A stretch of 64,000 bases of DNA from Acidobacteriaceae bacterium. GTDB taxonomy: Bacteria; Acidobacteriota; Terriglobia; Terriglobales; Acidobacteriaceae. The notes below the pieces were generated by a model. The model searched no databases and was not told the origin of the DNA. It saw only the letters and a program-made list of their open reading frames with translations. Position 1 is the first letter of the stretch. Each line of letters begins with the position of its first letter. Below, one piece after another: positions 1 to 64,000 of the stretch. The DNA lies in the NCBI GenBank assembly GCA_003134655.1, contig PLBY01000079.1, positions 1-64,000 of the forward strand. The letters are read 5' to 3'. The translations under genes were made by a program, and so were the position numbers.

Positions 1-977
1 ACGACGGTGTCTCCCTTTTCGATCTTGGCGTGCTTGTGGTTGTCGACGGCGGCGCGGGAGAGAGCGGACATCGGCTCGCCCTGGGTGCCGCTGATGAGCA
101 CACAAACTTTTTCCGGCGGGAAATTCTTCATCTCGCCGGGATTGATGACGAGGCCGTCGGGGACTTCGATGTAGCCGAGGTCTTCGGCAATCTCGGCGGA
201 ATTGTTCATAGAGCGGCCGAGGAAGGCGACCTTGCGTCCGTGCTCGTGGGCGAGTTGCACCGCGAGATTGATGCGGTGGATAGACGACGAGAAGCACGAG
301 ATGAAAAGCCGGCGCTTGGTGTGGGCGAAAACTTCGTCGAACTTTCTTCTGACGGCGCGCTCGCTGGGCGTGTATCCCTTGCGCTCGACGTTGGTGGAAT
401 CCTGAAACAGCGCCAGCACGCCGTTCTTGCCATACTCGGCGAAGGTGTGCAGGTCGAAGAGTTTGTTGTCGGTGGGCGTGGGATCGACTTTGAAATCGCC
501 GGTGTGAATGATGACACCGAGCGGCGTGTGAATGGCGAGCGCCACGCAATCGACCAGGCTGTGCGTGACCTGAATCGGATGGATGGTGAACGGCCCGGCC
601 TTGAAGCGCTCGTTGGGGCGCATTTCGCGCAGGTCGGCATCGTCGAGCAGACCGTGCTCGTCGAGTTTGTCTTCGACGTAGGCGAGCGTGAACTCGGTGC
701 CCCAGACCGGGACTTTGAGCTCGGAGAGCATCCAGGGAAGCGCTCCGATGTGGTCTTCGTGGCCGTGGGTCAAGATGATGCCGCGAATGCGCTGGCGGTT
801 TTCGACGAGATACGTGATGTCGGGGACAACGATGTCGACGCCAAGCAGTTCGGCTTCGGGGAACATGAGTCCGGCGTCGATGACGATGATGTCGTCTCCC
901 CAGCGGACCGCCATGCAGTTCATGCCGAATTCGCCAAGGCCCCCGAGGGGGATGACTTGCAGTTTTCCAGTGGGCAT
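1..977 (-). CDS. rnj: Ribonuclease J, N-terminal part (cut by window edge)
   Basis: RNase J is a metallo-beta-lactamase/beta-CASP ribonuclease that matures and degrades RNA in the cytoplasm. About 325 residues from the N-terminus are visible; the family is usually about 550, so the C-terminal part lies beyond position 1. The metal-binding motif HGHEDH is at residues 71-76, preceded by the beta-lactamase core GLGEFGMN (about 13-20) and DAGLMFPE. Later the beta-CASP-type stretches FQDSTN and FISCFSSSIHRI can be read. The ATG at 975-977 begins MPTGKLQVIPLGG, a typical start for the family. The gene is read leftwards, divergent from the EcsC-like gene. The family call is firm; the C-terminus cannot be judged. 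Confidence 0.93.
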   Translation of the reverse strand, partial: MPTGKLQVIPLGGLGEFGMNCMAVRWGDDIIVIDAGLMFPEAELLGVDIVVPDITYLVENRQRIRGIILTHGHEDHIGALPWMLSELKVPVWGTEFTLAYVEDKLDEHGLLDDADLREMRPNERFKAGPFTIHPIQVTHSLVDCVALAIHTPLGVIIHTGDFKVDPTPTDNKLFDLHTFAEYGKNGVLALFQDSTNVERKGYTPSERAVRRKFDEVFAHTKRRLFISCFSSSIHRINLAVQLAHEHGRKVAFLGRSMNNSAEIAEDLGYIEVPDGLVINPGEMKNFPPEKVCVLISGTQGEPMSALSRAAVDNHKHAKIEKGDTV

Positions 978-1119
978 TGAGTAAAGATGATGCTAGCACA
1001 TCGCCGTGAGCTTCGAGCTACGAGCTGCGAGGCAGACCGGGCGCGCTCGTGGTTGATCGCTCACAACTGGTAGCTCGCTGCTCATGACTCGATAGCTTTC
1101 TCGCTCTGCGTGCGGTAAG

Positions 1120-1821
1120 GTGGAAGTGATGGCTGGGCCTGGAAAATCGTGGTTGCGGGGGCGGATTGAGGCGGGGATGGTGCGCGGGCTGACGCGTGCT
1201 TACGCGACGGTGCGCGTGAATCCGGACAAGTTTTTGCTGCAGCTGAGGGCGGCTTATCGCATGCCGATCAGCGGCTATCACGGCGTGTATTCGCTGGAGA
1301 TCGGAGAGATCGATACGGTGGCCGACTCGGTGATCCGCAGCGGAATGAAAATCGCGGCGGTCGAGGGAGCGGGATTTGGATTGGGCGGATTAATCACGAT
1401 CGTGCCAGATCTGGGCATTCTTTCGGCGATCACCATGCGGACCATCGAGAAGCTGAGCCTGGTGTATGGATTCGAGTTCAAGACCGACGACGACATCGCG
1501 GAGTTGTGGGTTGCGGCGGCGAGCGCGGCGGGGGTCGATATCAGCCGCGAGTTGCTGGAGAAGGAAGTGGTCAACAAATTTGTGCCGCGCGTCATCCAAA
1601 GGATTGCAGCGAAAGCCAGCGCGGAAGTCGTGGAGAAGTGGGCGGGGCGGATGATTCCGCTGGCCAGCGCGGCGATCGGCGCGGGATTGAATTACTGGTT
1701 CGTGAAGGCTTGGGGAGAGCGGGCGAAGCATCACTTTCGGCAGCGGCATTTGACGGTGCGGGAGCGGGCGCGGCAGGGGCGGATTGAGCACGCGCAGGAG
1801 ATTCTTCCGGCTGGAAGTTAG
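1120..1821 (+). CDS. EcsC family protein
   Basis: This 233-residue protein resembles the EcsC family, whose biochemical role is poorly defined (first named from the Bacillus ecs ABC transporter locus). The centre (about residues 85-110) is Gly/Ala-rich and hydrophobic, with the segment GAGFGLGGLITIVPDLG, followed by an acidic helical region and a second small-residue hydrophobic segment near residues 190-205. The C-terminus is strongly basic. The start may be GTG at 1120 or the in-frame ATG at 1129; the ATG would shorten it by three residues. It stands alone between divergent RNase J and a HAD phosphatase, so the context gives no function. Confidence 0.75.
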   Translation: MEVMAGPGKSWLRGRIEAGMVRGLTRAYATVRVNPDKFLLQLRAAYRMPISGYHGVYSLEIGEIDTVADSVIRSGMKIAAVEGAGFGLGGLITIVPDLGILSAITMRTIEKLSLVYGFEFKTDDDIAELWVAAASAAGVDISRELLEKEVVNKFVPRVIQRIAAKASAEVVEKWAGRMIPLASAAIGAGLNYWFVKAWGERAKHHFRQRHLTVRERARQGRIEHAQEILPAGS

Positions 1822-1876
1822 TGCCTTCGCTGCATGGGGCGGTTGCAGGAAGCTTGCGCCTTTGTCTTGTCGTCCG

Positions 1877-1926
1877 GTCGGCGGGCGGGGACGCCCGCCG
1901 GACAGCCGGCAGGATGCCGGCGCTAC
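1877..1926 (+). repeat. Intergenic palindromic repeat, family B copy 1
   Basis: A GC-rich palindromic unit (GCGGGCGGGGACGCCCGCC) is followed by the tail GACAGCCGGCAGGATGCCGG and then CGCTAC. The same tail, with small changes, occurs at 5641-5696 and 7110-7168, and a short form at 9655-9681. It lies between the EcsC-like and HAD genes. No open frame fits it. Confidence 0.7.
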
Positions 1927-1945
1927 TGTGATTAAATACTGAAAG

Positions 1946-2596
1946 ATGCCTACCTTTGTTTGCTCGGCCATTCTTTTTGATTTGGACGGAGTGCTTGTCG
2001 ATTCGACGCGCGCGGTGGACCGCGAGTGGCGGGAGTGGGCGGCGAAAAAAGGAGTCGACGGCGACGCGATCATGGCCATTGCGCACGGTGTGCGGACGGT
2101 TGAGGTGATCCGGCGGGTGGCACCGCATTTGGACGCCGCGGCCGAGGCGGCGATGATCGAGAATCACGAGGCGGGCGACCAGTCGGGGGTCACAGTCATG
2201 CCCGGATCGATCGATCTGGTGAGATCGATTCCGGAAGGGCGGTGGGGCGTGGTGACTTCCGGGTCGAGGCTGCTGGCTACGAATCGTCTGCGTTTTTGCG
2301 GGCTATCGGTTCCTGAAGTTCTGGTCACGTCCGACGATGTCACGCATGGGAAGCCGCATCCGGAGCCGTATTTGAAGGGGGCAGGGCGGCTGGGTTTCAG
2401 TCCGGCGGATTGCCTTGTCATCGAGGACGCGCCAGCTGGGATTGAGTCGGCGCGCGCGGCCGGGACAACAGTGATCGGGATTACGAGTACGTACGGCGTG
2501 AGTGCGTTAGAGCAGGCGAACGCTGTGATTCGGAAGCTGGGGCAGATTCAGGTTACGTTGAATGGGGCGGGGAAGTTGGGGGTCGAGGTGAGGTAG
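1946..2596 (+). CDS. HAD-superfamily hydrolase (sugar/polyol phosphatase-like)
   Basis: A subfamily IA haloacid dehalogenase-type phosphatase of 216 residues. Motif I is DLDGVLVDS (residues 12-20, with the nucleophile and acid/base Asp), motif II is VVTSGS, the catalytic Lys lies in HGKPHPEPYL, and motif III is VIEDAPAGIESA with the metal-binding Asp. The cap falls between motif I and motif II. The closest families I know with this spacing are glycerol-3-phosphatase, sugar-phosphatase (YfbT/GPP-like) and beta-phosphoglucomutase, but the substrate cannot be set from sequence alone. It is convergent with dapD and separated from it by a palindrome. Confidence 0.88.
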   Translation: MPTFVCSAILFDLDGVLVDSTRAVDREWREWAAKKGVDGDAIMAIAHGVRTVEVIRRVAPHLDAAAEAAMIENHEAGDQSGVTVMPGSIDLVRSIPEGRWGVVTSGSRLLATNRLRFCGLSVPEVLVTSDDVTHGKPHPEPYLKGAGRLGFSPADCLVIEDAPAGIESARAAGTTVIGITSTYGVSALEQANAVIRKLGQIQVTLNGAGKLGVEVR

Positions 2597-2628
2597 TCAA
2601 TAGCGGCTCGATTCCGTTGCGCAAGCAT

Positions 2629-2656
2629 TCAGTCGAGACGATATCGTTTCGACTGA
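2629..2656. terminator. Palindrome between convergent genes, possible two-way terminator
   Basis: A 28-nt near-perfect palindrome, about 14 bp per arm with one G-T pair and an ATAT centre, sits between the convergent HAD gene and dapD. On the plus strand it is followed by CTCTTCT rather than a clean T-run, so intrinsic termination is plausible but not shown. Confidence 0.4.
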
Positions 2657-2661
2657 CTCTT

Positions 2662-3492
2662 CTACCGGAGCCAGTCTTCCAGTTCGATTCCTCGGTCGGT
2701 CTTTTCGTCGCGGTACTTCACGATCACCGGGGTGTAGAGCGAGAGATTCCAGCCCCAAGGGCCCTTCTCCTGCTTCACGGCGCGCGAACCCGGCACGACC
2801 ACGGCATTCTCCGGAACTTCCAGCGGGGCGTCGGCAGTAGCGCGGTAGACTTCGCCGCGAACCAGGTCGTAGAGCGGAGTTGATCGCGTGAGAATTGTTC
2901 CTGCGCCCAGGACTGCGCGCGCGCGCACCAGAGTTCCTTCGTAAATTCCGCAGTTGCCGCCCACCAGCACGTCGTCCTCGATGATTACCGGAGCGGCGTT
3001 GATAGGCTCGAGAACTCCGCCGACTTGCGCGGCGGCGCTCAGGTGGACGCGCTTGCCGATCTGCGCGCAGGAGCCAACCAGCGCGTGTGAGTCGACCATG
3101 GTGCCCTCGTCGACGTAGGCGCCGACGTTGATGAACATGGGCGGCATGCAGATGACGGAGGGGGCGACGTAGGCTCCGGTGCGCACCGAAGAGCCGCCGG
3201 GCACGATGCGCACGCGATCGGCAATCGAGAACTGGCGGGCAGGGAAGGTGTCTTTGTCGACGAAGGAAAGGCCCGCACTCATGTCGGCGAGTTCGCCGAG
3301 GCGGAATCCGAGGAGGATGCCTTGCTTGACCCAGGGGTTGACGGTCCAGTGTCCGTCGCGTTTTTCGGCGGCGCGGATTTTCCCGTGCGTGAGCTGGTCG
3401 CGGAATTCGAGGAACGTTTTGCGCGCGTCGGGATCGTGTTCGACTTCACCTTGGGAGGCGAGGCGCTCGATGGAGGATTTCAGGGAGGACAT
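2662..3492 (-). CDS. dapD: Tetrahydrodipicolinate N-succinyltransferase
   Basis: Catalyses succinyl transfer from succinyl-CoA to tetrahydrodipicolinate in the succinylase branch of lysine/meso-DAP synthesis. The protein is 276 residues, near the family length. The middle is a left-handed beta-helix of hexapeptide repeats; the family signature is seen in [20 protein letters not shown], followed by [18 protein letters not shown] and [14 protein letters not shown] start it at the ATG of [11 protein letters not shown] (3490-3492). An upstream in-frame ATG at 3573 would add 27 residues encoded by the repeat-containing spacer, which is unlikely. Last gene of the asd-lysC-dapB-dapA-dapD series. Confidence 0.95.
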
Positions 3493-3657
3493 GAATTGTT
3501 GATTGTTGATGGATGATTGCTGATTTGTCAAAGCGTGGGACGGTACGGTTGCGCTGCTCGCAGGATCCTTCACTTCGCCTGAAGAACGGCTCCGTTCAGG
3601 ATGACGCCTTCGAGTTGTTCAATCAGCAATCAGAAATCAACAATCAGAAATTGTTCC
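3493..3657. repeat. Inverted-repeat spacer between dapA and dapD
   Basis: The spacer carries an 11-bp perfect inverted repeat (GATTGCTGATT at 3515-3525 against AATCAGCAATC at 3621-3631). Looser repeats of ATTGTTGAT type flank it. Between the arms lies a TTCAGGATGAC unit like that seen at 26403-26449. A large stem could form in the mRNA between the two dap genes. Confidence 0.6.
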
Positions 3658-4788
3658 TCACACGCACTTGCACTCGCTGCGAATGAGGACGCCGGTCATG
3701 GCGTGCGCGGTTTCGCGGGCCTCGGGGAGCGTTGCGTAGGGGCCGTGCCAGCGGGCGTGGTTGACGTCGTGGCCAGCGGGGCGTCCTTTGCCGTGGCTGC
3801 ATTGGCCGCAGGACCCGCGGTGCAGGACGATTTTGCGCGGGCCAGCAGCCCAGTTTTCGTAGATGAAGAATTCTGGTGTTTCGGTTGCGGGCGCGGCCGG
3901 CTTGGCGATCAATCCGACTTCGGTGGCGATTTTCTGAAGGCGCGAGCGGGTGTCGCGGCGCATGGGCAGCAGAGGCAGGCGGTAGACTTCCTCGATTTTG
4001 CCCATCATGGCGAGAACCGCCTTCACCGGCAGCGGGCTGGATTCGATGAAGTTGGCTTGCATCAGCGGGAGATATTTGCGATGCAGGGTGCGGGCGGTGG
4101 TCCAGTCGTTGGCGAGCGCGGCGCGAGTGAGCGACGCCATTTCGTGCGGAATCTCGTTCGCGGCGACTGATACGACGCCAACGCCGCCGAGAGCGATGAC
4201 CGGGAGGGTCACCGCGTCGTCGCCGGAGAAGACCAGGAAATGATCGGGGACGGCGTTGATGGCCTCGGCGATCTGCGTCATGTTGCCGCTGGCTTCTTTC
4301 ACGCCCACGATGTTGGGAATCTCGGCGAGGCGGGCCAGGGTTGCAGGTTCGAGGTTGGCCGCGGTGCGTCCGGGTACGTTGTAGAGGATGACGGGCTTGT
4401 CGCCGACGGCTTCGGCGATCGCTTTGAAATGGCGGTACTGGCCTTCCTGCGTGGGTTTGTTGTAGTAGGGCGACGCGGTGAGGATGTAGTTGACTCCGGG
4501 GCGCAAGGCGATTTCTTTGGCTTTCTCGACGGCTTCGTGGGTGGCGTTGGATGTTGCGCCGGCCATGATGGGGACGCGTCCGGCGACGACCTCGATGGTG
4601 GTGTCGATCACGTAGAGCCATTCGTCGTGGGTGAGAGTCGGAGTCTCGCCAGTGGTGCCGCAGGGAACCAGAAAATCGATGCCAGACTCAATCTGCCATG
4701 ACACCAGATTCCGCAGGGCTGTGTCGTCGATGGAGCCGTCCTGATGAAACGGAGTTACGAGCGCGGTGCCACAGCCACGGAGTTGCAT
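3658..4788 (-). CDS. dapA: 4-hydroxy-tetrahydrodipicolinate synthase with C-terminal Cys-rich domain
   Basis: Condenses pyruvate and aspartate semialdehyde, the first committed step to lysine/DAP. The TIM-barrel core (residues 1 to about 293) has CGTTGE (about 43-48), the catalytic Tyr in ILYNVPGRT (about 134-142) and the Schiff-base Lys in VGVKEASGN (Lys164). The family is normally about 290-300 residues; this one is 376. The extra segment, about 307-376, has HRGSCGQCSHGKG, a WHGP motif and a terminal CKC. It resembles a small stand-alone Cys-rich protein found in many bacteria, possibly metal-binding. The start is the ATG of MQLRGCGTALVTPF; a longer in-frame start upstream is rejected because those residues fall in a repeat. 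Confidence 0.94.
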   Translation of the reverse strand: MQLRGCGTALVTPFHQDGSIDDTALRNLVSWQIESGIDFLVPCGTTGETPTLTHDEWLYVIDTTIEVVAGRVPIMAGATSNATHEAVEKAKEIALRPGVNYILTASPYYNKPTQEGQYRHFKAIAEAVGDKPVILYNVPGRTAANLEPATLARLAEIPNIVGVKEASGNMTQIAEAINAVPDHFLVFSGDDAVTLPVIALGGVGVVSVAANEIPHEMASLTRAALANDWTTARTLHRKYLPLMQANFIESSPLPVKAVLAMMGKIEEVYRLPLLPMRRDTRSRLQKIATEVGLIAKPAAPATETPEFFIYENWAAGPRKIVLHRGSCGQCSHGKGRPAGHDVNHARWHGPYATLPEARETAHAMTGVLIRSECKCV

Positions 4789-4840
4789 AGGAATAGGATA
4801 GCGCGAGTGCGGGTGGAGGGAAACTCGGGGCGCGTTCACA

Positions 4841-4889
4841 GACAATCGAGCTTCGCTCGATCGACAGCCGGGGGCGGGTGTCCCCACAT
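4841..4889 (-). repeat. Palindromic repeat, family A, in dapA-dapB spacer
   Basis: Contains ATCGAGCTTCGCTCGAT (a hairpin) followed by CGACAGCCGGGGGCGGGTG and TCCCCACAT. It aligns with the right half of the large element at 50688-50797. The TGTGGGGA terminus is shared with copies at 43567, 50241 and 52119. Confidence 0.65.
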
Positions 4890-4896
4890 CCGGATC

Positions 4897-5583
4897 CTAC
4901 AGTTCCCGCCACACATCCTTGAAATCGTAGAAGCCTTTCTTCGGGGCGAGCCATTCGGCGGCGCGGACGGCGCCTTCGGCGAAGCCGCGGCGGGACTTGG
5001 CGTCGTGGCAGAGGTAGATCCGGTCTGCGGGGGATTCGAGGACGACCTCGTGCAGGCCGACTACGTCGCCTTCACGGAACGAGGTGATCTCGAGATTCTC
5101 TTTGTGACCGCTGGCGTCGCGGATGACTTGCTGGATCGCGATCGCGGTACCGGAGGGGGCGTCTTTTTTGTGGACGTGGTGGCGTTCGAAGATCTGGCCG
5201 GAGTAATCGTGGCGCAGGGCTGCGGCGGCGGCGCGGGCTACGTCGAAGAAGAGATTCACGCCTACGGAAAAGTTTGCGGCGTAGACGAATCCTGTTTTGT
5301 GCTGCTCGACCAAGGCCCGGACGTGGTCGATTTCCTTGTACCAACCGGTAGTGCCGACGACCATGTTCTTGCCGGCCTTCACGCCGGCTTCGATGTGGGC
5401 CAGAACGGCGTGGGGAGTCGTGAAGTCGATTACGGCGTCGATGGCTTGCAGGGCTTCCTGGGTCAGGGCTGCGCAGGCTGGATTTTCTTGCGAGGTGACG
5501 ACTCGGACGTGATGCTTTCGCTCTGCTGCGACTTCCGCTACCAGGGAGCCTGTCTTGCCCCGGCCTAGGATCAGAATATTCAT
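4897..5583 (-). CDS. dapB: 4-hydroxy-tetrahydrodipicolinate reductase
   Basis: Reduces the DapA product with NAD(P)H in lysine/DAP synthesis. It has 228 residues, somewhat short for the family. The N-terminal Rossmann motif reads MNILILGRGKTGSLV. It is followed by the VIDFTTPHAV segment, VVGTTGW, AANFSVGVNLF and the signature ERHHVHKKDAPSGTA, which holds the catalytic His and Lys. I start at the ATG at 5581-5583, because an upstream in-frame start would place residues before the nucleotide-binding strand. It lies between lysC and dapA on the same strand. Confidence 0.93.
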   Translation of the reverse strand: MNILILGRGKTGSLVAEVAAERKHHVRVVTSQENPACAALTQEALQAIDAVIDFTTPHAVLAHIEAGVKAGKNMVVGTTGWYKEIDHVRALVEQHKTGFVYAANFSVGVNLFFDVARAAAAALRHDYSGQIFERHHVHKKDAPSGTAIAIQQVIRDASGHKENLEITSFREGDVVGLHEVVLESPADRIYLCHDAKSRRGFAEGAVRAAEWLAPKKGFYDFKDVWREL

Positions 5584-5640
5584 GCTTGGGTACCAAAGAG
5601 ATTTAACCACAGAGGACGCGGAGGGGCACAGGGGAGACGC

Positions 5641-5696
5641 GTGCGAGGGCGAGGGCGAGACGCCCTCGCGACAGCCGGCGAGGACGCTGGCGCTAC
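5641..5696 (+). repeat. Intergenic palindromic repeat, family B copy 2
   Basis: GCGAGGGCGAGGGCGAGACG and CCCTCGCGACAGCCGG, then CGAGGACGCTGGCGCTAC, match the copies at 1877 and 7110. It fills most of the spacer between dapB and lysC. Beside it (5605-5635) is TTAACCACAGAGGACGCGGA, which on the other strand resembles the CCTTCGTG-type sequences seen at 31340 and 43620. Confidence 0.68.
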
Positions 5697-5699
5697 ATG

Positions 5700-7073
5700 T
5701 TATGCAAATACTTCCGGATCCAGTTCGGAGAAGAACGTCTTGTGCAGGCGCTGGACTACGTCGGGGACCTCGTCTTCTTCGATGACGAACGTCAGGTTGA
5801 TTTCCGAGGCGCCTTGCGAAATCATGCGGATCTTCTTGTCGGCCAGTTCGCGGAAGACCAGGGCTGCGATGCCCGGCGTATCGCGCAGGTTCTCGCCGAC
5901 CAGGCAGACGATCGCTTTACGGCCTTCGTATTTTACGTCCGCCAGTTTGGCGAGATCGGCCGCCAGGGCGGGGATCGCCTGATTCGAGTCGACCGTAAGG
6001 GAGACGCTGACTTCCGAAGTCGAGACCACGTCGATGGAAACTTTGTGGCGGTCGAAGGCTTCGAAGATCGAGCGCAGAAATCCATGGGCCAGCAGCATGC
6101 GGGGAGCGGCCACGTCGACAATGGTGATGCGCTTCTTGACGGCGATCGCTTTGAAAATGTTTTTGCCTTGTGGAGCGCGCGTAGTGATGCGCGTGCCTTC
6201 GCAGGACGGATTGCGCGAGTTCAGCACGTAGACGGGAATGTTTTTCTGGATGGCCGGCAGCACCGTCGCGGGGTGCAAGACTTTCGCGCCGAAGTAGGCG
6301 AGTTCGGCGGCTTCGTCGAAGCTGATGACTTTGATGCGGCGGGCCTCGGGACAAATTCTTGGATCGGTGGTGAGAATGCCGTCAACGTCAGTCCAGATCT
6401 CAATGCGGTCCGCGCCGAGACCAGCACCGAAGATGGCGGCAGAGAAATCGGAGCCGCCACGTCCTATCGTGGTCGTGATGCCGGCGCGATTGGCGGCGAT
6501 GAAGCCGCCCATAACTGGGACTTGCCCGGCCGTCAACAGGGGCTGAACTTTTTCCAGCAGCTTGGTATTGGTTTCCTCGTATTGCGGAACCGCCTGCATG
6601 TAGGTGCTGTCGGTGACCAGCACATCGCGGGAGTCGACGTGGGCTCCGTTGAGGCCGCGCGCGGCGAAAGCGGCGGCGACGATCTTGCTGGAGAGCATCT
6701 CGCCGAACGCCGCAACGTGGTCGGTGGTGCGGGGAGTGATTTCTCCGACAGCGGAAATACCGCGCAGGAGTTCGTCGAGCGATTCGAAGTCGGTACCCAG
6801 TTCGGAGTGGAATTCGGTGAAGCGCGCCGTGCCGAGCAGTTCGCTGGCGGTGTTGTAGTGGCGCTCCTGCAGCGAGCGGCAGAGCTTGAGCGCGGTCTTG
6901 CGCTCGCCGGCGCCGGCAGCTTTCGCCATGGTCAGCAGCGTGTCGGTGACTTTGGCCATCGCGCTGACCACGACTACCGGCTTTTGCGGCAGCCGTCCTT
7001 GAACGATGGAGGCGACGCGGTCGATGGCTTTGGCGTCTTCGACGGAAGTGCCGCCGAACTTCATGACGATCAT
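5700..7073 (-). CDS. lysC: Aspartate kinase
   Basis: Phosphorylates aspartate, the first step to lysine, threonine and methionine. It has 457 residues. The amino-acid kinase domain starts with MKFGGTSVEDA and continues with VVSAMAKVTD and RGGSDFSAAIFGAGL (substrate and ATP binding). The DVDGILTTDPR and FDEAAELAYFGAKVLHP signatures follow. The last ~160 residues form two ACT-type regulatory domains (for example LVGENLRDTPGIAALVF), so feedback inhibition by an end product such as lysine is expected. Start ATG at 7071-7073; a second ATG three codons in is also possible. It lies downstream of asd. Confidence 0.95.
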   Translation of the reverse strand: MIVMKFGGTSVEDAKAIDRVASIVQGRLPQKPVVVVSAMAKVTDTLLTMAKAAGAGERKTALKLCRSLQERHYNTASELLGTARFTEFHSELGTDFESLDELLRGISAVGEITPRTTDHVAAFGEMLSSKIVAAAFAARGLNGAHVDSRDVLVTDSTYMQAVPQYEETNTKLLEKVQPLLTAGQVPVMGGFIAANRAGITTTIGRGGSDFSAAIFGAGLGADRIEIWTDVDGILTTDPRICPEARRIKVISFDEAAELAYFGAKVLHPATVLPAIQKNIPVYVLNSRNPSCEGTRITTRAPQGKNIFKAIAVKKRITIVDVAAPRMLLAHGFLRSIFEAFDRHKVSIDVVSTSEVSVSLTVDSNQAIPALAADLAKLADVKYEGRKAIVCLVGENLRDTPGIAALVFRELADKKIRMISQGASEINLTFVIEEDEVPDVVQRLHKTFFSELDPEVFA

Positions 7074-7109
7074 GAGTGGAGCTTCCTTGCGGGAACTTGA
7101 CGCGCATGG

Positions 7110-7168
7110 GCGCTGTCGGCTGCGCGCGCGGGACGCGCCCGCGACAGCCGCCGGGACGGCGGCGCTAC
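7110..7168 (+). repeat. Intergenic palindromic repeat, family B copy 3
   Basis: GCGCTGTCGGCTGCGCGCGC and GGGACGCGCCCGCGACAGCC, followed by GCCGGGACGGCGGCGCTAC, lie in the lysC-asd spacer. It shares the GACAGCC ... GGCGCTAC tail with the copies at 1877 and 5641. Confidence 0.68.
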
Positions 7169-7203
7169 TTTCCTGGCACCGCTGCTCTTCATCCCAAGTA
7201 GCA

Positions 7204-8256
7204 TCATCCCAGGTAGCCTTTGGCTTTTAGGAGTTCTGCGTTCAGAACGGCTGCACCGGCTGCTCCTCGGATCGTGTTATGGGAGAGCACGGTGAATTTC
7301 CAGTCGAGCACGCCGCAGGGGCGAAGGCGTCCGACGGCGGTGGTCATACCAGCGCCCATGTCGACGTCGAAGCGCGGCTGCGGACGATCTGGGGCTTCGA
7401 GATACACAACGGGGCGCTCGGGAGCGCTGGGCAGTTTTAACTCCTGAGGCTCGGCGCGGTAGCTGTTCCAGGCGGCGATGACTTCCTGCGCCTTGGCTTT
7501 TTTCTTCAGGCGGATGGAAATCGATTCGGTGTGTCCGTCTTCGACGGCGACGCGGTTGCATTGCGCGCTCATGGCGAAGTCGCCGGGAATCACCTTGGAG
7601 CCGTTGAGCTGGCCGAGGAGCTTCTTGGTCTCCTCTTCCATCTTTTCTTCTTCGTTCTTGATGTAGGGGATGACATTGCCCAGAATGTCGAGCGAGGCCA
7701 CGCCGGGATATCCAGCGCCGCTGATGGCTTGCATGGTCACGGCCATGACGGTCTCAAGGCCGAACTGCTGGTGAAGTGGTGCCAGCGCGAGCACGAGGCC
7801 GATCGCAGAGCAGTTGGGATTGGTGACGACGTAGCCGCCGGATTTTTTGCGCCAGGATTGTATGTCGATGAGCTTGATGTGTCCGCCGTTCACTTCGGGG
7901 ATGACGAGCGGCACGTCTTCCTGCATGCGCAGGGCGCTCGAGTTCGAGACCACGGCGCAGCCGGCGTCGGCAAAACGAGGCTCAAGTTCGGCCGCAATGG
8001 AGGCGTCGAGCGCGGCGAAAATAATCTTAGGGGCGCCTTCAGGAGTGGCTGTTGAAACTGTCATTGCCGCCACGGCTGCCGGGATCGGAGTCTTGAGGCG
8101 CCAGCGTGCGGCCTCCGCGTAGACCTTGCCTTCGGAACGGTCGGAAGCAGCGAGCCAGGCCACTTCGAACCAGGGATGGTGCTCCAGCATCTGGATGAAT
8201 CTCTGTCCAACGACGCCGGTGGCGCCCAGAATACCAATAGGAATTTTGCGGTTCAT
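7204..8256 (-). CDS. asd: Aspartate-semialdehyde dehydrogenase
   Basis: Reduces aspartyl phosphate to aspartate semialdehyde. It has 350 residues with an N-terminal Rossmann motif GILGATGVVGQRF, the catalytic cysteine in TNPNCS (Cys149), and the substrate-binding Glu region ISGAGYPGVASLD. The length and the GYVVTNPNCSAIG context resemble the archaeal/fungal type of the enzyme rather than the E. coli Asd type; this is judged by eye. First gene of the minus-strand lysine cluster, which would run asd-lysC-dapB-dapA-dapD. I see no lysine riboswitch upstream. Confidence 0.94.
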   Translation of the reverse strand: MNRKIPIGILGATGVVGQRFIQMLEHHPWFEVAWLAASDRSEGKVYAEAARWRLKTPIPAAVAAMTVSTATPEGAPKIIFAALDASIAAELEPRFADAGCAVVSNSSALRMQEDVPLVIPEVNGGHIKLIDIQSWRKKSGGYVVTNPNCSAIGLVLALAPLHQQFGLETVMAVTMQAISGAGYPGVASLDILGNVIPYIKNEEEKMEEETKKLLGQLNGSKVIPGDFAMSAQCNRVAVEDGHTESISIRLKKKAKAQEVIAAWNSYRAEPQELKLPSAPERPVVYLEAPDRPQPRFDVDMGAGMTTAVGRLRPCGVLDWKFTVLSHNTIRGAAGAAVLNAELLKAKGYLG

Positions 8257-8452
8257 AGAATACTTGGAATTCTATAACAGTCGGGGGAAGCGGATTCCTC
8301 GGCCCTCACTTGCGCTCGGGGGTCGGAATGACAAGACTAGTGTTCAATGCCTGTGCGGGCCTCCGCAAGTAGCGAAAGGAGGACCACTTCCGCACGCCTG
8401 CGCTCTGCAGAAATCCTTCCATCTGCCGATAGGAGAAGCTGGAGGGATTCAC

Positions 8453-9478
8453 ATGCCCGAGCTTCGCCAGAACTTTTTCACCAAGGAATGGGTCATCATC
8501 GCGACCGAGCGGGCCAAGCGGCCTGAGGAACTGGCCACGCATCGCGTGGTTCAGCCCATACCCGAGTTTGTCGAGAGCTGTCCGTTCTGTCCCGGCAATG
8601 AAAGCAAGACGCCGCCGGAGGTGCTGCGGTACCCGGCGAACAGTAATCCTTGGGCGGTGCGCGTGATCCCCAACAAGTTTGCCGCGTTGTCGAGCGAGGT
8701 GCAGCCGACGCGCAGCCTGCAGCACCTCCGGCGGCGCATTGAGGGCTTCGGGTTTCACGAGGTCATCATCGACAGTCCGGACCATTCGCGCTATATGGGG
8801 TTGCTCTCGGACGCGCATGTGGCGAGCATCTTGCGCGTCTACCGAGAGCGCTACAACGCGCTGAGCCTGGACCATCGGGTGAACCACATTACGATTTTCA
8901 AGAATCACGGGGCCGACGCCGGGGCAAGTTTGGCGCATCCGCACTCGCAGCTGATTGCGACGCCGGTGATCCCGAGCCAGGTGCGGCACAGACTATTCGA
9001 AGCCCTGCGCCACTACGACGACGCCGGAGAATGCATGTTCTGCCACATGGTGGAGCGGGAGGTGGAAGACCAGACGCGGGTGGTGCTGAAGAGCGAGCGC
9101 TTCGTGGCGATGGAAGTGTTCGCGTCGGCTACGCCGTTTGCCACTCACATTTTCCCGCTGCGGCACATGGCCAGCTTCGGGGACATTTCGGAGATGGAAG
9201 TGGTCGATTTGGCGCGCGTTCTAAGGACTTTGCTGGCGAAGATTTATGTGGGGCTGGAGAATCCGGATTTGAACTTCACCGTGCGCAGCGGGCCGGCGGA
9301 ATATGCCGCGGCGCGGCACTTTCACTGGTATGTCAGCGTGATTCCGCGGCTGACGCGGGTGGCGGGGTTCGAGCTCGGGTCGGGGATGTTCATCAATTCG
9401 GTCTTGCCGGAGGCCGCGGCGGAGTATTTGCGGAAGGTCGCGGTGGAGAAGGTGGCGGGAGCCGCGATGGGGCAGTAG
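8453..9478 (+). CDS. galT: Galactose-1-phosphate uridylyltransferase-like protein
   Basis: A GalT-family (HIT superfamily) nucleotidylyltransferase of 341 residues. Zn-ligand cysteines are seen in SCPFCPGNE (about 42-50), the sugar-binding region in GFHEVIIDSPDHS, and the active site HPHSQ at residues 162-166, with a second CMFCHM site and FHWYVSVIPR near the C-terminus. The active site differs slightly from the HPHGQ common in GalT, so ADP-glucose phosphorylase-like activity is possible. GGAGGG lies 6 nt before the ATG at 8453 and fixes this start; a long in-frame extension upstream to 8126 crosses the asd promoter region and is rejected. It is followed by a terminator. Confidence 0.87.
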   Translation: MPELRQNFFTKEWVIIATERAKRPEELATHRVVQPIPEFVESCPFCPGNESKTPPEVLRYPANSNPWAVRVIPNKFAALSSEVQPTRSLQHLRRRIEGFGFHEVIIDSPDHSRYMGLLSDAHVASILRVYRERYNALSLDHRVNHITIFKNHGADAGASLAHPHSQLIATPVIPSQVRHRLFEALRHYDDAGECMFCHMVEREVEDQTRVVLKSERFVAMEVFASATPFATHIFPLRHMASFGDISEMEVVDLARVLRTLLAKIYVGLENPDLNFTVRSGPAEYAAARHFHWYVSVIPRLTRVAGFELGSGMFINSVLPEAAAEYLRKVAVEKVAGAAMGQ

Positions 9479-9501
9479 GGAAGTATCGCGTCGGGGGAGA
9501 C

Positions 9502-9535
9502 CGCTGCAGGCCAGTTGAGGCTTGCAGCGTTTTCT
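9502..9535 (+). terminator. Rho-independent terminator after galT
   Basis: An 11-bp stem, CGCTGCAGGCC against GGCTTGCAGCG with one G-U pair, loop AGTTGA, is followed directly by TTTTCTTT. It starts 24 nt after the galT stop codon. Confidence 0.82.
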
Positions 9536-9654
9536 TTGGTGGGCTGCATTCTTGCGTCGCCCTTCGACTTCGCTTAGGGCAGGCTTTCGCGGCTCGGGCA
9601 TGGCGATGGTCGCGTTGATGGGAATCCGGCCGAGTCAACGATACTGGCGGTTCC

Positions 9655-9681
9655 GCGGGCCGGCGGGCCGCCGGCGCTACT
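9655..9681 (+). repeat. Short form of family B repeat
   Basis: GCGGGCCGGCGGGCCGCC followed by GGCGCTAC; the GGCGCTAC end matches the longer copies at 1877, 5641 and 7110. It lies just before the end of the AI-2E permease gene. Confidence 0.45.
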
Positions 9682-9697
9682 GAACGACATGCTGTGA

Positions 9698-10786
9698 CTA
9701 CGGCCTGTGGGTTTCCTGGTTTCGGAAAGGGTAGTCGGTCAGGGGGCCGAATTTTTTCTTTTCGGCGTAGAGGCGCCAGCGGCGGAAGACTATGCGGAGG
9801 CTCGCCATGACGGGGATGGAGAGGTAGACGCCGAGGATGCCGGCGACTTCGCCTCCGGCCATGACGCCGAAGATCGCGGCCAGAGGATGCAGTTCCATGC
9901 TTTCGCCCATGATGCGAGGCGAAGACACATAGTCCTGCAGCAGGCGCCACATCCCGAGAAAAATGATCAGGATGAGCCAGTGCTTGTAGCTCATGAGCAG
10001 GGCTACGGTCACGATGACGAGGGCGGCGGCCAGCGGGCCGACCACGGGAACGAATTCCAAAACACCACCCATGGTACCCAGAACCAGGGCGTAGGGAACC
10101 CGCATGGCGCCGAGAAACGCAGAGTACATCACTAGCGTCAAAGCGGCGAGAGTCAGTTGGGCACGGATAAAGTGGGCCAGCATCTGATTCAGATCGTTGA
10201 GCACGTTCTCCAGAAACTCGCGCTGGGGGCGGGACTGGATGGTCGAGAGCAGGAAGTCGCTGAAAGCGCGACCGTCTTTCAGGAAGAAGATCGACAACAG
10301 TGGCACGACTAAGAATAGCCAGGCCTGCTTGGCGACGTCGGCCACACGAAGCCCAATGCGTTGCGCCACTTCGGTAATTTCGTCGCTGTGGCTTACCAGG
10401 AACGACTGCAGCAGGTCGGTCGACCGCTTGTTCCAGCCGTGCTCTGCGCCGAGTTGCTGTGCGATTTGACCGGAACTCAGTTGGTTCAGCAGCGCGGGCA
10501 GGGACTGTCCAAGCTTCGCGCCTTCCCGCGTGACCTTTGGGCCGACAACCACAAAGAAGACCACCACCAGGAGGAGCAGCAGAATGTAGAGGAGGGCGAT
10601 AGCCCGTTCGCGCCCGCGCAGCACCTTTTCGACGCGGTTCACCAGCGGGCTCATCAGGTAGGCGAAAAAGATGGCGAACAGGAACGCGATCAGGGTGGCC
10701 CGAGCCACGTAAAGGAATCCCAGCCCCAGCGCGAACAGCAGCACCGTGACCAGAGCCCGCGCCGTACGTGAGTCAGTCAGCAGCAA
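9698..10786 (-). CDS. AI-2E family transporter (YdiK/PerM-type permease)
   Basis: A polytopic inner-membrane protein of 362 residues in the AI-2E exporter/PerM family, whose members export small molecules or ions; the real substrate is unknown. There are two N-terminal membrane helices (about 11-45), a third near residue 65 and a long extramembrane segment. The conserved C-terminal helices follow, with VPYALVLGTMGGVLEFVPVVGPLAA, which carries the family's PxxG/VGP motif, and a DYVSSPRIMG segment. The predicted start is TTG (10784-10786), with no strong Shine-Dalgarno, so the first few residues are uncertain. Same strand as the next two genes but 47 nt away. Confidence 0.9.
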   Translation of the reverse strand: MLLTDSRTARALVTVLLFALGLGFLYVARATLIAFLFAIFFAYLMSPLVNRVEKVLRGRERAIALLYILLLLLVVVFFVVVGPKVTREGAKLGQSLPALLNQLSSGQIAQQLGAEHGWNKRSTDLLQSFLVSHSDEITEVAQRIGLRVADVAKQAWLFLVVPLLSIFFLKDGRAFSDFLLSTIQSRPQREFLENVLNDLNQMLAHFIRAQLTLAALTLVMYSAFLGAMRVPYALVLGTMGGVLEFVPVVGPLAAALVIVTVALLMSYKHWLILIIFLGMWRLLQDYVSSPRIMGESMELHPLAAIFGVMAGGEVAGILGVYLSIPVMASLRIVFRRWRLYAEKKKFGPLTDYPFRNQETHRP

Positions 10787-10833
10787 TAAGTTTTCCAGGG
10801 CAAATCTCGATTCTGCCGCCGGGCGAGCACAGC

Positions 10834-11598
10834 CTAATCCCGGACTACCTCGGTGTTATCGGCAGGAATCGCTACCTTGATCAACTTGAAATGGTCGTGA
10901 TCGTCCACCCAAAGGGCCCAGTCGAACTGATCTCCATGAAGATTCAAGCGCAACAGGTCTCGCTCGACGCCGCGAATGGTCACTTTCTCTTTGCCCCCGA
11001 GCGAAATGCGGACGCTCATCGAAGTACGGTCTTGCGGGACGAGCGTGCCGAAGTCCGCCGACTCCTGCCGGCATTTCGTGTCGCCGCCCGCAGGCTGACA
11101 AACTGCATTCAGATATTTCCAGGCCAGCACTTCCCGGTGAATGAAGAAATTGTTGTCCAGAATGGGAGTGACCGCGGGCAACAGGAAAACTTGTTCGGCG
11201 GGTTTGGCGGAAGAGGATGTGCTGATTACCTCCTTGAGGAAGTCATTGTTGGGAAACACGCTCAGCGAGCCACCGGAAGACTGACTCCATTCGTAGCGCA
11301 ACAACTCGCCATTCGAACTCAGCTCCAGGTTCGATTTCTGGCTGGTGGATTCTGATCCGGAGGTATCCTTCAGTTGCGACTTGATGATGCTGTTGCCGGC
11401 CTGCTGCTCGATGTGGAAGGTCTCGGTGGCGACGCGCTGGCCTTTGATGAAAATTCCGAACGAGCCGGAGTCGATCGTCTGGGTGGCCGCGGGTTTTTGC
11501 TTATCTTTGTTGTCCGCCGCGCTGGCACCGGCAAAGGCGGTAAGGGAAGAGGCCAGAAGAAGGGCCAGGGCACGACGGATGGGGGTTTCGAACTTCAC
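10834..11598 (-). CDS. Secreted protein of unknown function
   Basis: I do not recognise the family. It has 254 residues with a signal peptide (about residues 1-27, hydrophobic ALALLLASSLTAFAGASA). Then comes a mature part rich in beta-forming residues and two cysteines in VCQPAGGDTKCRQ. The pattern SGSFGIFIKGQRVATETF resembles periplasmic DUF3108/DUF6134-like beta proteins, but only loosely. The ATG overlaps the stop of the shikimate kinase gene by 4 nt (ATGA), so the two are translationally coupled. Confidence 0.7.
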   Translation of the reverse strand: MKFETPIRRALALLLASSLTAFAGASAADNKDKQKPAATQTIDSGSFGIFIKGQRVATETFHIEQQAGNSIIKSQLKDTSGSESTSQKSNLELSSNGELLRYEWSQSSGGSLSVFPNNDFLKEVISTSSSAKPAEQVFLLPAVTPILDNNFFIHREVLAWKYLNAVCQPAGGDTKCRQESADFGTLVPQDRTSMSVRISLGGKEKVTIRGVERDLLRLNLHGDQFDWALWVDDHDHFKLIKVAIPADNTEVVRD

Positions 11599-12248
11599 TC
11601 GACTTCTCCTTGTTCAGTGCGTAGCGCGATTTGTTTCAGGCCCAGCGCTTTCGCGATCTCGGCAGCGATCGTTTCCACCGCGCGGCTGCCCGTCTGAATT
11701 TTCAACGATGCCTTCGAGTAGCTCTTGCGCCGAGTTTCGTACAGCTTGCGAAACTGCTCCATGCTGCGCAGCAAAGGACGTTCGGTTCCGTTTTTAGTTG
11801 CCTGCGTACGACAGCGAAGCCACAATTTCTCGACCGGTGCGTCCAGAAAAACCGTGGGCACCCTGGCTGTTTTCAGCAGGGCCGCATTTTCTTTCTGCAC
11901 GAAGGCGCCGCCGCCCAACGCTACGATTCTTGCGCCCCCGCCGTGCAGTTCCTCGAGCACATGCTGCAGGGCCGAGTGCTCGGCTCGCCGGAACTCGGAT
12001 TCTCCCGCATCCCGGAAAATCTCCGCAACCGTGCGCCCTTCGCGGGCCTGAATGCGGTCGTCGAGATCTTCAAAGACCCAATTCAGCCGCTGTCCGAGGG
12101 CACGGCCAACGCTCGTTTTCCCGGCTCCCATGAAGCCGACCAGGAAAACAGAGTTGCCGGGAAGACCGGCGAGCTTCGCGGACGGCTGTTTGGGCCGCAC
12201 ACGTATGCGTCGCTTGGCGTTCGCGGTTTTGCCAGAACCCTTCTTCAA
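11595..12248 (-). CDS. aroK: Shikimate kinase
   Basis: Phosphorylates shikimate at the 3-OH in chorismate/aromatic amino acid synthesis. The P-loop is GFMGAGKTS, the substrate-binding Asp lies in EDLDDRIQAREGRTVAEIF, and the shikimate-binding Arg in ESEFRRAE with the GGGA motif after it; the lid Arg is in GTERPLL. At 217 residues it is longer than the usual ~170-180. The excess is a Lys/Arg-rich N-terminus (about 27 residues) and a short C-terminal tail. The start used here is TTG at 12246-12248; a later start is possible and would remove part of the basic leader. It is coupled to the downstream secreted protein by a 4-nt overlap. Confidence 0.9.
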   Translation of the reverse strand: MKKGSGKTANAKRRIRVRPKQPSAKLAGLPGNSVFLVGFMGAGKTSVGRALGQRLNWVFEDLDDRIQAREGRTVAEIFRDAGESEFRRAEHSALQHVLEELHGGGARIVALGGGAFVQKENAALLKTARVPTVFLDAPVEKLWLRCRTQATKNGTERPLLRSMEQFRKLYETRRKSYSKASLKIQTGSRAVETIAAEIAKALGLKQIALRTEQGEVE

Positions 12249-12258
12249 GTCAGCTTCT

Positions 12259-12320
12259 AGCTGCTAGCTCCTAGCCACCCAGAGGTTTGGCTAGAAGCCA
12301 GAAGCTAGGAGCTAGCAGCT
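12259..12320. repeat. TAGC-rich inverted repeat
   Basis: A 17-bp perfect inverted repeat, AGCTGCTAGCTCCTAGC (12259-12275) against GCTAGGAGCTAGCAGCT (12304-12320), lies between the DUF4097 gene and aroK. Similar AGCTCCTAGC strings occur at 16223-16245, and a looser form at 1010-1095. Confidence 0.72.
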
Positions 12321-12324
12321 GTAT

Positions 12325-13182
12325 TTATCTTGAGGTGCGTCTTCTGAGGTGGATTTTACCACTGAAGCTGCGCAGGACTACGGTCGATGATACTGCTGCG
12401 CGCCCCATAGTACCCCAGAAGGCACTTCCCTCTTTGATGACGAACCAGGTGTGCGCTTTGGGTTGGAGAGGAATGTCGTCGTGGACTTCGCCGCGCACCG
12501 AGCGCGCGCTCACGTCGGCCGAAGTGGAGTCGGGCACGGTTGCTTCGATGTTCCCGCTGTGGCTCGTGAGGCGGTATTCGCCGCGATCGCCGAAGTCGCC
12601 GACGTAGTTGATGCTCCCGCTGGTCGAGATGACCTGCACCAGTGGGCCGGTGACCGCATTGAGCGTGACATCGCCGCTCAAGGAATCAACTTCGACGTGG
12701 CCGTCCTGTACGTTCGTGAGGGTGACCGGACCGTTCAGCGTCTTCACATGCACGTGGCTGCCGGTGATGTCGCGAATCTCGACGGTGGCGGCGGAGCCCT
12801 CCAGAGTCACATCGCCGTGAAGTCGTTCGGCGCGCAGGGGACCCGTGCTTGAGTGCAGAGTGATGCTCGCGTCAGCGGGCACCAGGATTTCGTAATCCAC
12901 GCGGCCGGACTGCGCATCGGCTCCGGGCAGCAGATGCGACTGGATCTCAACGCGATTGCCGACGAGGGCGTTATCGACTTCAACTTTGTCAGAAGCGAGC
13001 ACAGCACTGATCACGACGGTGTTGCCCGTCGAGGGCTTGACCGAGATCGAGCCGTAGGGATTGTTGACGGAGACCCCGGACTTGGGCCCAACGTTGAAGT
13101 GAAAGTCCTTGTGGGTCTCGGCGACCAGCGACCCGGCCAGCATCGCGCCGACGACTACAAGTTGGATTGTGCGCCCGCTCAT
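12325..13182 (-). CDS. DUF4097-type secreted beta-helix protein
   Basis: A 285-residue exported protein with a signal peptide (residues 1-22, ending SLVAETH). The mature part is a run of short beta-strand repeats of the form SxSGDVxLxxVxGxxxVxSxSG, for example VDSLSGDVTLNAVTG and STSGSINYVGDFG. This is typical of DUF4097 putative adhesin/beta-helix proteins, which often sit beside ECF sigma and anti-sigma genes. Here it is next to such a pair on the same strand, 73 nt after the anti-sigma gene, so it is probably part of that regulon. The role itself is unknown. Confidence 0.8.
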   Translation of the reverse strand: MSGRTIQLVVVGAMLAGSLVAETHKDFHFNVGPKSGVSVNNPYGSISVKPSTGNTVVISAVLASDKVEVDNALVGNRVEIQSHLLPGADAQSGRVDYEILVPADASITLHSSTGPLRAERLHGDVTLEGSAATVEIRDITGSHVHVKTLNGPVTLTNVQDGHVEVDSLSGDVTLNAVTGPLVQVISTSGSINYVGDFGDRGEYRLTSHSGNIEATVPDSTSADVSARSVRGEVHDDIPLQPKAHTWFVIKEGSAFWGTMGRAAVSSTVVLRSFSGKIHLRRRTSR

Positions 13183-13255
13183 AAGATTAGATTCCTCGAA
13201 TGCCCCGGTTCGGTCCGCGCAGCGCCAAGCTGGCGGGTCGAGAATTGCCCCTACA

Positions 13256-13882
13256 TTACGGCAAAGAACGATCCATCGCCAAGTCGAAAAGCATGGCCTT
13301 TTCCTGATACGCCTCCATGAGCGAACGGCGAGCCTCCTCGTCGTTCGGGTTGGCGGCCACTATGCTCTTAGCGTCCTGAATGTACTCATTGACGTGCCGG
13401 AGATTATCCGCGTACTGCGCCTTGACGTCCGGCGACAGTTGGGCCACTTCCTGCAGCAGGTCGTCATCGTTCAGACCCGCAACGGCCATGTCGGAAACGG
13501 CGCTGGCCGGCGTTGCGTTGCCCGCGAGTGGCTGCGACGGAGAAGGCTGGCGAACATAAAGCCCTACCGCGATCAGCAGAGCGGCGGCGACCGGGGCTGC
13601 CCAACGCGCCCACGCCCAGCGACTGCTGATGGAGGGCAGAAGGGAACGGCTGGGCCGCTGTGGCCGAATCAGTCCCTCCTGCCGTAATGCGATTTCGATG
13701 GAATTCCAGACGCGGGGACTAGGTTCTTCCGCCGCACTCAGTTCAGGTGCCGTGGCGATGATGAGATCCAGTTCCGCGACCAGGGCCGAGCAATCGGGGC
13801 AGGTCTTCAGATGTGCCCGCTGTTCCGGACTGCGGCCGTCTTCGATCTCCGCCAGGCTGGCTTGCAACTCAACGCAATTCAT
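13256..13882 (-). CDS. Anti-sigma factor with zinc-finger (ZAS) domain
   Basis: A membrane-anchored anti-sigma factor of 208 residues. The zf-HC2/ZAS motif reads HLKTCPDC (H-x3-C-x2-C, about residues 24-31) with an earlier Cys3. One membrane helix (about 93-110, WAAPVAAALLIAVGLYV) separates it from a C-terminal alpha-helical region of ~95 residues that would lie in the periplasm. It follows the ECF sigma gene by 126 nt on the same strand, and most probably binds and holds that sigma factor. Confidence 0.85.
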   Translation of the reverse strand: MNCVELQASLAEIEDGRSPEQRAHLKTCPDCSALVAELDLIIATAPELSAAEEPSPRVWNSIEIALRQEGLIRPQRPSRSLLPSISSRWAWARWAAPVAAALLIAVGLYVRQPSPSQPLAGNATPASAVSDMAVAGLNDDDLLQEVAQLSPDVKAQYADNLRHVNEYIQDAKSIVAANPNDEEARRSLMEAYQEKAMLFDLAMDRSLP

Positions 13883-14008
13883 ACTGCTCTCCCCAAGCCT
13901 CAGTTGAATCAGTGTACTTGCTAATTCACGTCAGCTTGCAGTGTTGCGCCTCTGCCGAGGTTACTGCCGTGTCCGGTCTGCGCCGGCTCACTTTACGTGC
14001 CTTGCTGC

Positions 14009-14614
14009 TCAGGACTTGTCGGCCTTTTCGGCTCGCTGCATCTTAAGCAGATCGCGCAGCTTCATCCGTGCTTTGTGGAGCTGCGACTTGCTGTTGCCGA
14101 TCGAACAACCCACGATCGTCGCGATCTCATTATGTTCGTAACCTTCGACGTCGTGAAGAACAAAAATCGTGCGGTAACCGGGAGGGAGATCGTCGACTGC
14201 TTTTTGCAACTGCAGCCGGTCGATGGATCCGGCCAACGCCAAATCTTCGGCCCCGAAATCTTTCTTCGGCGTATCTTCTTCGCCGCCCTGCGTGGTCTCT
14301 TCCAGCGAAACCACCGGGAGGCTCTTCTTGCGCAACTGCATCAGCACCACGTTTACCGACAGGCGATGCAGCCATGTCGAAAACGCCGATTCGCCGCGAA
14401 ACGTTCCAATCTTACGGTAAAGCTGCAGGAACGCTTCCTGAGTCAGATCTTCGGCCTCGGCAGTGTTCGCGGTCATGCGCAGACAGAGCGAGTACACGCG
14501 CCGTTTGTGCTTGTCGTAGAGAGCCTGGAACGCCTGGGCGTCCCCTTGCTTGGCTCGCTCGATGAGCTCGGCTTCGTTCGAGTCCTTGCCTTGTCGCTGT
14601 TCTGGGTCGGTCAA
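14009..14614 (-). CDS. ECF-type RNA polymerase sigma-70 factor
   Basis: A 201-residue extracytoplasmic-function sigma factor. Region 2 is about residues 24-92 ([58 protein letters not shown]), and region 4 about 130-190 ([40 protein letters not shown]). The linker is acidic. The start is TTG with GGAAAAGG 6 nt upstream. The anti-sigma and DUF4097 genes follow, which fits an envelope-stress style module. No GGAAC/GTC type autoregulatory promoter is obvious upstream. Confidence 0.92.
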
Positions 14615-14885
14615 GTTGCCTTTTCCGGCCGCACCCCATGAGATGCGGGCTAACTATCTTTGCGTTGTATGGCTTGCGGGCCGTCACGACGGCACGAAAG
14701 TAATCGACATATTCAGAATATCAGAGGCATTCTACCGAACTTGGGATACTCGGATGAGATGCTCTGTCTGCGGAAATCCTTTGCCTGAGCAGGGTTGAGC
14801 AGGCTGGCTCCCCGAGCTATAAACCCGATCCCGAATTTAGAGTCGCGATCTTCGGAAATTGGTAAATTTGGCGTCGCTGAAAAGG
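14615..14885. other. Intergenic stretch with a zinc-ribbon-like mini-ORF remnant
   Basis: A 14-codon frame at 14754-14798 (plus) reads MRCSVCGNPLPEQG and stops. The neighbouring frame then stays protein-like (EQAGSPSYKPDPEFRVAIFG) until TAA near 14865. This looks like the broken start of a zinc-ribbon protein, or chance. Nothing else is recognised here. Confidence 0.25.
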
Positions 14886-16160
14886 TCACTTTTGCCTCGA
14901 AGTGATCGTCTCCAGATTGTGCCCGTGCGGCCCCAGTTCACGCTGGCGGAGCAGGAAAGCAAACGTCAAGCCTAAGAATCCCAGGATGGAAAAGATCCAC
15001 ATGCCGAGGTTATAGCCGCTGGGATGATCGGGGCCGGCGTGGCTGTAATCGTTGGCCCAGCCGACCATCAGGTTGAATCCGAACAGGCCTATGTTCTGGA
15101 TCATCGTCATCAGTCCGTATGCGGTCCCCAACTTGGACTGATCGACGATATAGGCGACCGAAGGCCACATCACGGCCGGGATCAGCGAGAACGCCACTCC
15201 CATCAGCACCATGGGCACGTACAGGTTCACGTGGGTGTAGGCCATCATCAGGTAAACGGGAATTAGGAGCAGAGAGCCGAACATCATCAGCAAGGCCCGC
15301 TTGCCGATCCGGTCGACCCAGAGGCCGAACAGGGGAGTCGCGATCATGGCAAATAGAGTCAGAGTGCTGGACAGAAATCCTCCGAACTCCCGCGAAGTGC
15401 CGTGCGCCTCGATGAAGAATTTCACGGCGAAGGTTTGGAAGGGGAAGATGGCCGAGTAGAAGGTGACGCAGAGGGCCACGATATACCAGTAGCTGACGCC
15501 GAACTTGAACAGATCCTTGAAGACGACTTTGTCAGTGGAGGCTTCGCCCAAATGGAAGTTCTTTTCCGCCTGTACTTCCATGATCCAGTAGACGATTGCG
15601 CCGATGACGCAAAAGACGGAGAAGGCCAGGGCAATCAGGAATGGCCAGCGCCAGTTCGCATAGGCAGCGCGTGCCCAAGTCGGGGAGTTCAATGCCGCGA
15701 ACGAACCGAGGCGGCAGATGGTGAGGTTGATGCCGAAAGCGAAGCTTAGCTCTTTGCCTTTGAACCAGCGGGCTAACGCGGCAGTGACCGCAACGTTGAG
15801 GGATTCGGCGCCCATGCCGAAGATGAGCCGTCCCGCGGCCATAACCGCGAGGGTGCCGGACGATGCCGTAATCGCCGGTCCGATCAGGCAAAGTACGCCG
15901 AAAATCATCAAAGACTTTCGCAGCCCGAGCCGGTCAATGATGAAGCCGCCGATCACAACGGTGAAAATATTGGGGAAACTGTAGATCGCCTGGAGCAGCC
16001 CGATGTTCTCATCCGAGAAGCCGAGTTGCTGCTTTAAGACGTCGGCCAGGGGGCTGAGCGCGTCGTACGCGTAGTAACTGCCAAACATGGCCAGACTGAG
16101 GAAGACCAGCACCATCCAGCGATAGAGGCGGCTGGGCTCAGGACGGACGGTTTCGGGCAT
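14886..16160 (-). CDS. Major facilitator superfamily transporter
   Basis: A 424-residue inner-membrane permease with about 12 predicted helices. The MFS loop-2/3 motif appears as GGFIIDRLGLRKSL (about 77-90) and again as the loop-8/9 copy FGLWVDRIGKRALL. MATFGSYY-like helix 1 and GRLIFGMGAESLNVAVTAALARWF resemble the family containing eukaryotic MFSD1 and bacterial sugar/acid permeases. The substrate is not predictable. It is flanked by intergenic sequence on both sides, so it is probably monocistronic. Confidence 0.9.
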   Translation of the reverse strand: MPETVRPEPSRLYRWMVLVFLSLAMFGSYYAYDALSPLADVLKQQLGFSDENIGLLQAIYSFPNIFTVVIGGFIIDRLGLRKSLMIFGVLCLIGPAITASSGTLAVMAAGRLIFGMGAESLNVAVTAALARWFKGKELSFAFGINLTICRLGSFAALNSPTWARAAYANWRWPFLIALAFSVFCVIGAIVYWIMEVQAEKNFHLGEASTDKVVFKDLFKFGVSYWYIVALCVTFYSAIFPFQTFAVKFFIEAHGTSREFGGFLSSTLTLFAMIATPLFGLWVDRIGKRALLMMFGSLLLIPVYLMMAYTHVNLYVPMVLMGVAFSLIPAVMWPSVAYIVDQSKLGTAYGLMTMIQNIGLFGFNLMVGWANDYSHAGPDHPSGYNLGMWIFSILGFLGLTFAFLLRQRELGPHGHNLETITSRQK

Positions 16161-16247
16161 CAGCGCTCTTTTCCGAGCAGATTGAACTCCAGGGATGACG
16201 AGCAGAGAAGAGTAGCAGAATTCAGCTTCTAGCTCCTAGCTGCTGGC

Positions 16248-16421
16248 TTGTCATGCTGAGCGGAGCATTGCGGAGCGCGAAGGCGATCCGCAATGTGAAG
16301 TCGAAGCATCCCTACCATCACCAGTGCGTGTGCCTCGCGGGATTTCGAGTGGGCGCAGGGATGCTTCGACTACGCGGTGAGGATCGCTTCGCTCTCCTCG
16401 CCGCTCCGCTCAGCATGACAA
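16248..16421. repeat. Composite nested inverted repeat (174 bp)
   Basis: The outer arms TTGTCATGCTGAGCGGAGC (16248-16266) and GCTCCGCTCAGCATGACAA (16403-16421) are a 19-bp perfect inverted repeat. Inside them AGTCGAAGCATCCCT (16299-16313) and AGGGATGCTTCGACT (16357-16371) form a second, 15-bp, perfect one. It is non-coding, between the MFS gene and the end of the ThiF-like gene. Confidence 0.8.
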
Positions 16422-16429
16422 ATTGGAAC

Positions 16430-17521
16430 CTAACTTCCTACATATCTCGCATACAGACTCCGCGCCACCGCCGTGTCGGTGGTGCCCTTGATGATGGCGC
16501 GGCCGTCGGGGAACAGTGTCATCTCGTAGGGATCGTGCCAGAACTTCAGAATGAAATCATTGTGGCGGACGACGCCGTGCGGCTGGAGGCGGCGGTCCAG
16601 TTCGGTGAAGTCGATGGGGCGTTGGCGCTCATGGATTTGCACGGAATTCCTGCCGCACAACGTGATATGCGCACGGCCCTCGCCGGCGAGGTGGACGAAG
16701 TCTCGCTGCCCGCATGCGCGGCAGCCGGGACGGGGTTTGGCAGCGGAGATCTCCGCGTGCTCGTTCGTCCAGACGTCGAACGAAAGCAGTGTTCGCCGCA
16801 ACTGGGGAGCGTTTGGTCCACCGACCAGAAACTTGAGCGCCTCGGTTGCCGCGACCGACGCCACCAGATTTACTGCTGAGTTGAGAATGCCGGAGGTCTC
16901 ACAGGTCTCGACCATGCCTCGCGGTGAGTCGGGAAAAATGCAGGCCAGGCAAGCTGTCTGCCCGGGCACAACATTCAGGGTTACAGCGTAGCTTCCGACG
17001 GCTGCGGAATAGATCCACGGAAGCGACCGGTGGACGGCGTAATCGTTGACCAGATAGCGAGTCTCGAAGTTGTCGGTGCCGTCGAGGATCAGCGACATTC
17101 CTTCGAGCAGGGCTTTAACGTTCGAAGGGACCAGGTCTTCGACCCTTGGTTCCACCACGATCTGGGAGTTGATGGCAGCGATTTTGCGCGCGGCGGCGAT
17201 CGCCTTGGGGATAGACTCTGCGGCATCCTTCTCGTCGAACAGCGACTGGCGCTGCAGGTTGCTGGGCTCGACATAATCCCGGTCGATGATGCGCAGCATG
17301 CCGACTCCGGAGCGGGCCAGCAACCCGGCCAGGGCGGAGCCGGTGGCGCCGCACCCCACGATTGCGACGCGCTCGCTTGCCAGTTTGCGCTGGCCTTCCG
17401 CGCCGATACCGCGGAACAGAACCTGCCGCGAATAGCGTTCGTCGTGATTGTCCGAACCGAGGTTGCGCTCAGAATTCCCGCTTCGTCCGCCCGGTTGTGT
17501 TTCCTGTGCCAAAGAGGTCAC
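16430..17521 (-). CDS. ThiF/MoeB/HesA-family E1-like adenylyltransferase
   Basis: Activates the C-terminal Gly of a sulfur-carrier protein (ThiS, MoaD or similar) by adenylation. The nucleotide-binding motif is VAIVGCGATGSALAGLLARSG (about 51-71). ERYSRQVLFRGIGAEGQRKL is the family N-terminus, and LILDGTDNFETRYLVNDYAV holds the catalytic Asp region. Zn cysteines appear as CLACIF and CRACGQ. At 363 residues it exceeds MoeB/ThiF (~250) by a C-terminal ~85-residue domain ending in FPDGRAIIKGTTD, seen in some acidobacterial and thermophile homologues. GTG start. It is divergent from bamA. No carrier protein gene is adjacent. Confidence 0.88.
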   Translation of the reverse strand: MTSLAQETQPGGRSGNSERNLGSDNHDERYSRQVLFRGIGAEGQRKLASERVAIVGCGATGSALAGLLARSGVGMLRIIDRDYVEPSNLQRQSLFDEKDAAESIPKAIAAARKIAAINSQIVVEPRVEDLVPSNVKALLEGMSLILDGTDNFETRYLVNDYAVHRSLPWIYSAAVGSYAVTLNVVPGQTACLACIFPDSPRGMVETCETSGILNSAVNLVASVAATEALKFLVGGPNAPQLRRTLLSFDVWTNEHAEISAAKPRPGCRACGQRDFVHLAGEGRAHITLCGRNSVQIHERQRPIDFTELDRRLQPHGVVRHNDFILKFWHDPYEMTLFPDGRAIIKGTTDTAVARSLYARYVGS

Positions 17522-17684
17522 CAGTATCAGTCTGCAAAACCTTTATTATAAGTGTCAGGCTCGCCGGTGGAGGATTTGCCAATGCCGGACTCGCCTTCAG
17601 AGCGTGAGCCTGAGTAATTCGTACAACAACTGCCGGGCGCATCCCATCGAAGTCAATAGCGCCTGGGCCCAAGGACACTGTTTG

Positions 17685-20600
17685 TTGAAACGGTACGCGA
17701 CACTTCTGACGGCGATGATCTTGCTGTGGTCTGTGGTGTTGGTGTTGGGGGCGGTCGGACAGAGTCCGGCGGGTCCGGCTCAAGCAAGCCCCTCCGAGGC
17801 GAAGCCTGCTCCTGCGAGTCCGCAGGAACCGCAGCTACCATCTGCGGCCGCGATGTCCGGGTACGAAGGGAAAGTTGTCCTATCGATCGAGATTCCCGGC
17901 GTCGCGGAAGGAGATCGCGCGCACTTCCTGCAGTTGCTGCCGCAGAAAGTCGGGGAACCGCTGGATCGCGGGCGCGTCCGCGACAGCATTCGCGTGCTCT
18001 ATGCCACGGGCCGCTTTGCCGACATCCAGGCGGAAGTTACCCCTTCGGGCCAGGGCGTCAGGCTGGCTTTCACTACCTCGTCCAATTTTTTCGTGGGAGC
18101 CGTCGACGTGGACGGGGCTCCAACTCGCCCCACTACGAACCAGATTGTCAACGCATCGAAATTCCAACTGGGAGAGCTTTACACGCGGGAGAAGCTCGAT
18201 CGTGCTCTGGAAAACGTACGGCAACTCATGCAGGAGGGCGGCTACTACCGGGCGCGAGTCACCGCCGAGAGCACGTCGAACGCGGCCACGCAGCAAGTCG
18301 ACATTCTGTTCCATATCACGCGCGGCGAGCAGGCGCACGTGGGGGAAGTGAAAGTTACGGGGACTTCCGCCCTGTCGTCCTACGAAGTGCAGAGAATCGC
18401 GCACATGAATCCCGGGGACAAGATCACCGTTGCCCGGGTGAGCGGGTCGCTGCAACGGCTGCGCAAGAAGTTCCAGAAGCAGAATCGCGCGCTGGCGCAA
18501 GTTTCCATTGCCGACCAGTCCTACCACGCTGAGAGGAATGCCGTGGACTTCACATTCCAGATCGATCCCGGCCCGGTGGTCGTGATCTATGCCCGGGGCT
18601 ACAAAGTCAGCCGCGGCGTCATGAAAAAAGAGATCCCGGTTTACGAAGAGAATGCCGTGGATGACGATCTGCTGAATGAAGGCAAGCGGAACCTCGTCGA
18701 CTACCTGCAAACGAAGGGTCACTTTGACGCCAAGGTCGAGATCCAAAAAGAAACTGACGCCAAGACCATGCGCGTGATTTATCAAATCGATCCTGGGCCC
18801 ATCCACAAGCTGGTTCTGGTGGAGATCACCGGCAATAAGGACTTTCTGGATACGGCAAAATTGCGATCCTACCTGCAGATCCAGCCCACGAGCCGCCTCT
18901 TGAGCCATGGCCGTTATAGCGAAGCCTTGCTCAAGAGTGACGTTGCGACTCTGGAAGGGCTCTACCGGTCCAGCGGTTTCCGGCAGGTTCAGATCACTAC
19001 CAAAGTGGACGATAACTACCACGGAGAAAACAAGCTGGCGGTTCACATCCACATTGAGGAAGGAGTGCGGACGATCGTTGGCGAGTTGCATGTGCTGGGC
19101 ACGCAGAAGGTCGCGGCCAGCGCGATTCCCGAACTAACGACGCAGCCGGGCCAGCCGTATTCCGAGCAGGATCTGGCGAACGATCGGGAAAGAATCCTCA
19201 GTTATTACTTCGATCACGGATTTCCCAACGCCACGCTCGATATCTCCACCAAGCCTTCACCCGATAAGCCCAATCGCGAAGATGTCACTTTCACGATCCA
19301 GGAAGGCGAGCGCTTCACCGTGAATCGGGTGATGGTGGCTGGAACCGAACACACGCGCGACTACGTCCTGCAGCGCGAGTTGCAGGTGCATGAGGGCGAT
19401 CCGCTCAGCCAGCAGGATCTTCTGGGTACTCAAACGCGACTTTATGATTTGGGCATCTTCAGCCAGGTGGACACGGCCGTGCAGAATCCAGAGGGCACCG
19501 ATCCGCAGAAAAATGTTCTGGTGCAGGTGAAGGAGGCCAAGCGCTACACCTTCACCTACGGTGTTGGATTGGAGTTCCAGACCGGGCAGCCGGCGGGGAC
19601 GACCGCACCGCAAGGGACTACCGGTGTGAGTCCCCGAGTTGAGTTTGACGTGACGCGGCTCAACTTTGGCGGCCGCAATCAGACGGTGACGTTCCAGTCC
19701 CATGTGGGTCGCCTGCAACAGCGCGGGCTGATCAGTTACGCGATCCCCAAGCTGTTCGACAACGACAAGTTCAAGCTGATCTATACAGTTTTTTACGACA
19801 ACAGTCTCGATGTGGCCACGTTCACTTCCGAGCGCCTGGAAGGAAAGATCGACCTGCGGCAACAGATCGGAAACTCCGGGCATGAGCCCGGGACCCGTCC
19901 AGGACCGAGTTCGATTACCTATCGCATGGATTTCCGTCTGGTGAAGGCGTATCACTTTGCGCAAGGCTTTTCTCCCGGCGAAATCACAGTCCTCTCTCTC
20001 CCGGCTCGCGTGGGCGGCCCCGGCTTCACCTACATCCGTGACAAGCGGGACAATCCCTTGGAAAGCACGAAGGGGAGTTATTTCACGCTGGATGGTTTTG
20101 CTTCGTCCAAGTACTTTGGATCAGAAGCCGATTTCGGCCGCGCCTTGGCGCAGAATTCCACGTACTACGCTTTTGGGGGGAAAGGGAAGGCCGGTCATCA
20201 GTACGTGTTCGCCCGCTCGACGACGATCGGCCTGGAGCAGCCCGTTAATGGAACCAGGGTTCTCCCTCCCGGTTCCTGCCCGCTGAATGCGGCGGCGGAG
20301 CCGACCTGCACCGACATCACCACCATCCCTTTGCCCGAGCAATTCTTTGCCGGTGGTGGCAACTCCCATCGCGGTTTCGGGTTAAATCAAGCAGGACCTC
20401 GCGACCCATCGTCCGGCTTCCCTGTCGGCGGTACGGCGCTGTTCGTCAATAATCTGGAACTGCGCTTCCCTCCGGTGACTCTGCCCTACTTTGGGGAAGG
20501 ATTTGGCTTTGCCATCTTCAACGATATGGGGAACGTTTTTACGGCCGGGCATGACATGTTGAAGGGACTGATGCGATGGCACCAGCCTAACCCTGCTCAG

Positions 20601-20864
20601 TGTTTGTTGACCGGAGGTACAACGAACCCCCAGTGTTATACCCAATTTAATAACTCCGGCTATGATTACACTTCACAGGCTGTTGGGATGGGATTGCGGT
20701 ACAAGACTCCCATCGGACCATTGCGTTTTGACTTCGGGTACAATCTGAATCCGACCCGCTATTTTCAGGCGCTTACTTTCGATGCGCAGGGAAACCCTCA
20801 GACCTTCGAGACCCCGCGCCTGCGTCACTTCAACGTATTTTTCAGCATAGGCCAGCCATTCTGA
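17685..20864 (+). CDS. bamA: Outer-membrane protein assembly factor BamA (multi-POTRA)
   Basis: Omp85-family protein that inserts beta-barrels into the outer membrane. I start at TTG 17685 (or 17682), because AAGGA lies just upstream and the first ~30 residues form a signal peptide (RYATLLTAMILLWSVVLVLG). The open frame extends to 17448, but that part overlaps the ThiF-like gene and has no signal. A series of POTRA domains (for example VGEVKVTGTSALSSYEVQRI, VGELHVLGTQKV, VNRVMVAGTEHTRDYVLQRE) fills about residues 60-620. A C-terminal barrel follows and ends in Phe (FFSIGQPF), the usual outer-membrane signal. At ~1059 residues it is longer than E. coli BamA (810). The stop overlaps the next ATG. 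Confidence 0.92.
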   Translation: MKRYATLLTAMILLWSVVLVLGAVGQSPAGPAQASPSEAKPAPASPQEPQLPSAAAMSGYEGKVVLSIEIPGVAEGDRAHFLQLLPQKVGEPLDRGRVRDSIRVLYATGRFADIQAEVTPSGQGVRLAFTTSSNFFVGAVDVDGAPTRPTTNQIVNASKFQLGELYTREKLDRALENVRQLMQEGGYYRARVTAESTSNAATQQVDILFHITRGEQAHVGEVKVTGTSALSSYEVQRIAHMNPGDKITVARVSGSLQRLRKKFQKQNRALAQVSIADQSYHAERNAVDFTFQIDPGPVVVIYARGYKVSRGVMKKEIPVYEENAVDDDLLNEGKRNLVDYLQTKGHFDAKVEIQKETDAKTMRVIYQIDPGPIHKLVLVEITGNKDFLDTAKLRSYLQIQPTSRLLSHGRYSEALLKSDVATLEGLYRSSGFRQVQITTKVDDNYHGENKLAVHIHIEEGVRTIVGELHVLGTQKVAASAIPELTTQPGQPYSEQDLANDRERILSYYFDHGFPNATLDISTKPSPDKPNREDVTFTIQEGERFTVNRVMVAGTEHTRDYVLQRELQVHEGDPLSQQDLLGTQTRLYDLGIFSQVDTAVQNPEGTDPQKNVLVQVKEAKRYTFTYGVGLEFQTGQPAGTTAPQGTTGVSPRVEFDVTRLNFGGRNQTVTFQSHVGRLQQRGLISYAIPKLFDNDKFKLIYTVFYDNSLDVATFTSERLEGKIDLRQQIGNSGHEPGTRPGPSSITYRMDFRLVKAYHFAQGFSPGEITVLSLPARVGGPGFTYIRDKRDNPLESTKGSYFTLDGFASSKYFGSEADFGRALAQNSTYYAFGGKGKAGHQYVFARSTTIGLEQPVNGTRVLPPGSCPLNAAAEPTCTDITTIPLPEQFFAGGGNSHRGFGLNQAGPRDPSSGFPVGGTALFVNNLELRFPPVTLPYFGEGFGFAIFNDMGNVFTAGHDMLKGLMRWHQPNPAQCLLTGGTTNPQCYTQFNNSGYDYTSQAVGMGLRYKTPIGPLRFDFGYNLNPTRYFQALTFDAQGNPQTFETPRLRHFNVFFSIGQPF

Positions 20865-21577
20865 TGGATAGAGTTCGTACAAATAAGATGATCGCAGTGG
20901 CCGCACTCGCCTTACTCATGAGCGCTCTCGTCCTGCCGGCGGCCCACGCCGGGCAGGTGATCGATCGCATCGTAGCCACCATTAACGGCCACATCATTCT
21001 GCAGAGCGACTGGGACGAAGCCATGTGCTACGAGTCCCTGCTCAACGGCAAGGCGATCAACCAGTTTTCGAACGAGGACCGCCGCGCCGTCCTCGACCGC
21101 CTGATTGATCAGGAACTTCTTGGGGAGCAGATGAAGTCGGCCTACTTCCAGCACGCGTCCGAGGCGGAGGCTGCTGCTCGCGTTGCCGAAGCGCGGAAGG
21201 CGTATCCGGAAGCGGCGACGACCGAAGGCTGGCAGTCGGTGCTAGCTCGGTTCGGGCTGGCCGAAAAAGATTTGATTTCGCACGTGCAGCAGCAGATCGA
21301 TCTCATGCGCCTGGTAGATGCCCGCCTGCGTCCCGCGGTGCAGATTGATTCCAAGACGATCGAGGCCTATTACCGCGAGAAATTTGTTCCCCAGCTGAAG
21401 CAATCCGGCGCAGGGGACGTGCCGCCGGCCGATGTTGCCGCCAAGATCCGCGAGTTGCTCACCGAGGAGAAGGTCAACGAACTGATGGTCTCCTGGCTCC
21501 AGTCCCTGCGCTCGGAAAGCAAAGTGAGCGTCCCGGGATCAGCCGGAGCCGCTGCAGAGGGAGTACAGTCGCGGTGA
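20864..21577 (+). CDS. SurA-like periplasmic chaperone (N-terminal domain only)
   Basis: A 237-residue exported protein with a signal peptide (about 1-29, cut near AHAGQ). The mature start VIDRIVATINGHIILQSDWD is the classic SurA/PpiD N-terminal chaperone strand, followed by LDRLIDQELL. No PPIase (rotamase) motif follows, so it would act as a chaperone without isomerase activity. Its ATG overlaps the BamA stop (TGATG) and its stop overlaps the GTG of TamB (GTGA), so the three are coupled. A role in delivering outer-membrane proteins to BamA is inferred from that context. Confidence 0.83.
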   Translation: MDRVRTNKMIAVAALALLMSALVLPAAHAGQVIDRIVATINGHIILQSDWDEAMCYESLLNGKAINQFSNEDRRAVLDRLIDQELLGEQMKSAYFQHASEAEAAARVAEARKAYPEAATTEGWQSVLARFGLAEKDLISHVQQQIDLMRLVDARLRPAVQIDSKTIEAYYREKFVPQLKQSGAGDVPPADVAAKIRELLTEEKVNELMVSWLQSLRSESKVSVPGSAGAAAEGVQSR

Positions 21578-24500
21578 CCAAATCCCCCGCCAGGCCGCGC
21601 CGCTGGTGGAAATATCTGCTGATTGCCACCGGTGTAGGGATCGTCGCCATGCTTGGCGCCCTCTGGTACACCACCACGGATTCTTTCCAGGCCTACGTTC
21701 GCAGCCGGATGGTCGCCGAAGTCGAGCGGATTACCGGTGGCCGCGCCCAGATCGGCAGCTTTCACGTTGTTCCGTTTCACCTGCAGGTCGAAGTGCGCGA
21801 TATTACCGTACGCGGGACGGAAGCCGCGACCGACCCTCCGCTGGTTCATGCCGACAGCCTGCGCGCGCAGGTAAAAATCATCTCGTTCCTGCGCACTGAG
21901 TTCGGCTTCTACTCAGTCACCCTCGATCATCCGGAGATTCGCATCGCGATCGGGCCAGACGGAACAACGAACATCCCTGCGCCGAAGGGAGTTCAGAAAC
22001 CTTCGGAGAAGACTCCGATCGAGCAGTTGTTTGCGTTGTCGATCGATCATCTTTCGGTACGGCGCGGCGAATTGCTGTGGGCAGACCGCAAAATTCCCCT
22101 GGACTTTGCCGTGCATGACACCAACGTGCAGATGGATTACTCGTTCCTGCGGGGACGCTACGAGAGCCATCTCGCGGTCGGCAAAGTGGACAGTAGCTTC
22201 GCAGACTTCCGTCCTTTCGCGTGGATGGCTACGGCCGAGTTCAGCCTGGCATCGACCTCCGTGGACGTCAAATCTCTGAAGTGGCAATCCGGCCGTTCTA
22301 CTCTGGAGGCGCGCGGACGCATCGACGATTTCCGCAATCCTCACCTGGACGGAAGCTACGAGGCGCACGTTGACCTCCAGGAGGCGGCCGCGATTGCTCG
22401 GCGGCGTGATCTGCGCGAAGGGACCGCCGAGTTCAAAGGCAGCGGCCGGTGGTCGCTGAGCGAGTTCTCCACCTCTGGCGTTCTGGCGTTGCGCGACGCA
22501 GGCTGGCAGGACGATCAGATCGTGCTCAAGAAAGCCAGCACGACCGCGGATTACACCGTGACGGATGAGCAGATCAAGCTCTCGAAGTTGCAGGGCAAGT
22601 TATTCGGCGGCAGTTTCGCGGGCGACGCACAGGTAGACAACTGGCTGCACGGTATCCCCCCGATGCCGCCGGGCAAGGTGAAGAAGGGCACGGAAAACTT
22701 TCCGGTGATTACCGCGGTGCGGCCTCCAGCGAAGAAGGGCGAAAAAGTAAAGCTGCCAGGCGTGCAGAGCGGCACGGTGCATGTTCGCTTGCGAGACGTT
22801 TCTGTCGCAGAGGTGGCGTCTGCCTTAAGCGTTCCCGCGCACCCGCTAGGACGATTCCGCCCCGCGGGCGCGGCCAGCGGCACCGTGGATGCACTTTGGA
22901 AAGGATCGTACCAGGATGCCGAGGTTGGATTTGCGCTTGAGGTGAACCCGCCCGCGCGTCCCGCCGCAGGCGAATTGCCGGTGACCGCCCACATTCAAGG
23001 CAAGTATCGCGCCGACAGTGACTCGCTGGAACTCGCGCAATTCAGCTTGACTACGCCGGCGTCGAAAATTCAGGCATCCGGGACTTTGGCGGCTTCCTCA
23101 ACGCTGCACTTTTCGGTTACCACTTCCAATGTGGAAGAGTGGCGGCCGCTGGTGGCGGCCCTGGGCGGTCCCGCCAACTTGCCGTTCCGCGTAGATGGCA
23201 GCGCGATCTTCAACGGTGTTGCCGGCGGAACATTTTCCGCGCCAACCCTGGCCGGAACGCTGGTTGCGGAGGACTTCGAATTCACCGTGCCTGCGACCTC
23301 GCGCACGCCCGTGCAAGCGGTGCATTGGGATTCGCTGGCGGCCAGTATCCAGTTCTCTTCGCATGATCTGGCGTTCCGCGGGGGCACTCTCAAACGCGGA
23401 GATACCAGCGCTGTTTTCGATATCACAGCCAATCTGCAGAATGGGAAGTTCACCGAAACGACTCCTTTCACGGCGCACGTGAACCTGCACAAGGTGGATG
23501 TTGCCTCGACTGCGGCGATCGCGGGCTTCGACGCTCCGGTTTCCGGAACGGCAGACGTGTCTCTTCAGATCACGGGTACGCGGGCGCATCCCCAGGGGCA
23601 AGGGCACATTCACGCGGAGAATGCCTCGGCCTATGGCGAGTCGATCGAAACGTTCGATGCCGACCTGCGCATGGCGGGGAGCGAGACCGTTCTCAATAAT
23701 ATTCATCTCACCCATCAGGACGCCGAGGTTTCCGGCACCGCCGCCTATACCCCGGCGACGCACGCGTTCCGCTTGGACCTGGCCGGAAAGAACTTTGACA
23801 TCGCGCGCATTCGCGAGATCCATTTGGACCCGTTGCCGATGACGGGTCGAGCCGACTTTACGCTGCAAGGCTCCGGCACGATTGAAAGTCCAGCGATCAA
23901 CGCCAAGGTTCACGTGCGCGACCTTACGCTCGACCGGGAACTCGCCGGCGGGCTCGATCTGGAAGCCACCACGAAAGACGGCGAACTGCATGTGACCGGA
24001 CGCTCCGAATTTCCCCATGGCAACCTCGCCGTTGAAGGCAGCGTCGTGATGCACGGGGACTATCCCGCGAACATTACAGCGCGGACGGATCACCTCGATC
24101 TCGATGCCTTGTGGCGCGCTTATTTGGGGCAGCAACTGACCGGCCACTCCTCGGTCAGCGGCATGATCAATATGGAGGGGCCACTGCGCTATCCGCGGCA
24201 ATGGAAGCTGAAGGGAACGGCCACCGATCTTGCCATCGAACTGGAATATGCCAAGTTGCACAACCAGGGTCCGGTGAGTTTCACGTATGCCGATATGACC
24301 GCCCACATCGATCCGGCGCACTTGGTGGGGGAGGGAACCGATGTCACCGGACACGGGTCGATTCATTTCGCGGGCGCGAAGGAGCTTGATCTGGCTGCCG
24401 ACGGCCAAATCGACCTCAAACTGCTGGGCAGTATGGTGCCGGATCTCTCCGTTTCCGGTCTGTCGACGATCCACATGACTCTAGGGGGTACGCTGAGCGA

Positions 24501-25674
24501 GCCGCTCCCGCAAGGCAGTGTCAAGATCAAGGATGGAACTGCCAACTATGCGGGATTGCCCAGCGGACTGAGCGACATGAACGGCTCGCTCACCTTCACG
24601 CGGGATCGCGCTCATATCGACCAACTGACGGCCCGCACCGGCGGCGGCACCCTCGACCTGAAAGGTGACGCGACCAACTACAACGGCCAGCTCAATTTCA
24701 ACCTTACCGCCGTGGGGAAAGAGGTGCGTCTGCGGTATCCCCCGGGCGTGAGTTCGACGGCGACGGCGGAACTGCACTGGGTCGGGAACCGCTCCGCTTC
24801 CATGATTTCCGGTGACATCCTGGTCACGAAGCTGGCAGTGACGCCCGGTTTTGACTTTGGCTCGTACCTGGAGCGAAGCCGCCAGTCGGCTGCAATCACT
24901 CCGGCGAATTCGCCACTGTACAACGTAAAGCTGGACGTATCCGTACGTACCGCGCCCGAACTGCAGATGAAGACAGCCGTGGCCCGTCTCTCCGGAGATG
25001 CTGATTTGCGCCTGCACGGGTCGGTGGCGCGCCCGAGCGTTCTCGGCCGCGCGGACATTCTGGAAGGCGACGCAACCTTCAACGGAATCAAGTTCCGCCT
25101 GGAGCGCGGCGACATTACGTTTGCCAATCCGGTGGCGATTGAACCTCAGGTCAACCTGCAGGCCACGACCCACGTGCGCAACTACGATCTCGACATCACT
25201 GTTACGGGGACTCCCGATCGCCTGAATGTGAACTATCGTTCGGAGCCGCCGCTGCCCAAGTCGGACATCATCGCCTTGCTGGCTCTGGGTCGCACCAGCG
25301 AGGAGTCGGAGCAATTGCAGCAGCAGTCCGGTCAGGGAGGTTTCACCGATCAGGCCACCAATCTCATCATCAGCCAGGCCATCAACTCCACCGTGAGCAG
25401 CCGCATGCAGAAACTCTTCGGGGTCAGCCGGATCAAGATCGATCCTCAGGGCCTGACCACCGAAACGAATCCCACGGCGCGAGGCCCGCAAGTCACGATC
25501 GAGCAGCAGTTCGCCAATAACATTACTCTCACCTACAGCACTAATGTTTCGCAGAGTTCGCAGCAGATTATTCAGGGCGAATATTACGTCAACCGCAATG
25601 TTTCGATTGTGGGCACGCGCGACCAAAACGGCGTGGTCAGTTTCGATGTCCGCATTCGGCGCCGCAAGAAATAG
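21574..25674 (+). CDS. tamB: TamB/DUF490-family translocation and assembly protein
   Basis: A 1366-residue AsmA-like protein of the TamB family, which spans the periplasm and helps outer-membrane protein or lipid transport. One N-terminal membrane helix (about 10-30, YLLIATGVGIVAMLGALWY) anchors it. A very long array of beta-strands follows, made of repeats like GxxVxGxVxLxG. The C-terminal ~350 residues carry the DUF490/TamB signature region (ALGRTSEESEQLQQQSG and YYVNRNVSIVGTRDQNG), ending in basic residues. GTG start, overlapping the stop of the SurA-like gene by 4 nt. Co-transcription with bamA supports the family assignment. Confidence 0.92.
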   Translation: MTKSPARPRRWWKYLLIATGVGIVAMLGALWYTTTDSFQAYVRSRMVAEVERITGGRAQIGSFHVVPFHLQVEVRDITVRGTEAATDPPLVHADSLRAQVKIISFLRTEFGFYSVTLDHPEIRIAIGPDGTTNIPAPKGVQKPSEKTPIEQLFALSIDHLSVRRGELLWADRKIPLDFAVHDTNVQMDYSFLRGRYESHLAVGKVDSSFADFRPFAWMATAEFSLASTSVDVKSLKWQSGRSTLEARGRIDDFRNPHLDGSYEAHVDLQEAAAIARRRDLREGTAEFKGSGRWSLSEFSTSGVLALRDAGWQDDQIVLKKASTTADYTVTDEQIKLSKLQGKLFGGSFAGDAQVDNWLHGIPPMPPGKVKKGTENFPVITAVRPPAKKGEKVKLPGVQSGTVHVRLRDVSVAEVASALSVPAHPLGRFRPAGAASGTVDALWKGSYQDAEVGFALEVNPPARPAAGELPVTAHIQGKYRADSDSLELAQFSLTTPASKIQASGTLAASSTLHFSVTTSNVEEWRPLVAALGGPANLPFRVDGSAIFNGVAGGTFSAPTLAGTLVAEDFEFTVPATSRTPVQAVHWDSLAASIQFSSHDLAFRGGTLKRGDTSAVFDITANLQNGKFTETTPFTAHVNLHKVDVASTAAIAGFDAPVSGTADVSLQITGTRAHPQGQGHIHAENASAYGESIETFDADLRMAGSETVLNNIHLTHQDAEVSGTAAYTPATHAFRLDLAGKNFDIARIREIHLDPLPMTGRADFTLQGSGTIESPAINAKVHVRDLTLDRELAGGLDLEATTKDGELHVTGRSEFPHGNLAVEGSVVMHGDYPANITARTDHLDLDALWRAYLGQQLTGHSSVSGMINMEGPLRYPRQWKLKGTATDLAIELEYAKLHNQGPVSFTYADMTAHIDPAHLVGEGTDVTGHGSIHFAGAKELDLAADGQIDLKLLGSMVPDLSVSGLSTIHMTLGGTLSEPLPQGSVKIKDGTANYAGLPSGLSDMNGSLTFTRDRAHIDQLTARTGGGTLDLKGDATNYNGQLNFNLTAVGKEVRLRYPPGVSSTATAELHWVGNRSASMISGDILVTKLAVTPGFDFGSYLERSRQSAAITPANSPLYNVKLDVSVRTAPELQMKTAVARLSGDADLRLHGSVARPSVLGRADILEGDATFNGIKFRLERGDITFANPVAIEPQVNLQATTHVRNYDLDITVTGTPDRLNVNYRSEPPLPKSDIIALLALGRTSEESEQLQQQSGQGGFTDQATNLIISQAINSTVSSRMQKLFGVSRIKIDPQGLTTETNPTARGPQVTIEQQFANNITLTYSTNVSQSSQQIIQGEYYVNRNVSIVGTRDQNGVVSFDVRIRRRKK

Positions 25675-25712
25675 AATTACTTCTCGCGGGAAACAGATTC
25701 CCGAATCTCTGA

Positions 25713-26381
25713 ATGGACTTCTCCGACAATAGTTCTCTATTCGCCAGCCTGCGCGCACACATGGTCGACGCCCAGCTGCGCGCACGCGGCGTGAAAGATG
25801 AGCGGGTGCTCGATGCCATGGCGCGAGTGCCGCGCCACGAGTTCGCGCCAGAACGCTATCGACATCAGGCGTATGACGATCATCCTCTGCCTATCGGGGA
25901 AGGCCAAACGATCTCCCAGCCATACATCGTTGCGCTCATGCTGGAAGCGCTGGCGCTTTCGCCCGCCGACAGGGTTCTCGAAGTTGGTACCGGGTCGGGC
26001 TACCTGACAGCGTTGCTCGCCGAACTGGTGGCGCGGGTGTTCTCGGTGGAGCGTCACGCCGCGCTGGCGGGCGCGGCGCGGGATTTGCTGGTGCGCCTCG
26101 GATACACGAACGTCAAGGTAATTGTGGGCGATGGTACCCAGGGATTTGCGGAGGCTGCGCCTTACGATGCAATCATCGTTTCGGCCGCGGCCGCAGAGGT
26201 GCCCGTCGCGCTACTCGCCCAGTTAGCCGAGGGCGGGCGAATGATTCTACCGGTGGGTACAGCGGATTCTCAGCAACTGCAGTTGATCCGCATAGAAGGC
26301 GGACAGCCGCGAATCGCGTTGCGCGAACTGTGCCGGTTTGTGCCGCTGGTTTCGGACACTCATCAGGGTCGAGTTCAGTAG
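25713..26381 (+). CDS. pcm: Protein-L-isoaspartate O-methyltransferase
   Basis: Methylates isoaspartyl residues in damaged proteins, using S-adenosylmethionine. It has 222 residues. Family motifs: VPRHEFAP (about 40-47), GEGQTISQPYIVALM (substrate loop), and the SAM-binding VLEVGTGSGYLTALLAEL with VGDGTQGF. The C-terminus ends LCRFVPLV, as in the family. It begins 38 nt after tamB on the same strand and may belong to the same transcript. Confidence 0.93.
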   Translation: MDFSDNSSLFASLRAHMVDAQLRARGVKDERVLDAMARVPRHEFAPERYRHQAYDDHPLPIGEGQTISQPYIVALMLEALALSPADRVLEVGTGSGYLTALLAELVARVFSVERHAALAGAARDLLVRLGYTNVKVIVGDGTQGFAEAAPYDAIIVSAAAAEVPVALLAQLAEGGRMILPVGTADSQQLQLIRIEGGQPRIALRELCRFVPLVSDTHQGRVQ

Positions 26382-26402
26382 GGTCGCGAAATAAGTATGC
26401 CC

Positions 26403-26449
26403 TGTCATCCTGATCTGAGCTGTCATCCTTCGCTTCGCTCAGGATGACA
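26403..26449. repeat. TCATCCTGA-type inverted repeat
   Basis: TGTCATCCTGA (26403-26413) and TCAGGATGACA (26439-26449) form an 11-bp perfect inverted repeat. A nested second unit, TGTCATCCTTCGCTTCGCTC, folds on the same right arm. It sits after pcm and could act as a terminator-like structure. Related units occur near 3595 and 16251. Confidence 0.65.
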
Positions 26450-26503
26450 AGGCATCGCACGCAATCGAGTTGAGACCCCAGGTCCTGCATTACAATCGAC
26501 TCC

Positions 26504-27367
26504 GTGCCCGTCCTGCACAACCTGCGCGTCACGCTGGAGATGATCAAGTGGGAGCACTCCATCTTCGCCCTCCCGTTTGCGCTTTGCGGGGCCATGCTTG
26601 CGGCTGGAGGATTTCCTTCGCTGCGCCAACTCGTGTGGATCATCGTAGCCATGGTCGCGGCTCGTTCAGCGGCGATGGCGTTTAACCGCTGGGCTGACGC
26701 TTCCATCGATGCCGCCAATCCGCGGACCAGCACTCGCGCCTTGCCCGCCGGGCATCTCTCGCCTGCGTTTGTCGCGACGTTCGTGGTCGTGTCTAGCGCG
26801 ATCTTCATTTTTGCTGCGAGTCAACTGAACCGCCTCGCGCTGATGCTGTCTCCCGTGGCTCTGGCGGTGCTGCTGCTTTACTCGTATACGAAGCGGGTGA
26901 CGCGCTGGTCGCATCTGGTGCTGGGATTCGCGCTCGGTATCGCCCCTTCGGCAGCATGGATCGCGGTGCGGGGCTCGCTCGATCCTCGCATCCTGCTGCT
27001 CACCGCCGCGGTGACCTTCTGGGTGGGCGGCTTCGACGTTCTCTATGCCTGCCAGGATTTCGAATTCGATCGCCAGAGCGGGCTGCACTCGATTCCGCGA
27101 TACGTGGGCATTCCCACTGCGCTGTGGATCGCGCGCGGCTTTCATCTCGTGATGGTCGGGCTGCTCGTCGCTCTGCTGATCGTCTTCGGCATGGGGAAGA
27201 TCGCGGCCGTTGGTGTTGTGGCAGTGATACTTCTCCTGCTCTACGAGCATTCTCTCGTCCGGCCCAATGACCTGTCGAAGCTCAACGCCGCCTTCTTCAC
27301 CATGAATGGCGTCATTTCGGTGCTGTTCTTCGTCTTCGTCGCGAGCGACTTGCTGCTGAGGAAATGA
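26504..27367 (+). CDS. UbiA-family prenyltransferase (possibly MqnP of the futalosine pathway)
   Basis: An integral-membrane aromatic prenyltransferase of 287 residues with about 8 predicted helices. The two Asp-rich motifs are NRWADASIDAANPRT (about 63-77) and YACQDFEFDRQSG. The protein resembles 4-hydroxybenzoate polyprenyltransferases. Because mqnE of the futalosine menaquinone route lies 4 kb downstream and no ubiquinone genes are seen, I favour MqnP, but this is inference. GTG start at 26504, where the family N-terminus begins (MIKWEHSIFALPFAL after ~13 residues). Confidence 0.85.
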   Translation: MPVLHNLRVTLEMIKWEHSIFALPFALCGAMLAAGGFPSLRQLVWIIVAMVAARSAAMAFNRWADASIDAANPRTSTRALPAGHLSPAFVATFVVVSSAIFIFAASQLNRLALMLSPVALAVLLLYSYTKRVTRWSHLVLGFALGIAPSAAWIAVRGSLDPRILLLTAAVTFWVGGFDVLYACQDFEFDRQSGLHSIPRYVGIPTALWIARGFHLVMVGLLVALLIVFGMGKIAAVGVVAVILLLLYEHSLVRPNDLSKLNAAFFTMNGVISVLFFVFVASDLLLRK

Positions 27368-27538
27368 TCCCGTGAATACGGCACTCTCACATCTATAAGG
27401 ATCTCGCGCGTAGATAGTCCGCGGTCCCACGCGAGACCTCACCCAGCTGAACTGCGCCGAGTTCGGGATGACGCCACCTCGCTTACTACATCTGTGCCGG
27501 CCGTGCCATAATCATTAGCGCCAAAATTTGGAGGCCTC

Positions 27539-28480
27539 ATGCTTCGGAGTATTGTCCGCACTGCCTGCGTCCCGTTCCTGCTCGCCGCGCTTGTTTGCGC
27601 TCAGCAGTCCGCCTCCGCGCCAGCCCCCGCTCCCGGCAGTTCGGCCGACTTGGTGCAGCAAGGCCAGAAACTCAGCCGCGACGGCAAGCTGGATGACGCG
27701 CTCGCCCTGTACAGTAAGGCACTCGACAAATCCCCGGATCTGTACGAGGCACATCTGGCCATGGGAGCGGCGCTCGATCTCAAAGGCGACTACACCGAGG
27801 CGCACGAGCATTTCACCAAAGCCATTGCAGGTGCACCGGCGGATTCCAACGGGCAGGCATTGCGCGCGATGGCAGTGTCCTATGCGTTCGAGGGCAACAC
27901 CTTCAAGGCTGCGGAATTCGAAATGCAGGTCTTCAATGCGCGCCTGGCGAAGAGCGACTCCGTCGGCGCGGCCGAGATTTGCAACGAACTAGCGCGCATC
28001 TACCTCGACGCTAATGATCTCGACCACGCCTACAAGTGGTACAAGATGGGATACAACACCGTCATCCACAAGCCTGACCTGACGGACGCTGACAAGCATC
28101 TCTGGATGTTCCGCTGGGAGAGTGCTCAGGCGCGTATTGCCGCCCGCCGCGGCAACGCCGACGCCGCCAAGCAACATGTGGCTGCCGCCAAGACCGCGCT
28201 CGATAGTGCGAACAATCCCGAGCAGATGAAGTTCTATCCCTACCTCACCGGCTACGTTGCGTTCTACACCGGCGAAGCCCGGACTGCGATCGAGGAATTG
28301 CAGAAAGCCGACCAGCATGACCCCATGGTTCTGGCCCTGCTCGGTGAAGCTTACGAGAAATCTGAAAATAAGGCTCAAGCCAAGGCCTACTACCAAAAGG
28401 TTCTCGAGGTGAATATCCACAATCCCACGAACGCGTACGCACGTCCGCTGGCCAAGAAAAAGTTGAGCGGCGGCGCTTAA
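27539..28480 (+). CDS. Secreted TPR-repeat protein
   Basis: A 313-residue protein with a signal peptide (about 1-21, cut near VCAQQ), a short Pro/Ala linker and then TPR-like helical pairs. The clearest are GKLDDALALYSKALDKSPDL and GDYTEAHEHFTKAIAGAP near the N-terminus and NKAQAKAYYQKVLEVN near the C-terminus. Such proteins scaffold partners in the periplasm; no partner is evident. TTTGGAGG lies just before the ATG. A possible promoter (TTACTA, 18 nt, CATAAT) ends at 27512. Confidence 0.78.
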   Translation: MLRSIVRTACVPFLLAALVCAQQSASAPAPAPGSSADLVQQGQKLSRDGKLDDALALYSKALDKSPDLYEAHLAMGAALDLKGDYTEAHEHFTKAIAGAPADSNGQALRAMAVSYAFEGNTFKAAEFEMQVFNARLAKSDSVGAAEICNELARIYLDANDLDHAYKWYKMGYNTVIHKPDLTDADKHLWMFRWESAQARIAARRGNADAAKQHVAAAKTALDSANNPEQMKFYPYLTGYVAFYTGEARTAIEELQKADQHDPMVLALLGEAYEKSENKAQAKAYYQKVLEVNIHNPTNAYARPLAKKKLSGGA

Positions 28481-28595
28481 ACTGCGATCAGGCTGCACGT
28501 GATCCGTTGTCCATCCAATGGCGAAGGATTACTCTTGTAACCGCCGCTGCGGCAAACCGTGTTGCCCCGGTTTCCGCTGCCCCCTAAACTCTTGA

Positions 28596-29909
28596 GTGCG
28601 AGCTATTTGTTGGACAGGCTCGCAACCAATCGTGCGCAATAACACAGATCCTTCGAAGTCCGGCACCATCGACCGCAAGGTCGCGATCAAGCTCGGCTTG
28701 ACGGCGCTGCTGTACGGAGTGATCCTCGCGCTTGCCCTCAATCGGGATTTCTATTCCGATTCGATGACCTCCGCGTTTCTTTCGCTCGCGCTGGCTAGCG
28801 CCCTCATTGTGCTGGTGATGATCCGGCGCTCCTGGTTCGACTTGATTTGGGTTTTGACCGGTAGCTTGTTCCTCGCCGTACTCGACTTTCGCGTCATGGA
28901 GTTTCACCCTGTATTCATGGCCGGCTTTTCGTTCGTAGGGATGGCTGCGCTGGCGGTACTGGGTACGCACACGATCTGGGCCGAAGGAGACGATCGCAAA
29001 CTTCTCCTTTATGGATTTCTGCCGTCGATTCTTTTTGTAGCCTCGGAATACATGGCGAGTACGTTGCTCGACATCACCGAGACGCTCCATCCCAAGACGT
29101 TCGATCTCTTTCTTTACTCGTTTGATTGCAGTCTGCGCGTGCAGTTCAGTTTTCTGATGGGGCAGCTTTTCTGGACGTGGCTGTGGGTGCGCTTTGTATG
29201 CCTCGTCATCTATATCGCGCTGCCGTTGCCCTTGGCCCTGGTCTACGCCGCCCAGTTGCGGCAAAAAAGAGAAAAAGCTTTTGCAGTCATGTTGGCGTTC
29301 CTGGTCACGGGGCCGGTGGGAGTTCTCTTCTACAACATGCTGCCGGCTTGCGGGCCCGTGCACGTGTTTGGAGCCGCCTTCCCATTTCATCCGCCGTCGA
29401 TTGCGGACGTGATGCACATGAACGTTGTGCCCGTCCTGCTCAAGGGCGCGCGCAATGCCATTCCATCGCTGCATATGGCATGGGTATTGCTGGTATGGTG
29501 GAACTCTCGTGGGCTGGCGCGCTGGGTGCGCGCGATTGCTATGGTGTTCGTGGTTCTCACGGTGATGGCCACTCTGGGCACGGGAGAACACTACTTTATC
29601 GATCTCGTCGTCGCGTTCCCATTTTCTCTGATGGTGCAGGCCATGTGCTCGTACTCGCTGCCATTTCGCAGCGTCGCGCGGCGGGATGCGTTTCTCTTCG
29701 GCACGTTTGTGACTTTGATCTGGCTGGCGCTGCTCAGCTTTACCAGCAGCATCTTCTGGAGTTCGCCGGTGGTGCCCTGGGCGATGATTGTCGCGACGGT
29801 CGCCCCGTCGATCATTTTCTGGAACCGCCTCATGCGCGCCGGGGATCAGGAAGAAGACCAGGAAGAGCCTGTCCGCTCCCACGGAGCCGCCGCAGGCGCG
29901 ACCCCGTAA
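28596..29909 (+). CDS. PAP2-superfamily membrane protein (Aur1/inositolphosphotransferase-like)
   Basis: A polytopic membrane protein of up to 437 residues with roughly 10-12 helices. The C-terminal half carries the acid-phosphatase motifs ARNAIPSLHMAWV (motif 2, catalytic His) and GEHYFIDLVVAFP (motif 3). This order matches PAP2 enzymes of the Aur1/IPC-synthase type, which transfer or cleave lipid phosphates. The substrate is unknown. GTG at 28596 gives the longest form; GTG at 28632 is an equally reasonable start. The C-terminal tail is acidic, then Ala/Gly-rich. Confidence 0.78.
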   Translation: MRAICWTGSQPIVRNNTDPSKSGTIDRKVAIKLGLTALLYGVILALALNRDFYSDSMTSAFLSLALASALIVLVMIRRSWFDLIWVLTGSLFLAVLDFRVMEFHPVFMAGFSFVGMAALAVLGTHTIWAEGDDRKLLLYGFLPSILFVASEYMASTLLDITETLHPKTFDLFLYSFDCSLRVQFSFLMGQLFWTWLWVRFVCLVIYIALPLPLALVYAAQLRQKREKAFAVMLAFLVTGPVGVLFYNMLPACGPVHVFGAAFPFHPPSIADVMHMNVVPVLLKGARNAIPSLHMAWVLLVWWNSRGLARWVRAIAMVFVVLTVMATLGTGEHYFIDLVVAFPFSLMVQAMCSYSLPFRSVARRDAFLFGTFVTLIWLALLSFTSSIFWSSPVVPWAMIVATVAPSIIFWNRLMRAGDQEEDQEEPVRSHGAAAGATP

Positions 29910-29986
29910 CGCTTTGGAAATTGCCAGTCTTTGAAGGCGGAACCGCAGAGACGAGCCGAGCCCTCCGGACCCATGCAACGCCACTT

Positions 29987-30844
29987 CTATTGATTGACCT
30001 TTAGAAGCAGCATCGTGCCGCTTTCAACCTTCACGTTGTTCTTCTCCGAACTCAGCACCGAGCCTTGCGCTGCGTTCTGCCCAGCTTCGAGCTTCAAGTT
30101 CGAAATTCCAACCACGCCCTGCGTGCTCCCGTTGATCGGGGGACGCGCGTTGCCTTTCTGCTGAGTGTCGGTGCCGGTGGTTGGCACAGAGTTCGGCGCT
30201 GGGCTCGATGGCTGTGTTTGCCCCGCACTTCCCATTGAGCCGCTCCGTCCTCCACCCATCGGAGACGTAGCTGCGCCACCCCCGCCCGCGGGAGCGCCGG
30301 GATCACCGCCGCCAGCATTCGCATTGTTCGTGGGAGGCGCGATGACTGCTTGGATCGACATGGGCAAATTCACGTCCCCACTCTTCAAGACCGCATGGTC
30401 AAAGGCGATTCCCAGCTGCGATTCTTTTTGTTCTTTGCTGCGCGCCTGCGCCTCAGTCACGTGTCCCGTCACCTTTGTGTCCTTGGGGACAATGACCTCG
30501 CCACTGTTGGTCTTCAGATCCATCGTGACTATGGCCACGACTTCGTCACCCGGCTTGGCCGTCTTGGCGTCGATGGTTTTCGTCAACTGCACCGGGATCA
30601 CGCTTCCTGGAGCGATTCTCGTAGTTCCTGCCGCCGGTGCCTGACTTGCGTCAGGCGGCGCCGAGGCTGGAGCCTGCGGGGCGGGCGGAGTTGCTTGCGG
30701 CTGCGGTTGACTCTGGGGTTGTGTCGGCGCCGGCTGCGTTTGGGGAGTGCTCGGATCGGTTGAGCCCGGGGGTGTGCTTTGTGCCAGTGCCGACCCGCTC
30801 GCGAATGTTGCCATAACTGCTGCAGCGACAAGAATTCTGTTCAT
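29987..30844 (-). CDS. Secreted Pro/Gln-rich protein with TrbI/VirB10-like beta segment
   Basis: A 285-residue exported protein. Signal peptide about residues 1-22 (VAAAVMATFASGSALAQS); then a long Pro/Gln/Ala-rich linker (~50 residues). A beta-rich domain follows with IAPGSVIPVQLTKTIDAKTA and VIVPKDTKVTGHVTEA, a pattern seen in type IV secretion VirB10/TrbI-like and acidobacterial surface proteins. A Gly/Ser-rich region and a C-terminal beta segment end it. The start is the ATG of MNRILVAAA; an upstream ATG 23 residues earlier would bury the signal peptide. The function is unknown. Confidence 0.65.
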   Translation of the reverse strand: MNRILVAAAVMATFASGSALAQSTPPGSTDPSTPQTQPAPTQPQSQPQPQATPPAPQAPASAPPDASQAPAAGTTRIAPGSVIPVQLTKTIDAKTAKPGDEVVAIVTMDLKTNSGEVIVPKDTKVTGHVTEAQARSKEQKESQLGIAFDHAVLKSGDVNLPMSIQAVIAPPTNNANAGGGDPGAPAGGGGAATSPMGGGRSGSMGSAGQTQPSSPAPNSVPTTGTDTQQKGNARPPINGSTQGVVGISNLKLEAGQNAAQGSVLSSEKNNVKVESGTMLLLKVNQ

Positions 30845-30959
30845 CGACGGTCTCCTTCGTGGGTAGCGCTCCCGCAAGGTAGATGCATTTTGTGTCCAAA
30901 AGGTAGGCGACAATCTTCGACAGCGCCAACCGATGGGGCCGCGAGGGCATCCAAGTACA

Positions 30960-31322
30960 ATGCCAATCCGACTCGTCTACCTTGTCCTGCTCAGTTCGAT
31001 CCTGGCCACGTGCGCGGCCTGTGCTCCGAATCAATCTCCGGACCAACTCCGCGAGAAAACTGCCGAAGCCACTGCCAGTCTCAAACGCGATACGAAGGCT
31101 GTCGCCGAAGGCGTGAAGGAGGGACTCAGCAACAAGAGATCGGTGGACTTGAACAAGGCGTCAAAGGACGACCTAGCATCGCTGCCGGGCATCAGTTCCC
31201 AAAAGGCAGCCCGGATTATCGCCGAGCGCCCCTACGCCAGCGCCCATCAGTTGGTGACGCGCCACGTGTTGTCGGAGGCTGAGTACAGCCAGATTCAGGA
31301 CCGGGTTGTCGTCGATCGCTAG
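30960..31322 (+). CDS. Exported helix-hairpin-helix protein (ComEA-like)
   Basis: A 120-residue protein with an N-terminal hydrophobic export signal (LVYLVLLSSILATCAAC). It may be a lipoprotein, but the residues before Cys do not fit the lipobox perfectly. After a charged helical stretch, a helix-hairpin-helix domain follows: VDLNKASKDDLASLPGISSQ (about 62-81) and KAARIIAERP, the DNA-binding fold of ComEA. ComEA binds incoming DNA in competence; here that is only a possibility. The ATG at 30960 is chosen because the longer form starts inside the divergent promoter region. Confidence 0.72.
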   Translation: MPIRLVYLVLLSSILATCAACAPNQSPDQLREKTAEATASLKRDTKAVAEGVKEGLSNKRSVDLNKASKDDLASLPGISSQKAARIIAERPYASAHQLVTRHVLSEAEYSQIQDRVVVDR

Positions 31323-31426
31323 ATCCTGCAGGGTTAGGTTTCCTTCGTGAACCTTCGTGCCCTTCGTGGTTAGGGCCTTTCGTCGGGAATGGCAGTCCGC
31401 ATCGTCCTTGCGATATCATCAAGAGG

Positions 31427-32581
<1,155 letters not shown>

Positions 32582-32587
32582 ATCTCA

Positions 32588-34861
32588 TCACGGCTGACCC
32601 GCTGCTTGAACGCAGCTCATCACACCCGCAGGGTCTGCCAGCTTGTAGCAATTTAGTTGTGCCACAGTGGCCTTGAGTCTTCGATCAATAGCTTTCTGCG
32701 CCGCCAGGAACTTCATCGTGTTTTCGTCAAGATCGCGCAGTTCCACCGCTGCATCGCCTTCCTTGAAAATATCGTAGACCGAATCGACCACGGAGGACGT
32801 GGCTTTTAGAGCCACGACATGGCATCCCGCAAGCCCTGCGGCATATTCCAGATAGTCGGTGATCGGCTTGTCGTCCAATCCCATCTCGATTGTCTTGCGC
32901 ACGCCATCGAGAGTGGTCTCCCAGTCGCCGTTCGATTTCTCAATGACTTCTCGTGTATTTTTTGCGGCCTCAATCTCGCTCATTCGATCTTTGTAGCGTT
33001 TGATCTGGGTGACCGAGTTTTCCAGCCAAATTTTCGTTCGGTCCAGTTGCTCTTTCTTCTCATTGAACGAACCGAGGGTGCTGGCGTCTTTGGCAGCGGA
33101 CGCCTCTTTGTAGACGTCTTCAATCTGACCGGGAATTCGCGCAGCGTCCCGTTCGAACTTGCCCACCACGCCGCCTTGTGCCAGAGGCGCGCAATTGTCC
33201 CAGCCGGTGGTTAGCAGATCCATGAGCATGTTGAGCCCACGCTCTTCGGCATCGCCCACGGCTTCATTCACGTCTTTGGCGGCGTCGGCGCGGGCCTCTC
33301 CGCGCTTCCTCTCGTCCTCGGTAAGCCGGCGCAAGGACTCCTGCAGGCCTTCCAGCCGGGCGCGCAGTTGTGTTTGCGTGGGTATCGTCTTGAACACGGT
33401 GGGCGCCGGAGTCGGAGCAACAGGAGTTGCTGCCGCGGGCGGAACGACCGGCGCGCTGTTCCGGTCGGAAGTCTTCAAGTTCGCCACCACCATCGGCTTG
33501 CTCGTGCCCCTCGGGTCCACCACAGAAGCACTGGTGGATGGCGGAGCCAGGGCCGCCAGAGCACCTGCAGCATTCGAACGGCTGATCGAAAGATTGGCAT
33601 TCGCCCCGTCAAATATTTTGCGGGCTGCCTCGGCCGCATCCTCGTCGGATTTGGCCGCACCCAGCATCTGGTTGAATGCCTGCTGCTGAGCCGGAGTGGC
33701 GTTTGCGGTGTCGAGCTTGCTGCGAGCCATTTCGATCACGCTCTTGTCGGCATCGGCGCGCGACTGCGCTTCGTTGTATGCCTGCTGCGTTGTCTTGGCT
33801 GTGCCGGCGGCCTGATCGTAGTTCTGGACGGTTGCCTGGAACGCTTGCACCTTGGGATCGTCCGAAGGCCCGCTCAGGTCAGGATTCCGCTGCGCCGCGT
33901 CGAGCGCGGTGTCCTGCGCCAGCACCTGCTCCTGGCCGGGCAGATTGTTTGCCGCCTGCGCCAGTTGCGCTGCTTGTTCCGGCTTCACCGCATCCAGATA
34001 AATTCCCGGCAATCCGGGGATGCCCGGACCGGTCGTACCCGTGCCCGGCCCGGAAACAAGATTGGGATTTCCCGCCGCCGCTGCCTCCGGAGCCGTGGAA
34101 CCGTCGGATCCCGCCGGCCCGCCAACGTAAATGCCCGGCAGACCCTTTAACCCGTAGCTGGTCGGCGTGCTCTGGCTCAGCTTGAGTGTGAGAGAGTCGG
34201 GACCGGTCGAGTTCATGTTCTTCAGTTCCAGGCCGGCATTCGTGTTCATGCTTTTCAGTGAAAGGCCGAAAGGCAGGCCTTCGAGCTTCAGTTCCCGGTT
34301 CAGGCGCGCGTACATGGCGTCAATGCGCTGCTGCTCGGCGATGCGCCGCTGCTCTTCCTGCCGGCGCCTCTGTTCGGCCAACTGCTGGTCCATGATCTGC
34401 CGCTGCCGCTGTGCCTCCGCCTGGTTGTCGAATACCGTCTGCAGAAATGAGTTGGTAAAGCCGGACATGAACTGGCCAACCACTGGGTTCTTGATGTTCG
34501 AGACCATCATGTTCGCACCCAGACTGACCACGTTCTGTTGCAGGTTGTGGCCGATCGCCACTTTGGGACCGTCCGCCGCGGTGCCATTGCCGGAAGTGCA
34601 GGTGCACGGAGTCGATCCACCGCCGATCACCTGCTTGCGGATCGCTTCACACTTGTTCCAGTTCATGTCAGGCCCCGACTCACTCAGCGTGCGGGCATTT
34701 CCGCCCATCATCTGAGCGCAGGCCGCGCTGCCGCGGCAGTCGTAGCTGTAGGAACAGGTGTCGGCGCGCAGGGAAATCGCGCCAACTCCAAACGCGAGGC
34801 AGCCGAACAGCGCCAGCAGGAGTCCACGACTTAAACGCTTTTCTATCCTGATTTCTTGCAT
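32588..34861 (-). CDS. Large secreted coiled-coil protein of unknown function
   Basis: I do not recognise this 757-residue protein. The ATG at 34859-34861 gives an N-terminal export signal (about 12-30, GLLLALFGCLAFGVGA). A Cys-containing segment (CSYSYDCRGSAAC, CTCTSG) follows. Then comes a strongly Gln/Arg-rich coiled coil (QRQRQIMDQQLAEQRRRQEE), twin KGLPGIYVGG/PGLPGIYLDA segments, and long Ala-rich coiled coils to a C-terminus with three more Cys. In-frame sequence continues upstream to 35290 but lacks a signal and lies in the divergent promoter region. It is divergent from a pair of secreted TPR proteins, so it may share their surface role. Confidence 0.62.
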   Translation of the reverse strand: MQEIRIEKRLSRGLLLALFGCLAFGVGAISLRADTCSYSYDCRGSAACAQMMGGNARTLSESGPDMNWNKCEAIRKQVIGGGSTPCTCTSGNGTAADGPKVAIGHNLQQNVVSLGANMMVSNIKNPVVGQFMSGFTNSFLQTVFDNQAEAQRQRQIMDQQLAEQRRRQEEQRRIAEQQRIDAMYARLNRELKLEGLPFGLSLKSMNTNAGLELKNMNSTGPDSLTLKLSQSTPTSYGLKGLPGIYVGGPAGSDGSTAPEAAAAGNPNLVSGPGTGTTGPGIPGLPGIYLDAVKPEQAAQLAQAANNLPGQEQVLAQDTALDAAQRNPDLSGPSDDPKVQAFQATVQNYDQAAGTAKTTQQAYNEAQSRADADKSVIEMARSKLDTANATPAQQQAFNQMLGAAKSDEDAAEAARKIFDGANANLSISRSNAAGALAALAPPSTSASVVDPRGTSKPMVVANLKTSDRNSAPVVPPAAATPVAPTPAPTVFKTIPTQTQLRARLEGLQESLRRLTEDERKRGEARADAAKDVNEAVGDAEERGLNMLMDLLTTGWDNCAPLAQGGVVGKFERDAARIPGQIEDVYKEASAAKDASTLGSFNEKKEQLDRTKIWLENSVTQIKRYKDRMSEIEAAKNTREVIEKSNGDWETTLDGVRKTIEMGLDDKPITDYLEYAAGLAGCHVVALKATSSVVDSVYDIFKEGDAAVELRDLDENTMKFLAAQKAIDRRLKATVAQLNCYKLADPAGVMSCVQAAGQP

Positions 34862-35147
34862 GCCCCAACCGTTCCTTTTCTGGTTCTGACGGATGATCCA
34901 ACCTTGCGATTGCGCAGGCCAGATTCCGCGCCGGCATCCCGGCACATAAAGAAGAGAGTTCCCCAGTATTGAACCGGGGGCGAGAGGCAGCAAGATTACC
35001 GAAGAGAGTCGCTGTGCCTGGCGGGCACCAACGAGCCGCCACGAAGTTACGAAAGGAACCGTCGCGCCTCGGTTTTTGATTGCATTCCAGCCGCCCTGAA
35101 TCAAAGCTGGGAAGATCACTAAGACCTTTTGTTCGGGAGATCCATCC
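34862..35147. other. Divergent intergenic region
   Basis: 286 bp between the divergent coiled-coil and TPR genes. Open frames cross it, but none has a start signal or a recognisable family. Promoters for both sides should be here; I cannot place them with confidence. Confidence 0.4.
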
Positions 35148-35984
35148 ATGCGCCGTCTGAGTCCCTCTGTGCGAAATGCAGCTGCAGCGTTTCTAGTCTT
35201 TTCATTGCTTCTTCCGATCAGCCTGTTTGCGAAGAAGGAACATACGCCGGGGGACCAGGCCGAAGCCGAGAAGTGGATCGCGGACGCCACCCACCGCTTT
35301 TACAAGGTTGATCAGCTGAACTCTCAATATCTTCTGTATTCGTCGAGCGATCAGCAGTATCACTACGGAATCGCTCTGGCGCGGATCACTGCTGTTCAGA
35401 GCGGTGCGATCCGGGACGGTTACTACACCGCGCAGTGGCAGGACTACACCCATGATGGTCCCGACTACATAAAGCTGTTCACACGTGGCCGGGCGGAGTC
35501 GTTCGCGGCAGCGCTCGAATTTCTCGCGACCTCGGCGCGCGAACAGGCGAAAGCTCAGCAGGAGGCTGCCTATCAGCAATTTCAGTCGCAGGCCAAGTCA
35601 TGGCGCGAGGCTTCGCCCAGGCCGGTGATGCCCGAATCAGCCCGCGAGCACCAGGTGCTCGCCGAGTATGCCTTCAAGCAACACGAGACTGACAAAGCGA
35701 TTCGCGAATATCAGGCCGCGGTGGCCCTGTTTCCGACGTGGCCCGAAGGCCAATTCAACCTCGCAACCCTGGCCGGCGAACAGAAGGACTATGACACCGC
35801 CATTCTGCACATGAAGGAATATCTGGAATTGGTTCCCGATTCGCCCGACGTGCAGGCCGCCAAAGACAGCATCATCATCTGGAAAGATCGCCTGAATTCT
35901 GTGTTTGCCGCCGCCGCGAGTCCCGCGGGCGGGCAAGGCCAGAAGCGGGGATCGCTCGTCAACGTTTCGCACCGGTCGAAATAG
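35148..35984 (+). CDS. Secreted TPR-like protein, paralogue 1
   Basis: A 278-residue exported protein (signal peptide about 1-28, AAAAFLVFSLLLPISLFA). A central region with EKWIADATHRFYKVDQLNSQ precedes C-terminal TPR-like helices: AREHQVLAEYAFKQHETDKA and WPEGQFNLATLAGEQKDYDT, then YLELVPDSPDVQAAKDSIII. The tail GSLVN is shared with the next gene. It is about half identical to the downstream protein by eye, most strongly in the C-terminal half, and separated by 54 nt. A tandem duplication is likely. Function unknown. Confidence 0.72.
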   Translation: MRRLSPSVRNAAAAFLVFSLLLPISLFAKKEHTPGDQAEAEKWIADATHRFYKVDQLNSQYLLYSSSDQQYHYGIALARITAVQSGAIRDGYYTAQWQDYTHDGPDYIKLFTRGRAESFAAALEFLATSAREQAKAQQEAAYQQFQSQAKSWREASPRPVMPESAREHQVLAEYAFKQHETDKAIREYQAAVALFPTWPEGQFNLATLAGEQKDYDTAILHMKEYLELVPDSPDVQAAKDSIIIWKDRLNSVFAAAASPAGGQGQKRGSLVNVSHRSK

Positions 35985-36038
35985 ACCCCGGCTGATTCTC
36001 AACGTACTGAATCAGAAAGCAATCGAGGGAGCCCCGAC

Positions 36039-36884
36039 ATGCAGCAACGATGGCAATTGAGAAGCGCCAAATTGGCCGTAGCAGCGGCCCTGCTGTGCCT
36101 TCTGTGTCCCGCGGCATTTGCTCACAAGGATGTCGAACCGAAGGATCAGGCGGAAGCTTTCAAGTGGATGGAAGAGGCGCTCAGCAGCTTTAAGAACGTC
36201 AAGGTTACCGACCAATATGTGCTGTATTCGAGCGCTGAGGCAAACTTTGGAATCGCCTTGCCCCGACTCGGCCAAATCGCTTTCGTGAACACGCGCAAGT
36301 ATCCGTACGCTTTTTGCACCAACTGGCGGGATTACGCCCATGATGCGCCGGACCACATCTGCTGGATCTATAAGAAGCACAAAGAGGCCGAACGTTTTGC
36401 CGCTGCCTTGGAGTACTTGTCCGTTGCAGCCTGGCAACAGGTCAAAGCGCAGTACGACGCGCACTATCAGCAATTCGAAGCGCAGCTGAAGCCGTGGCGC
36501 GATGCCGCGGCGAAACCCGCCATGCCCGAGGCAGCACGCGAGCACCAAGTGCTGGCCGAGTACGCTTTCAAGGAAAAGGATGAAGAGAAGGCGATCCGCG
36601 AATACATGGCCGCCCTCGACATTTTTCCCACCTGGCCCGAAGGGCAATTCAATCTGGCTACCCTTGCGGGGGAAAAGAAATACTACGAACTCGCCGTTCT
36701 ACACATGAAGGAATATCTGGAACTGGTCCCGGATTCTCCCGACGCGCAGGCCGCCAAAGACAGCATCATCATCTGGCGTGACAAGCTGTCCACACTGATG
36801 GCGCAGGAAGACAGCGCACCGGCGCAGCAGCAACAAGGTAAGGGCTCGCTGGTGAACACTGCTGTGAAGTCGACGAAATACTGA
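36039..36884 (+). CDS. Secreted TPR-like protein, paralogue 2
   Basis: A 281-residue paralogue of the gene before it, with a signal peptide (about 1-28, AVAAALLCLLCPAAFA) and the same order of segments: DQAEAFKWMEEALSSF, AREHQVLAEYAFKEKDEEKA, WPEGQFNLATLAGEKKYYEL, YLELVPDSPDAQAAKDSIII and a GSLVN tail. It has extra Cys residues (FCTNWRDYAHDAPDHICW) that the first copy lacks, so the two have diverged. Probably co-transcribed with its neighbour. Confidence 0.72.
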   Translation: MQQRWQLRSAKLAVAAALLCLLCPAAFAHKDVEPKDQAEAFKWMEEALSSFKNVKVTDQYVLYSSAEANFGIALPRLGQIAFVNTRKYPYAFCTNWRDYAHDAPDHICWIYKKHKEAERFAAALEYLSVAAWQQVKAQYDAHYQQFEAQLKPWRDAAAKPAMPEAAREHQVLAEYAFKEKDEEKAIREYMAALDIFPTWPEGQFNLATLAGEKKYYELAVLHMKEYLELVPDSPDAQAAKDSIIIWRDKLSTLMAQEDSAPAQQQQGKGSLVNTAVKSTKY

Positions 36885-36942
36885 TCCGAACCACGATAAC
36901 GAAGAAGTCGAGCGAGCCTCGCGCCATGCGCGGCCCGCGCCT

Positions 36943-38280
36943 TTAGCGGGTCGACTGTTCCGCAGTGAGTTTGTGCAATTCTTCCGGCGTCGCATTCAGC
37001 AAGTTCCTCAACACCGCAACCTCTGCCGCGATCCCCGCGTGAAGCGCGGGATCCACATCGGGAGCGAACAGCGCAGAGTGATTCGAAGGAAGCTGAGTGC
37101 CCGCCGCTTTAGCTGCAGCGAACTTCTCCGGGTCTGCCCCACCCAGACTGAAATAAAAGCCCGGAACACCCTGATTGACGAAATAGGAGAAATCCTCTGA
37201 GGGCGTGATCGGCTCGCCGGTCACTACCTTGTCTTTTCCGAGCGCGGCTTCCAGCGGAGCCCGTAGCCGCTCGGCCAGCGCGGGATTGTTGTAAACCAGG
37301 GCGGTACCCTCGTAGCGTTCCACCGAAGGTTCGCGTGGCGCCCCCGCCGCGGCGGCCTCACCCTTGGCGATGCGTGCGATGGCAGCAAGAATCTGCTGCC
37401 GCACCTCCTGCTTGCGGGTCCGTATAGTTAGCCCCATTTCCGCGTGATCAGGAATGATGTTGTTCTTGGTGCCCGCCAGGATGTAGCCGACCGTTACGAC
37501 CGCCATTTCGCCGGGTTTGATCTCGCGGGACACAATGGTCTGCAGCGCGAGAATGGTTCGAGCTGCGATCACAATGGGATCGATGGCCGACTGCGGCATC
37601 GAGCCATGCCCACCTTTGCCATAGATCGTGATGCGTACCGAATCCGAGTTCGTGTTGTAGACGCCGGGAGTAATCGCGGCCATCCCCGCGGGAAATTCAT
37701 TGCCGACATGCAAAGCCACGGCAACGTCCGGCTTCGGAAACTTCGTGAACAAGCCGTCGCGGACCATTCCATCCGCTCCGCCAATAGTTTCCTCGGCAGG
37801 CTGGCCGATCAGCATCAGCGTCCCATGCCAGGTGTTCTTGCTGCGTGCCATGACCTCAGCAGTGCCGAGAAGGGCCGCCATATGCAGGTCGTGTCCGCAC
37901 GCATGCATTACCGGGACGTCTCGCCCGGCGTCGTCTTTCGAGCGCACCTTGCTGGCGTACGGAAGGCCCGTCTTCTCTTCCACCGGAAGCGCATCCAGTT
38001 CCGTGCGCAGCATAATGACGGGGCCGGGCCCGTTCTTGAGAATGGCGACCACGCCTGTAGTGTCCACATGTTCAGTCACCTCATACCCAGCACTGCGCAA
38101 ACTCGCGGCCAGCTTCGCTGCGGTTTGCGTCTCATGCGCTGAGAGTTCAGGGTTCTGATGCAGATCAAGATAAAGCGCATGCGCGTCAGGATAGACGCTT
38201 TCAACTTCTTTGGAGGATGGAGCCTGCGCGCAGGCGAAGGCAGTCAGAAGGACCAGCAGGGGAAATTTTGACAAGATCAT
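36943..38280 (-). CDS. M20-family amidohydrolase/peptidase, exported
   Basis: A 445-residue metallo-hydrolase of the M20 family (amidohydrolases acting on N-acyl amino acids, hippurate, indole-acetyl conjugates or peptides). Signal peptide about 1-18 (FPLLVLLTAFACAQ). Metal ligands lie in HACGHDLHMAAL and in PAEETIGGADGM, then HVGNEF, and a final His in NHSALF. The dimerization domain lies between (YGKGGHGSMPQSAIDPIV). Export and family fit a periplasmic or secreted peptide/amide hydrolase. The substrate cannot be assigned. Confidence 0.9.
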   Translation of the reverse strand: MILSKFPLLVLLTAFACAQAPSSKEVESVYPDAHALYLDLHQNPELSAHETQTAAKLAASLRSAGYEVTEHVDTTGVVAILKNGPGPVIMLRTELDALPVEEKTGLPYASKVRSKDDAGRDVPVMHACGHDLHMAALLGTAEVMARSKNTWHGTLMLIGQPAEETIGGADGMVRDGLFTKFPKPDVAVALHVGNEFPAGMAAITPGVYNTNSDSVRITIYGKGGHGSMPQSAIDPIVIAARTILALQTIVSREIKPGEMAVVTVGYILAGTKNNIIPDHAEMGLTIRTRKQEVRQQILAAIARIAKGEAAAAGAPREPSVERYEGTALVYNNPALAERLRAPLEAALGKDKVVTGEPITPSEDFSYFVNQGVPGFYFSLGGADPEKFAAAKAAGTQLPSNHSALFAPDVDPALHAGIAAEVAVLRNLLNATPEELHKLTAEQSTR

Positions 38281-38481
38281 CGTGCCGGGATCATATCCTG
38301 CGCGTTCTCAGGGTTGCAAACTCATGGGTCCGGCTAATGGTTTCTATTTGCAACGAAATCCAGAGTGAGGCCATCTTAATGAGTAAGCCGCGGAATTCTC
38401 CCGCTTGCCTTTTTTCCACCGGGTGTACAATCGGCTTAGAAAGCACTTGGTTGCGCACTTCGTTAGCAAGGCCGAGGCGCT

Positions 38482-39534
38482 ATGAATGTTCACGTCAGCT
38501 ACCGTCTTCATAAAATTCCCGCCGTCGAAAGAGACATTCAACACCAGATCGAAAAACTGCAAAAACGCCTGCAGGTTTTCCGGCCCGAACTTATCCACTT
38601 GAAGGGAGTGGTGGAGGAGATCTCTGCTCGCGAGGGCACCAGCGTTTCGCTGAACCTGCGCTTGCCGTCAGGTCAAATGGCCGTGCAGACTTCGGCGCCG
38701 AACGCCGCAGCTGCGGTGAAGAGTGCGTTTGAGGATCTGCTGCAGCAGGTCAGCAAGCACAAAGATCTCCTGCGAGCGTCGCACAAGTGGCAGCGTGGCA
38801 AGCGTGGGGATAGTGCCCGTCCCAGCGCCGTCGTGCACGAGGTTCCGTTCGAGCAGACGCTGGCCGCCGTTTTCCCGCCGACGATTTCTTCCGACGACAT
38901 TCGCTCCTACGTGAACATCAATCTCTCGCGCCTGGAGCGCTTTGTCGAAAGGGAAATCTATTTCCGCGAGGCCCAGGAATCGATCGCGCCCGACAGCGTC
39001 TCGAAAGAAGAAGTCATCGACGAAACCATCGCCGCCGCCTTGGGCAACGGTCAGGAGAAGCCCGAACGCCTGGCGCTCGAGCCCTGGCTTTACCGTCTGG
39101 CTTTGCAAGCGTTGGACGAACTCTCTCGCACCGACGAGAGCAGCGGTAACGCCCGCCCATTGGAAGACTCTGCGCGCCCGCGCAACGTGAAGGGCAGCGA
39201 CGAATCGGAGTTGCAGTTTCATCAGCCCGACGAGTCCATCACCGGCGCCACCGTCATCGCCGATGCCCGCGTAGCCACGCCGGAGCAGATTATGGCCTCC
39301 GACGAACTCTTGCGCCTGATTGCGTCCTCTCTGCGCGATCTCGGCTCGGGCCCGCGCGAGGCCTTCATTCTGCACGCTGTCGAAGGCTTCAGTGTCGATG
39401 AAATTGTGGCGATCACCGGCGTCCCGGCCGACCGGGTGCTGGCCTTCGTTTCTGCCGCACGCGACCACTTACGCAAAGCGCCGGGACTGGCCAAACAGTT
39501 TCAAGGCCGGCTCGCTCCGACCGGCGCCGCTTAA
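38482..39534 (+). CDS. Fusion of HPF/RaiA ribosome-hibernation domain with sigma-70-like domains
   Basis: A 350-residue fusion. Residues 1-103 match the S30AE/HPF fold that binds the 30S decoding centre: MNVHVSYRLHKIPAVERDIQ at the start and AAVKSAFEDLLQQVSKHKDL at the end. Residues ~140-215 resemble sigma region 2 (LSRLERFVEREIYFREAQ, EEVIDETIAAAL, EPWLYRLALQALDEL). Residues ~266-335 resemble region 4 (TPEQIMASDELLRLIASSL, GPREAFILHAVEGFSVDEIV, VPADRVLAFVSAARDHL). Whether it still recognises promoters is unknown. Possible promoter TTGCCT/TACAAT (38405-38431, 15-nt spacer, weak). The next gene, a baeRF, starts 30 nt later, so a shared operon is likely. Confidence 0.82.
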   Translation: MNVHVSYRLHKIPAVERDIQHQIEKLQKRLQVFRPELIHLKGVVEEISAREGTSVSLNLRLPSGQMAVQTSAPNAAAAVKSAFEDLLQQVSKHKDLLRASHKWQRGKRGDSARPSAVVHEVPFEQTLAAVFPPTISSDDIRSYVNINLSRLERFVEREIYFREAQESIAPDSVSKEEVIDETIAAALGNGQEKPERLALEPWLYRLALQALDELSRTDESSGNARPLEDSARPRNVKGSDESELQFHQPDESITGATVIADARVATPEQIMASDELLRLIASSLRDLGSGPREAFILHAVEGFSVDEIVAITGVPADRVLAFVSAARDHLRKAPGLAKQFQGRLAPTGAA

Positions 39535-39564
39535 TTCCAATCTCAATGTTTTTGGAGGTCATTC

Positions 39565-40812
39565 ATGACCATGACTCGAGAACAAATCCGAGAGCTAGCT
39601 GAATTTCAGGATGAAAAATCTTGTGCTGTCAGTTTTTATTTTCAGCCGTCCACGCCGCGCAACAAGGCGCACAAGGAAGATACGATTCTCGTCAAGGACC
39701 TGGTGCGCGAAGCTCTCCGGACTGTGGAAAGCCGCTCTGTAGAAAGTAAAGACAAGAAAGACAGCGCCCGCGCTGATATGGACCGGATCCTGCGCCTCTC
39801 GGGGGAACTGCGCAGCAACGGAACTCACGGCAAGGCCGTGTTTGCCTGCGCCGCCCAAAACCTCTGGCGCGAATATGACTTGCCCGCCAGCCTTCCGAGT
39901 ACGCAACTCTTCGTGGGCCGCCATTTTCATCTCAAACCGATTGCATATCTGCTGGGCGCCTCTCCGCTGCTGGGCGTTGTGCTCGTCGACCGGCACCGGG
40001 CCCGCATCTTCGATCTTCGCCTCGGCGAGTTGACGGAACGCAAAGACCTGTTTCATCCGCTCTCCCGCAAGGGCCGTAGTGACGGATATGCCGGCTACGA
40101 CGCAGGCCACGCCCAGCGCCGCGTGGAAGACGAAACTCGCCAGCATTTCAAGCATGTGGCTGAATCACTGAAGGATCTGCTAGAAAAGGGCGTGTTCGAG
40201 AAATGGATTCTGGCCTGCCCCGATTCCCACCGCGCTCTGTTCGAATCCCAACTGCACTCTTATGTGAGTCAGGCATTGATCGGCCGGTTCCACGCGGATT
40301 TGGCTCATGCCACCCGCGACGAGATCCGCACCCACGCGCAGGCGATTAAGGAACGGTGGAAAAGCGATCGCCGCCGCGAACTGGTCGGCCAGGCTTTGGG
40401 GCAGGCCCGCAGCAACGGACGCGGGGTAACCGGCCTGCGCCGCGTGTTACGCTCACTGGAACTGGGAGAAGTGCAGACTCTGCTGATCGGCGAAAACTTG
40501 CAGGCGCACGCCGTCGAATGTTCGGGATGCGGCCACATCGATGCCCACATCGTGGGTTCCTGTCCGGTTTGTGCCAAAGCTACGCAGGAAGTGGTCGATG
40601 TAGGCGAGGCTATTTTGCCTTTGGTCATTCGCCGCGACATCGAGACCTTCTACGTGAAGGATGATCCGGAGTTCGACAAGGTAGGTAATATCGCCGCGCT
40701 GCTGCGTTTCCGTTCGGAAAACGTGCAGCCGATCTCCCCGGTCGCGGCCGATCGATTAGAGAAAGCAGGCGCGGCCTATCCCGGCCGGTTGCGCAGGTTC
40801 GCCAGCCGCTGA
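39565..40812 (+). CDS. baeRF: bacterial eRF1-like release/rescue factor with zinc ribbon
   Basis: A 415-residue member of the bacterial archaeo-eukaryotic release factor (baeRF) group. Residues ~170-205 (GYAGYDAGHAQRRVEDETRQ then HFKHVAESL) align with the eRF1/Vms1 catalytic-loop region (GGQ...RFARLREEKRHNYVRKV), but the GGQ itself is replaced by AGY. The eL30-like C-terminal domain includes LRSLELGEVQTLLIGENL. A four-Cys zinc ribbon (CSGCGHIDAHIVGSCPVC, about 314-331) follows. Predicted to act on stalled or hibernating ribosomes. TTGGAGGTC sits 5 nt before the ATG. The pairing with an HPF-sigma fusion supports a ribosome role. Confidence 0.8.
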   Translation: MTMTREQIRELAEFQDEKSCAVSFYFQPSTPRNKAHKEDTILVKDLVREALRTVESRSVESKDKKDSARADMDRILRLSGELRSNGTHGKAVFACAAQNLWREYDLPASLPSTQLFVGRHFHLKPIAYLLGASPLLGVVLVDRHRARIFDLRLGELTERKDLFHPLSRKGRSDGYAGYDAGHAQRRVEDETRQHFKHVAESLKDLLEKGVFEKWILACPDSHRALFESQLHSYVSQALIGRFHADLAHATRDEIRTHAQAIKERWKSDRRRELVGQALGQARSNGRGVTGLRRVLRSLELGEVQTLLIGENLQAHAVECSGCGHIDAHIVGSCPVCAKATQEVVDVGEAILPLVIRRDIETFYVKDDPEFDKVGNIAALLRFRSENVQPISPVAADRLEKAGAAYPGRLRRFASR

Positions 40813-40855
40813 AAACGAGGCTCCGACTGGCCTGCGGGAGTGCCGCCGAGAGAAA

Positions 40856-40884
40856 TTGTAGGCGGGGGCGAATGACACTATAAT
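40856..40884 (+). promoter_or_regulatory. Sigma-70-type promoter of the Ser/Thr kinase gene
   Basis: TTGTAG (40856-40861), a 17-nt spacer, then TATAAT (40879-40884). Initiation would be near 40891, only ~6 nt from the ATG, so the mRNA would be almost leaderless. No Shine-Dalgarno is seen. Confidence 0.5.
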
Positions 40885-40896
40885 TGCGCCCCAACG

Positions 40897-43551
40897 ATGG
40901 CACTCTCCTTGGGTAAACGGCTGGGGCCTTACGAGATTCAATCGCCGCTCGGTGCGGGCGGCATGGGTGAAGTGTATCGCGCCCGCGATACACGCCTGGA
41001 CCGCACCGTCGCCATCAAGATTCTTCCGGAGCATCTTTCTTCGAATCTCGAGGCGCTGCAGCGCTTTGACCGCGAGGCGCGCGCCGTATCCAGCCTCAAT
41101 CATCCCAACGTGTGTCAGCTCTACGACGTCGGTTCGCAGGACGGAACCAGCTACCTCGTCATGGAATATCTGGAAGGCGAGACTCTGGCCGACCGCTTGA
41201 GCAAGGGACCCTTGCCCATCGATCAAGTCTTGAAGTGTGGAATCGAAATCTGTGAAGGGCTCGAGAAAGCGCATCGCAGCGGCGTCATCCATCGCGACCT
41301 GAAGCCCGGCAACATCATGCTCACGAAGAGCGGCGCCAAGCTGATGGATTTTGGCCTGGCGAAGCCCGTAACTCCGGCGAGTTCCGCCAGCTCCGGACTG
41401 ACGCAGACCGTAGCCACGCCCCAGCATCCGCTCACCATGGCCGGCATGGTTGTGGGCACCTTCCAGTACATGGCACCTGAGCAACTGGAAGGCAGGGAAG
41501 CCGACGCCCGCTGCGACATCTTCGCACTCGGCGCTGTGCTGTATGAAATGGTCACGGGCAAGCGTGCGTTCGAAGGCAAAACTGCATCGTCGACGATTGC
41601 GGCGATCCTCGCGTCGGAGCCGCCGTCGCTCTCCACGGTGCAGCCGTTGTCTCCCATGGCGCTAGAGGGCACCGTGAAAAGTTGCCTCGCCAAAGATCCC
41701 GACGAACGCCTGCAAACCGCGCACGACGTCAAATTGCAGTTGAAGTGGATTCAGCAGAGTGGATCGTCATCCCGATTGCCCGCCGTCGCTCCTACTGCCG
41801 GAAACCCTCGAAGTCGAATCGGCTGGCTGGCCGCCGGAGTGCTGCTGCTCGTAGTCGGGGCCTCTGCCGTGTGGTGGTTCGCCACTCGCGAGACGCCCTC
41901 GCCGATGTATTTCAACAGTTCCGTGCCTTTTCCCACCAACTATGTGGCTCTGTCGCGAGATGGGAAAAGGCTGGCGCTGGTCGCTTATTCGGATCAGGCC
42001 AACAAAAACGTAATCTGGCTGCAACAGGTCGGAGGACGGGGTGCCACTGTGCTTCCTGGAACAGAGGGTGCGGCTTATCCCTTCTGGGCACCGAATGGAC
42101 ATTCCATTGGTTTCTTTGCCGATGGCAAGCTGAAGACCATCGACGTTGCTTCAGGCAGATCAGCACAGTCCCTGACCGATGCTCCCTTTGGCCGGGGAGG
42201 CACATGGAGCAAGGACGGAGTCATTCTTTATACGCCGGACGCGTGGAGCGGGTTGTACCGCATCCCGTCCTCCGGCGGAACGCCGGTGCAGGTGACCAAG
42301 CAGGACGTTGCTGCGTTCCAGGTGAGCAATCGCTGGCCCGTATTCCTGCCCGACGGCCGGCACTTCCTCTATCTGGCATGCAACTTCTCTGGGCGGCTCG
42401 ACAAGAACTGGATTGTCATGGGCTCGCTCGACTCCCCAGAGCGGCGGCCGATCGTCAACGCCAGCACGAATGCGTTATACGCCGATCCTGGCTACTTGCT
42501 CTACTGGCGCGACGACGCTCTGGTCGCCCAACGATTCGATCTGGGTAGCTACTCGCTCACGGGTGAACCGCACATTGTCAGCGATGCGGTGCAATACTTT
42601 CCGCAAACGAATTTTGCCGTCTTCGATGCCGCCGGCAAGACTCTGGTCGTGCAAACCCACGCGGGAAAGGGAGCCAACAAATCACAACTCACCTGGTTCG
42701 ACCGGCATGGCAAACAGGTCGGCATGGTCGGGCCGCCGGAGCTAGTTTCCAATCCCAAGATTTCTCCTGACGGAAAACGCGTCGCCGTGGACCAGATTGA
42801 CACCGACGGCCGTCACGTCAACATCTGGATTCATGACCTGAACAGCGACGCTGCCCGTCGCCTGGGTTTCGGGCCGTGGCTGGAACAGGTCACGGTTTGG
42901 AGTCCCGACGGCAAACAGGTGATTTATACCGCGAACGAAAAACTCTTCTTCAGCCTCTACGCGAAGAACGCTGATGGATCGGGCTCGGCGGACATGCTGG
43001 TAGACATGGGCACCCCGCAGCAGTCACCGTGGGATTGGTCGCGCGACGGCAAGTACGTGCTGGCCCGGAAAGACCACGAGTTGTGGTACATCACCATGCC
43101 GGACCGGCAGACGCGGCCTTTACTGCAATCCAAGTTGCTGGTTCGCAATGCTCAGTTTTCGCCCGACGGAAAATTTGTCGCTTACGCCTCCAGCGAAACG
43201 GGGAACTGGGAAGTCTACGTTTCACCTTTTCCCGGCTTCGGCAGTAAGTGGGAGGTCTCGCGCGGTGGCGGCGAAGAGCCTCGCTGGCGCGGTGACGGCA
43301 AGGAGATGTTCTATCTAGCCCCGGACGGCAGGTTGATGGCTGCGGACGTTAAGTCCGGCACCGGCTTCGAAGCGGGCTCCCCCATTGCTTTGTTCCAGAC
43401 CCATCCCCGGCAACCGCTGTCCGCGATGGATTTCTTTTCCTACGACGTGACTGCAGACGGACAAAAATTTCTGGTCAACACGAAAATGGACACGACCAGT
43501 TCGGCGCCGTTGTCAGTCATCCTCAACTGGTCCGCGGAGATGGAGAAGTAA
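40897..43551 (+). CDS. Membrane Ser/Thr protein kinase with TolB/PD40-like beta-propeller sensor
   Basis: An 884-residue PknB-type kinase. The P-loop GAGGMGEVYRARD (about 19-31), the ATP Lys in VAIKIL (~39-44), the catalytic VIHRDLKPGN (~128-138), DFGLAKP and the APE-like APEQLEGREAD are all intact, so it should be active. A single membrane helix (about 309-330, WLAAGVLLLVVGASAVWWF) leads to an extracytoplasmic beta-propeller of ~550 residues with repeated SPDGKxVAY/WSPDGKQVIY strands. This design is common in Acidobacteriota. The ligand and targets are unknown. It is 84 nt after baeRF, with its own promoter. Confidence 0.93.
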   Translation: MALSLGKRLGPYEIQSPLGAGGMGEVYRARDTRLDRTVAIKILPEHLSSNLEALQRFDREARAVSSLNHPNVCQLYDVGSQDGTSYLVMEYLEGETLADRLSKGPLPIDQVLKCGIEICEGLEKAHRSGVIHRDLKPGNIMLTKSGAKLMDFGLAKPVTPASSASSGLTQTVATPQHPLTMAGMVVGTFQYMAPEQLEGREADARCDIFALGAVLYEMVTGKRAFEGKTASSTIAAILASEPPSLSTVQPLSPMALEGTVKSCLAKDPDERLQTAHDVKLQLKWIQQSGSSSRLPAVAPTAGNPRSRIGWLAAGVLLLVVGASAVWWFATRETPSPMYFNSSVPFPTNYVALSRDGKRLALVAYSDQANKNVIWLQQVGGRGATVLPGTEGAAYPFWAPNGHSIGFFADGKLKTIDVASGRSAQSLTDAPFGRGGTWSKDGVILYTPDAWSGLYRIPSSGGTPVQVTKQDVAAFQVSNRWPVFLPDGRHFLYLACNFSGRLDKNWIVMGSLDSPERRPIVNASTNALYADPGYLLYWRDDALVAQRFDLGSYSLTGEPHIVSDAVQYFPQTNFAVFDAAGKTLVVQTHAGKGANKSQLTWFDRHGKQVGMVGPPELVSNPKISPDGKRVAVDQIDTDGRHVNIWIHDLNSDAARRLGFGPWLEQVTVWSPDGKQVIYTANEKLFFSLYAKNADGSGSADMLVDMGTPQQSPWDWSRDGKYVLARKDHELWYITMPDRQTRPLLQSKLLVRNAQFSPDGKFVAYASSETGNWEVYVSPFPGFGSKWEVSRGGGEEPRWRGDGKEMFYLAPDGRLMAADVKSGTGFEAGSPIALFQTHPRQPLSAMDFFSYDVTADGQKFLVNTKMDTTSSAPLSVILNWSAEMEK

Positions 43552-43566
43552 ACGTGCGGGCCTTTC

Positions 43567-43602
43567 ATGTGGGGATAGCCGCCTTTCGGCTGTCCGTCGA
43601 TC
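43567..43602. repeat. Palindromic repeat, family A copy
   Basis: GTGGGGATAGCCGCCTTTCG followed by GCTGTCCGTCGATC: a hairpin (GCCGCCTTTCGGC) within a TGTGGGGA-headed unit. It matches the copies at 50241, 50688 and 52119. Directly after it (43618-43660) is a CCTTCGTGATCC.TAGTGTCC run like that at 31340. Confidence 0.65.
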
Positions 43603-43767
43603 GCCTTCAGTTGAAGTCCTTCGTGATCCTTAGTGTCCTTCGTGGTGGAGGCTTTTTCTTCCTGCGCGGATCTGACCCACCGAGTGAACACCGCACCCAG
43701 CCCGTGATATGCTTCCCGCTTCGCCTGCAAGCTCATCGTCGCAGTCGAACAACGATCTGGAGGACTA

Positions 43768-45027
43768 GTGACATTCTCGCGCCGTGATTTCGTGAAGTCG
43801 TCTGTGCTCGGAGCCGTTGCCGCCGGGGTGGGAGCGCACACTGCTTTTCCAGACGCGCTCGCCGAAGACAGCCAGCAGGGCCACGCGTCCAAGGAAGATT
43901 CTCCCAAGCGCCCGGTCATCATTTGCGCCCACAACGGCTATGCATACACCGAAGCGGCTTACGCCTTCCTGAAAAGCGGCGGCGACACGCTCGAGGCCGG
44001 CATCCGCGTAGTGAAAGGTCCAGAGGACGATCCCAACGACGACTCGGTGGGCCTCGGTGGCCTACCCAACGAAGAAGGCGTGGTCGAACTGGACTCCTGC
44101 TGCATGCACGGACCCACACGCCGTGCAGGCTCGGTCGGGGGTGTGCGCAACATCAAGAATGTGTCGATGGTGGGCCGAGCCGTCATGGAGCACACCGGCC
44201 ACGTCATGCTCGTCGGCGAGGGCGCAGAAAAATTCGCCGTGGCCATGGGCTTTCCGCGCGAGAACCTGCTGACCGAGCGCTCGCGCAAAATCTGGCTGCT
44301 GTGGAAAGAATTCAATTCCGACCGCGACTGGTGGGGACCGGGCATGGCCGATCCGCACTGGCATCCGCCCGCGCCCGATTCCAAGCCGCAAGCCGATCTG
44401 TGGAGGGATCGCATTCAGCAATTGCAACAGCGCGCCGCCGATCTCGGCATCGAGCCAGAATTTCAATTGGCAGCAGTGCACCGCGTGCTGTTTCCGCCAA
44501 CAGGTACGATCCACTGCTCGGTCCTGAACGACAAAGGCGAAATGTCAGGCATCACCACTACAAGCGGATTGGCCTTCAAACTCCCGGGCCGTTGCGGCGA
44601 TTCGCCCATCATCGGCGCTGGATGCTATACCGATCAGGACATCGGTTCCGCGGGCGCCACCGGTGCCGGGGAAGAGAACATCAAAGTCGCGGGCGCTCAC
44701 ACCATCGTCGAAAATATGCGCCACGGCATGTCTCCGCAGGAGGCGGCCATGGACGCGCTCAAACGCATCGTCCGCAACTACAACGGCGACATGACGAAAC
44801 TCCGCTACATGGACATGACGTATTACGCCCTGCGCAAAGACGGAGCGTATGCCTGCGTGTGTTTGTGGGAAGGATATTCTCCGGGCAATCCGCATAAGTT
44901 TACGGTGCACGACGGAACGCTGCGCTCCGAGGTCACGACTCCGCTGCTTAAGGGCTACTCACAGGATTGGCCGCCCTTCCCACCGATCCCTGATGAGCTG
45001 AAGAAGGATTCGTATTACCTGAAATAG
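43768..45027 (+). CDS. Aspartylglucosaminidase/isoaspartyl peptidase-like enzyme, Tat-exported
   Basis: N-terminal-nucleophile hydrolase of the T2 family (N4-(beta-N-acetylglucosaminyl)-L-asparaginase or isoaspartyl aminopeptidase), 419 residues. It begins with a twin-arginine signal SRRDFVKSSVLGAVAAGVG. The probable Thr nucleophile is in GTIHCSVLNDKGEMSG, followed by the family's GITTTSGLAFKLPGRCGDSP and GAGCYTD. Autoproteolysis into two subunits is expected by family analogy. GTG start with CTGGAGGA before it. Substrate preference is open. Confidence 0.86.
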   Translation: MTFSRRDFVKSSVLGAVAAGVGAHTAFPDALAEDSQQGHASKEDSPKRPVIICAHNGYAYTEAAYAFLKSGGDTLEAGIRVVKGPEDDPNDDSVGLGGLPNEEGVVELDSCCMHGPTRRAGSVGGVRNIKNVSMVGRAVMEHTGHVMLVGEGAEKFAVAMGFPRENLLTERSRKIWLLWKEFNSDRDWWGPGMADPHWHPPAPDSKPQADLWRDRIQQLQQRAADLGIEPEFQLAAVHRVLFPPTGTIHCSVLNDKGEMSGITTTSGLAFKLPGRCGDSPIIGAGCYTDQDIGSAGATGAGEENIKVAGAHTIVENMRHGMSPQEAAMDALKRIVRNYNGDMTKLRYMDMTYYALRKDGAYACVCLWEGYSPGNPHKFTVHDGTLRSEVTTPLLKGYSQDWPPFPPIPDELKKDSYYLK

Positions 45028-45034
45028 CGAAGTC

Positions 45035-45454
45035 TCATCGAACCAGCTGGACGCCGGCCTGAGTTGCGGCCTGTTCGAGTTTCCGGTCGAGAGTAGCGAG
45101 AGAAAGCTGCTGGCGTCTTGCGGTGTCCAGGTACTCTGCGTCGTATGCCGTAAGTTGAAACTGCCGAGCAGTCGCTATGACATGCCTCATTGGGACTGGG
45201 CGTGCGCTTTCATCGATGGATTGAGCGATCACAATCTCCAGATTCTGCAGGGCCGGCGCGATGTCGGACGCGGTGAGAATGCCTCTTCTTTCCGCTGTTA
45301 CAAATCCATTTGCGACTTCAAGCCGCCAAACTGAGGGAACTACAGCGCGGTCACCTGCCAGCAACCGTTGCTTAACATCGGTGGCATAAGGCGCGATCTG
45401 ACGATCTACGAACCAGGCTAGTGCCACGGACGCGTCCAGAACAAAACGCTTCAC
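45035..45454 (-). CDS. vapC: VapC-type PIN-domain toxin
   Basis: A 139-residue PIN-domain ribonuclease that in the family cleaves RNA to stop growth. Acidic residues expected in the active site: Asp in VLDASVALAW (Asp7), Glu in WRLEVANGF (about 46), and the later Asp residues in LTAYDAEYLDTA and LATLDRKL. Its ATG overlaps the antitoxin stop (ATGA), typical of a toxin-antitoxin operon. It is convergent with the aspartylglucosaminidase-like gene, 7 nt away. Confidence 0.9.
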   Translation of the reverse strand: MKRFVLDASVALAWFVDRQIAPYATDVKQRLLAGDRAVVPSVWRLEVANGFVTAERRGILTASDIAPALQNLEIVIAQSIDESARPVPMRHVIATARQFQLTAYDAEYLDTARRQQLSLATLDRKLEQAATQAGVQLVR

Positions 45455-45690
45455 CGGCGTCCTTCGTCGATCAGATCCTTAACCGTCGTGCCCTTGGGCA
45501 ACGCCTTGGCCCGCATGCGGATCTGCTCAATCTGCGCAAAAGCCTCTTTCAAACTGACATCTTCGCGAGCGGGAACGATGATGGCGGCCAGCTTTCCGCG
45601 GCGCGTGATACCGATGCGTTCGCCTTCATTCGCCCTCTCCACCAGTTCCGAGAGCTTCTGCTTGGCTTCAAACAGCCCGATGGTTCGCAT
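45451..45690 (-). CDS. Phd/YefM-family antitoxin
   Basis: A 79-residue antitoxin: MRTIGLFEAKQKLSELVERA and ITRRGKLAAIIVP are classic Phd/YefM DNA-binding residues; the C-terminus (LPKGTTVKDLIDEGRR) would bind the toxin. I start at the ATG 45688-45690, because AGGAG lies 10 nt upstream. A longer start at 45711 would fall inside the operator palindrome. The gene overlaps the VapC start by 4 nt. Confidence 0.88.
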   Translation of the reverse strand: MRTIGLFEAKQKLSELVERANEGERIGITRRGKLAAIIVPAREDVSLKEAFAQIEQIRMRAKALPKGTTVKDLIDEGRR

Positions 45691-45707
45691 ATACTCAAGT
45701 CTCCTAA

Positions 45708-45732
45708 TCATCTAGATTAATAGTCTAGATGA
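45708..45732. promoter_or_regulatory. Palindromic operator of the Phd/VapC locus
   Basis: TCATCTAGA (45708-45716), spacer TTAATAG, TCTAGATGA (45724-45732): a 9-bp perfect inverted repeat, 18 nt upstream of the antitoxin ATG. Phd/YefM antitoxins repress through such palindromes, so this is a good autoregulatory site. Confidence 0.75.
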
Positions 45733-45754
45733 TTTGGAACTGGCTGTCAATCTT

Positions 45755-46783
45755 CTAGAACCTCACCTTCACATCCGGACTCTTTTCCAGGTGAATGCTC
45801 TCCACAAACCGCACTTTACCCGTGCGCAGCGTCATGATCACAGAAGAAGTGCGCGTTCCTTCGCCGAAGAAGCGCACGCCCTTCATCAGCGCACCGTCGG
45901 TCACGCCCGTGGCAGCGAAGATCAATTGCTTGCCCGGAGCCAGATCTTCCGCTTCATAAATGCGACTCTTGTCCTTGATTCCCATTCGCTCCAGGCGCTC
46001 CTCGTGCTCGGGTTTTACCACTAGCCGCCCAAGCATGTAGCCATTCAGACAGCGAACCGCAGCCGCCGTGATGACGCCCTCCGGTGCCCCTCCGGATCCC
46101 ATGACTGCGTGCACTCCAGTTCCAATCACGGCTGCCGCAATTCCGGCGGAAAGATCGCCATCGCCGATCAGGCGGATGCGGGCTCCGCAGGCGCGAATAT
46201 CGGCAATAAGCTTCTCGTGCCGCGGACGGTCGAGCACAATCACAACCAGGTCTTGCACATCGCGCTCCAGTCGCCGGGCGATGTTCTTCAGATTGTGGGA
46301 TACGGGCGCGTCGATATAGACCGCGTCTTTGCACGACGGACCGACAACAATCTTGTCCATGTAGCAGTCGGGCGCGTTGAGCAGGCCTCCGCGTTCGGAT
46401 GCGGCTAGCACGGTGATCGCCCCCGGCGCCCCCGTGGCGCATAGATTGGTGCCTTCCAGCGGATCGACCGCGATGTCGACCTCGGGGACTTCCGTGCCGT
46501 CGGGAAACTCGGCGCCCACTTTCTCGCCGATGTAGAGCATGGGCGCCTCGTCGCGCTCGCCCTCGCCAATCACGATTGTGCCCCGCATGGGGATCGAGTC
46601 CATCGTCTTGCGCATGGCCTCGGTGGCCACCTGGTCGCTGAGTTTGCGCTCGCCCTGTCCCATGGTGCGGGCCGACTCGATCGCGGCCACTTCCACCACG
46701 CGCAGGAAGCGCGACGCCAGGTCGCTTTCAATGTTTTCCCCGAAACTGCGGGCCTTGCCTTCCGGACGAGTCTGCGTACCCAT
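45755..46783 (-). CDS. glpX: Class II fructose-1,6-bisphosphatase
   Basis: Hydrolyses fructose-1,6-bisphosphate in gluconeogenesis. It has 342 residues, the GlpX length. Motifs: [15 protein letters not shown], the metal-binding [33 protein letters not shown] and [15 protein letters not shown]. The ATG of [20 protein letters not shown] at 46781-46783 is preferred, with GGGAG upstream. A longer in-frame start 20 residues earlier is not supported by a conserved N-terminus. It is divergent from a small membrane protein. Confidence 0.94.
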
Positions 46784-46991
46784 TTTCGGTCTCCCGAGCG
46801 CTTTGATGTGGCAGTTGCGCGCCGGGTTGAGACTATATCGCAACCGCGGGCCGGATTGAAAGTTGCGCTGGATGGCAAGTTGAATTCGCCTCTACAAGAT
46901 CGATCTTGCATTCGCAAGCGCCGCGCGCAACCTGCTCACGAAACGAATGCCTGCTGCCGCGCACTATGGGTGAGAGCAGTTCGGAGGTTTT

Positions 46992-47483
46992 ATGTCAGCT
47001 GTAGCGGATCGTGTGCTATCGATTGCAAAGCCCGAGGCGCCGTCCTCGAACGGCGTTTGGGTGCCACTCGTAGGTGGACTTTGGGTTCTGGCGAACGTCG
47101 GCCTCGCGGCACTTGGGATCTATATCGACTGGCCGATCCTGTGCGCGTTCCTGGCGGGACTGATGAATGGCTCACTCCTGTCGGTGATTGCGGTGGCCAC
47201 GGCGAGCGAGCGACTCCAGGCTGGCACCACCGGACTCCTGGGCGGACTCAGCCTGAGCGCGCTGCGCAGTGACGGCAGCATGGTTTGGAAAGCCATGCAG
47301 TCCGTCCATGGTTTTGTCGACACCTTGTTCAGCGTGTTGGGTATTGAGCTCGACGAGAGAATGCATCATGCCCTCGAGCAGGAAGCTCTCTACATGATCT
47401 GGACGATCGTGTTCGTCGTGCTGGCTTCGCTGGTCGCGGAGTGGGTGCGATCATCCCGGGCGCAGACGGATCGCGAACGCTAG
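46992..47483 (+). CDS. Small membrane protein of unknown function
   Basis: I do not recognise this 163-residue protein. There are two helices in the N-terminal half (about 23-45, VWVPLVGGLWVLANVGLAAL; about 47-68) and one at the C-terminus (about 135-152, MIWTIVFVVLASLVAEWV), with an amphipathic region between. GGAGG lies just before the ATG. Its stop overlaps the stop of the convergent selenoprotein gene by 4 nt. Confidence 0.6.
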   Translation: MSAVADRVLSIAKPEAPSSNGVWVPLVGGLWVLANVGLAALGIYIDWPILCAFLAGLMNGSLLSVIAVATASERLQAGTTGLLGGLSLSALRSDGSMVWKAMQSVHGFVDTLFSVLGIELDERMHHALEQEALYMIWTIVFVVLASLVAEWVRSSRAQTDRER

Positions 47484-48304
47484 CGCAGTTGTTTGGCGGC
47501 CGCCAGCATCTCGTCCGCGCGGGCTCGGACGCGGATATCTTCGGTGAAGTTGCTCCAGCGCACAATCTTGGACGAGTCCACCAGAAACTCGGCTGGCCGT
47601 GCAATGTCGTGCCCATCCGGCCCGCCCCCAGTGTGCAGCAAGTGGTAGCGCCGAATCACCGCGGTATCAGGATCAGAAAGAATCGGGAACGTGTACCCCG
47701 CCTTGTTGGCCAGATCGCGCGACACCTCAGGCGCGTCCACGCTAATCGCGACTGGACGTACGCCAGCCGCCTGAAACTCCGCCAGACGTTTCTCCACACC
47801 TCGTAACTCGAGGTTGCAGAAAGGTCACCAGTAGCCGCGGTAGAAGATCAGTAGTACCGCCTTGGGAGCCTGGGCTTGCGATTGAGATGTAGAAGCGGAC
47901 GCAGCCGGAGCGAGAAGTTGGTCGAGCGATACCGGCTTCCCCGTAGTATCGGAAAGAGTGAAGTCAGGAACCCTCTGCCCGACCTGCGGCGCCACCGTTG
48001 AACTGGGCAACTCGCGAGCTTTGACGAACGCGAACGCGGTGAGTCCGAGGGGAAACAGAGCAATTGCGGTCAGTACAACGCTCAGCACTTTACCGCGATA
48101 GACATGCGCCTGGCCAAACGCTCGCCGCAGTCCGGTGGCAAGAAAGACCAAAGCGAGGACCCCGAACAACACGCTCAGCCAGGGAAGTGCTCCCTGCAAG
48201 GGAGGACTCACAAAGAATGCGACGTTGCAGCCGATAGCTCCGAGGGCAAACAAGAGTCCCCACCAGGGCGCGGTGTTCTTTCGGCGTTCCGTTGCGTCCG
48301 GCAT
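47480..48304 (-). CDS. Membrane-anchored peroxiredoxin-like selenoprotein (in-frame TGA)
   Basis: Read through one TGA (47825-47827), this is a 274-residue protein. Residues ~14-95 form three membrane helices (FALGAIGCNVAFFVSPPL, LSVLFGVLALVFLATGL, VVLTAIALFPLGLTAFAFV). The AhpC/TSA-type thioredoxin fold follows: RVPDFTLSDTTGKPVSLDQL, AVLLIFYRGYW-U-PFCNLELR, then VAISVDAPEVSRDLANKAGY and TFPILSD. The TGA is exactly the first Cys codon of the usual FYRGxWCPFC, so U160-x-x-C163. A hairpin follows 16 nt after the TGA. Conventional annotation would split it into a 159-residue and a ~105-residue protein. Selenocysteine genes lie outside the window, so the call is strong but not proven. Confidence 0.8.
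47798..47827 (-). promoter_or_regulatory. Bacterial SECIS-like hairpin downstream of the UGA
   Basis: Minus-strand reading after TGA: 10 spacer nt, then ACCTCG, loop AGTTA, CGAGGT (6 bp perfect; C-A/T-G pairs extend it around a bulged G). The loop begins 16 nt after the UGA with G at its second position. Bacterial SECIS elements normally have the loop about 16-37 nt from the UGA with G in the first two loop positions. Confidence 0.6.
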
Positions 48305-48451
48305 GGCCTCAGAGTTTAACAGAGAGGTCGAACGCCCCTGGCCTGGCTCTCCTGCAAATCCGCAGGTCTTCGGAGGGATTGCTGGCGTCTATCCGAATAA
48401 TTGATCCTTAGGTCACCGGATGCCGTGGTATTCTCGCAGACCTGCCGCGAA

Positions 48452-49663
48452 ATGAATGCCATGCCTGACCGCCCGCTGACTTTCCTCTGCATCACCACCT
48501 ACGAGAAGGGACAGGAGTTCATGCGCGAGTGCAAGCGCCGGGGCTGCCGCGTCATCCTGCTCACTGCGGAGAAACTGCGCGATGCCGATTGGCCACGCGA
48601 AATTCTTGACGACACCTTCTACTTACCTGAGGAGATTGCGCTCGCCGACATCGTCGGGGCGGTGACGCATCTGGCGCGCAACCATAAACTCGACCGCATC
48701 GTGGCGCTCGACGAATACGACATGGAGACCGCTGCCACTCTGCGCGAGCACCTGCGAATCCCTGGCATGGGCCTTACCACCATGCGTTATTTTCGCGACA
48801 AGCTGGCCATGCGCATGCGTGCGCTCGATCGTAATGTGCGCGTGCCCGATTTCGTGCCGGTCGTGAATCACGCTGACATTCGCTATTACCTCGAGCACGT
48901 GCCCGGTCCATGGGTGCTCAAGCCGCGGCAGGAAGCGTCCGCGATCGGCATCAAGAAGATCCATGCCGCCGAAGAACTGTGGCCGCTGCTCAATCAGCTA
49001 GGCGACAAGCAGTCTTCGTATCTGCTGGAAAAGTTTCTCCCCGGTGACGTCTTTCACGTTGACTCCGTCGTGTCGGAGAACGAAGTGGTCTTCTCCAACG
49101 TCAGCAAATACGGCAAGCCCCCCATGAACGTGGCCCAGGGCGGCGGGATTTTCACCACGTTCACGGTGCCAAGAGGAAGCGAAGACGACTCCGGGCTGCG
49201 CGCGATCAACCGCGACCTCATCGCGGCGCTAGGCCTGGTGCGCGGGGTCGCGCACGCGGAGTTTATCCAGGCACATTCCGACGGACACTTTTATTTTCTC
49301 GAATGCGCCGCACGCGTCGGTGGAGCCTACATCAACGAGATGGTCGAAGCCGCAACGGGAATCAATCTCTGGCGGGAGTGGGCGCGCGTCGAAGTCGCCG
49401 GAGGCGATGGCAGCTATCGGTTGTCCCCAGTGCGCGAAGAATATGCCGGCGTGATTCTTTCCCTGGCGCGGCAGGACGATCCCGACACCTCGTCCTACAA
49501 CGATCCGGAAGTGTGCCTGCGAATCAAGAGGCATCACCACGCAGGCCTGGTACTGCGATCGTCCGACCCGCAGAAGATACCGACTCTGCTCGAGGGATAC
49601 GCGCGCCGCTTCGCAGAAGAATTCCTGGCAGTCGAGCCCCCTCGAGACAAGCCCACAGCCTAG
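48452..49663 (+). CDS. ATP-grasp ligase-like protein
   Basis: A 403-residue ATP-grasp carboxylate ligase family protein. The ATP-binding segment PWVLKPRQEASAIGIKKI (about 150-167) and the acidic SYLLEKFLPGDVFHVDSVV are followed by the metal-binding FYFLECAARVGGAYINEMVE (about 293-312). The N-terminal pre-ATP-grasp region reads FLCITTYEKGQEFM. The partner substrates are unknown; the family forms amide or thioester bonds between a carboxylate and an amine or thiol. Start ATG 48452 or 48461; no clear Shine-Dalgarno. It is divergent from the selenoprotein. Confidence 0.83.
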   Translation: MNAMPDRPLTFLCITTYEKGQEFMRECKRRGCRVILLTAEKLRDADWPREILDDTFYLPEEIALADIVGAVTHLARNHKLDRIVALDEYDMETAATLREHLRIPGMGLTTMRYFRDKLAMRMRALDRNVRVPDFVPVVNHADIRYYLEHVPGPWVLKPRQEASAIGIKKIHAAEELWPLLNQLGDKQSSYLLEKFLPGDVFHVDSVVSENEVVFSNVSKYGKPPMNVAQGGGIFTTFTVPRGSEDDSGLRAINRDLIAALGLVRGVAHAEFIQAHSDGHFYFLECAARVGGAYINEMVEAATGINLWREWARVEVAGGDGSYRLSPVREEYAGVILSLARQDDPDTSSYNDPEVCLRIKRHHHAGLVLRSSDPQKIPTLLEGYARRFAEEFLAVEPPRDKPTA

Positions 49664-49672
49664 CCGTTCGTA

Positions 49673-49712
49673 TGTGGCGCGGGCGCCCCCGCCCGCGCAC
49701 TGCGAGGGGCAA
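49673..49712. repeat. GC-rich palindromic intergenic unit
   Basis: TGTGGCGCGGGCGCCCCCGC CCGCGCACTGCG: a GCGCGGGC/GCCCGCGC hairpin headed by TGTGG. Relation to the family A or B repeats is uncertain. Confidence 0.4.
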
Positions 49713-49780
49713 AACCGGAGATGCGCTTACCCAAGTTGTAGCACGCTTTACGCTGCACCTGGCTCTGCTACTATTTGCCC

Positions 49781-50215
49781 ATGAGCACAACCGCCAGTGA
49801 ACATACAGCGTCGTCGGAGCGCCCGGAACGAAAAGAGCCGACTTATCTTTTCACCGAGAAATACGTCGCCGACAAGAGCGAGATCGCGCGCCACTTCATC
49901 GAAACCCGCGCCCGCCTCAATGCCAATGTCGACAAGGCCAACAATTTCCTGGTGAAGCGCTTCTACAACATCGATCACAATGCGTACCTGGAAGGCCCAC
50001 TCCCGGCCAAGACGAAAGAGTTGATGGGACTGGTCGCCTCGGCCTGCCTGCGCTGCGACGACTGCATCTTCTACCACGCCATCCAAGCCTACCGCCTGGG
50101 TGTGAACCGGGCCGAGCAGGAAGAATCGCTGAATGTCGCGCTAGTGGTCGGAGGCAGCATCGTCATCCCGCACCTCCGCCGCGCCTATGAATTGCTAGAA
50201 GAGATCTACGGCTGA
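49781..50215 (+). CDS. AhpD/carboxymuconolactone decarboxylase-family protein
   Basis: A 144-residue alpha-helical protein. The redox motif CLRCDDCIFYHA contains the AhpD-type C-x2-C-x3-H (CDDCIFYH), in the common fold context AKTKELMGLVASACL. Such proteins reduce or detoxify peroxides or act in decarboxylation. The nearby membrane selenoperoxiredoxin (1.5 kb away) makes a thiol-redox role plausible but unproven. The ATG at 49781 is used; a TTG 6 nt earlier is also in frame. Confidence 0.8.
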   Translation: MSTTASEHTASSERPERKEPTYLFTEKYVADKSEIARHFIETRARLNANVDKANNFLVKRFYNIDHNAYLEGPLPAKTKELMGLVASACLRCDDCIFYHAIQAYRLGVNRAEQEESLNVALVVGGSIVIPHLRRAYELLEEIYG

Positions 50216-50240
50216 AAATGTGGCGAATGTGTGTTGAATA

Positions 50241-50286
50241 TGTGGGGACGGCCGCCTTCGGCCGACCGCCGGGCGCAGCCCGGCGA
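50241..50286. repeat. Palindromic repeat, family A copy
   Basis: TGTGGGGACGGCCGCCTTCG then GCCGACCGCCGGGCGCAGCC and CGGCG: CGGCCGCCTTCGGCCG folds on itself and CCGGGCGCAGCCCGG makes a second hairpin. Headed by TGTGGGGA like the other copies. Confidence 0.65.
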
Positions 50287-50300
50287 GTCAACTAGCGAGA

Positions 50301-50439
50301 TTAGGCCTTGTTCTTAGCTTCAGCGTGCCCCATCCACCTGCCGATCGCTACAAACCACAACCCGGTCAGCAGAAACGCCGCCAGCAGCATGACCGCGTTG
50401 CGCGAGGATAGCGGTCACGATAGCGTAAATGCGCACCAT
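50301..50439 (-). pseudogene. Small membrane protein with a probable frameshift
   Basis: The ATG at 50437-50439 overlaps the stop of the upstream small gene (TGATG). It reads MVRIYAIVTAILAQ, then the hydrophobic reading moves to the next frame (NAVMLLAAFLLTGLWFVAIG) and ends AEAKNKA at TAA 50301-50303. The 139-bp span is not a multiple of three. A single indel near 50395-50405 would restore a ~46-residue protein. Alternatively only the 29-residue inner frame (from 50390) is real. Confidence 0.35.
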
Positions 50440-50663
50440 CACCGCTCTGATGCCGACCGCTGCCGCAACACCGAAGTCACGAAACTGACCACGATCAGCG
50501 CGATCCCAGCGCCCAGCTTGAGCCGGTCCGGATTCCGCAGTCCTTCCCGCACTACATCCGGAGGCCAGAAGATTCGGGCATCCTTTACCGCGTCGAGGCA
50601 GGCCAGTACACCCGAGAGGAATATCCCGGCCATCGCAACCCGCCGTTTCTTCTCTGGAGTCAT
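50439..50663 (-). CDS. Small membrane protein of unknown function
   Basis: A 74-residue protein: charged start MTPEKKRRVAM, a hydrophobic segment AGIFLSGVLACLDAV, a conserved-looking loop (ARIFWPPDVVREGLRNPDRL), and a second hydrophobic helix LGAGIALIVVSFVTSVL. The ATG at 50661-50663 is chosen; longer in-frame starts would run into the family A repeat. It is followed by an overlapping second small frame. Confidence 0.55.
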   Translation of the reverse strand: MTPEKKRRVAMAGIFLSGVLACLDAVKDARIFWPPDVVREGLRNPDRLKLGAGIALIVVSFVTSVLRQRSASER

Positions 50664-50687
50664 CGCGCTTGATCCCTCAAGCGGTTT

Positions 50688-50797
50688 ATGTGGGGACAGC
50701 CGCCTTCGGCTGTCCGCCGGGTGCGGCCCAGCGGCGCTATGCGACGATCCCCGTCGAGCTTCGCTCGACTGACAGCAGAAGGCGGCTGTCCCCACAT
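50688..50797. repeat. 110-bp element bounded by 20-bp perfect inverted repeats (family A doublet)
   Basis: ATGTGGGGACAGCCGCCTTC (50688-50707) and GAAGGCGGCTGTCCCCACAT (50778-50797) are exact inverted repeats. Inside are the family A hairpin CGCCTTCGGC and GTCGAGCTTCGCTCGAC. The right half aligns with the copy at 4841-4889. It looks like a two-unit REP/BIME or a tiny MITE, with no coding content. Confidence 0.8.
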
Positions 50798-50804
50798 GTT
50801 TCTG

Positions 50805-51986
50805 CTAGAACGCGTCAATCCCTGTGATGCTCTGCCCGATGATCAGCGAGTGCACGTCGTGTGTGCCCTCATAGGTCTTCACCGACTCCAGGTTCATCAT
50901 GTGGCGCATGACGGGATAGTCATCGGCCACTCCGTTCGCGCCGAGAATGTCGCGGGACAGGCGGGCACACTCCAGCGCCATCCACACGTTGTTGCGCTTC
51001 GCCATCGAGATGTGCTGAGGCTCGATCTTGCCCGCGTCCTTCAACCGGCCAACCTGCAGCACCAGCAACTGTGCCTTCGTGATTTCGCTGATCATCCAGG
51101 TGAGCTTGTCTTGCACGAGTTGGTGCGAGGCGATGGGCTGATTGCGCCACTGCTTGCGCAGCAGAGAGTATTGCAGTGCGCAGTCATAGCACGCCATGGC
51201 AGCTCCCAGCGCTCCCCAGGCAATGCCGTAGCGTGCCTGGTTCAGGCACATCAGCGGAGATTTCAGGCCGCCGGTTTTGGGCAACAGGTTTGATTCCGGC
51301 ACATGCACATCCTGCAGCGACAGCCCCGACGTCACCGACGCCCGCAGCGACCACTTGCCGTGAATGTCGTCGGCCTTGAATCCGGGCCGATCAGTCTCTA
51401 CGAGGAATCCCCGGATCTTGTCGTTCTCGTTCTCGACTTTGGCCCAGATGATCGCGACGTCGGCGATCGTGCCGGATGTGATCCACATCTTCTCCCCGTT
51501 GATCACATACTCGTTCCCGACTTTTTTAGCGCGAGTGCGCATGCCGCCGGGGTTCGACCCGAAGTCCGGCTCAGTGAGGCCGAAGCATCCGAGCTTTTCG
51601 CCTTTCTGCATCGGAGGAAGCCACGTCTGCTTCTGCTCTTCGCTGCCGAATTCATAAATCGGATACATGCAAAGTCCCGACTGCACACTCACAAAGCTGC
51701 GCACGCCCGAGTCGCCGCGCTCGAGTTCCTGCGTCATCAGGCCGTATTCCACGTTTCCCATGCCGGCGCAGCCGTAGCCCTTCAGCGACGCACCAAAGAA
51801 GCCGAGGTCGGCCATCGGTTTCACTAGTTCGCGTGGAAAACGCCCGGCGCGGTTGCATTCCTCGATGATGGGAATCAGATTGTCTTCGATGAACTGGCGG
51901 GTCGTGTCGCGCACCAGACGCTCGTCGTCGGTCAGAAGGGAATCGTACTGGATGAAATCGACACCGCGGAATTTGATGGCAGGCAT
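50805..51986 (-). CDS. gcdH: Glutaryl-CoA dehydrogenase-type acyl-CoA dehydrogenase
   Basis: Oxidatively decarboxylates glutaryl-CoA to crotonyl-CoA with FAD (lysine, tryptophan and aromatic degradation). It has 393 residues. FAD/substrate signatures: LGCFGLTEPDFGSNPGGM, KMWITSG and the family's RASVTSGLSLQDV. The catalytic Glu lies in the C-terminal VKTYEGTHDVHSL, followed by IIGQSITGIDAF, all closer to GcdH than to short-chain enzymes. The ATG of MPAIKFRGVDFIQYD at 51984-51986 is preferred to an in-frame start 15 residues upstream. No other degradation genes are nearby. Confidence 0.88.
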   Translation of the reverse strand: MPAIKFRGVDFIQYDSLLTDDERLVRDTTRQFIEDNLIPIIEECNRAGRFPRELVKPMADLGFFGASLKGYGCAGMGNVEYGLMTQELERGDSGVRSFVSVQSGLCMYPIYEFGSEEQKQTWLPPMQKGEKLGCFGLTEPDFGSNPGGMRTRAKKVGNEYVINGEKMWITSGTIADVAIIWAKVENENDKIRGFLVETDRPGFKADDIHGKWSLRASVTSGLSLQDVHVPESNLLPKTGGLKSPLMCLNQARYGIAWGALGAAMACYDCALQYSLLRKQWRNQPIASHQLVQDKLTWMISEITKAQLLVLQVGRLKDAGKIEPQHISMAKRNNVWMALECARLSRDILGANGVADDYPVMRHMMNLESVKTYEGTHDVHSLIIGQSITGIDAF

Positions 51987-52337
51987 GATGGTCTCCTGAC
52001 GAAAGTGGGTCCCCAAGGACCGGGCGGTCACCGCAGGGCAAACATATGACGGTAGCAGGGGTGAGCAACGCGGGTCAACGTGCGTCGACTCTTCTCAGGT
52101 CATCGTGGCAAATGTGCGAATGTGGGGACAGCCGCCTCGGCTGTCCGTCGAGCGAAGCTTGGCAGCTCGTGGTTCGCTACCTTCAATGTGACCGCTGGCC
52201 AGCGCAGACCGCACTCATTTTCGTTCTTGCAGGATAGTTCGGTGTATGCTGTTTGCGGCGTTTTCCCAGTCTTAAATCGATTCACTATGCCGCGGCAGAA
52301 CTCGAGGGCTGCCTCCGGCTGAAATCACGGAGGCATC
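51987..52337. other. Intergenic region with a family A repeat
   Basis: About 350 bp between gcdH and the glycosidase-like gene. Its recognisable content is the family A unit at 52119-52161 (TGTGGGGACAGCCGCCTCGG then CTGTCCGTCGAGCGAAGCTT). The remainder should hold promoters for both divergent genes; I cannot place them. Confidence 0.55.
52119..52161. repeat. Palindromic repeat, family A copy
   Basis: ATGTGGGGACAGCCGCCTCG then GCTGTCCGTCGAGCGAAGCT: the same unit as the left half of the 50688 element, one base shorter in the hairpin loop. Confidence 0.65.
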
Positions 52338-54467
52338 ATGGCGTTGCATGTCGCGTCTCGTCTTTCTGCAACTTTCGTCGGGGTGAGCGTCCTTTTGTTA
52401 TGGGTAGGCTCGGCTACCGCCCAAAAGGTGACCGTTGATGCCGACCCCGCGCACGTCGCCAACACGTTCAGCCCCGTCCGCTCTCTGGGCGCGGCCATCG
52501 ATCGCCTGCGCACCGGCTCTCCCGACCATTTGCTGAAAGATCCGCTGCTGCACGAAATCCTCGGCGCGGGATGGCAGACCGTGAGCTATCGCCAGAATAC
52601 TGAGCTGATGGTCGAGGCCTGGCACTGGAATCCCGCAGGCAAGTGGAGCAACGCCGACAAGCAGGAAGGCTACTTCGTCGGCAGCGCAGAGCCCGGCGCG
52701 GAGATTCATAGTTCGTGGGCGTACCCGCTGCCGCATCGCGGATTCAGCCGCGGGGACGGCAATGGCTGGTCGCGACTCACCGATGGAGATCCCAAGTCGT
52801 ACTGGAAGAGTAATCCCTACCTGACCAAAGCATTCACGGGCGAAGACGACTCACTGCATCCGCAGTGGGTGATGATCGACCTCGGCAGCAAGATTGACGT
52901 GAACGCGATTCGCATCGCCTGGGCCGATCCCTACGCGAAACGCTACTCGGTGCAATTCTGGACCGGCGAACTCGAGCCCTTCTATGAGGGCACGACCAAG
53001 GGCACCTGGCAGACTTTCCCTCTGGGCAACATCACCGAGGCCAAAGGCGGCACGGTCACGCTCAAGCTCGTTTCCTGGATGATTCCCGTCCGCTACATCC
53101 GCATCTGGATGACCGAGTCTTCGAACACTTGCGACACTCACGGTTCGGCTGACAAACGCAACTGCGTTGGATATGCCATCAACGAACTCTACGTCGGATC
53201 GCTCTCGACCGACGGCACGTTCAACGACTACGTCACTCATTTCCCCAGCCGCGATCAGACCGTGACCTGGCCGTCTTCGGTCGACCCGTGGACCGCGTCT
53301 ACTGATCTCGATCAATCTCGCGGAGATCAGGTTGGATTCGATTTCTTCATGACAAGCGGTATCACCCGCGGCCTTCCGACCATGGTCCCGATCGCGATGC
53401 TATACGCCACGCCCGAAGATGCGGCCAACGAGATCGCGTATCTCTACAAGCGTCACTATCCCATCTCTTACGTCGAGATGGGCGAAGAGGCCGACGGACA
53501 GCACATGCTTCCGGAAGACTATGCCGCGTTGTACGTTCAGTTCGCCACCGCGATTCACAAACTCGTGCCCGAAGCGAAGCTCGGAGGCCCGCCCTTCGAA
53601 GGAACATTCGGCGACGTTGAAGTCTGGCCCGATGCCAACGGGAAGGTTTCGTGGATCGGCCGCTTCCTCGATTACCTGAAAGCGCACGGCCGGCTGAACG
53701 ATTTCACATTCTTTTCGTTCGAGCACTATCCATATCAGGACAGGCCCACATATTCCTGGGCAGATCTGTATCCCGAGCCCGGCTACGTGAGCCACATCGT
53801 GCAGGTCTGGAAAGACAATGGCCTGCCGCCGAATATTCCATTCTTCATGACCGAGGGCAACATCGGAGGAGGAGCGCCTCCATCGACCATCAAGAGCGGC
53901 CTGTGGCTCGCGGACTACGTTGGCACCATGATGAGCGAAGGCGCCGGCGCGACTTACTACTTCCATTACATGCCGTACCCGAGAGAAATGGGCGGCTTCG
54001 GGAATTTCTTGTGGATCGACCAGGACTATAAGGTGCTGGGCTATCCCCCGCAGTATCTGGCGGCGCAAGTCATCACGAAAGAGTGGGTGCAGCCGATCGA
54101 CGCGCCACACAAGCAGTTCAAAGCCGCAAGCGATGTCAACGATGCGGCCGGAAATATGATGGTCACAGCCTACGCAGTCGAACGGCCGGATGGACAGTGG
54201 TCGGTGATGCTGGTCAACCGCGACCAGTACAACGACCACGCCGTGAAAGTCGCATTCGCGGGCGGCAAACACGATCGCCATTTCTCAGGCCAGGTCGACC
54301 GCATCACCCTCGGCTCCAACGAGTATCAGTGGCACCGCGAGGGCGCCGGCGGACATGCCGATCCCGACGGTCCGCCCTCAAAATCGAAAGTAGACGGCGG
54401 CGCGGATGCCCTCTACCAGATTCCGAAAGCGTCGATCACCGTGCTGCGCGGGCGAATCGAAGACTAA
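52338..54467 (+). CDS. Secreted glycosidase-like protein with discoidin-type domain
   Basis: A 709-residue exported protein (signal peptide about 1-28, GVSVLLLWVGSATAQ). Residues ~130-300 resemble a discoidin/F5-8C carbohydrate-binding domain (WVMIDLGSKIDVNAIRIAWA and VRYIRIWMTESS). Residues ~330-600 are TIM-barrel-like: ISYVEMGEEADGQ could carry the acid/base Glu and IPFFMTEGNIGG the nucleophile Glu, as in clan GH-A enzymes. The exact GH family is not clear. CGGAGG lies just before the ATG. A role in breaking down extracellular polysaccharide is inferred. Confidence 0.72.
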   Translation: MALHVASRLSATFVGVSVLLLWVGSATAQKVTVDADPAHVANTFSPVRSLGAAIDRLRTGSPDHLLKDPLLHEILGAGWQTVSYRQNTELMVEAWHWNPAGKWSNADKQEGYFVGSAEPGAEIHSSWAYPLPHRGFSRGDGNGWSRLTDGDPKSYWKSNPYLTKAFTGEDDSLHPQWVMIDLGSKIDVNAIRIAWADPYAKRYSVQFWTGELEPFYEGTTKGTWQTFPLGNITEAKGGTVTLKLVSWMIPVRYIRIWMTESSNTCDTHGSADKRNCVGYAINELYVGSLSTDGTFNDYVTHFPSRDQTVTWPSSVDPWTASTDLDQSRGDQVGFDFFMTSGITRGLPTMVPIAMLYATPEDAANEIAYLYKRHYPISYVEMGEEADGQHMLPEDYAALYVQFATAIHKLVPEAKLGGPPFEGTFGDVEVWPDANGKVSWIGRFLDYLKAHGRLNDFTFFSFEHYPYQDRPTYSWADLYPEPGYVSHIVQVWKDNGLPPNIPFFMTEGNIGGGAPPSTIKSGLWLADYVGTMMSEGAGATYYFHYMPYPREMGGFGNFLWIDQDYKVLGYPPQYLAAQVITKEWVQPIDAPHKQFKAASDVNDAAGNMMVTAYAVERPDGQWSVMLVNRDQYNDHAVKVAFAGGKHDRHFSGQVDRITLGSNEYQWHREGAGGHADPDGPPSKSKVDGGADALYQIPKASITVLRGRIED

Positions 54468-54478
54468 ACAGCACAGTT

Positions 54479-56742
54479 CTAGGGGCTGAGAAGCGATTGT
54501 TCCGCCAAGAACTTTTCGCCGAGATAGGCGGATCCCTCGGCTGAGAGATGGTTGTCATCCTGATAAAGCAGCCGTCCATCGCGCTCGGCATAACACGCCG
54601 TCGCATCGCACAGATAGGGGAATGGATCGAACACCCTCAACCCACTGAATTCTTTCTTCATTGTGAAAATGACTTCTCGATACGCACGATTGCGCGTCTC
54701 TACCTCTGACCGCGGCACGCCGCATAACTGACGCACGTGTGAGAAAAGAGCCACGGGGCGCGGCAGGCAGGATCTCGGATTGAAGTTCAACTCCGGCCAG
54801 TCGATAAACAGGACTACGTTCTTCCCCGTGGCGGAAAGGCGGGAAACAGTGTTCTTAAGCGCAGCCGCAAACACGTCAGCCTGATCAGAATTCTTCTCCG
54901 CGCCGTTCCACGAAATTACTTTCGGTCCTAATGGATCTTCGCCAAAGTACTGGCCCGTCATATTCAACGGCCCTCGCGCCGAGAGAATGATGGTGCGAAT
55001 GCTCGGGCTGGAAGCGGCAAAGTCCAGCATTCGATTCACAAGAGGTCTGCAGTCTGTTCTCTGCCGTCCCAGTGTGTAGGACTCCGTGTCGTAGAACGGC
55101 ACACATCCAGCCTCGCCGAGATTCATCAGAACCAGAGAATGCCGCGAGTACGCCGAGGCCAGCCCGCTATAAAGAGAGCCTGCGTGGGAATCGCCGATGA
55201 GTACGACATCCGGCGGGCCCTTTCCCGCCATGCGGCAGAAACGCATCTGGTCGGTGCCGAGCACCTTAAGGCAATCTTTCGAAGAGGGGATCTCCGGCTG
55301 CAGCCACCCCACATCGCCCGGAACGTTCTTAAACCTGCTCACGAAGCCATCCCGGTAGTGGATCGTGTATCCAACGCCCGCAATGATCACCGACATCAGA
55401 GTCAGCGCTGCTGTCTTGATCCAGATCTTGCGGCCAAACCGGATGGGGGATTCCACGAAGCGCCACGTCGCCCATGCCAACAGAAAACTCAGACACACCG
55501 CGGCAATCCTCACGCCGCGCGACAAATCCTCCCCACGAATGATGCGGGCAAACGACAGAATCGGCCAATGCCACAAATACAACGGATAACTGATCAACCC
55601 CACGAACACCGCGACCCGATTGGAAAGAATCCTGCGATTGATCCACGCGGCCGGTCCCGCCACGATCAGTAGCGCGGCGCCACAAACGGGAAGCAGCGCC
55701 CACCATCCCGGAAACGCCGATTCGCGCACCCGCAGCAGCGACCCCCGATCAGCACCATGCCGACGATAGACAGGATGTTGGGAACGATCGCCCCCGATGG
55801 AGAGGTCTGTTTCTGAACTGGAACGCGAGAAGCGAAGTCGGCCCAACTCCCGGTGAACCGCCGCCCAACATCCGGCCTGAAAATATCGAGGTAGGCCAGC
55901 GCGCCCCCTATCCACAGTTCCCAGAACCGTGTTTGCGGCAGAAAGAAACTCGACACGGCGTCGGTGCGGACTTGCCAGACGTTGAGCGAGAACGAAATCA
56001 ATACCAATGGCACGATGACCGCGAGCAAATTGCCGCGTAAGCGCCAAACCGCCCACAGCAAAAGCGGATAGGTCAGATAGAACTGCTCCTCAATCCCCAA
56101 AGACCAAAGATGCATCAGCGGTTTGAGGAAAGAGCTGGTATCGAAGTAACCCGCTTCACGCCGCAACACAAGGTTCTCGACGTACCCGGCCCCGCCCAGA
56201 ATGTGTTTGCCCAGTTGCGCGTACTCGTCCGGCAGCAGAGAAAACCAACCAAACACCGCGCACACGCCCAACACAAGCAGCAGCGCCGGAAAGATCCTCT
56301 TGATGCGGTTCGCGTAAAAGCCCGCAAAGCTGAACCGTTCGCGCTGCAGACCTCGAAAAATAATGGAGGAGATCAAGAAGCCGGAGATCACAAAGAAAAT
56401 ATCTACACCCACAAAACCGCCGGGCACCACGGTAGGGAAGGCGTGAAACAGAAGCACGGGAATGATGGCCAGCGCCCGCAGTCCGTCAACGTCCGCGCGA
56501 TAGGCGGGATGGTCGCGCAAGTCCTTCGTGAAGGCTCTGGTGGGAACTGGGCCCGGCTCGCTCGGTTGCGGTAAAGGCTCTTTCGCCTCACTCGTATCGC
56601 GTACGACGTTGGAATTCGAGGACAATGGCGAGCCTTGGGTCACGTGTGGGGCGTCAGATTCGGGAATGCTGGTTCCAAAGGTCCTCGGGCGCGAGCAGCC
56701 GGATTCAAACACGTCCGTCCCTGGATGAATTTGGAACAGCAT
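54479..56742 (-). pseudogene. Acyltransferase-3/SGNH O-acetyltransferase, frameshifted in a G-run
   Basis: OafA/YrhL-type polysaccharide O-acetyltransferase. The N-terminal half has the acyltransferase-3 start HPAYRADVDGLRALAIIPVL and FHAFPTVVPGGFVGVDIFFV plus many helices. The C-terminal half is an SGNH hydrolase domain (VVLIGDSHAGSLYSGL with the catalytic Ser, and DDNHLSAEGS with Asp/His). The frame changes at a CCCCC run (55742-55746, plus strand): the first half reads VLIGGRCC, but one more G gives VLIGGSLLRVRESAFPGW, joining the halves. A corrected protein would be ~750 residues. It is either a real frameshift (possibly phase-variable) or a homopolymer sequencing error. Confidence 0.75.
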
Positions 56743-56794
56743 TCTAACGCACCAGTGCCGGGGAAAGAAATTCTGCGCTCAAACTCATGCAGTT

Positions 56795-57283
56795 CTATCC
56801 AGCCCTGAACTTGGGAATCCAGCGCGGCACCGATCGCCGGTATTCCTCATACGATTCCCCGAATTGCCGGCGCAGCGTGGGCTCTTCATGGAAGATGACG
56901 AACACATGAGCAATCAGCAGCATTACCGCCGCGTATTCCCCGAGGTGAGAACTGCGAAATAGTACTGCCTGTCCCGCGATCGCCAGCGCCACTACGATAT
57001 ACATCGGGTTGCGCACGTAGCGGTGCAGGGCAGTGGTCACGAGGAACTTTGTCGGAGCGATCGGAGCCGGCGTGCCCAGCCCGCGCACCGCAAACTCCCA
57101 CGCGCAGCGGAAATAAATCGCGGCTCCCACCGGCGTGATCAGGACACCCAGCCACGTAAGCGGTCCCGGAGCCAGCCGCGGATAGCCACCCATCAGCCAG
57201 TAAGGAACAAGAACCGCCACGGTCCCAGGCACGAAGATCGTGAACAGAATCGTCTTCAGGATGGGTCCCAGCGCACGAGGCAT
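56795..57283 (-). CDS. Isoprenylcysteine carboxyl methyltransferase-family membrane protein
   Basis: A 162-residue membrane methyltransferase of the ICMT/PEMT-like family. There are about 4 helices (ILFTIFVPGTVAVLVPYWL, LGVLITPVGAAIYF, VVALAIAGQAVLF, AVMLLIAHVFVIF) and the SAM-binding signature HRYVRNPMYIVVAL with HEEPTLRRQFGESYEEYRRS near the end. The substrate is unknown; eukaryotic ICMT methylates prenylated proteins, while bacterial relatives act on small lipophilic molecules. Confidence 0.82.
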   Translation of the reverse strand: MPRALGPILKTILFTIFVPGTVAVLVPYWLMGGYPRLAPGPLTWLGVLITPVGAAIYFRCAWEFAVRGLGTPAPIAPTKFLVTTALHRYVRNPMYIVVALAIAGQAVLFRSSHLGEYAAVMLLIAHVFVIFHEEPTLRRQFGESYEEYRRSVPRWIPKFRAG

Positions 57284-57506
57284 ACTCTGCTCTCAGGCCG
57301 CAAGACAGCCGCCCCCACCTTACTGTAAAATCAATATCGACGGAAGAGAATCGAGACGCAGCTTCAAGAGTCTTCCAGAGTGGATCCCCGTACTTCCGGA
57401 TTAAGTTTCGGGTCAGGATTTCGGAGACATTCCATCCACAACATCCGCTGAGACGAAGAAGCGGATCCCGCTGCGCAAATATCGAAGAGATCAGGAGACA
57501 TCCAAC

Positions 57507-57695
57507 ATGGCAATAGGCGCCAAGATCGCAAAGACAGCCGACCGTAAGAAGGTCATGGATACCACCAAGAGCACCGATTGCCCCAAGTGCGGCAAAGCTA
57601 CGCGCATCGTCAAGCGCGTAAAAGACCGCGAACGCGGCATCCCGGGCGGGGTTTATATCTCATGCTCGGCGTGCGAGTTCTTCGAGAAGCTGTAG
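57507..57695 (+). CDS. Small zinc-ribbon protein
   Basis: A 62-residue protein with two CxxC knuckles: STDCPKCGKATRIVKRV and SCSACEFFEKL. The rest is basic (about one third Lys/Arg), which suggests nucleic-acid or ribosome contact. CAGGAG lies 8 nt before the ATG. I do not know the family's function. Confidence 0.72.
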   Translation: MAIGAKIAKTADRKKVMDTTKSTDCPKCGKATRIVKRVKDRERGIPGGVYISCSACEFFEKL

Positions 57696-57769
57696 ACTTT
57701 TCAGGAGTTCTGCTCTAGATGACACTTGGCCCGAGGCAGGCGCGCCGGAATGTTATTGGGCAGAGGGCT

Positions 57770-58096
57770 TCAGTCTAGCGCCAGCGCGGCCCTGAGGGCC
57801 TCATCCAGATCGACGAGTTTCGACCACGACAGGGAACCTACGAACTGCGTCAGGTCTGCCTTGTGCAAGCTTCTCAGGTTGTCGCAGACGATCCAACTTT
57901 CGTGTTTCAGCCCCTCATCCTGCCCGACAGAGACCTGGGTCGAAAGACCGTCGCCGTTCGTGAAGACCGGAGCGCAGACCACGGTCGCATATGCAGAATC
58001 GAGTAGCGTCTGCCGGCTGACGACAACGAAGGCCCGATGCCGTTTGGGATCTCCCTCGGGTTTGTGCACGCGATATATCTCTCCGCGCCTCATCAT
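57770..58096 (-). CDS. MazF/PemK-type toxin
   Basis: A 108-residue ribonuclease toxin. The MazF fold start [20 protein letters not shown] and [20 protein letters not shown], followed by [12 protein letters not shown], match the family (catalytic Arg/Ser-Thr region). It begins 12 nt after the antitoxin stop on the same strand. Start ATG 58094-58096 or the next ATG. Confidence 0.88.
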
Positions 58097-58108
58097 CTCC
58101 GTCCTTAA

Positions 58109-58357
58109 CTACAATTCTGGAGACTCGCCCAGAGGAGCCTGATCCTCAAGGCCATCCTCGGCGTCGCGGTTCAGGCGTGCGGCGTTCCGGTTGATGATCG
58201 CCAGGTCGCGCGCATCCCGCTGCCTGCGGGCCTTTTGTTTGAAGTGCTCGCGCATCACAGATTCAATGTAAGCTGAGCGGGATTGTTTTGATCCTGCGTC
58301 CCTGTCGATCCCGGTCAGTACCTCTTTCGAGAGTGTGATAGAGGTCTTCTCTTTCAT
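58109..58357 (-). CDS. Ribbon-helix-helix antitoxin
   Basis: An 82-residue protein. The N-terminus EKTSITLSKEVLTGIDRDAG is a ribbon-helix-helix DNA-binding strand and helix (ARC/CopG-type), followed by AYIESVMREHFKQKARRQRD. The acidic C-terminus (EDGLEDQAPLGESPEL) would bind and neutralise the MazF-like toxin, whose gene follows by 12 nt. The ATG lies inside the direct repeats upstream. Confidence 0.83.
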   Translation of the reverse strand: MKEKTSITLSKEVLTGIDRDAGSKQSRSAYIESVMREHFKQKARRQRDARDLAIINRNAARLNRDAEDGLEDQAPLGESPEL

Positions 58358-58375
58358 ACTACTATCATACTACTC
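58354..58375. promoter_or_regulatory. Direct-repeat operator candidate of the MazF/RHH locus
   Basis: TCATACTACTA (58354-58364) is followed at once by TCATACTACTC (58365-58375), two 11-bp direct repeats over the antitoxin start codon. RHH proteins bind tandem short repeats, so autoregulation is plausible. Confidence 0.5.
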
Positions 58376-58464
58376 AAATGCTACCGTTGGAATACCCATT
58401 TTCTTGGTGTGGGAGCGCGGAAGATATATGTTGAGGAAGGTATGGCGAGGCAAGACTAGCGCCG

Positions 58465-59241
58465 CTACCCGCCGATCTGCCCCAGGATCGCCCTCGCCTC
58501 CGCCGCTGGATCCGCGGCCTCCGTGATGGGCCGCCCGACCACGATGTGGCTGGCTCCCGAGGCGATGGCTTCCGCCGGAGTCACGACGCGCACCTGATCT
58601 CCCACGTCTCCCCCGGCTGGGCGCACGCCCGGAGTGACGATCGCGAACTTATCCCCGAGTTCCCTGCGCAGCGTCGAGGCTTCGCGGGCTGAGGTCACTA
58701 TGCCCTGGCATCCGTTGGCCAGTGCAATCGTCGCCAATCGCAACACGCTGTCCTCCACCGTGCCGCGAACCCCGATCTTCTCCAGATCATTTCCGTCCAT
58801 GCTGGTGAGCACCGTGACGGCGAGCACGATCAATTCCGGCCGTGTCTTCGCCGCTTCCACAGCAGCGCGTAGCATCTTGCCGCTGCCCGACGCGTGCACG
58901 GTCAGCATGCTCACGCCAAGCTTAGCCGCTTCACTCACGGCCGCGCCCACAGTGTTCGGAATGTCGTGGTACTTCAGATCGAGAAAGACGCGCCGCCCCG
59001 AAGCCACAAGGTCCCTCACCATTTGCGGGCCCTCGGCCGTGTAGAGCTGCATGCCGACTTTGTAGGTCAGCGCGGAGTCTCCCACCGCCGCCACAATCTT
59101 CTGTGCAGCGGCGGCGGTGGAAACGTCCAATGCAACGATGAGTCGCTGGCGCGGATCGTTGCTCTGCAAACCAGTGTTGCGCATATCTTCGCTGCGATAG
59201 CCTGCGCTACCGTGCGGGACGCTGGGTGATGTTGTCGGCAT
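58465..59241 (-). CDS. pyrF: Orotidine 5'-phosphate decarboxylase
   Basis: Last step of UMP synthesis. It has 258 residues. LIVALDV begins the barrel, the catalytic KYHDIPNTV follows DL, and PGVRPAGGDVGDQVRVVTPA plus VVGRPITEA form the phosphate-binding end. Start ATG at 59239-59241; an internal ATG (59184) would remove 19 residues that are not conserved. It is followed downstream by the RHH/MazF genes but is unrelated to them. Confidence 0.94.
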   Translation of the reverse strand: MPTTSPSVPHGSAGYRSEDMRNTGLQSNDPRQRLIVALDVSTAAAAQKIVAAVGDSALTYKVGMQLYTAEGPQMVRDLVASGRRVFLDLKYHDIPNTVGAAVSEAAKLGVSMLTVHASGSGKMLRAAVEAAKTRPELIVLAVTVLTSMDGNDLEKIGVRGTVEDSVLRLATIALANGCQGIVTSAREASTLRRELGDKFAIVTPGVRPAGGDVGDQVRVVTPAEAIASGASHIVVGRPITEAADPAAEARAILGQIGG

Positions 59242-59261
59242 CCCAGCCAGTGTACTGGTTT

Positions 59262-59783
59262 TTACGGGAGTTTTACTACCGGGGGATGGTTTACGGCGAC
59301 CGTTTGGTAAACAGGCTTCTGTTCGCGTGGGTTGCTGGGGTTGTTGACCAGATCCAGACGCACCCGTTGCAGACCACGACTCTTGAATTGCAGCGCCTGG
59401 GCGGCACCGTACGACAGGTCGATAATCCGGCCTGGAACGATGGGACCACGGTCATTCACCCGAACCACAACGGCCCGGCCGTTGCGCAGGTTCGTGACCT
59501 TCACGAAGCTTCCCATGGGAAGCTTCAGGTGGGCGGCGGTCATGTCGTACATATCGTACGGTTCGCCGCTCGCCGTGGGTTTGCCCTCGAAAATCTGACC
59601 GTACCAGGACGCCGTCCCAATTTGATACGGTTTGGTCTTGCCGACCTGTTGGCGGACTTCGGGTTGTTTCTGAACGGAACTAACTGGAGCCGCTGTCGCC
59701 TCCGAGATGTTCGGTCCCTGAGCCGCTCCCAGGCCGACGATCAGGCAAACGATCGCCAGTCCATGAGCTATACGTCTTCGCAT
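59262..59783 (-). CDS. rlpA: RlpA-like septal ring lytic transglycosylase
   Basis: A 173-residue exported protein (signal peptide about 1-21, AHGLAIVCLIVGLGAAQ). The double-psi beta-barrel reads GTASWYGQIFEGKPTASGEP, then MTAAHLKLPMGSFVKVTNLR and VVVRVNDRGPIVPGRIIDLS, the RlpA signature with the catalytic Asp in NDRGP. No SPOR domain is present. RlpA cleaves naked peptidoglycan glycan strands at division. It lies 20 nt upstream of pyrF on the same strand, in the order rlpA-pyrF, possibly one transcript. Confidence 0.9.
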   Translation of the reverse strand: MRRRIAHGLAIVCLIVGLGAAQGPNISEATAAPVSSVQKQPEVRQQVGKTKPYQIGTASWYGQIFEGKPTASGEPYDMYDMTAAHLKLPMGSFVKVTNLRNGRAVVVRVNDRGPIVPGRIIDLSYGAAQALQFKSRGLQRVRLDLVNNPSNPREQKPVYQTVAVNHPPVVKLP

Positions 59784-60232
59784 TCAGTTCTCCTCGCATA
59801 CTCAAAAGTGCCCTTGGCCTTTAGGCTGGTGTTTCTCTGCAGTTTGTAGATGCTATCGGCGTGCCAAACTCGTGTCAAGGCGATTGGGGGGTACGGCGGT
59901 GACCTCCTAGTTATGGATGTCACACGTAACCCATTGGTAATTTAGGCACATCCGGATAAGGCCCTTTATTTCAGGAAGGTTACGCATTTACTAAAAGGTA
60001 AATAACTAAAGGCCAGGGGTAAGGTAGAATTTACAACTTCAATGGAATCAACGACTTACAGCTTTAAGTCCAGCAACTTACATAGAATCATGTATTTACG
60101 GAGTGTCACTCAGGACAGCACCTAAAGATTTTTTTCTCGATGCTTGCTCCGAAAGTAACTTCCAAGAGGTGACGATGTGAGATGCTGGGGCCTGAATAGC
60201 GCTACGATCGCACTTGTTAGATCGGGAAGGTC
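59784..60232. other. AT-rich intergenic region between rlpA and thiD
   Basis: About 450 bp, clearly more AT-rich than the rest (TTTACTAAAAGGTAAATAAC, TTTATTTCAGG and similar). I see no gene, no TPP riboswitch and no clear terminator. It must hold promoters for the two divergent genes. Confidence 0.6.
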
Positions 60233-61111
60233 ATGTCCGAAAAACCGCCTATCGTCCTGACCATTGCGGGGTTCGATCCTTCCTCCGGAGCCGGAGTCAC
60301 CGCCGACATCAAGACCATTGCCGCCCATGCCTGCTACGGGGTAGCCTGCATCACCGCCATGACCGTGCAGTCCACCGCCGGGGTAAAGCGGGTCGAGGCC
60401 GTTGATCCAGTCCTCATCTCCGACACCCTCGAAGAGCTGGCGGCCGACATGGACATTGCCGCCGTCCATATCGGCATGCTCGGATCGGGGAAGGTAGTCA
60501 AAGCCGTAGCCGACTTCCTATCCGGCAAGCCAGGGAGCCGTCCTGCTGGCCAGTCCCGAAAGGCCCGCCTACCCAATATTGTTCTCGACCCCATCCTCAA
60601 GTCCTCCTCCGGTGCAAAGCTGCTGGACGCCCCAGGAACCAAACTCATGGTTGAAAGGCTGATCCCCCTGGCCGACGTCGTGACCCCCAATGTCGACGAA
60701 GCCGCAGTCCTCACCGGGCTCAAGGTTCAGGATCTGGAAGAAATGCGGGCAGCCTCCGCCAGACTGCATGAGATGGGCGCCGCCGCCGTCGTCATCACCG
60801 GAGGGCACCTCGAGAAAGCCATCGACTTGCTGAGCTTCACCACCAAGCGAGGGATCGAGCAGGAGGTCTTCAAGGCGGAGCGCCAGCGCTCCAACTCAAC
60901 CCACGGCACCGGATGCGCCTTTGCCACCGCCATGGCCTGCCACCTGGCACTCGACCGGGGACTGGCCGAAGCCGCCCTGCTGGCCAAAACCTACGTCACC
61001 GCCGCGATCTCCAACGGCCATCCGCTGGGCCGGGGGACGGGACCAGTTCACCATCTTTATCGGATGAGCGAGCAAAGGCGGGCGGCCGGATCGGGAAGTA
61101 GCGAGTCGTAG
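60233..61111 (+). CDS. thiD: Hydroxymethylpyrimidine/phosphomethylpyrimidine kinase
   Basis: Phosphorylates HMP and HMP-P in thiamine synthesis. It has 292 residues. Motifs: TIAGFDPSSGAGVTADIKTI (about 10-29, substrate site), VTAMTVQST-like CITAMTVQSTAGV, ADVVTPNVDEA and the anion hole STHGTGCAFATAMA with the catalytic Cys. A Ser/Gly-rich tail follows. GGAAGG lies before the ATG. No TPP riboswitch is visible upstream. Confidence 0.94.
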   Translation: MSEKPPIVLTIAGFDPSSGAGVTADIKTIAAHACYGVACITAMTVQSTAGVKRVEAVDPVLISDTLEELAADMDIAAVHIGMLGSGKVVKAVADFLSGKPGSRPAGQSRKARLPNIVLDPILKSSSGAKLLDAPGTKLMVERLIPLADVVTPNVDEAAVLTGLKVQDLEEMRAASARLHEMGAAAVVITGGHLEKAIDLLSFTTKRGIEQEVFKAERQRSNSTHGTGCAFATAMACHLALDRGLAEAALLAKTYVTAAISNGHPLGRGTGPVHHLYRMSEQRRAAGSGSSES

Positions 61112-61168
61112 CGGGCGCTACCGTTACCTCCATCCCAATCCCCAGCTTTGTGCACCGCCATGAATCGA

Positions 61169-62828
61169 CTACTGCCGCCCGCACGGACACAGGCCGTACA
61201 CGTCTAGTTCCGTCGACGTTCCCACATAGACCTTGCCGTTGGCGACCATGGGAACCTGGAACTTGACCCCCGGACCGGCGGTATCGCGCCCCGAAGCCAC
61301 TTGCGCCGAGTTGTACAACTCCGAAAGATTCGTAGCGTCAAAGGCGTGCAGCACGGTGGGTGAAAATGACGGCTGATGGTCCGGGTCGTCTGTGTATTCG
61401 AGCGCCCACACGATTCCGCCCGAGGTTCCATTCGCAGAGACCACCGGCGAGGTTCCCTCTTCGAAGACCATCGATGTGGCCATCACGCCCGATGTGCTCA
61501 CTCCGGCGGATGACACCGTGAAGGCGCGAAGATTGTCGCCGTTTCCTCCGTTGTAGATGTACTGCTTCGTCGGAGATGCCCAGTAGGCAGGGGACTGTTC
61601 CGACCCGCCGTCCGGAGCGGTGGTCAGCGCTGCCTGCCCGCCCACGTGTCCCATGTTGTCGCGGTTGATGACGTATCCGTTAAACGTGGTTTCGCAGGTT
61701 TTAACCGCCTTCCCGGTGGTGAAAATGAGATTTGGAGTGGAGCCGCCCTGCGGCGGCAGAATCAAGGGGCCTGCAGATCCATAGTCCAGACCGTGAGCGT
61801 AGCGGCAGGACTGATCACTCGGAGTGAAGTAGTCAGCCGGTACGAGGGAGTACGTTCCAGTCGACGAATTCAAAGTTAGAACCAGCTTGACCAGGCTGTC
61901 CCCCCAGTTCAACGTTCCGTCAAAAAAGCCATCGCCAGTAATGGCGTAGATGTTGCCTACGGGATCCGCGACGACAGCTGCGCCGGCGCCCCATATACCG
62001 GCGTGCCCGGCCCCCGGAATCCCTGGAGTGGTGTGAACGGTTTCCGTGTCCGTGTAAAACGCGGCCAGGAACTTGAGATTGGTCGGATCGTAAGCCAGGA
62101 CCCAGCCGGAATCTCCCGAGAACCCAATCACCAGAACTCCTTGTGGGAAGCCCGCCTCAGGTACGAGCAGCAAACCGGGCCGGCTCTGCTGGTGGTGCGG
62201 TCCAAAAATGGTGGCGTCTCCCGCCAGAGCACATCCTTTGTTCCCCGTGGCCGAACAGATCGTTGCCGGACTGCCCGGTTTTTCTGCGCCGCTGGTAATG
62301 TCGAGCGCGTGCAGCTTCACCACCCAGTTCACCGTGGTGCCAGAAGTTTCCTGGGTGCGCGCCACCGCGTAGATCGTATTCGTCGCCAGGTTAATGACCG
62401 GCGTCGAAGTGATTCCGACAATGGGAAACAGCTGGCAAATTCCTGCGCCTTGCGCGCCCGCTCGGCGGATTCAGAAAGTTCACGTGCCAAAGCGGCGCGG
62501 GGTTCGTGGCTTTACTGTCGGCGTCAAACGCGTAGATGCTGTCGTATTCCGTCGCCACAAAAACAACGTTATGTACACCGCCTTGCGCCATGGTGAGGTT
62601 CTGCACGTAAAGCGGCTGTGCGTAGACTTGTCCGTCTACGTAATAGCTAAAGAGTTTGCCGAACCCACCAGAATTCACGTTCGACGGGGTCAGGATGGTT
62701 TCCTGCAGATTCTGGCCGGTATGTTGATTGTCATTCTGACGAGTCAGAACGTTCACACTCCCAGCCGGAGCCTTCTGGCCGAAGACAAGCGTGGATAGAA
62801 GAAAGATGATGGTCAATAAACGGTACAT
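61169..62828 (-). pseudogene. Secreted PQQ-like beta-propeller protein, frameshifted
   Basis: A quinoprotein-like propeller of a type common in Acidobacteriota. The signal peptide (about 1-17, LLTIIFLLSTLVFGQ) and SVNVLTRQNDNQHTGQNLQE start it. Blades such as GGVHNVVFVATEYDSIYAFD follow. Near 62455-62463 the frame is lost after FLNPPS. The downstream frame continues at once with GAGICQLFPIVGITS and runs to VYVGTSTELDVYGLCPCGRQ. The change is one base too many or two too few in a GC-rich GCGGGCGCGC run. Corrected length is ~550 residues. It is a true pseudogene or a sequencing error. Confidence 0.75.
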
Positions 62829-62960
62829 GGGAAGCCTCCAAACGATAATGTGTTCCTGGTGTGACTGGTCCGGTCAACCGAGCGGTGCCCGCAGCGAGAA
62901 AATGCCATGCGCACACGCGAAGCTACCGACACTCGAATTCAATTTGTGGTGGGAACTACT

Positions 62961-63284
62961 TCAGATCAGGAACGTACAGAGGAGGTCTTGGAGAGAATGG
63001 TGATCACGATGTTTCGGCGCCGAGGTGGATTCCAACACGAAACTGCTGGCAAGGCACGTTGCGCAGTGGCGCGGCACCATTGGCAAAACAGCGATTGGAT
63101 TGACGGCCGGCGGCGCGACGGCGACTCGGATACCAGGCTGGGCAGGAGGAGCTAGATTGACCGGAGCATCCGCTTCATTGAACGCGGTCTCAGGCACGTC
63201 TGCTCGGGGCAATGCGAAGGCGCACACCGCCGTCCCGAGCAGGAAAATAACCAGTACCGAACGAAGTAGCCGCACCCAATCCAC
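62961..63284 (-). CDS. Small exported protein of unknown function
   Basis: A ~107-residue protein with a signal peptide (RLLRSVLVIFLLGTAVCAFA) and then a Pro/Ala-rich stretch (PVNLAPPAQPGIRVAVAPPA). It ends with a Cys-containing part HCATCLASS and the tail SLQDLLCTFLI. GTG 63284 is the start I prefer; TTG at 63329 is also in frame. I do not recognise the family. Confidence 0.5.
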   Translation of the reverse strand: MDWVRLLRSVLVIFLLGTAVCAFALPRADVPETAFNEADAPVNLAPPAQPGIRVAVAPPAVNPIAVLPMVPRHCATCLASSFVLESTSAPKHRDHHSLQDLLCTFLI

Positions 63285-63423
63285 CCCAGACCCGCGATCA
63301 AAATTAAAGGCCCAGAAATCCTCTGTCAATGAGGCTTTAGTTTTGCGGGCACGGAAGAAGGTCTCAAGCAGGATAGAAAGTCGGGCCCGAACACAAAATG
63401 AGGATGGAGGTGCTGAACCCGGG

Positions 63424-63975
63424 CTACTCGTCGTCGGTTCGACTGGAGGGCTTCTTCAGCAGGATTGCCGCTACAAACGAGGCGGTTGCCGCCAGCAGCC
63501 ATTCTGCGCGGTAGAACTGAATGGCCTGCCAGTCGACGTAGGTCTTTGCCGTCAGCAGCCCGACCAGCAGTGCTCCCGCAACGCACCCTACGCCGACTAC
63601 AAATGCAATCAGCGACGCGGTGGGAAGTCCTAACCAGCTTTTGATCTCGTGGAAATGCAGGTAGCGCAGCCAGGATGGGAATGTAATCTGGCTCCACGAA
63701 ATGCCCGAGACCAAAGAGTGCACCCAGGATACGCCTTGTTGCCAAATCCCGGCGATCACGGCAGCGTCGGCGCGTGCTTCCGCGCTGACCGCTTCCCGCC
63801 GCCGGCCGCCACAGGAGTGACAAAACCGCGAACCCAGCAGAAACTCGGTCCCGCAGCGCGGACAAGTCTCGGCCATCGTGGGAGGGGCTTCCCGGACGAC
63901 GACGATCTCGTCCGCCGCGACCGGTGATGGCGGCCGCCAAAACTCCTGATGCGTTTCTTGAACTACCTGCGACAT
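63424..63975 (-). CDS. Membrane protein with zinc-ribbon N-terminus
   Basis: A 183-residue protein. Residues ~38-57 form a zinc ribbon (CPRCGTEFLLGSRFCHSCGG). The rest has two hydrophobic helices (about 118-140, TASLIAFVVGVGCVAGALLVGLL, and near 160-175, LLAATASFVAAIL). Function is unknown. Confidence 0.7.
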   Translation of the reverse strand: MSQVVQETHQEFWRPPSPVAADEIVVVREAPPTMAETCPRCGTEFLLGSRFCHSCGGRRREAVSAEARADAAVIAGIWQQGVSWVHSLVSGISWSQITFPSWLRYLHFHEIKSWLGLPTASLIAFVVGVGCVAGALLVGLLTAKTYVDWQAIQFYRAEWLLAATASFVAAILLKKPSSRTDDE

Positions 63976-64000
63976 AGCGTGTCCTACAGTAAAACCCTTA

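Follow-up and report, generated by a model that had tools for sequence, protein, structure and literature searches.

What does a TGA encode that stands in the middle of an otherwise open, peroxiredoxin-like reading frame of a soil Acidobacteriaceae bacterium? The frame lies in a window of 64,000 nucleotides (the whole stretch of DNA analysed here, positions 1 to 64,000 of contig PLBY01000079.1) and spans 274 amino acids, without any other stop before the final TAG, if the TGA is counted as a residue. The features discussed below are:

48304 to 47480, minus strand: predicted selenoprotein gene that starts with ATG at 48304 and has 274 codons before its TAG, codon 160 being the in-frame TGA
47825..47827, minus strand: TGA that probably encodes selenocysteine (U160) and opens the UxxC motif (homologue codons)
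47816..47818, minus strand: C163 codon, second position of UxxC (C in 118/118 tree rows; AhpE alignment)
47799..47813, minus strand: apical stem-loop of a putative bacterial SECIS, 5-bp stem CCUCG/CGAGG, loop AGUUA (pairing, synonymous-codon controls, fold)
48014..48304, minus strand: predicted N-terminal membrane anchor of three helices, residues 1-97 (hydropathy, Lys/Arg counts, model)
47555..47983, minus strand: AhpC-TSA domain, residues 108-250, peroxiredoxin fold (PF00578, E 5e-28; model)

A peroxiredoxin-like frame continues through the TGA

An earlier note, made from the letters of this DNA, had described a single frame broken by one TGA at the first cysteine of a FYRGxWCPFC motif, with peroxiredoxin-like flanks on both sides. 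This description is borne out: the frame is on the minus strand, which the note had left unstated, and the motif around residue 160 reads FYRGYW-U-PFC. When a cysteine is put at position 160, the AhpC-TSA family (PF00578) matches across the TGA site at 97.9 bits (cut-off 26), and Redoxin (PF08534) likewise matches across it (E 2e-16). The combination of an AhpC-TSA domain with a UxxC motif is that of the Prx-like UxxC selenoproteins (PF00578). The ORF listing does cut the gene at the TGA, into 159 aa ending there and a separate 105-aa frame behind it, as had been foreseen for annotation pipelines; because the relatives share the same in-frame codon, gene finders would split or miss such genes in Acidobacteriota.

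The nearest frames of the window encode an ATP-grasp protein, a glpX-type fructose bisphosphatase and a 163-aa product lacking a Pfam match. Around 49 anchor-type loci (flanks mostly of 1.5 kb on either side), we found no partner gene conserved beyond the genus: the recurring families occur in at most 7 of the 49 loci, all of which belong to the window's genus or to its neighbour at 95%. Scanning for promoters and terminators returned nothing above shuffles, and the window's four other single-TGA frames with a cysteine three codons off had no redox context by eye.

The TGA is conserved and exchanges with cysteine only

Searching the 397 genomes of the order at a threshold of E 1e-20 gave 46 matches, spread over 40 genomes, and all 44 matches that cover the site carry TGA. 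The remaining two are fragments, one N-terminal (residues 1-141) and one C-terminal (182-274); neither the G041 gene's N-terminal piece nor L078, a fragment beyond the motif, enters the TGA count. With L022 added from a close-relative scan, and L023 and L024 taken as repeats of L043 and L045 and counted once, 45 rows were read in the order set. The TGA is also present in a 95% identical copy from another Acidobacteriaceae assembly (PMUM01000256.1) and in two more named assemblies. A further in-frame stop occurs in two of the 44 order relatives (TAG in L048, TAA in L051).

The earlier note had proposed to align homologues at residue 160, and had regarded homologous frames ending at the same point as evidence against a selenoprotein. 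The homologues show TGA or a cysteine codon there, and their frames run on past the site. Within the phylum, 68 loci were read from a 396-genome draw: 46 have TGA, 22 have Cys (TGC/TGT) and none has another codon. These loci form a non-random set drawn from the matches listed in that search (28 best matches, two of them repeats, plus 20 without a reported stop and 20 with TGA), and the 46:22 ratio is not a frequency because they were partly picked by stop status. Exchange with cysteine alone is what selenocysteine (Sec) predicts. Phyla beyond Acidobacteriota were covered by the close-relative scan, in which all eight named relatives from outside have Cys. An in-frame UGA, a frame kept on both sides of it and cysteine exchange in homologues, the marks of a bacterial selenoprotein, are thus all found at this locus.

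In a 118-row tree (a quick method with SH-aLRT support only; L105 and L108, second fetches of L073 and L081, and L027, a near-copy of L026, are absent), the window protein falls into a starred branch of 42 rows, all of them Sec. At least six Sec/Cys changes are needed on this tree, and starred branches force four of these. In a separate group, whose motif is mostly F-x-RSADW-(U/C)-PYC and which has 219-286 residues past the site, Sec members (TGA in L113, L135-L138, L140, L141, L143 and L150) occur side by side with Cys members (L110, L115, L122, L125 and L126), even within one genome (G502: L115 Cys, L138 TGA). One relative (G698:C335:4687-5325) was reported with four in-frame TGAs and could represent either a protein with several Sec residues or a decayed copy.

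Is the part behind the TGA maintained as protein? In the eight comparisons in which both parts were alignable, the protein sequence of the 114 codons past the TGA was more conserved than the part before it. The dN/dS ratio past the TGA was 0.043-0.092 in eight of nine comparisons (one was not computable), and 0.12-0.23 before it in the six computable ones. By these ratios, strong purifying selection acts on the codons behind the TGA.

A SECIS-type hairpin goes with the TGA

Behind the TGA, the minus strand holds the hairpin CCTCG-AGTTA-CGAGG (47813-47799), whose stem starts 12 nt and whose apical loop starts 16 nt past the TGA, with a G at loop position 2. The earlier note had rightly pointed to a hairpin with a G-containing loop, but 16 nt is the distance to the loop rather than to the start of the hairpin. 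In the accessible part of a 2026 review, the bacterial SECIS model has a loop of 3-9 nt with a G in its first two positions, an upper stem of 4-16 bp, a spacing of 16-37 nt from the UGA and a minimum free energy at or below -7.5 (PMC13188914). The element of the window falls within each of these ranges, its 16-nt spacing being the lower limit of the published model as given there (PMC13188914). For the TGA and the next 42 nt, the fold energy is -19.3 kcal/mol (z -4.6), and none of 200 shuffles was as good.

We compared this hairpin among 42 near relatives, namely 32 order loci (including L022) and ten phylum loci, which together are the rows of the starred branch, with the window among them. 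Each of the 42 sequences can form all five pairs, around a loop that reads AGUUR without exception. At two pairs, both sides differ between relatives, CCUCG/CGAGG in some standing against CUCCG/CGGAG in others (a C-G/U-A exchange). Sliding the partner by 1-3 columns lowers pairing to 32-57%. None of 500 shuffles of the partners attained the observed values for paired share, changed cells or covariation score; pairs changed on both sides (149/500) and pair types (500/500) were not above shuffles. The covariation may reflect few events: the two pairs concerned are neighbours, the changes go together with amino-acid replacements, and their distribution follows the tree. As the hairpin region is coding sequence, synonymous-codon draws served as a control: the 32 order loci form 160/160 pairs, compared with a mean of 110.3 (sd 4.6, maximum 125) in 2000 such draws. 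The leucine codon in the loop is TTA in 23/32 and TTG in 9/32, TTA accounting for 58 of the 1081 leucine codons in those frames. The hairpin is part of the sequence's own minimum-energy fold (54 nt) in only 27/42 near relatives, and 41/42 reach -7.5 kcal/mol.

The order loci were divided into these 32 and 13 shorter relatives by the residues after Sec (SEL/LEL or not). The shorter group (L071, L073-L077, L080-L086) has TGA at the same codon throughout, mostly the same loop AGUU, and one N-terminal hydrophobic segment in 8/13. Its hairpin, mostly CUGCGCG-AGUU-CGCGCAG, lies nine nt farther downstream (83/91 pairs, 9/13 complete), and to go by these two positions, the SECIS has moved within the family. 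In seven farther anchor-type TGA loci (L097-L103), the window hairpin is absent, with 2-4 of its five pairs; a 5-bp stem, CUGCA-5 nt-UGCAG, is formed in all seven, and its loop lies 23 nt past the TGA and reads AGGUU in six.

Both hairpin positions had been selected from viewed folds, and the ten phylum loci of alignment A2 were picked with their sequences already seen. A generic pattern search (uninterrupted stem, loop of 3-9 nt, G in the first two positions, spacing of 16-37 nt; 200 synonymous draws; L105 and L108 left out as second fetches) is free of that choice of position. The mean best stem was 5.38 in the 32 order loci (draws: mean 4.14, maximum 4.72), 6.85 in the 13 shorter relatives (4.48, maximum 6.00) and 6.57 in 44 phylum TGA loci (4.56, maximum 5.16), whereas the 22 phylum Cys loci showed no excess (3.95 in both loci and draws). 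TGA loci exceed the draws and Cys loci do not; SECIS-type hairpins therefore go with TGA rather than with Cys.

The genome encodes the selenocysteine machinery

Can this organism insert Sec at all? The earlier note had suggested a search for selA, selB, selC (tRNA-Sec) and selD, and all four are present in the source genome, a MAG with 5.2% estimated contamination in which the sel genes sit on other contigs than the window. selB scores 367.8 bits (cut-off 242), selA reaches 542 bits across two pieces, and a tRNA-Sec with TCA anticodon is recognised by ARAGORN and Rfam. The selD gene (L039, G000:C49:48759-49679) has an in-frame TGA of its own (KAAG-U-ASK), so the selenophosphate synthetase is here probably itself a selenoprotein. 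A second tRNA-Sec candidate (L015, G000:C25:528-617) passes the Rfam cut-off at 53.8 bits, but because ARAGORN sees no tRNA there, it was rejected and one tRNA-Sec was counted; the sequence could be a decayed copy, an unusual tRNA or part of a foreign contig.

Over the order, selB was matched at E 1e-62 or better in 166/397 genomes (164 over cut-off). It occurs in 38 of the 40 genomes with a match to the window protein and in 128 of the 357 others (Fisher p 9e-14). The two match-bearing genomes without selB (G320 and G365; 75 and 80% complete) have selA.

The same genome harbours two further peroxiredoxin-like genes with an in-frame TGA, L035 (G000:C83:60586-60978) in TGG-U and L038 (G000:C126:178558-179022) in TPG-U. 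Both are candidates for classical TxxU selenoperoxiredoxins.

An N-terminal anchor probably places the domain in the periplasm

The proposed three-helix membrane anchor agrees with hydropathy, which predicts three N-terminal helices for the window protein and for 24 of the 32 order loci (two with an extra weak segment). Two of the other eight show two helices, and six are cut by contig ends, a stop or the choice of start. The structure model puts the helices at residues 12-32, 40-64 and 68-97, with low confidence in the anchor. In the 24 three-helix proteins, 1-5 lysines and arginines precede helix 1, while the first loop has 0-2 and the second 3-7, a pattern that should put the C-terminal domain outside the cytoplasm; this peroxiredoxin-fold domain probably faces the periplasm. 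Of the ten phylum loci of the branch, six have at least three segments, three have two and one (L096) has none; L097-L103 have three in five cases and two in two.

No Cys member of the anchored form was found among the listed order and phylum matches that start at or before query residue 35 and cover the site. The query carried Cys at the site, yet all such listed matches are TGA.

Active site and fold

The predicted structure (mean pLDDT 77, 119 residues at or above 90, low in the anchor) has a peroxiredoxin fold. In structure searches, which covered the Prx domain, its model matched AhpE and Bcp structures with Z 23.4 and an rmsd of 1.7-2.2 (AhpE: 1.7 over 152 aligned residues). The AhpE alignment places U160 on the Thr and C163 on the peroxidatic Cys of the TxxC motif. 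On this basis, the suggestion that Sec replaces a redox cysteine holds in so far as U160 takes the place of the first cysteine of a CxxC; a reading that puts Sec at the peroxidatic position has to be corrected, that position being held by C163. With the peroxidatic place taken by C163, "peroxiredoxin" is the right word for the fold and a candidate label only for the activity.

The classical active-site motif of peroxiredoxins is PxxxT/SxxC. Here, the sequence is RGYWUPFC, with Arg156 at the place of the Pro and Sec160 at that of the Thr. W159 and C163 are found in all 118 tree rows. Arg236, which aligns with the AhpE Arg, is R in 24/32 near order relatives and in 43/89 Sec rows, and arginine is outside the five commonest letters at this position in the 29 Cys rows. 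We infer that the site would be a thioredoxin-like UxxC working through a selenenylsulfide intermediate.

Weighing the explanations

Might the TGA be a sequencing or assembly error, or the nonsense mutation of a pseudogene, with function confined to the first 159 or the last 114 codons? ORF callers do split the frame as such an account would have it, and the extra stops in L048 and L051 mean that single copies may be damaged. It is nonetheless exceedingly improbable, as the same TGA recurs in every site-covering order match, from many assemblies including the named one at 95% identity, and selection acts strongly on what follows it. Hardly more credible is a TGA that serves as a general sense codon (for example TGA = Trp) or is passed by near-cognate readthrough. 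Genetic codes with TGA as a sense codon do exist; against one here stand five relatives (L043, L044, L045, L054 and L058) that use TGA to end their own full-length frames, an exchange with Cys only in 22/22 non-TGA phylum loci, the presence of tRNA-Sec, selA, selB and selD in the genome, and the SECIS-type hairpins that mark TGA and not Cys loci. On the homologue, selection and machinery evidence, we reject pseudogene, sequencing error and code change alike: the conserved frame, the Sec/Cys exchange, the conserved hairpin and the Sec-insertion genes together lead to a selenoprotein, with selenocysteine very probably inserted at the TGA. How the site works is a closer call. C163 could be peroxidatic and U160 resolving, as in a classical peroxidase, instead of U160 acting first in a UxxC thiol-disulfide enzyme. 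Besides the match of C163 with the peroxidatic Cys of AhpE, the Sec of TGGU and TPGU in the genome's TxxU peroxiredoxins is, by eye, spaced like C163; the best structural fits of the domain are AhpE and Bcp, and the AhpE-aligned arginine is kept in most near order relatives. Yet the Pro and Thr of PxxxTxxC are missing, and W-U/C-x-x-C with its invariant Trp is thioredoxin-like. We regard the classical peroxidase as a serious contender, if the less probable of the two.

Our preferred reading, held with high confidence, is that of a real selenoprotein gene in which a hairpin would direct Sec insertion at position 160, its product being by all indications a membrane-anchored UxxC enzyme. SelB carrying Sec-tRNA would bind the hairpin, and Sec would be inserted at residue 160. 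The three N-terminal helices, to go by charge and hydropathy, would tether the protein to the inner membrane, with the domain in the periplasm. The motif suggests that the U160 selenolate may attack a peroxide or a disulfide, that C163 may resolve the product to a selenenylsulfide (Se-S) bridge, and that a periplasmic thiol donor may reduce this bridge. Such a cycle might serve, at the membrane, to protect or mend thiols of the envelope or to clear peroxides.

Relation to known selenoproteins

Prx-like thiol:disulfide oxidoreductases (PF00578, UxxC) are an established selenoprotein family according to the accessible text of the 2026 review (PMC13188914), and the accessible parts of earlier surveys mention 'Prx-like' from the Sargasso Sea (PMC1088965) and 'Prx-like 1' (GOS survey) and 'Prx-like 3' (PMC2398784, PMC1794560), as well as fusions of Prx-like proteins with other domains (PMC2398784). 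By their descriptions in these portions, such proteins share with the window's an AhpC/TSA domain, UxxC, CxxC homologues and a SECIS just past the UGA, but no anchor is mentioned (PMC13188914, PMC1088965, PMC1794560, PMC2398784). Two further types listed in the review have the domain superfamily of the window protein and, like it, Sec first in the motif: the Redoxin family selenoprotein (PF08534, UxxC) and the peroxiredoxin-like family cd02970, which differs in having UxxS instead of UxxC (PMC13188914).

PrxU (NF040737, TxxU) belongs to the same AhpC/TSA superfamily, two TxxU relatives being encoded in the window's own genome, but it has its Sec at the other end of the motif, and the window protein scores 24.5 bits against a cut-off of 270. 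The best NCBIfam match is the SelL-related redox protein NF040769 (E 1e-12), of which the window protein is not a member by this model because it scores 47.7 bits against a cut-off of 120. ResA is a membrane-anchored redoxin with a WCxxC-type motif. It matches the window protein in sequence, but at 43.5 bits against a model cut-off of 170; the window protein differs from it in having three helices and AhpE/Bcp peroxiredoxins as its best structural matches.

For Acidobacteria, the accessible part of a 2006 survey lists three families with four selenoproteins in all (PMC1794560), and that of a 2025 paper gives three selenoprotein genes in the genome of Occallatibacter riparius (Acidobacteriota; PMC12013277). 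The words 'Acidobacteri' and 'transmembrane' were not found in the text of the review that was available (PMC13188914), and a search of titles and abstract starts, with few subscription journals covered, returned no membrane-anchored Prx-like selenoprotein. While Prx-like UxxC selenoproteins are known, the membrane-anchored, probably periplasm-facing form thus appears to be new.

A single Prx-like query finds TGA-bearing relatives in many Acidobacteriota genomes, and 46 such loci were read here. Whether the anchored proteins make up an undescribed Sec-only group across Acidobacteriota, with a peroxiredoxin fold and UxxC facing the periplasm, Sec exported and apparently never replaced by Cys, is in our judgement evenly balanced, as is the view of this group as one branch of a larger, under-annotated Prx-like set whose SECIS moved and changed between branches. 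If true, the selenocysteine of the anchored form would sit outside the cytoplasm and, with no Cys counterpart in our sample, selenium may be indispensable to this form.
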